In this document: positions 1 to 40,715 of the stretch, piece by piece
How positions within the stretch are numbered: position 1 is the first letter of the stretch
Layout of the letters: the number at the start of each line of letters is the position of its first letter
NCBI RefSeq assembly: GCF_011683915.1
Contig: NZ_JAAQPH010000033.1
Coordinates: 1-40,715, forward strand
Direction: 5' to 3'
DNA length: 40,715 nt
DNA from: Pelagibius litoralis
GTDB taxonomy: Bacteria > Pseudomonadota > Alphaproteobacteria > Kiloniellales > Kiloniellaceae
The notes under the pieces: model-generated
Seen by the model: the letters and a program-made list of their open reading frames with translations, nothing else
Told to the model about the DNA's origin: nothing
The model's database searches: none
Program-made: the position numbers and the translations under genes

Positions 1-29
1 TCGACCGGGATCTGCTCTAGTGTGCGATG

Positions 30-605
30 TTACTCGGCAGCGATGCTGTGGCCTTCAAGTGCCGCGGCGTTCTGTGCCGGAACTTTTTGAAAAAAAATCG
101 TCACCTCGCCGATGTCGAAACCGAACTTGCTGACGCGGGCGCGGTTCATCAGAACGTCGTCCGGCTGCAGAAACATCCAGTCATCGAAGTGCACGTTCCA
201 GATGGAATCGCCGACCTTCAGGGCCAGGGTGTAGCGCCAGTTCAGGGCGTTGCCGTAGGAAACGCCTTCGGCGGTGCCGATGACATCCGCGGCGGTGCCT
301 TCGTAGCGATGATCGTCGAGCTTGTTGATCGTCCAGATGCGCTGCTGTTCTTCCCCATCCGAGTAGACGAAATCTTCGACCAGGGTCAGTGTCTTGCCAT
401 CCCAGGTGCCGGTGATGTCGACAACGAACTCGCGGCGCAGATTGCCGAAGCGATCCACGAACAGGCCCCAGGCCCGGGTCTCTCCGGCGAGGTAGTCTTC
501 GATCAAAAGGCGCGGCTCGCGGCCGTCGAACTGTTCGGGGGTCATGCTGCTACAGCCTGCTGTGAAGAGAAGAAGGATCGCTGCGAAGCAACGGAGAAGA
601 ACCAT
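30..605 (-). CDS. DUF3833 family lipoprotein
   Basis: A 191-residue protein with a lipoprotein signal peptide: a hydrophobic run at residues 5-15 is followed by the lipobox L-F-T-A-G-C, with lipidated Cys at about residue 18. The rest is rich in beta-strand-like segments and resembles the DUF3833 family (motifs such as WGLFVDRFGNLRREF). That family has no defined enzymatic activity. It is the last visible gene of the minus-strand lipid operon. Its ATG is preceded by AGAGG at good spacing, and it starts 56 bases inside the end of the transporter gene, which suggests translational coupling. DUF3833 genes commonly accompany CFA-synthase/DUF1365/amine-oxidase clusters in proteobacteria. I infer an envelope role in membrane-lipid modification; the family call is fairly sure, the role is not. 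Confidence 0.82.
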   Translation of the reverse strand: MVLLRCFAAILLLFTAGCSSMTPEQFDGREPRLLIEDYLAGETRAWGLFVDRFGNLRREFVVDITGTWDGKTLTLVEDFVYSDGEEQQRIWTINKLDDHRYEGTAADVIGTAEGVSYGNALNWRYTLALKVGDSIWNVHFDDWMFLQPDDVLMNRARVSKFGFDIGEVTIFFQKVPAQNAAALEGHSIAAE

Positions 606-1956
606 CGTCGGCCTCTGGCGTTGTTGATCGTCTGCTTTCGCGCCTGTTGATCAGCGCACGAATGCGGTGCTGGCGTTGTGCCGTGATGGGGAAGTTCCAG
701 ACCAGCAGGATCGCCGCCAGCTTGAACACAACCGGTGCCAGGCCGTAGAGCAAAGCCAGGGCCCAAACGGCGCCGGGTTGTTCTGCGGCGGGGGTGAAGC
801 CGGCAAGATCCAGCAGCGGAAAGGAAAGGCCGACGGCCAGCGCCAGGGCGAGTTTCGTCGCAATGCCCCAGAGGCCGAAGTACACCCCCGCCCTTTGCCG
901 GCGGCTGTGCAGGCTGTCCAGGTCGATGACGTCGGCCTGTATCGCCGGCGGCAGCGCCAGGTCGGCGCCCAACGCGAAGCCGGAGAGAATGCAGACCACA
1001 AGAAAGGCCCAGGTGTCGCCGGGGCCCAGCAAGGGCACCCAGATGAAAACGCCGCAGGCCAACAGCATCGCGAGGCACCAGGCCCTGTGCTTGCCGATCC
1101 GCGAGGCGAGGCGCAGCCAGAGTGGCAGCGCCGCGATCCCGCACACGAAATAGGTCAGCAGCAGAGGTCCGGTCCAAGATTCAGCTTCCAGTCCGAATTT
1201 CACATAAAGCAGGAACAGCGTGGACGGCAGTCCGATCGCTATCCCATTGAGGAAATAGGCCGAAACCAGCCTCAGGAAAGGGCCGTTGCGCAACAAAATC
1301 GCGACGGAGCGGCGCCAGGGCAGGGTGGTTTTCTGCGCTATCGCGGGTTCGTTTACCGAAAGGCAGGTCGCTGCAACGCAGAGTGGCAGCGCGACCAGTA
1401 TCCCGATAAAAAGCCACTCGAGCGTCAGGCTCCGGTCATCTCCGACCAGGCTTGGCAGCGCGGCTGCGATCACCGTGCCGACGACCACGAAGCCTTCGCG
1501 CCAGGCGGCGATCCGGCTGCGCTCGTTGTAGTTCTGCGACAGCTCTGCGCCCCAGGCGGAATAGGGCAGGAGGATCATGGTGCTGCCCAGGTAGAGGGCC
1601 ATGGTCCAGGCTGTCAGGTAGATGAAACCCGGCGCCTGCGCGGGCAGGAAAAGGAACCAGGCGCTGATCAGGAGGATCGGAACGCCCAGCAGCATCCAGG
1701 GACGCCGGCGCCCCCAGGGTGTGCGCAGGGCATCGGAAAGGCGCCCCATCAGGGGGTCGGTGAAGAGATCCCAGATGCGGGCGATGAGAAGGGCCCCGCC
1801 GACGGACGCCAGGCCGAGGCCCAGTTCCTCCGCATAGAAAGCCGGAAGGTAGACGTAAAGCGGCACACCGATGGCCGCCAAGGGCAGCCCGGGCAGACCG
1901 TAGGCAAGCAAGAGGGGCCGGGAGAGACCCGCGCCCTTGGCGTTTGTGTCTGGCAA
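550..1956 (-). CDS. MFS transporter, GPH (sugar:cation symporter) type
   Basis: A 468-residue polytopic membrane protein with about twelve hydrophobic segments. The loop after the second helix reads DLFTDPLMGRLSD and is followed by GRRRPWMLLG, both typical of the glycoside-pentoside-hexuronide (MelB-like) symporter branch of the major facilitator superfamily. The substrate cannot be read from sequence. A GPH-type transporter is also part of the singlet-oxygen-regulated lipid cluster of Rhodobacter sphaeroides, so a lipid or lipid-precursor role is as plausible as sugar transport (inference). It begins with TTG only 6 bases after the methyltransferase stop, with a weak ribosome-binding site. 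Its 3' end overlaps the lipoprotein gene by 56 bases. Confidence 0.85.
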   Translation of the reverse strand: MPDTNAKGAGLSRPLLLAYGLPGLPLAAIGVPLYVYLPAFYAEELGLGLASVGGALLIARIWDLFTDPLMGRLSDALRTPWGRRRPWMLLGVPILLISAWFLFLPAQAPGFIYLTAWTMALYLGSTMILLPYSAWGAELSQNYNERSRIAAWREGFVVVGTVIAAALPSLVGDDRSLTLEWLFIGILVALPLCVAATCLSVNEPAIAQKTTLPWRRSVAILLRNGPFLRLVSAYFLNGIAIGLPSTLFLLYVKFGLEAESWTGPLLLTYFVCGIAALPLWLRLASRIGKHRAWCLAMLLACGVFIWVPLLGPGDTWAFLVVCILSGFALGADLALPPAIQADVIDLDSLHSRRQRAGVYFGLWGIATKLALALAVGLSFPLLDLAGFTPAAEQPGAVWALALLYGLAPVVFKLAAILLVWNFPITAQRQHRIRALINRRESRRSTTPEADDGSSPLLRSDPSSLHSRL

Positions 1957-1962
1957 AGCCGG

Positions 1963-3162
1963 TTACCCGCGGGACAGGGCGATCTGACGGACATCGATAC
2001 GGCCGATCTGAAATCCCACCTCGCAGTAGGCGAGGTAGTAGTGCCACATCCGCCGGAAGCGTTCGTCGTAGCCGAGCGCCGAGATACCGGGCCAGGCGGC
2101 TTCGAAACGCTGGGCCCAGTCCGCCAGAGTGCGGGCATAGTCCAGGCCAAAACCACGGTCGCCGACCCACTCCAGGCCGGCCTGTTGAATGTTTGATTTC
2201 AAAGCCTGGCGCGACGGCAGAAGACCGCCTGGAAAGATATGGCGCTGGATGAAGTCAGCACCGCGTCGGTAGGGCTCCCAGATCGCATCGTCGATGGTGA
2301 TGATCTGCAGTGCGATCCGTCCGTCGGGATGCAGGGCCTCACGCAGTTTGTCGAAGAAGACCGGCCAGTAGCGCTCGCCCACCGCTTCGAACATTTCGAT
2401 CGACGCCACGCGGTCGAAACTGCCCGTTACGTCGCGGTAGTCCTGACGCCTGATTTCGACCTTCTCGTTCAAGCCGTCCAGGTGAACCCGCTTGCGGGCA
2501 TAGTCGTACTGCTCTTCGGATATGGTGATCCCGGTCACCCGGCAACCGGTCTGCTTTGCGGCATAGGCGGCAAAGCCGCCCCAGCCGCAACCGACCTCCA
2601 GCAGGTGATGGTCGGGGTTCAGCTCGGCGAGCTGCGTCATGGCCTGGTACTTATTCTGCTGCGCCGATTCCAGGCTGTCGGCTTCGGAGGCAAAGACCGC
2701 CGACGAATAGGTCATGCTGGGGTCCAGCCACTGCTCGTAAAACGCGTTCCCGAGATCGTAGTGGTAAGCGATGTTGCGCTTTGACCCGGTCTTCGAATTG
2801 ACCCGCAGCAGGTGCGGCAGGCGGTGCAGGAAGCGCATGAACGGATGCCCGTTGACCACTTTCTGCCAGGCGGCTTCGTTCAGCGCACCGACCTTGATCA
2901 CCGCCGCCAGGTCTTCGGTTTCAAAGTCGCCGTCCACATAGGCTTCGGCAAAGCCGTTGTGTCCGCCAAGCAGCAAGCGGCGGACAAAGCGTGGCCTGAT
3001 AACCCTGAGCATTGCCGAAGGGCCGGGCTCCGCACCTTCAAAGAGATGCCGCGAACCGTCCGGCAGTTCCAGAAGCACAGAACCGGCGCGAAGGCAGCGG
3101 CCCAGGGTGATCAGGAGTCTGTAAGGACCTAAGGACACCAGATTGTTTTGCCTAAGGTTCAT
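1963..3162 (-). CDS. Cyclopropane-fatty-acyl-phospholipid synthase family methyltransferase
   Basis: A 399-residue SAM-dependent methyltransferase acting on unsaturated acyl chains of membrane phospholipids. The SAM-binding motif LLEVGCGWGGFA lies near the middle, preceded by the family's YHYDLGNAFYEQWLD-type segment and followed by EMFEAVGERYWPVFF. Near the C-terminus are the RGADFIQRHIFPGG and MWHYYLAYCEVGF segments typical of CFA synthases. The start at MNLRQNN is preferred; an in-frame ATG at 3252 would add 30 basic residues and overlap the upstream gene by 44 bases. True CFA synthase and the related UfaM-type methylase of furan fatty acid synthesis cannot be separated by eye. The flavoprotein partner encoded upstream makes the second option worth testing. 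Confidence 0.9.
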   Translation of the reverse strand: MNLRQNNLVSLGPYRLLITLGRCLRAGSVLLELPDGSRHLFEGAEPGPSAMLRVIRPRFVRRLLLGGHNGFAEAYVDGDFETEDLAAVIKVGALNEAAWQKVVNGHPFMRFLHRLPHLLRVNSKTGSKRNIAYHYDLGNAFYEQWLDPSMTYSSAVFASEADSLESAQQNKYQAMTQLAELNPDHHLLEVGCGWGGFAAYAAKQTGCRVTGITISEEQYDYARKRVHLDGLNEKVEIRRQDYRDVTGSFDRVASIEMFEAVGERYWPVFFDKLREALHPDGRIALQIITIDDAIWEPYRRGADFIQRHIFPGGLLPSRQALKSNIQQAGLEWVGDRGFGLDYARTLADWAQRFEAAWPGISALGYDERFRRMWHYYLAYCEVGFQIGRIDVRQIALSRG

Positions 3163-3208
3163 CGCGATGTCCAGTTGGCTTGTGTAAGGGATTGACCTGA
3201 AAAGGCTG

Positions 3209-4039
3209 TTACGGAGCGGCCCGGGTAACCGCCTGCGCCGGCGGTGCGCCACGCCGGTAAAAGCGCCCGCCCTTGCGCCAGATCCAAAGCGCCTCCCAAT
3301 GGATCGCAGCCATCACCTTGGCGGTCATGAGAGGGTAGCGCAGGAGCGCACGCCACAGCCCGCCGTGATCGATGGCGACCCGCCGCCCGGTGAGCGTTGC
3401 CAGAAGAACTTCCCCTTCGGCGACGGCCTGGCGGATCAGGATTGAAAGACTCTCCTGCGGTTCGCGCAGCCTGAAACGATAGGCGGAGGCCATCTCAATG
3501 AAGGGTGAGACGTAGAATTTTTTCTCGCAGCTTTGCAGGATCGGTTTGTTGTCGCGATTGTCCTCGGCAACCGGGATCAGATAGCAGTGCTGCTCGCCGA
3601 AGGTGTTCTTCACCTCGTAGATAATGGCGCGCAGCGACCCGTTGCGATGATGGCAGAACCAAACCGAAAGAGGGTTGAAGACGTAACCCAGGATACGCGG
3701 AAAACAGAGCAGGCGAAGGGCGCCACCCTCCAGGTCGATGCCCGCTGCCAGCAACTGCGCTTCCGCCCAGGGCCTCAGTGGCGTTCCGTCCCGCGGCCCG
3801 TGATCGCTATCGCGAAAACTGAAGATGTTGAAGCGGTTGTGAGAAAGCAGCGGCAGGCTGCGGGTCAGGCGCGGCAACTCGTCCAGATCGAGAAAGAGCG
3901 AAAAAACGCTGTAGCGAAAGCGGTGCGTGAAGGGACGCATACGTTTGTGCATCACCTGCCCGAAGTAGAGGCAGGATCGAAGCGCCCCGCTTTCCGCGAC
4001 GGTCGCAGCCGGGTCTGTCTTTGCCGGGTGTCGCGTCAC
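3209..4039 (-). CDS. DUF1365 family protein
   Basis: A 276-residue protein of the DUF1365 family, recognisable by the N-terminal CLYFGQVMHKRMRPFTHRF segment, the central ILGYVFNPLSVWFCH motif and the downstream KKFYVSPFIEM motif. The biochemical function is undefined, but the family is almost always encoded between an FAD-dependent amine-oxidase-like protein and a CFA-synthase-like methyltransferase, as here. A role in acyl-chain modification of phospholipids is therefore inferred. The gene starts with GTG inside the stop of the flavoprotein gene (GTGA overlap), so the two are translationally coupled. The protein ends 46 bases before the methyltransferase start. Confidence 0.88.
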   Translation of the reverse strand: MTRHPAKTDPAATVAESGALRSCLYFGQVMHKRMRPFTHRFRYSVFSLFLDLDELPRLTRSLPLLSHNRFNIFSFRDSDHGPRDGTPLRPWAEAQLLAAGIDLEGGALRLLCFPRILGYVFNPLSVWFCHHRNGSLRAIIYEVKNTFGEQHCYLIPVAEDNRDNKPILQSCEKKFYVSPFIEMASAYRFRLREPQESLSILIRQAVAEGEVLLATLTGRRVAIDHGGLWRALLRYPLMTAKVMAAIHWEALWIWRKGGRFYRRGAPPAQAVTRAAP

Positions 4040-5397
4040 TCGGCAGCCTCCATGACGGCGGCGGGAACCACGGCCTCTGCCGCGGGGCTGCGCGGGATGA
4101 CGTCTTGCGCCCAGGGGGCCGGCGCGCCGAGGGCGGCGGCGACACCCAGGCCGGCCTGCAGCCCGTCCTCATGAAAGCCATAACCGCAGTAGGAGCCACA
4201 GAACCAAGTGCGCAGGGAGCCCTGGATATCCGGCAGGGTCCGTTGTGCCTGCAGGGCCGCGGCATCGAACAGCGGGTGGTCGTAGACGAAGCTTCGCAGT
4301 ACCGAGCCCAGCGCCGGTTCGCGCTCCGGGTTCAGGGTAACGAACAGCGGATGGCGCCGGTCGATGCCCTGCAGTTGGTTCATCCAGTAAGTGACAGAGA
4401 CCTTCTGCGTATCGAAGTCGCCCAAGGTCGCCCCGTCGGCCGGCGCGGCGATGCTGCCGCTGGTGTAGTTCCAGCTTGCCCAGGCGCCGCGCCGCCGCGG
4501 CATCAGGCTGGCATCGGTATGCAGCAGGGCACGATTTTCTTCGTAGCGGAAGGCGCCCAGGACGGCCCGCTCCTTGTTCGTCGCACCGGCACCGAGCATG
4601 CGCAGAGCCTGGTCGGCATGGCAGGCGAGCACGACCTGATCGAAGCGTTCCTCATCCCGGCCGGCGGCGCGCAGGTAGACGCCGTCGGGCGCGCGCCGCA
4701 GGGCGGCGATCGGGCTTGCCAGGCGCACCTCGCCCCTAAGCGCGTCCCTGATGCGGCTGACATACTCGCGGCTGCCGCCGGTAACGGTGCGCCACTGCGG
4801 CCGACCCTTCATCAACAGCAAGCCATGGTTCTCACAGAACTGGATGAAGGATTGGGCCGGGAAGGCCAGCATGTCTTCCAAGGGCGTCGACCAGATCGCC
4901 GATCCCATCGGCAGCAGGTGGTCCCGGGTAAAGGCTTCTCCATAGCCGCCATGGGTGAGGAGTTCACCAAGGCTCATGCTGGCGGTTTCCGCCTCTCGCA
5001 TGGCGCCGGGGGCATCGCGGTAAAAGCGCAGCAGATCGCGCAGCATCGACCAGAAACGCGGCCGCAGAAGATTGCGCTTCTGAATGAACAGCCCGGCGGC
5101 ACTGCCCCGGTATTCCAGGCGGCCGTTGTCGAGCGAGACCGAGAAGGACATATCGCTGCGCTGGGTCGGCACAGCCAGTGCCTCGAAAAGCCTGGTCAGG
5201 TTGGGGTAGGCAAGTTCGTTGTAGACGATAAAGCCGGTATCGACGGCCAAGGGCGCCCCGCCCAGGGTGATGTCGACCGTATTGGCGTGACCGCCAAGGC
5301 GTCCTTCCGACTCAAAAAGCGTTACGTCATGACTTTTGTCTAAGGCCCAGGCCGCACCCAAGCCGGTGATGCCGGCCCCAACAACTGCAATCTTCAT
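4036..5397 (-). CDS. FAD-dependent amine oxidase/desaturase-like flavoprotein
   Basis: A 453-residue flavoprotein, first gene of the lipid operon. The N-terminus carries a Rossmann dinucleotide-binding motif (VVGAGITGLGAAWAL, residues about 4-18), then an acidic ribose-binding position and the GRLGGHANTV segment seen in amine oxidases and phytoene desaturases. It ends with the segment CGSYCGYGFHEDGLQAG, typical of this group. The ATG is preceded by AAGGGA at 7-base spacing. Homologues sit with DUF1365 and CFA-like methyltransferases. In Rhodobacter a fatty acid desaturase named UfaD takes part in furan fatty acid synthesis; whether this protein is its counterpart is inference. Confidence 0.87.
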   Translation of the reverse strand: MKIAVVGAGITGLGAAWALDKSHDVTLFESEGRLGGHANTVDITLGGAPLAVDTGFIVYNELAYPNLTRLFEALAVPTQRSDMSFSVSLDNGRLEYRGSAAGLFIQKRNLLRPRFWSMLRDLLRFYRDAPGAMREAETASMSLGELLTHGGYGEAFTRDHLLPMGSAIWSTPLEDMLAFPAQSFIQFCENHGLLLMKGRPQWRTVTGGSREYVSRIRDALRGEVRLASPIAALRRAPDGVYLRAAGRDEERFDQVVLACHADQALRMLGAGATNKERAVLGAFRYEENRALLHTDASLMPRRRGAWASWNYTSGSIAAPADGATLGDFDTQKVSVTYWMNQLQGIDRRHPLFVTLNPEREPALGSVLRSFVYDHPLFDAAALQAQRTLPDIQGSLRTWFCGSYCGYGFHEDGLQAGLGVAAALGAPAPWAQDVIPRSPAAEAVVPAAVMEAAE

Positions 5398-5770
5398 ACT
5401 CTTCCCTTATCGACCTGCGCCTTTGGGCGGCTCCGTGATTTTTACGATCCCGGTCTGCCGAGGGCACAACCTCTCTTTTAGATACCTAGTGCGGCGTACC
5501 GCGCAGGGACAGGCCGCTTTTCAATCCGTTGTCGATCTTTCCGGAACGCCCCACCCTGTGTGCCGCTGCGCCCTGACCAACGCATATTCACTTGTACTGA
5601 TACGCGGCTAAATCCTTAATGGATCATGATCTTGGATAACCGATAGGCTGTCGTAGGGGGCCGTCGCCTTGTTGTAGGCTCCATTGGTCGGCTGCCGCCA
5701 CAGGCGGGCCTTGAAGCGGAGAGTCCAATGCGTCAGAAAGCCCGATGACGGGAGAAAGGCGCGCCACGCC
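5398..5770. other. Divergent intergenic region between lipid operon and rarA
   Basis: A 373-base region separating the minus-strand lipid operon from plus-strand rarA. It holds the possible ECF11 promoter at 5597-5626 and a small palindromic core ATCATGAT near 5623. No gene with convincing codon use or ribosome-binding site was found. A GGGAGAAAGG stretch near 5750 probably serves rarA. Confidence 0.6.
5597..5626 (-). promoter_or_regulatory. Possible ECF11 (RpoE-ChrR type) sigma factor promoter
   Basis: Read on the minus strand, TGATCC (5626-5621) is followed after 16 bases by CGTATC (5604-5599). This matches my recollection of the ECF11/RpoE promoter pattern, TGATC(C) with 16 bases then CGTA(A/T). 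It would start transcription near 5590, about 190 bases before the flavoprotein ATG, and drive the lipid operon. The pattern is short and the leader is long, so this is a prediction. Confidence 0.5.
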
Positions 5771-7078
5771 ATGACAGGACTATTTGAAAGCCAGGCCCCG
5801 CGGCCCTTGGCCGATCGTCTCAGGCCGCAAAGCCTCGCCGAGGTGGTGGGGCAGGACCACCTTCTGGGGCCGGAGGGCCCCCTTGGCCGGATGCTGGCGT
5901 CGGCCCGTCTGGCATCGCTTGTTCTTTGGGGGCCGCCGGGTTGCGGCAAGACCACGATTGCGCGGCTGCTGGCCCAGGAGACGACCCTGGAGTTCGAACC
6001 GCTCTCGGCGGTCTTCTCCGGCGTCGCCGATCTCCGCAAGGTTTTCGAGCGGGCCAAGCAGCGCCGTCTCGCCGGCCGCGGCACTTTGCTTTTCGTCGAT
6101 GAGATACATCGCTTTAATCGGGCCCAGCAGGACGGCTTCCTGCCTTTTGTCGAAGACGGCACCGTTGTTCTGGTGGGCGCCACGACCGAGAATCCTTCCT
6201 TCGAGCTGAACGCGGCTTTGCTGTCGCGCTGTCAGGTCCTCGTCCTCAAGCGGTTGGAGGAAGCGGCCCTGCGTGAGCTTCTGGCGCGGGTCGAGGCCTT
6301 GGAGGGCCGCAATCTGCCGCTGACCTCCGAGTCGCGGGCGGCCCTGATGGCCATGGCCGACGGGGACGGGCGTTACCTTCTGAATCTGGCCGAAGAGGTG
6401 CTGGCGCTCGCCGGCCGGGAGCCCCTGGACACCGCCGCCCTTGCCGCGGTGGTCCAGAAGCGCGCGCCGATTTACGACAAGGGCCAGGAAAGCCACTACA
6501 ACCTCATCTCGGCTCTGCACAAATCGCTGCGCGGGTCCGACTGCGATGCGGCGCTCTACTGGTTCGCCCGGATGCTGGCCGGCGGCGAGGACCCCCACTT
6601 CATCGCCCGCCGTCTGGTGCGCTTTGCCGTCGAGGATGTCGGCCTGGCTGACCCGGATGCGCTGCCGCAGTCGATGGCTGCCTGGCAGGCTTTTGAGCGG
6701 ATCGGCTCACCGGAGGGCGAGTTGGCCCTGGCCCAGGCGGTGATCTATCTGGCCACCGCGCCAAAGTCCAACGCCGCCTACAAGGCCTATAAGGGCGCGC
6801 GCAAAAGCGCCGGGGAGAGCGGCTCGCTGGCGCCACCGGCGCATATTCTGAACGCGCCGACGGGCCTGATGCGCGACCTGGGTTACGGCCAGGGTTACCA
6901 TTACGACCACGACACGGCAGAGGGTTTTTCGGGTCAGGATTATTTTCCTGAATCCTTGGGGCGACAGCCCTTCTACCGCCCTGTCGAGCGCGGGTTTGAG
7001 CGAGAGATCCGCAAACGGCTCGACTATTGGGCGAAGCTTCGCAACCGTCAGCAAAGCGGTGATGGAAGCGAGGGTTAG
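5771..7078 (+). CDS. rarA: Replication-associated recombination protein A (RarA/MgsA AAA+ ATPase)
   Basis: A 435-residue AAA+ ATPase related to clamp-loader subunits, acting at stalled replication forks. The Walker A motif GPPGCGKTT is near residue 57, Walker B is LLFVDEIHRFN, and sensor 1 lies in VGATTENPSFELN. The C-terminal half has the family's RGSDCDAALYWFARML, APKSNAAYKAY and GYHYDHD segments. Length matches RarA (about 430-450). The start at MTGLFES is chosen because it matches the family N-terminus; an upstream in-frame codon at 5684 would add an unrelated basic stretch. It is transcribed away from the lipid operon, apparently as a single gene. Confidence 0.96.
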   Translation: MTGLFESQAPRPLADRLRPQSLAEVVGQDHLLGPEGPLGRMLASARLASLVLWGPPGCGKTTIARLLAQETTLEFEPLSAVFSGVADLRKVFERAKQRRLAGRGTLLFVDEIHRFNRAQQDGFLPFVEDGTVVLVGATTENPSFELNAALLSRCQVLVLKRLEEAALRELLARVEALEGRNLPLTSESRAALMAMADGDGRYLLNLAEEVLALAGREPLDTAALAAVVQKRAPIYDKGQESHYNLISALHKSLRGSDCDAALYWFARMLAGGEDPHFIARRLVRFAVEDVGLADPDALPQSMAAWQAFERIGSPEGELALAQAVIYLATAPKSNAAYKAYKGARKSAGESGSLAPPAHILNAPTGLMRDLGYGQGYHYDHDTAEGFSGQDYFPESLGRQPFYRPVERGFEREIRKRLDYWAKLRNRQQSGDGSEG

Positions 7079-7149
7079 AGCCAGCCTTGCGTTTCGCGCG
7101 CGGCTGCCATTCCGCCTTGCCTGTTGTTTGCTGGCGTAATGGTCGTAGT

Positions 7150-7164
7150 TTGTCACCGTGACAA
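7150..7164. promoter_or_regulatory. Perfect palindrome, possible operator
   Basis: TTGTCAC and GTGACAA flank a single central C, giving a perfect 7-base dyad 68 bases upstream of the isochorismatase-fold gene. The size and symmetry fit a binding site for a dimeric repressor. No regulator is encoded next to it, and no clear promoter was identified around it. Confidence 0.4.
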
Positions 7165-7231
7165 TGACGCCGGGCTGCTTAGGGCCCGAGTGGCAAATTA
7201 ACCAAACTCACTAGGATCATAGGGGCGTTGC

Positions 7232-7897
7232 ATGGCCAACTACTGCGTGCCTGATAAGGGCAAAGCAGCTCTTCTTTGTATCTCTGCGCAGCGTGATTTC
7301 ATCACGCCGGGCTCGCCGCTGCGGGCCTCGGGAACCCGTTCGGCGCTGCCGAACATGAAGCGGCTTGTTGAGGCGTTTCGGGCCCAGGGCGCACCGATCT
7401 TTCACTCGGTCCGGCTGTATAAGGCCGATGGTTCCAACGTCGATGCCTGCCGCCGTCAGGCGGTCGAAGAAGGCATGCGCATTCTCATGCCCGGCACTTT
7501 GGGCGCCGAGCTGATCGACGATCTGCAGCCCAGCGCCGACATGCGCCTGGATCCGGAGCTGCTGTTCTCCGGCGAGTTCCAGGAGGTCGCGGGCAACGAG
7601 TTCGTCCACTACCGCCCGCGTTGGGGCGCCTTTCACGATACGGCGCTGGAAGCCAAGCTGCGCGAACAGGAAGTAACGACCCTGGTGATCTGCGGCTTCA
7701 GTTTCTCGACGGGCGGCCGCGCCTCGGTCTACGAAGCGTCGGCACGCGATTTCAGGATTATCCTGGCGACCGATGCGCTTTGCAACGCGACCGAGGACTC
7801 GGTGCGCGAACTCGGCCGGATCGGGGTCTATCTCATGGACAGCGCCAACTGCCTGTCCTGGATGGGCAGCGGTGGCCCCCGTTCGGTGGCTGCATAG
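7232..7897 (+). CDS. Isochorismatase-fold protein lacking the catalytic triad
   Basis: A 221-residue protein with the cysteine hydrolase (isochorismatase/nicotinamidase) fold: an N-terminal strand followed by QRDF, a central RPRWGAFHDT segment and the strand-turn LVICGF before a helix. The usual Asp-Lys-Cys triad appears lost. Ser18 stands where Asp is expected in the I-D-x-Q motif, Arg128 where Lys is expected before the G-A-F segment, and Gly161 where the nucleophilic Cys is expected. Gly at the Cys position is known in true isochorismatases (EntB, PhzD), but they keep the Asp. AGGGGC precedes the ATG. The gene stands alone and is followed by a GC-rich hairpin. Fold is confident; catalysis is doubtful. 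Confidence 0.8.
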   Translation: MANYCVPDKGKAALLCISAQRDFITPGSPLRASGTRSALPNMKRLVEAFRAQGAPIFHSVRLYKADGSNVDACRRQAVEEGMRILMPGTLGAELIDDLQPSADMRLDPELLFSGEFQEVAGNEFVHYRPRWGAFHDTALEAKLREQEVTTLVICGFSFSTGGRASVYEASARDFRIILATDALCNATEDSVRELGRIGVYLMDSANCLSWMGSGGPRSVAA

Positions 7898-7972
7898 AGC
7901 GCAGACCCGAAAGGGCCCACACCGCAGCAAGGGCGTTTGCGCCCCGGTTTCGTCTCTGATAGCTAGAAAGCC

Positions 7973-8002
7973 GCCGCCGCCCGATCGGGCGGACGGCCTT
8001 GG
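7973..8002 (+). terminator. GC-rich hairpin after the isochorismatase-fold gene
   Basis: CCGCCC (7977-7982) pairs with GGGCGG (7987-7992) around GATC, and GCCG (7973-7976) with CGGC (7994-7997) extends the stem past a bulged A. Only a weak T-rich stretch follows, so it may be an inefficient terminator or a leader structure of crcB. Confidence 0.4.
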
Positions 8003-8023
8003 TTTGGCAAGGGGACGGGGCGC

Positions 8024-8419
8024 ATGCAGGTTCAGGTCTTGGCGAGCGTTGCGCTGGGCGGTGCCCTGGGTGCGCTTGGACGCTATTTGATGATCGCCCA
8101 GGTGAGCCATTGGTTCGGTCCCTGGATCGGGGGGTTTCCGCTGGGGACCCTCAGCGTCAATGTGCTCGGGTCTTTCGTCATGGGGCTCCTGGTGGAGGTC
8201 ATGGCGATAACCTGGTCGCCCTCGGCAGAGCTTCGCGCGCTCCTCACCATCGGATTTCTGGGGGCATTCACCACCTTCTCGACTTTTTCCCTGGAGGCCT
8301 TTCTGCTCTACGAGCGCGGCGCCGTCTTCCAGGCGGCAGGCTATGTCGCCGCTTCCGTGGTCTTTTCCATCGCCGGTTTTGCTGCGGGCCTCTATCTGGT
8401 GCGGATCAGCGTCGGATGA
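8024..8419 (+). CDS. crcB: Fluoride efflux channel CrcB/Fluc
   Basis: A 131-residue membrane protein with four hydrophobic segments. It matches the Fluc family: GALGALGRY in helix 1, then FPLGTLSVNVLGSF, then GFLGAFTTFSTFS, which contains the conserved Phe residues and the helix break of the dual-topology fluoride channel. It exports cytoplasmic fluoride as a homodimer. The leader was checked for a fluoride riboswitch and none was recognised. The stop overlaps the rluC start codon (ATGA), so the two are co-translated, an arrangement common in alphaproteobacteria. Confidence 0.95.
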   Translation: MQVQVLASVALGGALGALGRYLMIAQVSHWFGPWIGGFPLGTLSVNVLGSFVMGLLVEVMAITWSPSAELRALLTIGFLGAFTTFSTFSLEAFLLYERGAVFQAAGYVAASVVFSIAGFAAGLYLVRISVG

Positions 8420-9462
8420 GCCAGGTTCAGCAGATCACCGTTGCGGCGGAAGAAGCCGGCCAGCGGCTGGACCGATGGTTCCGCCAGCGCTTTCCCCAGG
8501 TCACCCAGGGGCGCCTGGAAAAGCTCCTGCGAAAGGGCGAGGTGCGGGTTGACGGGAAACGGGCAAAGTCGGCCCACCGGATCGAGGCCGGAGAAACCGT
8601 TCGCATACCTCCCTTGCCGGACCCGGAAACAGCGCGGCCGGCAAGTGATCGGCCCGGGCGGGTGCGCCTCTCGGCGGAGGCCGAGGCGGACCTGCTGGGC
8701 AGGGTCCTGTACCGCGATGCTTCGGTCATTGCCCTGGACAAGCCGGCCGGCCTGGCGGTGCAGGGCGGCAGCGGTCAGTCGCGTCACCTGGATGGTATGC
8801 TCGACGCCCTTCGGTTCGGCTCTGGCGAGCGGCCGAGACTGGTCCATCGGTTGGATAAAGATACCGCCGGGGTCCTGCTGCTGGCACGCAACGCCGCCAG
8901 TGCCCGCGCGCTGACGGCGGCCTTCCGCGGCAAGACTACCCAGAAAGTCTATTGGGCCCTGGTCAGGGGCGTGCCGGAAGAGCGGCGGGGCTTGATCGAC
9001 CTGCCTTTGGCCAAGGTCCGGTCCGCTTTGGGCGACGCAGTGGCGCCCGCCGGCGAGGACGGCAAGGCCGCCCAGACCCTGTACCGCGTGGTCGAGAGCT
9101 ACCGCCGTGATGTGGCCTGGCTGGTGCTGATGCCACTGACCGGGCGTACGCATCAACTGCGGGTCCATTGTGCGGCCATGGGTACGCCCATCGTTGGGGA
9201 CGGCAAGTACGGTGGACGCGATGCCTTTCCGGCGAAGCTGGATCTGCCGAAGTCCATGCACCTCTTGGCGCGGGAGCTTGCTTTGCCGCATCCGGATGAC
9301 GGCACCACCCTGCGGACCACGGCACCCTTGCCGGCCCATATGGCGGAAAGCTGGAAGAAGCTGGGGTTTGATGAACGAAAAGGCGAGGCGGCTTTCGAAG
9401 CCCTGTTGGCCTATGCCGAAGGCATCAGCCACTCACCCGGCCAGGGCCACAGGTCTTACTAG
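8416..9462 (+). CDS. rluC: RluC/RluA family ribosomal RNA pseudouridine synthase
   Basis: A 348-residue enzyme that isomerises uridine to pseudouridine in 23S rRNA. The N-terminus (about residues 1-75) is an S4 RNA-binding domain (QRLDRWFRQRFP, LRKGEVRVDGKRAKS). The catalytic domain contains ALDKPAGLAVQGG and the hallmark RLVHRLDKDTAGVLLLAR, whose HRLDKDT holds the catalytic Asp, followed by LTGRTHQLRVH and PIVGDGKYGG. The start is the ATG overlapping the crcB stop; longer upstream readings run through crcB in another frame. It belongs to an rluC-HAD-atp12 string, interrupted here by two minus-strand genes. Confidence 0.94.
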   Translation: MSQVQQITVAAEEAGQRLDRWFRQRFPQVTQGRLEKLLRKGEVRVDGKRAKSAHRIEAGETVRIPPLPDPETARPASDRPGRVRLSAEAEADLLGRVLYRDASVIALDKPAGLAVQGGSGQSRHLDGMLDALRFGSGERPRLVHRLDKDTAGVLLLARNAASARALTAAFRGKTTQKVYWALVRGVPEERRGLIDLPLAKVRSALGDAVAPAGEDGKAAQTLYRVVESYRRDVAWLVLMPLTGRTHQLRVHCAAMGTPIVGDGKYGGRDAFPAKLDLPKSMHLLARELALPHPDDGTTLRTTAPLPAHMAESWKKLGFDERKGEAAFEALLAYAEGISHSPGQGHRSY

Positions 9463-9528
9463 ATCGCCGCATCCACATCTTTGGATTGGCGTCTTTGCCT
9501 AGAGGCCCTGTTTGCCCTTACAGACCGG

Positions 9529-9852
9529 CTAGAATGCGGAGAGACGACGCGGCTCGGATCGCTGTACCAACTGGCGATAGCGCTTGCTCTGGGCCGTGAC
9601 AGTCGGACGGTTCTGGTTGCGCAGGGCGGCGGCGGTTTTCTTGCGCCATTCCATATCGCTCATCACCGTGGCCAAAGAGAAGCCCCACTCGGAACCTGCC
9701 TCCGGCTGATATTTAGTGCTCTCCGCTGCCGAATAGTGACGCTCAACTGAATTGAGCCAGTCGTCGGCGGCTGCCGGAGAAGAAATCGCGATGGCCGTGG
9801 CCGCGGCGATGGTGAAACCCGCAAGTTTGCCCGTGATGTGTTTAGAGAACAT
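9529..9852 (-). CDS. Small exported protein of unknown function
   Basis: A 107-residue protein with a clear Sec signal peptide: basic start MFSKHITGK, hydrophobic core, and an AAA-type cleavage site near residue 29 before DDWLNSVE. The mature part is about 78 residues, basic at its C-terminus, with no recognised domain. The start at 9852 is preferred because GAGGG lies just upstream and the signal peptide begins there; an in-frame ATG at 9948 would add 32 residues and spoil the signal. It converges with rluC and is preceded by an AT-rich, promoter-like region. Confidence 0.6.
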   Translation of the reverse strand: MFSKHITGKLAGFTIAAATAIAISSPAAADDWLNSVERHYSAAESTKYQPEAGSEWGFSLATVMSDMEWRKKTAAALRNQNRPTVTAQSKRYRQLVQRSEPRRLSAF

Positions 9853-10281
9853 GCCCACCCTCTGGATTTGTTGTCTGGAGCCCAAGGTATAAGCATGATT
9901 TTTTCTTAATTCTCCTTCTAAAATCTTAATATCCAAAAATGACATCAATCAAAACCCATAGATGTCACAGCATTAGTCAAGGATATGGCATTTTTACTTG
10001 GTTAATTGTTTGTTAATAGTTGGGCAAATGTGACCGAAATGTGGTCTACTCATAAAGAATCTTTTTTTATCAGGTAGATAGGGCTGTGGATAAGGGTGCG
10101 GCAAATAAGATGGGTGACAGATTTGGCCCCACTTCGGTCACCATTTGCGAGGCAAGGCGCCATATAAGCACTTCACCTTTTAGCCACGAGAATGAGGCGG
10201 AACTGCCGCATTGGTTAAGGAATTGCGACGATCAGAGACGGTTCAGGCAGACTCGGTTGGCCCATCGCCGGGCACCGGCGT
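9853..10281. other. AT-rich intergenic region with inverted repeat
   Basis: A 429-base stretch without a supported gene. About 9890-10080 is much richer in A and T than its surroundings. It includes a perfect 7-base inverted repeat, TGACATC (9940-9946) and GATGTCA (9961-9967) with a 14-base spacer, upstream of the small exported protein. GGTGAC (10113-10118) can pair with GTCACC (10137-10142). A short CGCCGG/CCGGCG hairpin lies near 10267-10279, just past the stop of the next gene, without a T run. No ribosome-binding site with a plausible frame was found on the plus strand. Confidence 0.55.
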
Positions 10282-10851
10282 TTACTCGCCCTTGCGCCGG
10301 GGACTGAAGAGGTCGCGGGCCACCTGCCTGATAAGCTGTTGGAAACGATCGGAGTCCGGCGCTTCAGCCTCCTCGACCCATCCCTGTACTGCGGAAACCA
10401 AGCGTTCCCCGTTGCAAAAAGCCGCCAGAACCTCGATGCGGCCGTCGCTGCGCGCTTCGCCCCCGTCGGGCTGGTTCTTGCAGAGGGCCAAAACCTCGGT
10501 AGAGGCTGGGGCGTTGAACAGCAGCAAGAGCTTGAAGCGGGGATCCTCTGCTTCTGACGGTTCGGTGGCAACGCGCAGCCTGCGTGTCTGAATAGCCTTC
10601 TCCATCGTCCCGGCGATCAGGGCTTCCAGCGCCGGCGACGCGGCAAAGGCCTGGCCGTGGATTTCCAGGTGAAGCGGCCCCTGGTTCCTGGTGGCGGCGA
10701 TCAGGAACTCCTGTGCGCCGCTGGGGTGCATGAAGCGGGTGTTGGTGGCGGGGCCCTGGTCGCAGGCGCTCACGGCCAGCATCAGGCCCAGAGACAGGCA
10801 GAGCCGGGGCCGGCTAGGGTGTCTGCTGCCGGGTTGCGCTGTGTTTGCCAT
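10282..10851 (-). CDS. Hypothetical lipoprotein
   Basis: A 189-residue protein with an N-terminal basic segment, a hydrophobic run and a lipobox (V-S-A-C, Cys at about residue 30), so it is predicted to be anchored in a membrane by lipidation. The mature part has alternating polar and hydrophobic segments and three further Cys residues at least, but I do not recognise a family. The ATG is preceded by GAGG at 8 bases. The gene is transcribed away from the HAD phosphatase and toward the small exported protein, and the two minus-strand genes separate rluC from its usual neighbours. Confidence 0.72.
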   Translation of the reverse strand: MANTAQPGSRHPSRPRLCLSLGLMLAVSACDQGPATNTRFMHPSGAQEFLIAATRNQGPLHLEIHGQAFAASPALEALIAGTMEKAIQTRRLRVATEPSEAEDPRFKLLLLFNAPASTEVLALCKNQPDGGEARSDGRIEVLAAFCNGERLVSAVQGWVEEAEAPDSDRFQQLIRQVARDLFSPRRKGE

Positions 10852-10973
10852 GCTGGCGCCTCGCTGCTTGGGCCGGGTCCGGGACCGTCATTCCCCGCCA
10901 TTGCAGAAAGTCGCGGCGGGAAAGGGCGAATCACCTTAAGCATGCGGGCCCAACGTGATAGAGACAACGCGCA

Positions 10974-11663
10974 ATGAATCAGCTCCCTTTTCGCCACCGC
11001 TTCATCGTTTTCGACCTCGATGGAACACTGGTCGACAGCCAGCACACCATCGTCCACTGCATGGGCCAGGCATTCCGCGCCGACGGCTTGGCGGCCCCGA
11101 CTGCGCCTTCGGTTCACAGCATCATCGGGCTGAAGCTGGAGGTGGCGGTCAACGTGCTGTTGCCGGAACCCGATGAGGGCCGGGCCCAAAGGGTCGCCGG
11201 CCTTTACCGTGAAGCCTTTCACGAGCGCCTCAGCCAGCCCGATCATGAAGAGCCGCTGTTCGAAGGCGCGCGGGATGTCCTGGCGGCCCTTGATCACCCG
11301 GAGCTGATGCTCGGCATCGTCACGGGCAAGGGACGGAACGGCCTGGTCAGGGTGTTGGAAGGGCATGGCATCGAAGACTGCTTCGCGACGCTCAGAACAG
11401 CGGACGACGGCCCCAGCAAGCCGCATCCCCATGTCTTACAATTGGCCATGGCGGATGTCGGGGCCGATCCGCAGGATACGGTGATGATCGGCGACACGAC
11501 CTTCGATATTCAGATGGCGCGGGATGCCGGCTGCGATGCGCTGGGCGTGGATTGGGGTTACCATCATCGCGATCAGCTGCATGCCGCCGGAGCGGGCCTG
11601 GTGATTGATAAGTTTACTGATCTACATGAGGCTCTTGTGAGCCTTAGCGGAGCAACAGGATGA
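10974..11663 (+). CDS. HAD family phosphatase, phosphoglycolate-phosphatase-like
   Basis: A 229-residue haloacid dehalogenase-superfamily hydrolase (subfamily IA). Motif I FDLDGTLVDS supplies the nucleophilic and acid/base Asp, motif II is the Thr of GIVTGKGR, motif III the Lys of SKPHPHVLQ, and motif IV MIGDTTFDIQMARDAG gives the Mg-binding acidic residues. A helical cap domain lies between motifs I and II. The substrate is uncertain; phosphoglycolate phosphatase is the closest common name. The last four bases overlap the start of the AsmA gene (ATGA). HAD genes of this type often lie between rluC and atp12 in alphaproteobacteria. Confidence 0.9.
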   Translation: MNQLPFRHRFIVFDLDGTLVDSQHTIVHCMGQAFRADGLAAPTAPSVHSIIGLKLEVAVNVLLPEPDEGRAQRVAGLYREAFHERLSQPDHEEPLFEGARDVLAALDHPELMLGIVTGKGRNGLVRVLEGHGIEDCFATLRTADDGPSKPHPHVLQLAMADVGADPQDTVMIGDTTFDIQMARDAGCDALGVDWGYHHRDQLHAAGAGLVIDKFTDLHEALVSLSGATG

Positions 11664-13792
11664 GATTGAGGCGGGTTCTCTATTGGAGTGTCGCGGTGGT
11701 TACCGGGATTGTGGTCGCCGGTTACGCCGCGCTGTCGTCGCTGCAGTTCGACGACCTGACGACGTTGCTTCAAGGAGAAGTCAAACGGGCGACCGGACGC
11801 GATCTGGTGATCGCCGGGCCGGTCGACCTGCAGATCTCCTTCAGCCCTTCGGTCGATCTTCAGGATATTCGCTTTGCCAATGCTTCCTGGGGCAGCCGCG
11901 CGGAAATGGCCACCATCAGCCGCCTGGAGGTGGAGGTCGAACTGTTGCCGCTGCTGACCGGCGATATCGTCGTCAATCGGCTGGTTCTGGTCGATCCGGA
12001 TATACTGCTGGAGACCGACGCCGAAGGCCGCGGCAACTGGGAGTTTGAAACGGCGGCCTCCGGGGCAGCGGATCAGGGGACGGAGACGGCGGGAAAGGAT
12101 AGCGGCGGCGGCTTGCCCGACATACAGGCCTTTGCGGTTCAGGGCGGTCGCCTGACGGTCAAGGGTGCGACCCCCGAGGAGCAGTTGCGGGTCGATCTGA
12201 CCGAGGCTTCCGGCCTGGTTCCGGAAGGTGGCGCAGCGCGCAGTCTGATGGTGGCGGGACGTTACAACGACAGTCCGTTTCGGGTGGAAGGCACCTTCGG
12301 CAGCCTGCGGGCCGTTCTCTCAGGCGATGCCAGCCCGCTCGATCTGGCCGTGGAGGCAGGGGGGGCCAAAGGAACCATCAAGGGAACCGCCGGCGATCTT
12401 GTCGGGGCTGCGAGGGCGAAGCTGGCCGTTACCGCCCAGGGTGACAGCCTGGCGGCACTGACCCCCCTGGCCGGGACCGAGATCCCCAACCTGGGGCCCT
12501 ATAAGTTGACAAGCGATGTCAACATTAATGGGAATCTCATTGATTTTTCTGGATTAACGGCGCAGGTCGGCGGCAGCGATCTGGCCGGCGCCGGTACGCT
12601 TGATCTCAGTGGCAAGCGCCCGGTTGTGACCGCTGATCTGGCCGCCAAGACCCTGGATATGGCGGACTTTGCGCCGCCGACGGAATCGTCGGCCCCTAAC
12701 GATCAAGAGAAGGCGGAGCAAAGCGGAGAGAAGGGTGGCCGGATCTTCTCGAAAGAGCCGTTGGCGCTCGATGGGCTCGCCGCCCTGGACGGCGAACTGG
12801 CGCTCAGCGCTGGGGAACTGCGGGCGACGCCGCGGGTCATTCTGAATGACGTAAAGCTCTCCGCGCACCTGAAAGAAGGCCGGCTGCAGGTTGAGCCGAT
12901 GCAGGCGGTCTTGGCCGGCGGCACGCTGACTGGCCGCGGCAGCCTGGATGCCCGGCGGGAGCCGGCTGTCGTGGACCTGGTGCTGCAAGGCGAGGGCATG
13001 GATTTCGGGGAGTTGCTGCAGGCCGCTGAAATCAGCGACCGGGTCGGTGGGCCCTTGGCGCTGGACGTTGCCTTGTCGGGCAAGGGCGGCAGCGCCCATG
13101 CCCTGGCATCCAGCCTCGACGGACATGTCCAGGCGGTCTCTCAGGACGGGACCATCGACAATGCCCTGCTCAGCTTCTTCAGCGCCGGCCTCAGTAACAT
13201 TACCGGTCCGCTGTTCGGAACGGCTGATCAGGCCAATCTGGACTGTATCATCGGGCGTTTCGATATTGTGGCGGGCCAGGCCAAGAGCCGCGCGCTGGTG
13301 ATGGATACCGGAACCTTCGCCATTGCCGGGCGCGGCGGTATCGACCTGGAGGCTGAAAGGGTCAGCCTGACCTTCGACACCGAGACCAGCGAACCGAGCC
13401 TGGCGAGCCTGGCGGTGCCGTTCAAGGTCATCGGCCCGATGGAGGACCCCAGCATCGTCCCCGACGCGATCGGGGCGGCGGTGAATGTGGTGGGGACAGT
13501 CGGGACGGTGGCCGAGACCAGCGGGAACATTGTCGCCGGTGCGGTCGATACCCTGGGGGGGCTGGTCGGAACCGGTCCGCTGATCGGCAAGATCGGCGGC
13601 GATCAGACCCTTTGCGGCGAGGCGCTGACGGCCATCGGCCTGGCCCAATCCGGCCCGGCTAACTCTGATCCGGCCAACTCCGAGGTCCAGCCTGCCGGCG
13701 GCGCTGCGCCGGGCCAGGCGACCGAAGAGCCGTCACCCACAGGTGTGATCGAGGATATCGGAGAAGGCCTTAAGAACCTGTTCGGTAACTGA
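11660..13792 (+). CDS. AsmA family protein
   Basis: A 710-residue protein anchored by one N-terminal transmembrane segment (about residues 8-28) with a large periplasmic part. The N-terminal region has the AsmA pattern: GRDLVIAGPVDLQISFSP, then DIRFANASWGS and LEVEVELLPLLTGDIVVNRL. The C-terminal half has long beta-rich segments and the FDIVAGQAKSRALVMDTG motif of the AsmA_C region. AsmA-like proteins are related to long bridge-like lipid-transfer proteins and influence outer membrane lipid homeostasis. The tail (about residues 655-700) is rich in Pro, Ala and Ser. It is translationally coupled to the HAD gene and followed after 16 bases by atp12. Confidence 0.9.
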   Translation: MRLRRVLYWSVAVVTGIVVAGYAALSSLQFDDLTTLLQGEVKRATGRDLVIAGPVDLQISFSPSVDLQDIRFANASWGSRAEMATISRLEVEVELLPLLTGDIVVNRLVLVDPDILLETDAEGRGNWEFETAASGAADQGTETAGKDSGGGLPDIQAFAVQGGRLTVKGATPEEQLRVDLTEASGLVPEGGAARSLMVAGRYNDSPFRVEGTFGSLRAVLSGDASPLDLAVEAGGAKGTIKGTAGDLVGAARAKLAVTAQGDSLAALTPLAGTEIPNLGPYKLTSDVNINGNLIDFSGLTAQVGGSDLAGAGTLDLSGKRPVVTADLAAKTLDMADFAPPTESSAPNDQEKAEQSGEKGGRIFSKEPLALDGLAALDGELALSAGELRATPRVILNDVKLSAHLKEGRLQVEPMQAVLAGGTLTGRGSLDARREPAVVDLVLQGEGMDFGELLQAAEISDRVGGPLALDVALSGKGGSAHALASSLDGHVQAVSQDGTIDNALLSFFSAGLSNITGPLFGTADQANLDCIIGRFDIVAGQAKSRALVMDTGTFAIAGRGGIDLEAERVSLTFDTETSEPSLASLAVPFKVIGPMEDPSIVPDAIGAAVNVVGTVGTVAETSGNIVAGAVDTLGGLVGTGPLIGKIGGDQTLCGEALTAIGLAQSGPANSDPANSEVQPAGGAAPGQATEEPSPTGVIEDIGEGLKNLFGN

Positions 13793-13808
13793 TTTTTCGG
13801 TTTACTTC

Positions 13809-14543
13809 ATGCAAAAGATCAAGCGTTTCTACAAGACGGCCACGGCGGGCGCCGATGCCGGCGATGCCCCGGGTTTTCAGGTGCTGCTTGACGGGCGGCC
13901 TGTCCGCACGCCGGCCAAGGCGCCTCTGGTGGTGTTGTCGCAGCCGCTCGCTCAGGCTATCGCCGAGGAATGGCAGGCGCAGGATGAAGAAGTCGATCCG
14001 GCGCTTATGCCGCTCAACAGTCTCACCTGCACGGCAATCGATATCGTTGTTCCGCAGCGCGACAGGATCGTCGCGGATCTGGCGGACTATGGCGGCCATG
14101 ACCTGATCTGCTACTGGACCGATGAGGTGGGCGAACTGCTGGGCCTGCAGCAACAGCACTGGCAGCCGCTGCTGGATTGGGCGGCTGATCGTTTCGCGGC
14201 ACCGCTTCTGAAAACCGGCGGGGTCGTTTCGCAGGAACAGCCGGCGGCCAGCTTGGCGGCCCTGAAGCAAGCCGTGGCCGATCACCAGGGTATGGCCTTG
14301 ACCGGGCTTGCGGCAGCAGTACAGGCGGCTGGCTCCCTGATTATCGGCCTGGCCCTGTCGCATGGTAGGCTGGATGCCGATCAGGCCCATGCCGTGTCGC
14401 AGCTGGACGATACCTACCAGGCACGGCGTTGGGGCGAGGACGCCGAGGCGGCGGCACGGCGCGAGAATCTGCGCCAGGAGCTGCTGTCGGCGGAGCGGTT
14501 TCTGGAACTGCTGCGATGCGGCGAGGGTGTTGCTGCTTCCTAG
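13809..14543 (+). CDS. ATP12 family F1-ATPase assembly chaperone
   Basis: A 244-residue protein of the ATP12 family, which chaperones the alpha subunit during F1-ATPase assembly in mitochondria and is conserved in alphaproteobacteria. Recognisable segments are RFYKTA near the N-terminus, FQVLLDGRPVRTPAKAPL, AEEWQAQDEEVDPALMPLNSLTCTAID, CYWTDE and the C-terminal LDDTYQARRWGEDAEA. Length fits the bacterial members. Its presence is good evidence for an alphaproteobacterial origin. It ends 64 bases before the convergent MCP-globin gene, and no obvious terminator was seen between them. Confidence 0.93.
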   Translation: MQKIKRFYKTATAGADAGDAPGFQVLLDGRPVRTPAKAPLVVLSQPLAQAIAEEWQAQDEEVDPALMPLNSLTCTAIDIVVPQRDRIVADLADYGGHDLICYWTDEVGELLGLQQQHWQPLLDWAADRFAAPLLKTGGVVSQEQPAASLAALKQAVADHQGMALTGLAAAVQAAGSLIIGLALSHGRLDADQAHAVSQLDDTYQARRWGEDAEAAARRENLRQELLSAERFLELLRCGEGVAAS

Positions 14544-14607
14544 AAGCTGCTCAGACGCCAGGCGGTTGATGTGGACGCGGGCGCGCTTTCCGGTCTCGAT
14601 CGGATCC

Positions 14608-15534
14608 CTAGACGTCCCGCGTGGCCGGCGGCTCCTGCGCGCCTGTCATCATGACTTCTGCCAGGGTGCCGTAGGTCTTGGCCCAGGCCGCCTCGACCGC
14701 TGGCGTATAGGCGTCCTGCAGGCCCTGCTGGAGAGTCCAGAGCAGCGCCTCGGCGACGCTCGTGTAGTGCTTCAACTCGACGCCGTAAGCATGGTGGCGC
14801 TGGCCCATTACCTTGACCGCCGGTACCAGCTTGTCGAGTTTCTCGAGGCTTGAGACCGCAGTCTTCAGCACGGCCATGAGCTTGCGGCCCTGCTCGGTCA
14901 TGTCACCTTTGAAAAGCGGCTTGGTGCTGGGGTCGATCTCGAACAGCCTGCCGTAGAACAGGGCTGCGGCGTCATCGGCGATGGGCTCGACCAAAGCAAA
15001 GGTTTCCTGCACCAGCTTGATCTCTGCGGCCGAAAGCGGGCCGCTGACCACAGGCGCAGGCTTTGATGCCCTGGCCGGCGCGCTTGCCTTCGCCCTGGTT
15101 GGCCGCGCCGCCGGTTTGGGCGCTGCGGTCCGCTCAGGTGTGGTGGGCTGGGGGGCGACGTGAACCGGGGCCGGCTGGCGTTCGGCGTCTTCGTTGAGTT
15201 TCGACAGCTGATTGATCCGGTGGGTCAGGCTGCCCACGATATCGCCGATCTGGTTGGTCGCCTTGCTGGTCTGCCCCGCCAGCTGCTTCACCTCGCCGGC
15301 AACCACGGCAAACCCCTTGCCGGCTTCACCGGCGCGCGCCGCTTCGATGGTGGCGTTCAGGGCCAGCAGGTTGGTCTGCTTGGCGATCGCTTCGATCTGC
15401 CCGGCCATGTTGGCGACATTTTCCACCTCGCTGCGCAGCGCCTCGATCTGCTCGGCGATCCCGCCGGCGGGTTCCTGCCCCGCATTTTCATTACTCTTAA
15501 CGTTTGCTGCGGTGCGGGCGTGACTGGCTGACAT
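14608..15534 (-). CDS. Soluble MCP signalling-tip and globin fusion protein
   Basis: A 308-residue protein with no transmembrane segment. Residues about 26-110 form a coiled-coil that includes the highly conserved methyl-accepting chemotaxis protein hairpin tip ([28 protein letters not shown]). A Pro/Ala-rich linker spans about 120-165. Residues about 167-298 are a single-domain bacterial globin resembling Vitreoscilla haemoglobin: Tyr194 at the B10 position, Phe208 at CD1 (KPLF) and proximal His247 in the segment RHHAYGV. Known globin-coupled sensors usually have the globin first and the signalling domain last, so the order here is reversed, and the MCP part is only the tip region. AGGGAC precedes the ATG. 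I infer an oxygen- or NO-responsive partner of chemoreceptor arrays or CheA/CheW. Confidence 0.88.
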
Positions 15535-15770
15535 AGGGTGTCCCTGCTGAAGCGGTTTCGGTGTCTGGGGATGGTTTCCTCATTCGTTTCTATCCAGACG
15601 TCGTTAACAATCGGCTAATACTAATCAATTTGTTCAGACTTAACCCAGGCGGGGCGGGCCAGCCGGAGGCTCGGCAGTGGTGCTGCCTCCTGGCACGTGC
15701 TATCAGCTTTTGCGGATATATCCACCGGCAGCGGGTGGCCAGTTTCTTAGGGCAGGGGACGACAACGACG

Positions 15771-17303
<1,533 letters not shown>

Positions 17304-17372
17304 GCTTGGCGGGGCGATTGTCCGAATGCCGGGTGAGATGAAGTCGCCGTGACCTCAGAGGAGAGATCGTTC

Positions 17373-17987
17373 GTGAAACTCTACGCCGATTCATCGTCAG
17401 GAAACTGCTATAAAGTGCAGTTATTATTGAGTTTTCTTGGCCTTCCTTACGATCTGGTCGAGGTCAACGTTCTATCAGGCGACACCCGCAAACCGGGGTT
17501 TTTGGCCAAAAACCCCAACGGCCGTATCCCGCTGCTGGAACTGGATGACGGCAGCCTCCTGCCGGAATCCAATGCCATCCTGTTTTACCTGGCCGAGGGC
17601 ACGCCCTTCCTGCCTGAGGATCGCCTCGGGCGGGCGCGGGCGCTGCAGTGGATGTTCTTCGAGCAATACAGCCACGAGCCCTATATCGCCGTGCTGCGGT
17701 TCTGGCGAAAGTATCAAGGCAGGACGCGCGAAAGTGAGCCCGGCTGGGCCGAGCGTGAGGAGAAGGGCTACGCCGCCCTGGATGTCATGGAGCGTGCGTT
17801 GATGGAACGGCCTTGGTTTGTCGCTGAAAGCCCGAGCATCGCCGACATTGCGCTTTACGCCTATACCCATGTCGCCGCCCACGGAGACTTCGACCTTTCT
17901 TGCTATGGCGCGATCAATGGCTGGCTGGACAGGCTGGCGGCTCTGCCCGGCTACATTGCCATCGCGCCACCTCCCGGGCGTGCCTAG
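17373..17987 (+). CDS. Glutathione S-transferase family protein
   Basis: A 204-residue protein with an N-terminal thioredoxin-fold GST domain (KLYADSSSGNCYKVQLLL, then NPNGRIPLLELDDG and LPESNAILFYLAE with the conserved cis-Pro and glutathione-binding Glu-Ser) and a C-terminal helical domain (PSIADIALYAYTHVA). Cys at about residue 11 lies near the usual catalytic Ser/Tyr/Cys position. The GTG start at 17373 is chosen because AGGAGAG lies 8 bases upstream; a GTG at 17349 would add 8 residues. It lies between pccB and pccA on the same strand, which suggests co-expression, but a link to propionate metabolism is not established. Confidence 0.88.
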   Translation: MKLYADSSSGNCYKVQLLLSFLGLPYDLVEVNVLSGDTRKPGFLAKNPNGRIPLLELDDGSLLPESNAILFYLAEGTPFLPEDRLGRARALQWMFFEQYSHEPYIAVLRFWRKYQGRTRESEPGWAEREEKGYAALDVMERALMERPWFVAESPSIADIALYAYTHVAAHGDFDLSCYGAINGWLDRLAALPGYIAIAPPPGRA

Positions 17988-18129
17988 AGCAACGGCGCGA
18001 CCGCCAAGCGGATTGCAACACCAGCCGCAAAACAAGTACATATCCAGAGGTAACAAAACAGCAAAACAACAGGGTGTCGCTTGTCCGGGCTTCGATCCGG
18101 ACTTCAACAAGCCGACGCGATAGGGGCGG

Positions 18130-20136
18130 ATGTTCAAGAAGATCCTGATTGCCAACCGCGGCGAGATCGCCTGCCGCATCATCAAGACCTGTAAACGCCT
18201 GGGCATTCAGACCGTTGCGGTCTACTCCGCAGCGGACGCCGACGCCCTGCACGTACGCCAGGCCGACGAGGCGGTTGCCATCGGCCCCGCCGCGGCGGCC
18301 GAGAGCTACCTGGTGATGGACAAGATCATCGCCGCGGCCAAGGAAACCGGCGCCGAGGCGGTGCACCCGGGTTTCGGTTTCCTGTCGGAGAACGCCGCTT
18401 TCGTCGAGGCCCTGGAGGCTGCCGGCCTGATCTTTATCGGCCCGCCGGTGAAGGCCATCGGCGCCATGGGTGACAAGATCACCTCGAAGAAGCTCGCGGC
18501 GGCGGCCAAGGTCAGCACGGTTCCCGGCCATCCCGATGCCATCGAGGACGAGGAAGAGGCGGTCAAGGTCGCCGGGGAGATCGGCTATCCGGTGATGATC
18601 AAGGCCTCGGCCGGCGGTGGCGGCAAGGGCATGCGGGTCGCGGCCTCCGAGGCCGAAGTGCGCGAAGGTCTGCGCTCCGCCCGCAACGAGGCCCGCTCCA
18701 GCTTCGGCGACGAGCGCGTTTTCATCGAGAAGTTCATCGAGCAGCCGCGCCATATCGAAATCCAGGTATTGGCCGATGCCCATGGCAACACCCTGCATCT
18801 GGGCGAGCGCGAATGCTCGATCCAGCGCCGTCATCAAAAGGTGGTGGAAGAGGCGCCGTCGCCCTTCCTGGACCCCAAGACCCGTGCCGCCATGGGGGCC
18901 GAGGCGGTGGCCCTGGCGGCGGCGGTCGACTATCGCTCCGCCGGTACGGTTGAGTTCATTGTCGATAATAAGAAGAACTTCTATTTTCTTGAAATGAATA
19001 CGAGAATTCAGGTTGAACATCCGGTAACCGAACTGATCACCGGGCTCGATCTGGTGGAGTGGATGATCCGGGTGGCGGCGGGCGAGCCGCTGGCCTTTGC
19101 CCAGGAGGACGTCCAGTTGAACGGCTGGGCTGTCGAGACGCGGGTCTACGCCGAAGACCCGCTGCGCGACTTCATGCCCTCCATCGGCCGTCTGGTGCGT
19201 TACCGCGAGCCGGTTCAGCCGGAAGAGGGCGGCATCACCGTGCGCATCGACAGCGGTGTCGAGGAGGGCTCGGAGATCTCCATGTTCTACGATCCCATGA
19301 TCGCCAAGCTGGTGACCCACGGTCCGGACCGCGCCGCTGCGATCAATGCCATGCAGGCGGCCCTGGATGCCTACTGCGTGCGCGGCATCAACCACAACAT
19401 CGCTTTCCTGACCGCGGTGATGACCAATCCGCGGTTCAGGGCCGGCGACATCTCGACCAATTTCATCGCCGAGGAGTTCCCCGATGGGTTCCAGGGCGCC
19501 GTTGCCGCCCCTGAGACCTTGGAGGCGATGATCGGCATTGCCGCTATCCTGCAGCACCGCCGGGCCGGCCAGGAAGCCGCCATCTCCGGCCAGATGGACG
19601 GGGTGCCGGACTTTGATCCGGCCAAGCCGGGGGACTGGGTCGTGATGCTCGGCCAGGATCAGCATCCCCGCCGGGTGACCCCGGTCGAAGGCGCCTATCG
19701 CGTCACGCATGGCGAAGCCGCCTTGTTAATCGAGGTCGAAGGACGCCTGGGCGATCTGGTGACGGCCTGTTTCATAGACGGCCGTCCGGTGACGGTGCAG
19801 GTCGAACGGCGTGGCCCGGCGCTACGCCTCAGCCATGCCGGCATCGTGGTCGAGGCCCTTGTCCTGGCACCGCGCGCCGCCGCCCTGGCCGCCCTGATGC
19901 CGGTGAAGGAGCCGCCCGATCTGTCGCGATTCCTGCTGTCGCCCATGCCGGGCCTGCTGATGTCGCTGGCGGTCGAAGAGGGGCAGGCCGTGAAGGCCGG
20001 CGAGGAATTGGCGGTGGTGGAGGCGATGAAGATGGAGAACATCCTGCGCGCCGCACGCGACGGCAGGGTCGCCAAGGTCCACGCCGGGCCGGGAGAAAGC
20101 CTGGCGGTCGATCAGGCGATCCTCGAATTCGATTAG
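18130..20136 (+). CDS. pccA: Propionyl-CoA carboxylase alpha chain (biotin carboxylase and biotin carrier)
   Basis: A 668-residue biotin-dependent carboxylase subunit. Residues 1-450 are the biotin carboxylase: KILIANRGEIACRII, the ATP-grasp glycine loop SAGGGGKGMRV, ERECSIQRRHQKVVEEAPSP, and FLEMNTRIQVEHPVTE with metal-binding and catalytic residues. A middle linking domain follows. The C-terminal biotinyl domain contains EAMKMEN, with Lys634 the biotinylation site. It carboxylates biotin using ATP and bicarbonate and hands it to PccB. Length fits PccA (about 665). It is followed after 15 bases by a small GTG-started gene, so the operon probably continues. Confidence 0.96.
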   Translation: MFKKILIANRGEIACRIIKTCKRLGIQTVAVYSAADADALHVRQADEAVAIGPAAAAESYLVMDKIIAAAKETGAEAVHPGFGFLSENAAFVEALEAAGLIFIGPPVKAIGAMGDKITSKKLAAAAKVSTVPGHPDAIEDEEEAVKVAGEIGYPVMIKASAGGGGKGMRVAASEAEVREGLRSARNEARSSFGDERVFIEKFIEQPRHIEIQVLADAHGNTLHLGERECSIQRRHQKVVEEAPSPFLDPKTRAAMGAEAVALAAAVDYRSAGTVEFIVDNKKNFYFLEMNTRIQVEHPVTELITGLDLVEWMIRVAAGEPLAFAQEDVQLNGWAVETRVYAEDPLRDFMPSIGRLVRYREPVQPEEGGITVRIDSGVEEGSEISMFYDPMIAKLVTHGPDRAAAINAMQAALDAYCVRGINHNIAFLTAVMTNPRFRAGDISTNFIAEEFPDGFQGAVAAPETLEAMIGIAAILQHRRAGQEAAISGQMDGVPDFDPAKPGDWVVMLGQDQHPRRVTPVEGAYRVTHGEAALLIEVEGRLGDLVTACFIDGRPVTVQVERRGPALRLSHAGIVVEALVLAPRAAALAALMPVKEPPDLSRFLLSPMPGLLMSLAVEEGQAVKAGEELAVVEAMKMENILRAARDGRVAKVHAGPGESLAVDQAILEFD

Positions 20137-20151
20137 AGCCGGGCACGGGCT

Positions 20152-20592
20152 GTGGATCAGCTTGAACGCCCCTCAGAACTTTTGTGGGATGAGCGGCGCG
20201 CCTGGTTCGAAGAGCAGGAGGCGCAGCGCGCCAAAGCCGGGGCACCGGCGCCCAGCGAGCAGGCCTGCGCCTTGATCATCGACCTTCAGGCCGTGTTCTG
20301 CAGCGGGGCCTGGGCCGCGGCGGTGATCTTGGCCTATGCCATTGCTGAGGCACAGAGCAGCCACCGGGCCGCGCGGCCCGAGGGTGTCGGCGAAGGCGAC
20401 TGGAAATGGCTGCGCGCTCTGCGCAATCGGCTGGTACACGAGAACCCGGGCAAGGCCAGCTTCACCGTCGAAGACCAGTGGATGCGCCGCGACCTCTGGG
20501 AGGAGCGGGCGCGGCACGCCGTGGTCATTGCCTTTGCCGCCCTTTACCCTGACCTGTCCGGACGAGAGAACGCGGCGGGGGAACGGCCGTGA
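20152..20592 (+). CDS. Small helical protein with RNxxxH (HEPN-like) motif
   Basis: A 146-residue, mainly helical protein starting with GTG. Its most distinctive segment is LRALRNRLVHENP, near residue 88, which fits the R-N-x3-H pattern of HEPN-superfamily proteins and DUF4145-like proteins. A hydrophobic, Ala-rich helix (VFCSGAWAAAVILAYAIAEA) lies earlier, and a Glu/Arg-rich helix follows. It is sandwiched between pccA (15-base gap) and the acylphosphatase gene (4-base overlap), with no antitoxin-like partner, so a toxin role is not indicated. I cannot name a function. Confidence 0.68.
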   Translation: MDQLERPSELLWDERRAWFEEQEAQRAKAGAPAPSEQACALIIDLQAVFCSGAWAAAVILAYAIAEAQSSHRAARPEGVGEGDWKWLRALRNRLVHENPGKASFTVEDQWMRRDLWEERARHAVVIAFAALYPDLSGRENAAGERP

Positions 20593-20867
20593 CCAAGGCT
20601 CTGCACGTCGTGATCTCCGGCCGGGTGCAGGGGGTCTGGTTTCGTGGCTGGACACGCCAAGCTGCGGCATCGTTCGGCCTGGACGGCTGGGTGCGCAACC
20701 GGCGCGACGGCAGCGTCGAGGCGGTCTTTTCCGGCGATGCGAAAAAGGTGGAGGCCATGCTCCAAGCCTGTTGGCAAGGGCCGGATAGGGCCCGCGTGAC
20801 CACCGTGGACAGTTCCGTGTATGATGACAAAGTTGAACCGGGTTTCGTTGTAAAGACAACGGCTTGA
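20589..20867 (+). CDS. Acylphosphatase
   Basis: A 92-residue protein matching the acylphosphatase family in length and motifs. The phosphate-binding loop GRVQGVWFRGW contains the catalytic Arg, and GWVRNRRDGSVEAVFSG contains the catalytic Asn. It hydrolyses acyl phosphates such as acetyl phosphate or carbamoyl phosphate. It starts with GTG inside the stop region of the HEPN-like gene (GTGA), so the two are translationally coupled. It is followed closely by the lytic transglycosylase gene. Confidence 0.95.
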   Translation: MTKALHVVISGRVQGVWFRGWTRQAAASFGLDGWVRNRRDGSVEAVFSGDAKKVEAMLQACWQGPDRARVTTVDSSVYDDKVEPGFVVKTTA

Positions 20868-20909
20868 AGTGGTTTTCTTGGCGCGCGCTTGAGGATGCTG
20901 GAGAGCATA

Positions 20910-22349
20910 ATGAGACGATGTCGGCTGTTGATTGTCGCTTTGCTCGTGGTGCATCTGCACCCTTGCGGTACTGCCCTGGCCGATGCCGAGGGCGACCCGG
21001 ACGCGCTTGTCGAGGCCGCACTGAAGCCTTGGACCGGCGACCTCGCGGGCATAAAGGCGCGCGGCTTCCTGCGCATGGCGATCCCGCACAATCCCCTTTT
21101 CCTGGCCTTTGACGGTGAAGCGCGGATCGGTGTGGCGGCGGAGATCGAGCGCGAACTCGAGGCTTATCTGCGCAAGAAGCTGAAGGCGCGGGTCGATGTC
21201 GTTTTGATGCCCTTGGCGCGCGACCGGCTGTTGCCGGCGGTGATTGAGGGGCAGGCCGACATCGCCGCGGCAAATCTGACGGTTACACCGGAACGCGAGG
21301 ACATCGTCGCGTTCTCCAACCCGACGCGCAAAGGGGTCGCTGAAATCATCGTCTCCGGGCCGGCGGCCGGTGCAATCGCCAGCTTTGACGACCTGGCCGA
21401 GGTCGGTCTGCATCTGCGACGCTCCAGCAGCTACTACGGTCATGTCACCGCCCTCAATGCCGCGCGGGAAGCAGACGGCAAGCAGGCGATCCCGATCATC
21501 GAAATGGACGAAGCGCTGGAAGATCACGATTTGTTGGAGATGGTGCAGGCGGGCATCATTGAGGCCATCGCGGTCGATGACCACAAGGCGGGCCTCTGGG
21601 CGCAGGTCTTCGACAAAATCGTACTGCACGACGGCTTGGTGCTGGCCGACGGAGGACAGATCGCCTGGGCCCTGCGCAAGGACTCGCCGGAGATGTTGAC
21701 GCTGATCAATGGTTTCGTGGCGACCGTCCGTAAGGGCACGCTGCTGGGCAACATCCTGGACAAGCGTTATCTGAAATCATCCGACTGGGTTCAGCGGGTC
21801 GACTCCCGCGAGGCCCGTGCGAGGTCCCTGGAAGTGGCGACGCTGATCCGTGACTATGCCGGCCAGTATGATTTCGACTGGATCATGATCCTCGCCCAGG
21901 GTTTTCAGGAATCCGGTCTCGATCAGTCGAAGCGCAGTTCTGCCGGCGCCATCGGCATCATGCAGTTGCTGCCCACGACAGCCCGGGACCCGAATGTTGG
22001 TATTCCGGATATCACCTTGGCCGAGAACAATGTCCACGCTGGCGTGAAGTACCTGCGGTTTTTGAGAGACCGGTATTTTTCCGGCGATGAGATCGCGCCG
22101 CTGGATCGGGTCTTGCTTTCCTTCGCCTCTTACAACGCAGGGCCGGGCAATATCGCGCGGGCGCGCAAGCGGGCCGCGAAGATGGGGTTGGACCCCGATA
22201 TCTGGTTCGACAATGTGGAGATCGCCGCCGGCAGGGTGATCAGCCGCGAGCCCGTTATCTACGTCCGCAATATCTTCAAATACTCGGTGGCTTATGCCCT
22301 GAGCAGCGAGATCGCCGAGACCCGCCGGGCTCTTTCAGGGAACCAGTAA
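20910..22349 (+). CDS. MltF-like membrane-associated lytic transglycosylase
   Basis: A 479-residue exported protein. A Sec signal peptide (MRRCRLLIVALLVV, ending near ALA) precedes a family-3 solute-binding-like domain (about residues 45-300), with GVAAEIERELEAYL and GQADIAAANLTVTPER typical of such folds. A C-terminal goose-lysozyme-like SLT domain follows: the catalytic Glu in QGFQESGLDQS, GAIGIMQLLPTTA, and FASYNAGPGNIARAR. This two-domain order is that of MltF, which cleaves peptidoglycan with formation of anhydromuropeptides. The ATG at 20910 is preferred because GGAGAG lies 5 bases upstream; ATG 20895 and TTG 20889 are possible. Confidence 0.92.
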   Translation: MRRCRLLIVALLVVHLHPCGTALADAEGDPDALVEAALKPWTGDLAGIKARGFLRMAIPHNPLFLAFDGEARIGVAAEIERELEAYLRKKLKARVDVVLMPLARDRLLPAVIEGQADIAAANLTVTPEREDIVAFSNPTRKGVAEIIVSGPAAGAIASFDDLAEVGLHLRRSSSYYGHVTALNAAREADGKQAIPIIEMDEALEDHDLLEMVQAGIIEAIAVDDHKAGLWAQVFDKIVLHDGLVLADGGQIAWALRKDSPEMLTLINGFVATVRKGTLLGNILDKRYLKSSDWVQRVDSREARARSLEVATLIRDYAGQYDFDWIMILAQGFQESGLDQSKRSSAGAIGIMQLLPTTARDPNVGIPDITLAENNVHAGVKYLRFLRDRYFSGDEIAPLDRVLLSFASYNAGPGNIARARKRAAKMGLDPDIWFDNVEIAAGRVISREPVIYVRNIFKYSVAYALSSEIAETRRALSGNQ

Positions 22350-22376
22350 GCGTCGTCGAATACCGCTTTTCTGGTC

Positions 22377-22396
22377 ATTTCTATAATTCTAGAAAT
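22377..22396 (+). promoter_or_regulatory. Probable ArsR operator over a -10 element
   Basis: A 20-base inverted repeat with perfect 7-base arms (ATTTCTA and TAGAAAT) and a 6-base spacer. A perfect TATAAT (22382-22387) lies inside it, so a bound repressor would block RNA polymerase. It lies 40 bases upstream of the ArsR start codon, the expected layout for autoregulation. A good -35 box was not evident. Confidence 0.6.
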
Positions 22397-22435
22397 ATCG
22401 TTGACTCCTTGTCTCCCCCGGCGTAGGGTTTGAGG

Positions 22436-22762
22436 ATGGAATTGAATCAGGCTGCCCGCTGCCTTGAGAAACTCGGCCATCCGATCCGCCTGGAGGTCTT
22501 TCGCCTGCTGGTGCGGGCCGGGCCGGAAGGCTTGCCGGTCGGGGAGATCCAGGAGCACCTGGGGGTGCCGGCCTCGACCCTGTCGCACCATATCGCCCAT
22601 CTGGTGAACGTCGGGCTGGTGGCGCAGGAAAGGCAGGGGCGCCAGCTCATCTGCCGCCCTGAGTTTGGCTTGATGGACGGTTTGATCGATTTCCTGACGG
22701 CGGAGTGCTGCATGCTGGTGGACAAGCCATCAGAGGAAGATAAGACGCGCGAGGCGGGCTGA
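22436..22762 (+). CDS. ArsR family transcriptional repressor with C-terminal Cys pair
   Basis: A 108-residue winged-helix repressor. The helix-turn-helix lies at about residues 35-60 (VGEIQEHLGVPASTLSHHIAHL), followed by the wing (ERQGRQLICR). There is no CxC motif in the recognition-proximal helix as in E. coli-type ArsR; instead adjacent Cys91 and Cys92 (AECCM) lie near the C-terminus, with Cys73 and Cys9 elsewhere. Adjacent C-terminal Cys residues are known in arsenite- and methylarsenite-sensing ArsR subtypes, so a trivalent metalloid ligand is inferred. It begins a two-gene unit with the permease downstream and likely controls it through the inverted repeat upstream. Confidence 0.9.
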   Translation: MELNQAARCLEKLGHPIRLEVFRLLVRAGPEGLPVGEIQEHLGVPASTLSHHIAHLVNVGLVAQERQGRQLICRPEFGLMDGLIDFLTAECCMLVDKPSEEDKTREAG

Positions 22763-22846
22763 GCTTTCGGGTTTGCGCTCTTTTTTTGATGAAATAATTC
22801 GAAGATCCCGGAAGGGTCGAAGCTAAATCCTGGAAGGAGTGATCAG

Positions 22847-23911
22847 ATGACCAGCCTTGTTTCCGCCATGTCCGGTGCGGTATTTGGCGCCGACGGTTTC
22901 GTCCGGCGCATCGACCGCGTCTGGCTGGCGCTGCTGCTGCTCTTTGCAGGCCTGGCGCTGGCGGTTCCGAGCCAGGCGGTCGACAGCCTGGCTTTCATGC
23001 TGGACGCCTTTTTCTGGCTGCTGCCCTTCCTCCTGCTCTCGGTCGCCCTGGCCGCCTCGCTGAAGGCCGCCGGCGCCGACAGCCTGATCGCCGGGGTGGC
23101 CAGCCGCTCGGCGACCACGGCGATCGTCATCGCTTCGCTCGCCGGGGCGGTTTCACCTTTCTGTTCCTGCGGGGTGGTGCCGCTGATGGCGGCGCTCTTG
23201 CTGGCCCGCGTGCCGCTGGCCCCGGTGCTGGCTTTCTGTGTCGCCTCGCCGTTGATGGACCCCGAGCAATTCATCCTTATGGCGGCGACTCTCGGTCTGC
23301 CTTTCACCCTCACCAAGACCCTGGCGGCCATGGGCCTGGGGCTTGCTGCGGGCTTTGCCACCCAGGGCCTCCAGCGGGCCGGCCTTTTTGCCGATCCTTT
23401 GAAAGCGGCGATCGGTTGCGGTGGTTGCGGCACCCCCAGCCTGCCGGAGGGAAGCCTGCGCTGGGCCTTTTGGGATGAGGCGCCGCGCCGCGCGACCTTT
23501 GTTGCCGAGGCGCGTTCGACGACCCTGTTCCTCAGCAAGTGGCTGCTGCTGGCTTTCGCCCTGGAAAGCCTGATGGTGGCCTGGATCCCTGCCAGCCTTG
23601 TCGCCAGCACCCTGGGTGGCGACGGCTGGCAGGCGATCCCCCTGGCCGTGGTGGTCGGCGTTCCCGCCTATCTGAACGGTTTTGCCGCAATCCCCCTGAT
23701 CGGCGAGCTGATGGCCATGGGCATGGCGCCCGGCGCGGCCTTCACCTTTCTCATCGCCGGCGGCGTTACCAGCCTGCCGGCCGCCATGGCGGTCTATGCG
23801 GTGGTGCGCCGCGCCGTCTTCTTCTGGTATCTGGCGGTGGCACTGGCCGGTTCGCTGCTGGTCGGCGTTGCGGTTCAGGCTTTCCTGACCACCACCGGAT
23901 CGACGTTCTGA
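22847..23911 (+). CDS. ArsP/DUF318-type permease
   Basis: A 354-residue polytopic membrane protein with about eight to ten hydrophobic segments. The hallmark [11 protein letters not shown] near residue 104, and ASPLMDPEQ after it, identify the permease family that includes ArsP, a trivalent organoarsenical exporter. A second Cys cluster, IGCGGCGTP, lies in a central cytoplasmic loop and could bind a metal or metalloid. A strong GGAAGGAG site precedes the ATG. The ArsR repressor gene 84 bases upstream points to metalloid or metal efflux; the exact substrate is not shown by sequence. Its 3' end overlaps convergent lipB by 37 bases. Confidence 0.88.
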
Positions 23912-24594
23912 ACCGGGCCGAAGATCCCCTCGAAGCTGCCGCGCAGCGCCGCATCCAGATCGGCCATGGTCACCGGCAAGCCCAGGTCGACCAGTGAGGT
24001 CACGCCATGTTCGGCGATGCCGCAGGGGACGATGCCGCTGAAGTGCTCCAGATCCGGCTCCACGTTGATGGCGAGGCCGTGGTAGGTCACCCAGCGGCGG
24101 ATGCGCACACCGATGGCGGCGATCTTGTCCTCGCGCGGCCCCAGCGCTCCGTCGTTGCGCGCAACCCAGATACCGACGCGGCCCTCGCGCCGTTCCCCGG
24201 TGACGGCGAAACTCGCCAGGCTGCGGATGATCCATTCTTCCATGTCGTGGACGAAGTGGCGCAGATCGGGGCCCCGGCGCTTCAGGTCCAGCATCACGTA
24301 GACGACGCGCTGGCCGGGCCCGTGATAGGTGAACTCGCCGCCGCGCCCGGTCTTGAAGACGGGGAAGCGGTCCGGCGCGAGCAGGTCCTCGTTGCGGGCC
24401 GAGGTGCCGGCGGTGTAGAGCGGCGGGTGTTCGACCAGCCAGATCAGCTCCGGCGCGCCCTGGTCGCGGATCGCCGCAACGCGCCGCTCCATGACGGCCA
24501 CCGCATCGGGATAGGCGGTCAGCCCCGGCTCGACCCGCCATTCCAGCGGGGCGGGGTCCTGCGGTGTTACCAGTTTTGCGGCCGAAGCATCCAT
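23875..24594 (-). CDS. lipB: Lipoyl(octanoyl) transferase
   Basis: A 239-residue enzyme that transfers octanoyl groups from acyl carrier protein to lipoyl domains of 2-oxoacid dehydrogenases and the glycine cleavage system. Family signatures are [13 protein letters not shown] near residue 85, [17 protein letters not shown] with catalytic Lys157, and GIVPCGI with the nucleophilic Cys191. Length is typical. The gene is divergent from maeB and convergent with the permease gene, overlapping its last 37 bases. Confidence 0.95.
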
Positions 24595-24683
24595 GACCGC
24601 AGAAGATAGCCACTGGCGGCGGAATTACCATCGGTTTCGCTATCCGGCGGGGGGCCTTAGGCTCTTGCGCTCGGGCGCAGCGG

Positions 24684-24700
24684 CGGTCATCTTCTGACCG
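24684..24700. promoter_or_regulatory. Inverted repeat upstream of maeB
   Basis: CGGTCA (24684-24689) and TGACCG (24695-24700) flank TCTTC in the lipB-maeB intergenic region, 75 bases before the maeB start. It could be an operator or a small leader hairpin; nothing else in the sequence decides. Confidence 0.3.
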
Positions 24701-24774
24701 TCGTACACCATTCGCCTGGGTTTGCAGCCTGGCCTGCGGCGGGCAAAAAGAAGAAAACAGAGATGGGGGACAGC

Positions 24775-27054
24775 ATGGCAAAAGATCTTCGCGAAGCGGC
24801 CTTGGCCTATCACCGCGAGCCAAAGCCGGGCAAGCTGGAGATCTCTGCCACCAAGCCCCTGAGTACCCAACGCGACCTGGCCTTGGCCTATTCGCCCGGT
24901 GTGGCCGCCGCCTGCGACGCCATCGTCGAAGATCCTGCCGAAGCCTCCTCGCTGACCGCCCGCGGCAACCTCGTGGGGGTGGTGACCAACGGGACGGCGG
25001 TTCTCGGTCTCGGTGCGATCGGCCCGCTGGCTTCCAAGCCGGTGATGGAGGGCAAGGCGGTCCTCTTCAAGAAATTCGCCGGTATCGATGTGTTCGATAT
25101 CGAAGTGGATGCCCTTGATCCGGATCGCTTCATCGACGTGGTGGCGGCGCTGGAGCCGACCTTCGGCGGCATCAATCTGGAAGACATCAAAGCGCCGGAG
25201 TGCTTCGTGATCGAGGCGGCTCTGCGTGAGCGCATGAACATCCCGGTGTTTCATGACGACCAGCACGGCACCGCGATCATCGTGGCCGCGGCGATCTACA
25301 ACGGCCTGCGTCTGGTCGGCAAGGACATCGGCGATGTGAAGCTGGTCACCTCCGGTGCCGGGGCGGCGGCGCTCGCCTGTCTCAACCAACTGGTCTCCCT
25401 GGGCGTCAAGCGCGAGAACATCTGGGTAACCGACATTCTGGGTGTGGTCTACGAAGGCCGCGAGGAGCAGATGGACCAATGGAAGTCCATCTACGCCCAG
25501 CCCACCGAGGCGCGCGGCCTGGGCGACGTGATCGCCGGGGCCGATGTCTTCATGGGGCTTTCCGCCCCCGGCGTTCTGAAGCCGGAGATGGTGAAGCAGA
25601 TGGCCGAGAAGCCGATCATCATGGCGCTGGCCAATCCGACGCCGGAGATCATGCCGGAGGAGGCCAAGGAGGCCCGGCCCGATGCGATCATTGCCACCGG
25701 CCGATCCGACTTTCCCAATCAGGTGAACAACGTTCTCTGCTTTCCCTACATCTTCCGCGGCGCCCTGGATGTCGGGGCGACAACGATCAACGAAGAGATG
25801 AAGCTGGCCTGCGTCAGGGCCATCGCCGATCTGGCCATGAAGGAGCAGAGCGAGGTCGTGGCCAAGGCGATGGGCGGCGAGGGGCGCAGCTTCGGGGCCG
25901 ATTATCTGATTCCCAGCCCCTTCGATCCGCGCTTGATCTTGGAGATTGCCCCTGCGGTGGCACGCGCGGCTATGGACAGCGGCGTGGCGACGCGGCCGAT
26001 CGAGGATTTCGAGGCCTACTGCCAGAACCTGCAGCGCTTCGTTTTCCGCTCAGGCCTGATCATGAAGCCGATCTTCCAGCGCGCCAAAGAGAACCCCAAG
26101 CGGGTGATCTACGCCGAGGGCGAGGACGAGCGGGTTCTGCGCGCCGTCCAGGTGGTGATCGACGAGGGGCTGGCACAGCCGATCCTGGTGGGTCGCCCGG
26201 AAGTGGTCGAGGTGCGCGCCAAGCGCCTCGGCCTGCGCCTCAGGCCGGGTGAGGATGTGCCGCTGATCAATCCGCAGGACGATCCGCGCTTTCGCACCTA
26301 CTGGCAGAAGTATCACGAGCTGATGGAACGCAAGGGTGTGTCGCCGGAGGCGGCGCGGGAGATCGTGCGCACCCGCCCCTCGGTGATCGCCGCCCTGGCG
26401 GTGAAACTCGGCGATGCCGATGCCATGATCTGCGGGACGACAGGCCGCTACAAACGCCACCTCGACCATGTGACCGGCGTGATCGGCAAAGCGGAGGATA
26501 CGGAGGATTGTTCGGCCATCAGCCTGGTGATTCTGCCGAGCGGTTCTTTCTTTATTGTCGATACCTACGTCACGCCCGATCCGACGGCGCGCGAACTGGT
26601 GGAGATGACCGTGCTGGCATCCCAACATATCCGCCGCTTCGGACTGCAGCCGAAGGTGGCGCTGTTGTCCCATTCCAACTTTGGCTCCGGTGACACCGCT
26701 TCGGCGAAGAAGATGCGCAGCGCCCTGGAAATTCTGCAACGCGACTATCCGGACCTGGAGGTCGAAGGCGAGATGCATGCCGATGCGGCCCTTTCGGAGA
26801 CCATCCGCGAGAACGTTTTCCCCAATTCCAAGCTGAAGGGCACCGCGAACCTGTTGGTTATGCCGACGCTGGACGCCGCGAACATTGCCTTCAACATGGT
26901 GAAAGCCTTGGGCGAGGGCCTCTCGGTCGGACCGATCCTCATCGGCATGTCGGCACCGGCCCACATCCTTACCCCTTCGGTCACCGCCCGTGGTATTGTG
27001 AACATGAGCGCGATCGCAGTTGCCGACGCACAGGATCGTTCGATCGAAGAGTAG
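24775..27054 (+). CDS. maeB: NADP-type malic enzyme with phosphotransacetylase-like C-terminal domain
   Basis: A 759-residue MaeB-type enzyme that oxidatively decarboxylates malate to pyruvate with reduction of NAD(P). Residues about 1-430 are the malic enzyme: [23 protein letters not shown] and [10 protein letters not shown], then a Rossmann domain ([12 protein letters not shown]). Residues about 430-759 are a phosphotransacetylase-like domain ([30 protein letters not shown]), which in related enzymes has a regulatory role bound to acetyl-CoA metabolism. The start at MAKDLREA is chosen for the GGGGGA just upstream; ATG 24763 would add four residues. mgtE follows after 6 bases. Confidence 0.94.
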
Positions 27055-27060
27055 CCGCCC

Positions 27061-28464
27061 ATGGCAGAGACGCCGCCCGAACATGACGACAGCGACCCCT
27101 GGCTGCCTGAGGTTCAGCCGGACAGCTACGGTATTTCAGCGGAACTGGTCCGCAAGGTAGCCAAGGCGCTGGCGGCGGGTAAGGAACGCAAGGTACACCG
27201 GCTTGTCATCGACCTGCACGAAGCCGACCTTGCCGATCTGCTGGAGCATCTTGACCGCGACGATCGCCCGCGGTTGATCGAGTTCCTCGGAAACGACTTC
27301 GATCTCGAGGTTCTGACCCACCTCGACAGCTCTTTGAGAGAAGAGCTGATCGAGGCGATGGAGCCGCGCCAGTTGGCGGACTCGCTTTCCGACATGGACA
27401 GCGACGATGCGGTGGACATCTTCGAGGACCTTGACGAGGACGCGCAGCGCGAGGTCCTTGAAGCCCTGCCGCGGGCGGACCGCTTGGTGCTGGAGGAAAG
27501 CCTAAGCTTTCCTGAAGACTCTGCCGGCCGCATTATGCAGCGCGAGCTTCTGGCGGTGCCTTCCAGCTGGACGGTCGGCCAGACCATCGATTACATGCGC
27601 GCGGCCAAGGACCTGCCCGACGATTTCTACGACCTCTACATCGTCGATCCCAAGCACCAGCCGATCGGCTTCGTTCCGCTCAGCCGGGCGATGCGCACCA
27701 AACGGCCGGTGCCTCTGACCGACATCATGACCGATGACATGAAGGTCGTGCCGATTGAGATGGACCAGGAAGAGGTCGCCTACCTCTTCCGGCAGTACGG
27801 TCTTGTATCGGCGCCGGTGGTCGATCCCGGCGGGCGGCTGGTCGGTGTGGTGACCGTCGACGACGTGGTCCACATTATTGACGAAGAAGCGGAAGAGGAT
27901 TTGCTGAAGCTGGCTGGCGTGAAGGAGACCGATCTTTACAGTGCGGTCCTGGATACCACGCGTTCGCGTTTCTCCTGGCTGCTGATCAACCTCTTCACTG
28001 CGGTGGCGGCCTCAATCGTTATTGCCGTATTCGAGGAGACCATCGAGCGGGTCGTTGCCCTGGCGGTTCTGATGCCTATCGTGGCGTCAATGGGCGGCAA
28101 CGCCGGAACCCAGACCCTGACCGTGGCCGTGCGCGCCCTGGCCATGCGCGATCTCTCTGCCGGCAATGCCTGGCGTTTCGTCGGCAAGGAGGTTCTGGTC
28201 GGTCTGGCCAATGGCTTGATGTTCGCCGTCCTGGCCGGTGCCCTGGCATGGCTCTGGTTCGACGCGCCCATGATCGGGGTGATCATCGGCGCGGCCATGG
28301 TGATCAATCTGGTGGTTGCGGCGCTTTCAGGCGCTTTGGTGCCGCTCGGCCTGGAAAAGCTGGGGGTCGATCCGGCGGTCGCTTCCAGTGTGCTTCTGAC
28401 CACGGTGACGGACGTGATCGGATTCTTTGCTTTTCTTGGCCTGGCGACTGTTTTCCTGCTGTAG
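27061..28464 (+). CDS. mgtE: Magnesium transporter MgtE
   Basis: A 467-residue Mg2+ channel. The N-terminal acidic superhelical domain (about 35-145, with SLSDMDSDDAVDIFEDL) and two CBS domains (about 150-275, with DIMTDDMKVV and GVVTVDDVV) act as the cytoplasmic Mg2+ sensor. A connecting helix leads to five transmembrane segments (about 300-467), including the conserved MPIVASMGGNAGTQ pore motif. Length is typical. It starts 6 bases after maeB and is probably co-transcribed; no Mg2+ riboswitch leader can fit between them. It converges with a small lipoprotein gene. Confidence 0.95.
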   Translation: MAETPPEHDDSDPWLPEVQPDSYGISAELVRKVAKALAAGKERKVHRLVIDLHEADLADLLEHLDRDDRPRLIEFLGNDFDLEVLTHLDSSLREELIEAMEPRQLADSLSDMDSDDAVDIFEDLDEDAQREVLEALPRADRLVLEESLSFPEDSAGRIMQRELLAVPSSWTVGQTIDYMRAAKDLPDDFYDLYIVDPKHQPIGFVPLSRAMRTKRPVPLTDIMTDDMKVVPIEMDQEEVAYLFRQYGLVSAPVVDPGGRLVGVVTVDDVVHIIDEEAEEDLLKLAGVKETDLYSAVLDTTRSRFSWLLINLFTAVAASIVIAVFEETIERVVALAVLMPIVASMGGNAGTQTLTVAVRALAMRDLSAGNAWRFVGKEVLVGLANGLMFAVLAGALAWLWFDAPMIGVIIGAAMVINLVVAALSGALVPLGLEKLGVDPAVASSVLLTTVTDVIGFFAFLGLATVFLL

Positions 28465-28508
28465 CGGGCGGAGACTAACGGACGGGCCAACGGGCGGTCC
28501 GGCGGCGA

Positions 28509-28733
28509 TCAGTTGTTCTTTATCCGTTGCTTTCGTCTCTGAAATTTCTTCGGATCGTAGGGATCGGGGTTCACCGTGTTGAGGTTTTCCTTCAATTCCT
28601 CGACATTGAGGGTCTCGATATAGGCCTCCCGCTCTTCACGGGCGGCCCGCTCGGCGGCCGACTCGCAGGCGGCTGTCAGTCCCACGGCCGCCAGGGCCAG
28701 TACTATGCCAAAGGTGCGTATACGCTGCGTCAT
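28509..28733 (-). CDS. Small lipoprotein, unknown function
   Basis: A 74-residue protein with a hydrophobic N-terminal signal and lipobox G-L-T-A-A-C near residue 22. The short mature part is highly charged: a Glu/Arg-rich helix (SAAERAAREEREAYIETL) followed by a Pro/Asp segment and a Lys/Arg-rich end. The start at MTQRIRTF is chosen because AGGGAT lies just upstream and it makes a normal signal peptide; an in-frame ATG at 28796 would place 21 extra residues before it. No family was recognised. It is divergent from the thioesterase gene. Confidence 0.7.
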   Translation of the reverse strand: MTQRIRTFGIVLALAAVGLTAACESAAERAAREEREAYIETLNVEELKENLNTVNPDPYDPKKFQRRKQRIKNN

Positions 28734-28904
28734 ATCCCTCGATCCAAACAGGCCGGCTGCGCGGCTTCGCCCCGCCGCCGCTCCGAAGACCGGCAATATC
28801 GCGCGTCAGAGGGGGGCTTCGCAACCCGTCTGAGACGGTTATGGTACAGATTAGCGTGAGGCGAGGGTGCGGCAGCGGGCTGCGCAGAAGGGGACTTTTC
28901 CGGA

Positions 28905-29381
28905 ATGCCTGAATTCAAGATGCCTGAGTTCAAGCCCAGGGACGCGGGCTTTGCCGCGCGGGTCCGCGACAGTTTCGGCCGCCAGAGCATCATGGATCTG
29001 ATGGGCGCGCGGCTGACCCGGGTTGATCCGGGGGAGGTGGAAATCGAGCTGCCGTTCCGCCCGGATCTTTGCCAGCAGCACGGGTTTTTCCATGCCGGCG
29101 TCACCAGCACCATCGCTGATTCCGCCGGCGGCTATGCTGGCTTCAGCCTGTTTCCGGCCGATGCCTCGGTGCTGACGGTGGAGTTCAAGATGAACCTGCT
29201 GGCCCCGGCTGACGGGGATCTGCTGCGCGCCGTCGGCCGGGTCATCAAGCCCGGCCGGACCCTGACCGTCACCGAGGCCGAGGTGATCGTGGTGAAGGAC
29301 GGCAAGGCGAAAGCCTGCGCCCATATGCTGCAGACCCTGATGTGCCTGCAGGGCCGCGCCGACATGCCGGCAGCGGGTTAG
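28905..29381 (+). CDS. PaaI family hotdog-fold thioesterase
   Basis: A 158-residue protein of the hotdog thioesterase superfamily. The central helix region QQHGFFHAGVTSTIADSAGG is the typical PaaI/YigI-like active-site segment, followed by VEFKMNLLAPADG and TVTEAEVIV strands. It would hydrolyse acyl-CoA esters; chain specificity is unknown. The coding start is a near-perfect 15-base tandem repeat encoding MPEFK twice, so either ATG (28905 or 28920) could be used. It precedes isovaleryl-CoA dehydrogenase on the same strand, in keeping with acyl-CoA metabolism. Confidence 0.88.
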   Translation: MPEFKMPEFKPRDAGFAARVRDSFGRQSIMDLMGARLTRVDPGEVEIELPFRPDLCQQHGFFHAGVTSTIADSAGGYAGFSLFPADASVLTVEFKMNLLAPADGDLLRAVGRVIKPGRTLTVTEAEVIVVKDGKAKACAHMLQTLMCLQGRADMPAAG

Positions 29382-29456
29382 GCACAGATGTGGCAGCGGC
29401 CATTGATCCTTTCGGGCCACGGTCCGGCGGCTTAGACTGGGGCCGACAGGAACCAG

Positions 29457-30644
29457 ATGAGCGGCAGGTCCATGATTCCCAATCAGCTTCCCAGCCTTAA
29501 CTTCGACCTCGGTGAGACCGCCGATATGCTGCGCGATACGGTGATGAGTTTCGCTTCGGAGGAGATCGCGCCGCTGGCGGCGGAAATCGATCGCAGCGAC
29601 AGCTTTCCACGCCAACTCTGGCCCAAGATGGGCGCGCTCGGTCTGCATGGCATGACGGTGGGCGAAGAATACGGCGGCAGCGGTATGGGCTATCTGGAGC
29701 ACTGCGTCGCGATGGAGGAGGTGAGCCGTGCCTCGGCTTCCGTCGGCCTCAGCTATGGCGCCCACTCGAATCTCTGCGTCAACCAGATCCACCGCAACGG
29801 TACGGAAGAGCAGAAGCGCCGCTATCTGCCCAAGCTGGTTTCCGGCGAGCACGTCGGCGCCCTGGCCATGAGCGAACCGGGCGCCGGTTCGGACGTGGTC
29901 GGCATGCGCACCCGCGCCGATAAAAAGGGCGACCGCTATGTGCTGAACGGCAGCAAGATGTGGATCACCAACTGCGACGAAGCCGATACCCTGGTGATCT
30001 ACGCCAAGACCGACCCCGACGCCGGGCCGCGCGGCATTACGGCCTTTCTCGTTGAGAAGGGCTTCAAGGGTTTTTCCATCGCCCAGAAACTCGACAAGCT
30101 GGGCATGCGCGGCTCCCCGACCGGCGAACTGCTGTTCGAAGACTGCGAGGTGCCGGAGGAGAACGTGTTGGGCGCCCTCGGTAAGGGTGTCAACGTGCTG
30201 ATGAGCGGCCTTGACTATGAGCGTGTGGTTCTGGCCGCCGGACCGACCGGCATCATGCAGTCCTGCATGGACCTGGTGGTGCCCTATATCCACGAGCGTA
30301 AACAGTTCGGACAGGCGATCGGCGAGTTCCAGCTGATGCAGGGCAAGCTCGCCGACATGTATACGACGATGAATGCCTCCAAGGCCTATGTCTATGCGGT
30401 GGCCAAAGCCTGCGACCGCGGCGAGACGACCCGCAAGGACGCCGCCGGGGCGATCCTCTATGCCGCGGAAAAGGCCACCTGGATGGCGTTGGAGACGATC
30501 CAGACTCTGGGCGGCAACGGCTACATCAACGACTATCCGGCCGGACGTCTGCTGCGCGACGCCAAGCTCTATGAGATCGGCGCCGGCACCAGTGAGATCC
30601 GCCGCATGCTGATCGGTCGCGAACTGTTTAACGAGACCAAGTAG
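29457..30644 (+). CDS. ivd: Isovaleryl-CoA dehydrogenase
   Basis: A 395-residue FAD-dependent acyl-CoA dehydrogenase that oxidises isovaleryl-CoA to 3-methylcrotonyl-CoA in leucine degradation. Motifs in order: [58 protein letters not shown], and [13 protein letters not shown], in which Glu255 aligns with the catalytic base characteristic of isovaleryl-CoA dehydrogenase, and the C-terminal [20 protein letters not shown], which has Gly where other acyl-CoA dehydrogenases have the catalytic Glu. AGGAA precedes ATG 29457; ATG 29472 is an alternative five residues in. The carboxylase and hydratase genes usually found with it are not in the window. Confidence 0.93.
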
Positions 30645-30715
30645 TTGACGTTGATGGTCTGGGGTGTTGTTTCCTCCGGCCAAGTGATGTTCTCTAGGCC
30701 GCGAGGGAGCGGCTT

Positions 30716-30907
30716 ATGGCCCTGCAGATGAAACCCGCCTGCGAGCGCTGCGAGAAAGGGCTTGCCATGGATGGGGAAGCCTTTATGTGCAGCTATGAAT
30801 GCACCTTTTGCCCGGTCTGCGCCCGGGCCATGGCGGCGCGTTGTCCCAATTGCGGCGGCGAGCTGGTTGCCAGACCCCGGCGCGATGCCGGGCCGGTACT
30901 GGCCTAG
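30716..30907 (+). CDS. DUF1272 family Cys-rich protein
   Basis: A 63-residue protein with paired cysteines (CERC, CSYECTFCPVC, CPNC) arranged like a zinc ribbon, matching the DUF1272 family including the ending CPNCGGELVARP. Function unknown; zinc binding is inferred from the Cys pattern. GAGGGAG lies about 6 bases before the ATG. It lies between isovaleryl-CoA dehydrogenase and the SDR gene on the same strand. Confidence 0.9.
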   Translation: MALQMKPACERCEKGLAMDGEAFMCSYECTFCPVCARAMAARCPNCGGELVARPRRDAGPVLA

Positions 30908-30968
30908 GACGGCGCACGCGCCGTGCGGCTCTGAGGCAGTTTCCGGAGTCTTTTTTTGGGAGAGCAGT

Positions 30969-31649
30969 TTGCCCAACGTTTTGATTACCGGTGCCAATCG
31001 CGGCCTCGGCCTTGAGTTCGTCCGTTCATTCGCGGCCGACGGTTGGCGTGTGCATGCCTGTGCGCGAAATATCGAGAAAGCGAAGAAGGTGAAGGCGCTG
31101 TCCGGCGATGTGATCTGTCACAAGCTGGATGTCACCAACGGCCTGAAGGTTGCCAGCCTGGCGCGCGAGCTTGCCGACGAACCGCTTGATCTGCTGATCA
31201 ACAACGCCGGCGTCTACGGTCCGCGGACCGGGTTCGGCGAAACCGACTATGAGGAATGGGCTTCGGTCCTGCAGGTCAACACCATGGCCCCCCTGCGGGT
31301 GGTGGAGCGCTTCGTCGGCGTGTTGGAGAAGAGCGCGGGCAAGACCATCGTCAACATCTCCAGCCGCATGGGATCGATTGCTTCGAACAGCAGCGGCAGT
31401 TCCTACATTTACCGATCCTCGAAGGCGGCCTTGAACATGGTTACCAGGGGCCTCTCCGTCGATCTCGGCCCCAAGGGTTTCACCGTGATCTCTTTTCACC
31501 CGGGCTGGGTACAGACTGACATGGGCGGTGAGTCGGCAGACATTCCTGCAGAAGACTCCATCGCCGGCATGCGCAAGGTGATAGCCGGCCTGACGCCTGA
31601 AGATAACGGCAAGTTCTTCAACTACGACGGCAGCGAAATCGACTGGTGA
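30969..31649 (+). CDS. Short-chain dehydrogenase/reductase
   Basis: A 226-residue SDR oxidoreductase. The NAD(P)-binding motif is TGANRGLGL near the N-terminus, followed by DVTN, LLINNAGVYG, the catalytic Ser in the SSRMGSI segment and YRSSKAALN with catalytic Tyr and Lys, then FHPGWVQTDMGG. The start is a TTG at 30969, giving MPNVLITGAN; GGGAGAG lies 5 bases upstream and the Rossmann strand begins at once. A longer in-frame reading from 30762 runs through the DUF1272 gene and is not credible. Substrate unknown; related proteins are annotated as C-factor-like or carbonyl reductases. Confidence 0.9.
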   Translation: MPNVLITGANRGLGLEFVRSFAADGWRVHACARNIEKAKKVKALSGDVICHKLDVTNGLKVASLARELADEPLDLLINNAGVYGPRTGFGETDYEEWASVLQVNTMAPLRVVERFVGVLEKSAGKTIVNISSRMGSIASNSSGSSYIYRSSKAALNMVTRGLSVDLGPKGFTVISFHPGWVQTDMGGESADIPAEDSIAGMRKVIAGLTPEDNGKFFNYDGSEIDW

Positions 31650-31667
31650 TCGGTTTGCGAGGTAGCG

Positions 31668-32165
31668 ATGACTGAATTTCATCTGGCTCAGGTCAATGTC
31701 GGGCGTCTCCGCGCGCCGATCGAAGACCCGACGATTGCCGGTTTTGTCAGGCGCCTCGACGACATCAATGCCCTGGCTGAGCGCAGCCGCGGTTTCGTCT
31801 GGCGGCTGCAGAGCGAAAGCGGCAATGCGACCGATATCCTCACATCGCCGGACCCCAGGTTCATCGTCAACATGTCGGTCTGGCAAGATTTGGAATCGCT
31901 CTTTGCCTACGTCTACAAGACAGACCACACCAAGGTCATGGCCCGGCGCCGGCAATGGTTCGAAAAGCCGCCGGGTGCCTTCATGGCGCTCTGGTGGGTG
32001 CCGGCCGGCAGTCTTCCCAGTGTCGAGGATGGGCTGCAGCGTGTTGCGCTGCTTGAAGCCGAGGGGCCGACAGCAAAGGCCTTCACCTTCAAGACAGCCT
32101 TCGACGTTCATGGCCGGCCCATGGACCGCTCCGCGCTCGTAAGAACAGCCGAACCATGCTTCTGA
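31668..32165 (+). CDS. DUF3291 family protein
   Basis: A 165-residue protein resembling the DUF3291 family, which has a dimeric alpha/beta-barrel-like ferredoxin fold related to antibiotic-biosynthesis monooxygenases. Recognisable segments are LAQVNVGRL at the N-terminus, [35 protein letters not shown] and MALWWVPAG. Function unknown. It lies 18 bases after the SDR stop and overlaps the next acyl-CoA dehydrogenase start by 10 bases, so the three genes probably form an operon. Confidence 0.87.
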
Positions 32166-33292
32166 ACGAAGAACAGAATCTGATCCGCGATACCGCGCGC
32201 CAGTTCGCGCGCGCGCAGTTGGCACCGCATGCAGCGACCTGGGACAGCGAGGCCCGTTTTCCCAAAGAAGCCATCGCCGCCATGGGCGAACTTGGCTTCA
32301 TGGGGATGTTGGTGCCGCCGGATTGGGACGGTGCCGGAACCGATCACGTCTCCTATGCGCTGGCGCTGATGGAGGTCGCGGCGGGCGATGGTTCCTGTTC
32401 GACCATCATGTCGGTTCATAACTCGGTCGGCTGCATGCCGATCGCGAAGTTCGGCTCGGCGGAGCAGAAGGAACGCTTCCTTAAGCCCATGGCACGCGGC
32501 GAAATGCTGGGCGCATTTTGCCTGACCGAACCGCAAGCAGGCTCCGACGCGGCGGCGATCAAAACCGCGGCGAAGCGCGACGGCAACCACTATGTGCTGA
32601 ACGGCGTGAAGCAGTTCATCACCTCCGGTCAGAATGCCGGTGTGGCCATTGTCTTTGCGGTGACCGATCCTGAAAAGGGCAAGCGCGGTATGTCGGCCTT
32701 TGTGGTGCCGACCGATACGCCGGGTTATCGGGTGGCCTCGGTCGAAAAGAAGCTGGGGCAGAAGGCTTCCGAGACCTGCCAGATTGTCTTTGAGGACTGC
32801 CGCCTGACCCCCGACCTGTTGCTGGGCGAGGAGGGCGAGGGCTACAAGATCGCGCTTGCAAATCTGGAGGGCGGGCGCATCGGCATTGCCGCCCAGTCCG
32901 TCGGCATGGCCCGGGCCGCCTATGAGGCGGCTTTGGCTTACGCCAAAGAACGGCAGACTTTCGGTTCTGCGATCGTCGAGCATCAGGCCGTAGCCTTTCG
33001 CCTGGCCGACATGGCGACCCAGATCCATGGGGCTGAGCTGATGGTGCTGCACGCCGCCGCGCTGCGCGACGCCGGGCGGCCTTGCCTGAAGGAAGCGGCC
33101 ATGGCCAAGCTGCAGGCCTCTGAGATGGCGGAGAAAGTCTGTTCCGACGCCATTCAGATCCATGGCGGTTACGGCTACCTCGCCGACTTTCCGGTGGAGC
33201 GCATCTATCGCGACGTGCGGGTCTGCCAGATCTACGAAGGCACCTCGGACATCCAGCGCCTGGTCATCGCCCGCCAGGTCGCAAGCGATTAG
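32156..33292 (+). CDS. Acyl-CoA dehydrogenase, isobutyryl-CoA dehydrogenase-like
   Basis: A 378-residue FAD-dependent acyl-CoA dehydrogenase. The substrate and flavin segments are [30 protein letters not shown] and [17 protein letters not shown]. The catalytic base is Glu361 in [11 protein letters not shown], the position typical of short-chain and branched short-chain enzymes, preceded by [19 protein letters not shown]. Isobutyryl- or short-chain-specific activity is the best guess from overall pattern (valine degradation); butyryl-CoA dehydrogenase is an alternative. It overlaps the DUF3291 gene by 10 bases. Confidence 0.88.
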
Positions 33293-33337
33293 TATGGCGG
33301 AGATCTTTCGGCACAGCACCATAGGAAAAGCGACCTG

Positions 33338-33940
33338 ATGCCAGAGCCCATCGACTTCTATTTCGATTTCTCCAGTCCCTACGGATATCTGGCCGCGGCC
33401 TGCATCGACGAGATGGCCGAGCGGCACGGGCGGTCGGTCCGTTGGCGCCCCATTCTCCTGGGGGCGATTTTTCAGGAAACCGGCGGCCGGCCCCTTCTGG
33501 GTATTCCCATGAAGGGCGACTACGCGCGCCATGACCTCGCACGGTCGGCGCGCCTGATCGGGGTGCCTTTTGCGCTTCCCGAGAGTTTTCCGTTCATGTC
33601 GGTGGCGGCCTGCCGGGCATACTACTGGATGCTGAATCAGGACGCCGGGCAGGCGGTCGCCCTGGCTAAAGCGCTCTACCGTGAGGCCTTCGGAAAGGGA
33701 CAGGACATCGATTCGCCGGAGGCCGTGGCGCGGGTCTGCATTGCCGAGGGCCTGGACGGCGATGCGATCCGGGCGGCTTTGCGCGATCCCGGGATCAAGC
33801 AGCAGCTGCGCACGGAAGTGGCAGCCGCAATCGCCAAAGGCGTCTTTGGCTCCCCCCTTATTATTGTTGACGGCGAAGTCTTCTGGGGCCATGACCGTCT
33901 CGACCAGGTGGCCCTTTGGCTCGAACGCGGCGGCTGGTAG
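33338..33940 (+). CDS. 2-hydroxychromene-2-carboxylate isomerase-like protein (GST kappa/DsbA fold)
   Basis: A 200-residue protein of the thioredoxin-like DsbA/GST-kappa family. The N-terminal segment FYFDFSSPYGYLAA has the Ser used by glutathione-dependent isomerases rather than a CxxC pair, followed by RPILLGAIFQETGG and, near the C-terminus, GVFGSPLIIVDGEVFWGHDRLDQV. Family members isomerise 2-hydroxychromene-2-carboxylate in naphthalene breakdown, but many relatives sit outside aromatic pathways and their substrate is unknown. The gene follows the acyl-CoA dehydrogenase after 45 bases. Confidence 0.9.
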   Translation: MPEPIDFYFDFSSPYGYLAAACIDEMAERHGRSVRWRPILLGAIFQETGGRPLLGIPMKGDYARHDLARSARLIGVPFALPESFPFMSVAACRAYYWMLNQDAGQAVALAKALYREAFGKGQDIDSPEAVARVCIAEGLDGDAIRAALRDPGIKQQLRTEVAAAIAKGVFGSPLIIVDGEVFWGHDRLDQVALWLERGGW

Positions 33941-34046
33941 GCTGCGGACTGTCTGCCCCGGGCTGTTGTGCAGCTGCGAAAAAGGGTCCACAGCGCAGCT
34001 TTGATTTGCTAGACAATGGGCGTTCGCCGTCCCTTTAAAAGGCTTG

Positions 34047-34949
34047 ATGTGTCTCATGAATGACGGGTCTTCAGATGGGTCCGACAAGGACGGTCAGGTT
34101 CTGACCGTTCTCTTCGCCGACATCGACGGCAGCACCAAGCTGTACGAGGCTTTTGGCGACGAGACCGCACACCGACTCACGGCTGAGTGTCTGACCGTTC
34201 TGGATACCCAGGCGGGTATCGCCGGCGGCCGGGTGGTCAAGACGTCCGGGGATGGGGTGATGTGCGTCTTTGCGACGCCGGATGAGGCCTTTCGTGCTGC
34301 GACCCTGATGCGCGACGCGCACAAGACCGGACAGGTTTCCATCCACGCCGGCTTCCACTTCGGCCCGGTGATTGAGGATTCCGGCGACTTCTACGGGGAC
34401 ACGGTGAATGTCGCGGCGCGGGTGACCGACCTGGCGAAGGCCGGCGAGATTCTGATCACCGAAGACACGGTCGTGCGGCTTTCACCGCTGCTGCGCAGCT
34501 CGACCCGCTGGCTCGACAAGGCTGCGATGAAGGGCAAGAAGGATCCGGTCGCCATCTACGAAGTGGTGACCGAGGATGAGAACGCGACCGTCATTCGCGG
34601 ACCGCTGCTTGCCATGGACAGTGACAAGCTGCGCCTGGACATCGCCTATCGGGGCAAGACCTTCAGCCTGGAGGAACCGATGGCGGAGTTCGTCGTCGGG
34701 CGGCAGGAAAATTGCGACCTCATGGTCGACAGCTCCTACGCTTCGCGGCGCCATGCCACGATCCAGGCGATTCGCGGCAAGGTGTTCCTGAAGGATCACA
34801 GCACGAACGGCACCTACGTGCGCAACGAGACCGGCGAGGTTGCCTACGTGAAGCGCGAGATGGTCCAGCTGACCGGAAGGGGCGGGATCTTCCTGGGGCG
34901 TGAGCCCGACCTGGCCGCCGAGGATGAAATTCGCTTCAGCCTGCCCTAG
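34047..34949 (+). CDS. Class III adenylate cyclase-FHA domain fusion
   Basis: A 300-residue soluble protein. Residues about 18-180 are a class III nucleotide cyclase domain: metal-binding Asp25 in LFADIDGST and Asp69 in KTSGDGVM, Lys65 consistent with ATP specificity, and the transition-state pair Asn121 and Arg125 in GDTVNVAARV. All core catalytic residues appear present. Residues about 200-298 form a forkhead-associated domain (EFVVGRQENCDLMV, SSYASRRHATIQ, DHSTNGTYV), a phosphothreonine-binding fold. cAMP production gated by a phosphothreonine partner is inferred. AAAGG precedes ATG 34047; ATG 34056 is an alternative. PP2C and kinase genes follow on the same strand. Confidence 0.9.
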   Translation: MCLMNDGSSDGSDKDGQVLTVLFADIDGSTKLYEAFGDETAHRLTAECLTVLDTQAGIAGGRVVKTSGDGVMCVFATPDEAFRAATLMRDAHKTGQVSIHAGFHFGPVIEDSGDFYGDTVNVAARVTDLAKAGEILITEDTVVRLSPLLRSSTRWLDKAAMKGKKDPVAIYEVVTEDENATVIRGPLLAMDSDKLRLDIAYRGKTFSLEEPMAEFVVGRQENCDLMVDSSYASRRHATIQAIRGKVFLKDHSTNGTYVRNETGEVAYVKREMVQLTGRGGIFLGREPDLAAEDEIRFSLP

Positions 34950-35138
34950 GCCGGTCGCGGGCGGTGGTCGGGTTGTCCTGCGTGGCTTTACCGCATCCCT
35001 CAGCTGTTCCATACTTTATTCGGGAGAGACAGGGTCGCATGATCAGATCTGCGGGCGCAGGGGCACAGGCTTGGCCAGCCGCTGAGCGGCATGCTTCGCA
35101 CTATCTGTTGGCCACTGGCGGTGAGGGACCGGGGTGTA

Positions 35139-35921
35139 ATGTCGCATAACGGCAGAAATCAAGAGGCGGAGGGGGCATCCTCAGCCGGTTCGGCGGCCGC
35201 CACGCTTGGGCATCACAGCGACGTTGGCCGGGTGCGCCGTCACAACGAAGACAACTATGCCTTGCGCGACGACCTGGGCCTCTGGGTCGTGGCCGACGGC
35301 ATGGGCGGCGCTGCGGCGGGTGATAAGGCAAGCGCCATCGTCGTTGACGTTGTCGCCCGCGCGGTCGAGCGCGGCTCAGCCCTGGAGGAAGCGATCGCCG
35401 AAGCCAACCGTTCGATTTTGGATGCGGTGAAGTCAGGTGAAGGCAAACAGGGTATGGGCTCCACGGTGGTGGCGGCCCGTTTTGCTGGGAGTGATTATCA
35501 CATCGCCTGGGTCGGCGATGCCCGGGCCTATCTCTGGGCCGATGGGCTGCACCGTCTGTCCCACGATCACTCCCGGGTTCAGGAACTGGTCGATGCCGGC
35601 CTGATCACTGACGAGGAGGCCCGCCAGCATCCGCACCGCAGTGTCATTACCCGCGTTCTCGGAGGACCTGACGGCACGGCGGCTGCGCCTGACCAAGTCA
35701 CCGGTTCGCTGCAGCCGGGCCAAGGCCTGCTGCTGTGCAGCGACGGTCTGACATCGGAAGTGGCGGATGCTGAAATTGAGGGTGTGCTGTCCCGCGAATT
35801 GAACTCTGCGGCCTCGGGCCAGCAGGTCGTCGATCAGTTGGTGGCCAAGGCCCTTGAACAAGGCGGCAGCGACAACATTACGGTGGTTCTGGTGGGACTG
35901 CCGAAGGAAACAGCGGTGTGA
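35139..35921 (+). CDS. PP2C family Ser/Thr protein phosphatase
   Basis: A 260-residue metal-dependent phosphatase of the PPM/PP2C (Stp1/PrpC) type. Motifs in order: RRHNEDNYAL, VVADGMGGAAAGDKAS, MGSTVVAARF, IAWVGDARAYLW, LLCSDGLTSEV and GSDNITVVLV; the Asp residues coordinate the two metal ions. The start at MSHNGRNQ is preferred because GGGG-rich sequence lies close upstream; an in-frame ATG at 35091 would add 16 residues. It lies 63 bases before the kinase gene and is presumably the phosphatase that opposes it, as in many bacterial kinase-phosphatase pairs. Confidence 0.93.
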   Translation: MSHNGRNQEAEGASSAGSAAATLGHHSDVGRVRRHNEDNYALRDDLGLWVVADGMGGAAAGDKASAIVVDVVARAVERGSALEEAIAEANRSILDAVKSGEGKQGMGSTVVAARFAGSDYHIAWVGDARAYLWADGLHRLSHDHSRVQELVDAGLITDEEARQHPHRSVITRVLGGPDGTAAAPDQVTGSLQPGQGLLLCSDGLTSEVADAEIEGVLSRELNSAASGQQVVDQLVAKALEQGGSDNITVVLVGLPKETAV

Positions 35922-35984
35922 CCGCAGAGCTTTTTGGGGTGGCGTGGGTGACAGTATTACCGGGTGGCAAAGAGGACGCGCGCT

Positions 35985-38720
35985 ATGAGCGATAATTCGC
36001 GGGGCGGCAGTGGCGTGGGCTCTACGGGCGCGGCGGACTCCGGCATGGCGGGGGTCTTCGAAGCGGGTGCGCTGATCAGCTATACCTATCGCGTCGAGGC
36101 CTTGCTTGCGCGCGGTGGAATGGGCGAGGTCTACCGGACCTCCCATACCGAAATCGGTACCCAGCATGCGATCAAGATCGTGCGGCCGGATCTTGCAAAC
36201 AACGACAAGATCATGGAGTTGTTTCGACGCGAGGCCTCGGTCTTGCGAACCATACGTGATGATGCCGTTGTCGGTTACGACGGGGTGCTGCGCGATGAAG
36301 AGGGCCGGGTCTATCTGGTCATGGAATTCGTCGACGGGCCCTCATTGACCGACTACATCGCCACTCAGGGAACGCTTGATCCGGCGGAAGTGCGCGATCT
36401 GCGCGATCGCTTGGCCCACGGGTTGGCGGCGGCCCATGACAAGGGTGTTATTCACCGCGACATGTCGCCGGACAACGTCATCCTCGGCGATGGTCAGCTT
36501 TCACAGGCCAAGATCATCGACTTTGGGATCGCCAAGCTGGCGGACTCTTCGGCGACAACGATCATCGGCGATGATTTCGCCGGCCGCTATGCCTATGCCT
36601 CGCCGGAGCAGATCGGCCTTTACGGCGGTCAGGTGGATGCCCGTTCCGACATTTACAGCCTCGGTCTGGTTCTGGCGACTGCCGGTACGGGCAAAGCGCT
36701 CAACATGGGCGAGATCAGCGAGTCCCTTGTTTCGGTGATTGAGGCGCGTAAGCGCATCCCGGATTTCAGCTCAGTGCCTGAAATACTGCGCAACGAACTG
36801 GGGGCGATGCTGCAGCCCGATCCGGCGGACCGGCCGCAAACCATGCGGGACGTGATCGGCCTCGATGCGCGTTTGGAGGCGGAGCCGGAGGCTGCGCCGG
36901 AAACGCCGACAGAGCCGCAGACGCATAAGGCAGTGCCGCTCGCCGCCGAACCGGCCGGACGGCCTGCAGCGGCGGCTGGCAGCGGGCGGCCCTGGCTGTG
37001 GCCGGCCGTGACCGCCGGTGTCGCGATTGCTGCGGCGGGTGGATACTTTGTATGGCAGGGTTCGCAGGAGGCGGAGGGACCGCGGCCCGCACAGCAGGAA
37101 CTTGCCGAGGTAGAGAAACCAGCAGCACCTGCGCCTGCGCAGTCTCTTCTTGAGCAAACAGTGCCGGACGCCGGCCGGCAGGCAACGTCGTCCGATGCGC
37201 CGCCCGATACATCTGGCGGGATGGCCGAACCGGTGGCCGAACAGCCGGCGGCCTTGTCGGCGGAAACGTCCCCCGAGACGCCGGTAGAGACGAATGAGGT
37301 GGTTCCTGCGGGGGCGCCGCAAGCCGCTGAGGCGCCGGCCGAAGAGGTCATGGTCGAAGAGGCCGCCGCCGAGGCGGAGAAGACTGAGGAGGCTGTTGTC
37401 GAGGCGCCGGAGGAATCGGCGGCACCGTCAATGGCGGAAAGCGCTGGGGAATCTCCTGAGGAATCTGCCCAACAATCCACCCAGCAGTCAGCCGGGGAAT
37501 CATCCGGGCAATCTGAAGAGGATACCGCCGAGGTGGCTGCTGAAGCCGTCGTCGCCGTATCACCGGCCGAGCCAGCAGATGCCGGATCCCCCGCGGCTTC
37601 AAGCGAGACGGTTCCGCAAGCGCCGGATAGCGGGGAAGCTGTGGCGCCCCTTGCCGTTGATGAACCACCGGCTTCGGCGCCGCCTGCTGCTGTCCCGGTC
37701 GAAGAGGCATCTACCGGCACCGAAGCGGCTGAGGTGTCGACGGAGGTGTCAGCGGGGGAGGTAACGGCGCCCGCTGCCGAGGCGCCTGAGAGCGCGCCGG
37801 AGGTTGCTGAAGAAGCGCCGGCGCCCGCGGAGCAGGTCGCTGCTCTTCCGGCGCCCTCTGAGGCCGAGCTGCGCGAAGCGGCCAGAGAGGCGGCAGAGTC
37901 AGGCTTGAGCCGCGAACAGAAGCGCGAGATCCAGCAGGATCTGCAGGTTCTTGGCCACTATCCGGGTGGGATCGACGGCAGTTTCGGTCCGGGCACCCGG
38001 GCCGGAATCGAAAGCTATCAAAAAGTCGCCGGCCTCGAAGAGACCGGATATCTGACCGATGTGCAGCGTCAGGACCTGGCTGCCGCAGCCGCCGGGCCGC
38101 GGGCCGAGGAAGCGCTTCGCGCGGCGGCTGAGAAAGAAGCGGCGGCGGCGGAAGCGGCAAGAGCATCGGCTGCCGCAGCAGCCGAAGAGCGCCGGAAGGC
38201 GGAAGATGCTGCTGCCCGGGCACGGGCGATTGCTGAAGCAAGACAGGCGCAGAGCCCGGCAGGCCAGCAACAGGTGGTGTTGCCCGACGAAAGCGAGCTG
38301 GATCGGCTGCGGCGGGTCGCAGAGGCAGGCGATCCGATTGCCCAGGCCAGCCTGGGCCTAAAGTACTACAGAGGCGAGGGCATAAGGCGCAATCTGCAGG
38401 AAGCTTTTCGCTGGACTGCAAAGGCGGCGGAGCAGGGCGAGGCGCGGGCGCAGTCCAACCTTGGTTTCTACTATATGAATGGGGAAGGCGTCAGGCGCGA
38501 TCCTGCCCAGGCGGCCCGCTGGTGGCAGGAGGCGGCAGCCCAGGGCTTGCAACAGGCTCAGTTTAACCTGGGTCTGCTCTACGAGACCGGTCAGGGCGTG
38601 AGCGCCGATCCCGAGGAAGCGGCGAAATGGTATCGCCTGGCCCTGGCGCAGGGGGATCGCCAGGCAAAAAGCCGCCTGGACGGTTTGATTCGCCGGGGTC
38701 TGGTGGCCGCGGACAACTAA
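35985..38720 (+). CDS. Transmembrane Ser/Thr protein kinase with peptidoglycan-binding and Sel1-repeat region
   Basis: A 911-residue protein. Residues about 34-290 are a Hanks-type kinase: glycine loop ARGGMGEVY, Lys64 in AIKIV, catalytic loop HRDMSPDN (Asp159), DFG at 179-181 and ASPEQ. The catalytic-loop Lys of HRDLKPxN is Ser161 here. A single transmembrane helix spans about 338-358. A long Ala/Glu/Pro-rich, low-complexity stretch (about 360-640) follows, then a PG_binding_1-like domain (about 642-700, with LGHYPGGIDGSFGPGT), an Ala/Glu helical stretch, and three Sel1-like repeats of about 36 residues (about 778-895). The C-terminal part is predicted periplasmic. AGAGGA precedes ATG 35985; GTG 35964 is less likely. 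Confidence 0.92.
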   Translation: MSDNSRGGSGVGSTGAADSGMAGVFEAGALISYTYRVEALLARGGMGEVYRTSHTEIGTQHAIKIVRPDLANNDKIMELFRREASVLRTIRDDAVVGYDGVLRDEEGRVYLVMEFVDGPSLTDYIATQGTLDPAEVRDLRDRLAHGLAAAHDKGVIHRDMSPDNVILGDGQLSQAKIIDFGIAKLADSSATTIIGDDFAGRYAYASPEQIGLYGGQVDARSDIYSLGLVLATAGTGKALNMGEISESLVSVIEARKRIPDFSSVPEILRNELGAMLQPDPADRPQTMRDVIGLDARLEAEPEAAPETPTEPQTHKAVPLAAEPAGRPAAAAGSGRPWLWPAVTAGVAIAAAGGYFVWQGSQEAEGPRPAQQELAEVEKPAAPAPAQSLLEQTVPDAGRQATSSDAPPDTSGGMAEPVAEQPAALSAETSPETPVETNEVVPAGAPQAAEAPAEEVMVEEAAAEAEKTEEAVVEAPEESAAPSMAESAGESPEESAQQSTQQSAGESSGQSEEDTAEVAAEAVVAVSPAEPADAGSPAASSETVPQAPDSGEAVAPLAVDEPPASAPPAAVPVEEASTGTEAAEVSTEVSAGEVTAPAAEAPESAPEVAEEAPAPAEQVAALPAPSEAELREAAREAAESGLSREQKREIQQDLQVLGHYPGGIDGSFGPGTRAGIESYQKVAGLEETGYLTDVQRQDLAAAAAGPRAEEALRAAAEKEAAAAEAARASAAAAAEERRKAEDAAARARAIAEARQAQSPAGQQQVVLPDESELDRLRRVAEAGDPIAQASLGLKYYRGEGIRRNLQEAFRWTAKAAEQGEARAQSNLGFYYMNGEGVRRDPAQAARWWQEAAAQGLQQAQFNLGLLYETGQGVSADPEEAAKWYRLALAQGDRQAKSRLDGLIRRGLVAADN

Positions 38721-38958
38721 TTTTCTTCTTAAGGTTGATTATTACGGAAGATTGTTTCGCCATGCGAGAAAAAGCCGTGATGGAGACTCTGTCTTAGCAA
38801 TTACATGGTAATTCAAACTCTTGGCAGAGCTTTGCTTGCACCGATCAGAGAATCTGGCTATACCGCTGTTCTATGTGTTAATCATGTATTCTGTCGGATG
38901 TCGTGCAGTCCTTGCAGGGCATTCATCGCAGGGGATTTTATCAAAGGGGAAAGCCGAT
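38721..38958. other. Intergenic region upstream of the OmpA-family gene
   Basis: A 238-base AT-richer region between the kinase gene and the OmpA-family gene. It contains a palindrome, AATTAC-ATG-GTAATT (38799-38813), and a good sigma-70-like promoter further downstream (separate entry). No gene was recognised; an in-frame upstream ATG at 38821 exists but would put a long extra segment before the OmpA-family signal peptide. Confidence 0.6.
38836..38864 (+). promoter_or_regulatory. Predicted sigma-70-type promoter of the OmpA-family gene
   Basis: TTGCAC (38836-38841) and TATACC (38859-38864) are separated by 17 bases, close to the housekeeping consensus. Transcription would start near 38871, giving a leader of about 88 bases. 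The palindrome at 38799-38813 lies just upstream and could bind a regulator. Confidence 0.55.
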
Positions 38959-39909
38959 ATGATGGCGAAGGGATTTATCGTTGGCGCCGGCCTCGCGGTT
39001 GCTGTTTCGATGGCCGCGCCGGCCTATGCGATTACGCCGTTCAATGTTCCCGGTACGGATTTTTGGGACCATCCTTTCGGCAGCGTGTTTGATACGCGCA
39101 GCGGCTTGGATCTGGAATCGAACGGCATTGCGTTCAATCAGGGCCTGCAGGCCGGTTATGCGGAACTTTCCGAAGACCGTTCGGATGCCTGGCTTGGTGC
39201 CGACTGGGATTTCGTGGATGGCGAGCTTTTCAATCACAAGGCCCGCACCGCGAGCAAGAATTCCGTTGTGCTGCCTGACGCACCCATGGATCGCGAGCTG
39301 AGCGAAGAGCAGATGGCAACCTTCCAGGCGGCGTTGGAGCGGCTGCGCAGAGGGTTCGACATGGGTGGCCGCTATTTGGCCCCGGCCGATGCTTCTTTTG
39401 CCCAGGTCAAGTACGACTGCTGGATGGAGGCGACTGAAGACGGTCGGACCGGCGATGCCGAGTCCTGCCGCGCCGAGTTCGAGTCGGCCATGGCCGCTGT
39501 TGAGGCCCAGGCGAACTACGCACTGACCGACGTGAACTACGAGTCACCGGCACCGGCCATGGTGGCCAAGACGCCGACAGCCGATCAGTTCATCGTGCTG
39601 TTCGACTTCGACAGCAGCATCTATGCACCGGGCAACAGCACCATTGTCTCAGAGGCGCTCAATGCTGCCCTGGTCAATGCGGACCGTTCCATTGATATCA
39701 CCGGTCATACCGATAGCTCCGGCGCTCTGGCCTATAACCAGACGCTTTCCGAGCGGCGGGCCAACCGGGTAATCGATGAACTGGTTTCCGGCGGTGTCGA
39801 CCCGACGCGGATCAGCGGCCGGGGCGTGGGTGAAACCCAGCTCCTCATCCCCACCGGCGACGGTGTGCGTGAGGAAGGCAACCGTGCCGTTGTGATCGAG
39901 CTGAACTAA
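38959..39909 (+). CDS. OmpA family protein
   Basis: A 316-residue exported protein. A signal peptide (MMAKGFIVGAGLAVAV, cleaved near AYA before ITPF) precedes an N-terminal region of about 170 residues without a recognised domain, which holds two Cys (KYDCWME and AESCRAE) that could form a disulfide. Residues about 205-316 are an OmpA_C-like peptidoglycan-binding domain: FIVLFDFDSS, ITGHTDSSGALAYNQTLSERRA, VDPTRISGRGVGET and NRAVVIEL. It probably anchors the envelope to peptidoglycan. The double ATG at 38959/38962 is preceded by AAGGGGAAA. A strong terminator follows. Confidence 0.92.
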   Translation: MMAKGFIVGAGLAVAVSMAAPAYAITPFNVPGTDFWDHPFGSVFDTRSGLDLESNGIAFNQGLQAGYAELSEDRSDAWLGADWDFVDGELFNHKARTASKNSVVLPDAPMDRELSEEQMATFQAALERLRRGFDMGGRYLAPADASFAQVKYDCWMEATEDGRTGDAESCRAEFESAMAAVEAQANYALTDVNYESPAPAMVAKTPTADQFIVLFDFDSSIYAPGNSTIVSEALNAALVNADRSIDITGHTDSSGALAYNQTLSERRANRVIDELVSGGVDPTRISGRGVGETQLLIPTGDGVREEGNRAVVIELN

Positions 39910-40018
39910 GGACTGGTCAAGCCAAGGGAACCTTCGGGGCCTTGCGCTCCGGAGCGGGTCCTGGTCAAGACGCCAGAAGATCGGTTGTTTCGATAATCTG
40001 GCAACAGGTTCGGTGAGA

Positions 40019-40055
40019 AAAACCCCTACGAGTTCTCTCGTAGGGGTTTTCTTTT
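40019..40055 (+). terminator. Strong rho-independent terminator
   Basis: A 14-base perfect stem, with left arm 40019-40032 (AAAACCCCTACGAG), a TTCT loop, right arm 40037-40050, and T-rich sequence to 40055. Because the left arm starts with A residues it could also act on the minus strand. It terminates the OmpA-family gene 110 bases after its stop. Confidence 0.93.
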
Positions 40056-40100
40056 GTCCTGACCATCACCTCATGAGGGCGGCGAGATCAGCAAAGCGGG

Positions 40101-40144
40101 CCTGCCTTGGGATACCTCACTGACATGCCCCTTCCCAAGGCAGG
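40101..40144. repeat. Large perfect inverted repeat
   Basis: Two perfect 12-base arms (CCTGCCTTGGGA and its complement) flank 20 bases. Outside them, GAGATC (40084-40089) and GATCTC (40147-40152) extend the symmetry. No T run follows, so it is not a standard terminator. Confidence 0.7.
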
Positions 40145-40179
40145 GCGATCTCATAAGGCATCGCAATCTCCGGGGTGGA

Positions 40180-40244
40180 GGCGTTAGCCCTTCAGGGGCA
40201 GGGGCCAACGCCGCCGATGCAACTGGCGGACCGGCGGCGGGTCC
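40180..40244. repeat. Two further hairpins in series
   Basis: GGCGTTAGCCC (40180-40190) can pair with GGGCCAACGCC (40202-40212) except for one mismatch. GGACC (40228-40232) can pair with GGTCC (40240-40244). They lie 35 to 85 bases past the 40101-40144 repeat, on the same face of a possible structured RNA. Confidence 0.5.
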
Positions 40245-40455
40245 CTCGCACTCTCCGACTACCGCCTCCTTCGGCCTCTACGCCCACTACAAGATAGGCC
40301 AAGGGTCTTCAGGGCTTTTGGGCTCGCGGCCCGCGGTTTGATGTTTCGCATCGCCGCGCTGACCTGCCTTGACGGCTGGTGCCCGGGTGGCCCTTTCGTG
40401 AACAAGCACGGTCGCACCTTGGGCGCAGGCCTGAAAACCGAGATCTAGATCGGAT

Positions 40456-40496
40456 CATGTTTTGACGGAACCACTTCGTGGTTTCGACAAAACATG
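40456..40496. repeat. REP-like palindromic element
   Basis: CATGTTTTG (40456-40464) and CAAAACATG (40488-40496) form a perfect outer stem; GGAACCAC and TGGTTTC around a TTCG loop form an inner stem with slight mismatch. A GATCTAGATC palindrome (40442-40451) lies just outside. The form is like extragenic palindromes repeated across alphaproteobacterial genomes, but only one copy is visible here. Confidence 0.75.
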
Positions 40497-40526
40497 TGAA
40501 TTCGATCGACATCAAGCAGTTAGCAG

Positions 40527-40715
40527 GCTGCTGAAAAAGTCTGACGTATAGGGTTTTGGGCCTTGGTTTGAGGTCAGCCCCCTATGATGGTGGTTTTGGG
40601 TGCTGGTCTATCCCGGGTGATCGGCGCTTTGGTGGAGCGTTGGTCTCATGTTTGGGCCAGGAGCTTTGGTATTCGCACAAGATTGCAGGCGGTGGCGGTG
40701 AGGGTGAAGGCCCAG
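40527..40715 (-). mobile_element. IS1182-like insertion sequence, one end (cut by window edge)
   Basis: A terminal-repeat-like sequence, GGCTGCTGAAAAAGTC, begins near 40527 and a transposase C-terminus ends about 119 bases inward, the layout of an IS1182-family element end. The other end lies outside the window, so neither the paired inverted repeat nor target duplication can be checked. The exact boundary within 40523-40530 is uncertain. Confidence 0.7.
40646..40715 (-). CDS. Transposase C-terminal fragment, IS1182-like (partial at window edge)
   Basis: Read on the minus strand, the last 22 codons give W-A-F-T-L-T-A-T-A-C-N-L-V-R-I-P-K-L-L, then A-Q-T and a stop at 40648-40646. This closely resembles the C-terminal end of IS1182-family (or related IS5-superfamily) transposases. 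The rest of the gene is beyond the window. Whether the element is intact cannot be told. Confidence 0.75.
   Translation of the reverse strand, partial: WAFTLTATACNLVRIPKLLAQT

Follow-up and report, generated by a model that had tools for sequence, protein, structure and literature searches.

What would a bacterium do with a chemoreceptor tip that stands in front of a haem globin, in a protein with no receptor around it? This question is raised by a gene of Pelagibius litoralis found on the minus strand at 14608..15534 of the window, meaning the whole analysed stretch of 40,715 nucleotides. According to the ORF listing of the window, the gene runs from an ATG at 15534 to a stop at 14608, stop codon included, and encodes 308 amino acids; the reading frame, Pfam matches and orthologues delimit it. 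It is convergent with one neighbor and divergent from the other. These neighbors were read by eye as, presumably, an ATP12-type chaperone and a propionyl-CoA carboxylase beta subunit, and they point to no function; no gene in the window links the tip-globin to chemotaxis. A promoter scan returned 0 promoter-like sites.

How are the parts arranged? A sequence-only reading had described a tip followed by a Pro/Ala linker and a globin, a soluble protein free of membrane segments, and a receptor portion reduced to the tip, with the adaptation regions missing. All of this was borne out. The Pfam MCPsignal profile matches residues 12-118 (E 5e-27, 95.3 bits against a cut-off of 34.6), a partial match over positions 7-113 of the 172 in the profile, and the Globin profile matches residues 193-295 (E 9.5e-15, 55.6 bits against a cut-off of 22), with an Ala/Pro-rich stretch at residues 116-166. 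A membrane span is not expected, because the highest 19-residue Kyte-Doolittle mean is only 0.86; hidden spans were excluded on the same maximum. Tip residues 30-116 align with 1qu7_A, a Tsr fragment of 227 residues, at its positions 58-144; the methylation helices lie outside these positions, so the tip ends before those helices.

The receptor portion, referred to here as the mini-tip, is the protein-interaction hairpin (residues ~26-112, 15199..15459, minus strand), delimited by the partial MCPsignal match, by solved receptor tips, and by its fixed length in the genus. Its best two solved matches are receptor fragments, 4jpb_B (90 residues) and 3ur1_C (85 residues), excised Thermotoga tips that were reportedly made as laboratory constructs and crystallized together with CheA and CheW. 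A core from Q53 to A66 does not vary among 14 aligned tip-globins, and a relative with the opposite domain order (G175) differs from it at one position. By length, the 87 tip residues make up about 6 paired heptads; the receptor classes described in the accessible text of PMC6628036 have 12 to 32.

Mini-tips appear to be a group distinct from the tips of ordinary receptors. When 29 of them were placed in one tree with 39 other receptor tips (87 columns, several long branches), the mini-tips formed one side of a branch with an SH-aLRT support of 94.5, the program's mark being 95, and such a split is favored because the rows were gathered by mutual likeness. Several positions characterize them: position 36 is Glu or Asp in 27/27 different mini-tips versus 1/39 other tips, position 37 is Ile or Val in all 27, and position 87 is Gly in 25 of the 27. 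Position 52, which in Tsr is the Phe at the trimer contact, carries Lys or Arg in 23/27. In the structure model, residues 26-119 form a single straight helix, with the hairpin absent. This part had just two alignment rows behind it, and the model is therefore given little weight here; even so, it lends the hairpin no support. An alignment that included receptor-tip fragments placed them on the globin and was left out of the results.

The globin domain (residues ~169-299, 14638..15030, minus strand) is delimited by Pfam, by solved globins, and by the fit of its model to HGbI. Its positions are named by alignment to HGbRL, with the numbering used in the accessible text of PMC4476040, where the lysine E10 of HGbRL is described as able to bind iron. 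By this alignment, TyrB10 is Y194 (codon at 14953..14955, minus strand), GlnE7 is Q215, and the proximal HisF8 is H247 (codon at 14794..14796, minus strand), in agreement with the earlier claim that the B10 Tyr and the proximal His are conserved. Both residues, along with PheCD1, GlnE7, LeuE11, and a Trp at 284, occur in 22/22 globin domains of 19 fusions, and LysE10 in 21 of the 22. The domain had also been called Vitreoscilla-type. Vitreoscilla haemoglobin is indeed matched, but HGbRL and HGbI are closer, and the window globin carries the TyrB10, GlnE7, HisF8, and LysE10 of the HGbI/HGbRL subgroup. By sequence, then, it is a globin of the flavohaemoglobin/HGbI type with a haem pocket predicted to be complete. 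A flavohaemoglobin as such was ruled out, as no FAD/NAD reductase domain matched the protein in Pfam at up to E 1. Modeling gave a pLDDT of 48 from a first alignment of two rows; a second, of 23 rows (the window protein, the tip-globin of L001, and 21 globins from 35 loci), yielded globin block means of 86 to 95 over residues 171 to 300. The globin model fits oxygen-bound HGbI at 1.1 Å and fits site-swapped HGbRL structures poorly (TM-score ≤0.47).

Between the two domains lies the tether (residues 113-168, 15031..15198, minus strand), marked out by mostly low model confidence and by a length that varies within the genus. Residues 116-166 include 13 Ala and 12 Pro; the stretches aligned to them in 7 genus members range from 38 to 68 amino acids with 30% identity, and the structure model has low confidence over most of the tether. 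In the same 7 members, the lengths of the tip region (91 amino acids, residues 25-115) and the globin region (133 amino acids) are fixed. Mean dN/dS values in the genus are ~0.16 for the tip and ~0.19 for the globin (21/21 pairs each), ~0.52 for the tether (18/21 pairs), and ~1.1 for the 24 N-terminal residues (16/21 pairs). Tip and globin are both under purifying selection, and the tether drifts while both domains stay under selection; judged by its sequence, the tether is disordered.

Could the fusion be an assembly error, or a gene in decay? The full tip-globin is found in 7/8 genomes of the genus, its own included; the eighth, G004, has no match at E 1e-45. In all seven, six shared marker genes surround the gene in identical order. 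With the same join in at least 17 genomes of 7 families, a conserved gene order in the genus, and low dN/dS over both domains, the probability of error or decay is negligible.

These counts come from searches of 143 genomes, of 61 genomes of the order, of 289 of the class, and of 398 of the phylum, the last two sets being samples of larger groups. The number of first-look candidates scored per genome was limited (e.g., 5 in the phylum sample, 15 or 16 in the class and 143-genome searches). Because candidate scoring was partial and the groups were sampled, the family counts are lower bounds. A search for the order of tip, then globin, had been proposed as a check, and it returned these 17 or more genomes, at least 3 of which carry two globins. 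Within the order, the arrangement occurs in at least 12/61 genomes, with two globins in G040 and G047. The 143-genome search added G126, and the class search, with a stand-alone tip as query, added G103, G145, G172, and G242, of which G103 was matched in the 143-genome search as well. In the phylum sample, only the window's own genome had tip and globin in a single match, among the candidates scored. The opposite order, globin then tip, is present in at least 2 genomes (G252 and G175). Stand-alone tips of 105-128 amino acids, measured from the chosen start codon, were found in at least 10 genomes, including 4/9 genomes of genus g3, the other five having no match at E 1e-30. Two more short tip frames, in G591 and G715, were kept outside the family counts. 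The globin-tip protein of G175 is sister to the adjoining stand-alone globin (support 98), and therefore mini-tip and globin were joined independently there, in the opposite order, which suggests that the pairing is useful. Spread by plasmids was considered and rejected: 9 plasmid records match the globin part only, none of them covering 80% of the query.

The same globin type turns up in other settings too. It forms the N terminus of long proteins that also have PAS-like repeats and end in an MCP domain (L034:5986-8004; L083:5711-8908; L084:8243-11395; L085:7777-10269). At L005:4975-7028, a PAS-PAS-full MCP sequence, a break at a run of nine A, and an Ala/Pro linker precede a globin of this type, and the locus holds either two reading frames or one full receptor ending in a globin. 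At L035:3974-7298, a stand-alone globin of the flavohaemoglobin/HGbI type is flanked by a histidine-kinase ORF on one side and a receiver ORF on the other. In the window's own genome, contig 64 carries a stand-alone globin (L092:9797-10231) about 1.1 kb from large MCP genes at 3861-5975 and 6544-8667.

What, then, might the protein do? The reading favored here, given a probability of about 0.45, is that it could be a soluble, non-adapting haem sensor or adaptor whose tip docks it on the CheA/CheW baseplate and whose tether provides the coupling. Two hairpins would come together as the usual four-helix tip, and the paired tips would take their place among the receptors of the baseplate or become part of mixed receptor trimers. 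The globin would bind O2 or NO. A relay along one rigid helix is not envisaged, given a floppy tether of variable length, the existence of both domain orders, and the extra globins of some members; the signal would most likely be passed by proximity, or else gas-dependent pairing of the globins might promote or hinder pairing of the hairpins. With the methylation region missing, the kinase response would show no adaptation. Docking on the array is favored because the part retained is the region of a receptor that touches CheA, CheW, and other receptors. Solved tip matches of fragment size, an invariant core, and CheW in most mini-tip genomes argue for it, while CheW-less genomes, the Lys/Arg at position 52, the straight-helix model, and ordinary kinases beside some loci argue against it.

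Are the expected partners present? In the window's own genome, CheW-type domains are present and 18 further receptor tips are matched. CheW domains were found in 27/30 genomes searched (29 mini-tip genomes plus G004), which is 26/29 among mini-tip genomes and 14/17 among those with tip then globin. The CheW domain search had no match in three tip-globin genomes: G011 (87% complete), G172 (98%), and G103 (97%). A search for CheB had none in G172 and G103, and G011 has one CheB-type domain in a 1558-amino-acid frame. The tip core is unchanged in all three, and each has other MCP frames: three in G172 (354-763 amino acids), three in G103 (496-711), and five in G011 (428-842). In the family of G172, 9/11 genomes are without CheW, so the loss there is probably real; three of these nine show MCP frames, and CheA, too, is taken to be absent from those genomes because no CheW domain was found. 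Ordinary MCP proteins in that family are encoded at L191, L194, and L198 (G172), L216 (G715), and L214 and L217 (G717). In G103, the only genome sampled in its family, a gap in the genome is a possible cause of the absence. Flagellin had no match in G172 and G126, among ten genomes searched. The suggestion that the protein joins chemoreceptor arrays thus keeps its footing where the tip resembles 85- and 90-residue receptor fragments and the genome supplies CheW and 18 other tips; it is not universal, given that G172 and G103 had no match for CheW or CheB and G011 had none for CheW.

Some members must therefore work in another way, and tip-globin genomes without CheW keep alive a rival reading in which the mini-tip binds partners other than CheA, such as HisKA-type kinases or CheA-independent receptors; the globin would then serve such a kinase as a separate gas-sensing subunit, in the way stand-alone H-NOX proteins do. 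In G103, a PAS hybrid kinase in a broken frame lies 28 bp downstream of the tip-globin gene, with a receiver behind it; in G126, a HisKA kinase reaching the contig's end region lies 5 bp downstream of the gene; and in G252, the globin-tip gene has, 89 bp downstream, a protein whose receiver match is under the Pfam cut-off. In four genomes of genus g3, a stand-alone tip lies opposite a PAS kinase. These arrangements, together with the tip core that is unchanged in the CheW-less genomes, speak for other partners, yet the window copy has no adjacent kinase, CheW domains occur in most mini-tip genomes, and the tip core is of the type suiting CheA/CheW. Nor is the excess of kinase or receiver ORFs within 2.5 kb significant, at 3/20 mini-tip loci versus 1/35 other loci (p 0.13). 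The 20 loci are not all independent, and four of them come from a single genus; among the 35 are the tip-globin locus L001 and the MCP-globin loci L005 and L034. The excess is a lead, not a result. On balance, this rival is judged unlikely. Also rather unlikely is the idea that the mini-tip may be a distinct portable adaptor, a protein-interaction tip detached from its receptor, used alone or in either order with haem globins and working with kinases or receptors even where CheA/CheW are absent. Two other neighborhoods were seen: the tip-globin gene of G172 is followed after 86 bp by a stand-alone protoglobin (L184:8473-8970, Pfam E 1.6e-32), placing two globin families side by side, and in genus g11 (L078:5398-6587) a sigma-70-type factor and a putative zinc-finger protein (match under the cut-off) precede the tip-globin, with similar ORF pairs at L079 and L081 and none seen at L080.

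Might the globin be a worker and not a sensor? The best known globins of the flavohaemoglobin/HGbI type are enzymes or O2 binders, and an O2- or NO-handling haemoglobin (e.g., an NO dioxygenase) could be parked by the tip at receptor clusters, an arrangement that the loose tether and the tandem globins of 3/17 tip-globin genomes would suit. Against this, there is no reductase domain in the protein and none was noticed beside the window gene, and the fusion of the same globin type to long PAS-MCP proteins suggests sensing; such a role is improbable. Lower still stands the notion that the tip acts independently of gas, as a decoy or spacer in competition for CheA/CheW, with the globin playing no regulatory part. 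Stand-alone tips in at least 10 genomes indicate that a tip can work without a globin, but the haem pocket is kept in 22/22 domains and mini-tips have joined globins in both orders, making a decoy very improbable.

If docking on the baseplate or on other kinases is correct, receptor arrays or those kinases accept soluble, clip-on sensors with no adaptation region, and a full receptor would not be needed for a cell to read O2 or NO. Natural minimal tips would also resemble the fragments made for crystals, which bears on how small a working receptor can be. Should the mini-tip instead prove to be a portable adaptor, it would offer a new, tethered route for plugging a gas sensor into signaling complexes. 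Tips that persist without CheW and CheA domains raise the question of which other partners a receptor tip may have.

How does the protein compare with known systems? It has the signaling tip of an MCP, by its MCPsignal score and by the solved tips, without the long coiled coil and its methylation region, and its globin is without the reductase domain of a flavohaemoglobin. The solved fragments 4jpb_B and 3ur1_C are of the same size and from the same receptor part as the natural mini-tip and carry no globin. Stand-alone H-NOX and NosP proteins are separate haem gas sensors that act on a kinase in trans; they have other folds and no receptor hairpin, and the window gene has no kinase beside it. 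A literature search, with subscription papers mostly outside it, found no description of a bare tip-globin protein. It did find a myxobacterial PAS-globin-MCP protein with a Bac_globin domain, as given in the accessible text of PMC6194562.

The globin-coupled sensors come to mind most readily. In the available portions of PMC13401364 and of a globin census (PMC1457004), these have the sensor globin at the N terminus and the output at the C terminus. Those of the HemAT type, as far as the sources consulted describe them, resemble the window protein in combining a globin and an MCP signaling part in one soluble protein, a combination that readily suggests O2 sensing, and differ in having an N-terminal, protoglobin-like globin and a whole signaling domain, as opposed to a C-terminal globin of the flavohaemoglobin/HGbI type and a tip only. 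The sequence-only reading had called the order inverted, and the globin of the window protein is indeed C-terminal, the globin-first order being present in the two globin-tip relatives. Its globin is not of the sensor type, though: Protoglobin, the sensor-globin family, scores 17.4 bits in the Pfam search, under the cut-off of 25. Because of this, of the globin type, and of the occurrence of the mini-tip both alone and behind a globin, the protein is not simply a flipped globin-coupled sensor.

Closer in their globins are HGbRL, a globin-Roadblock protein, and HGbI of Methylacidiphilum, the nearest solved structures, which share TyrB10, GlnE7, and LysE10 with the window protein. HGbRL is itself a putative sensor outside the usual globin-coupled type, and differs in having the globin first and Roadblock as its partner. 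For the reversed order there is a precedent built of other parts, since DcrH carries a C-terminal O2 module: in the accessible text of PMC9388753, DcrH and similar MCPs have a haemerythrin behind the MCP domain. As in the window protein, an O2-binding module follows an MCP part; DcrH is a membrane receptor with a HAMP and a full MCP domain, and its module is a di-iron haemerythrin in place of a haem globin.
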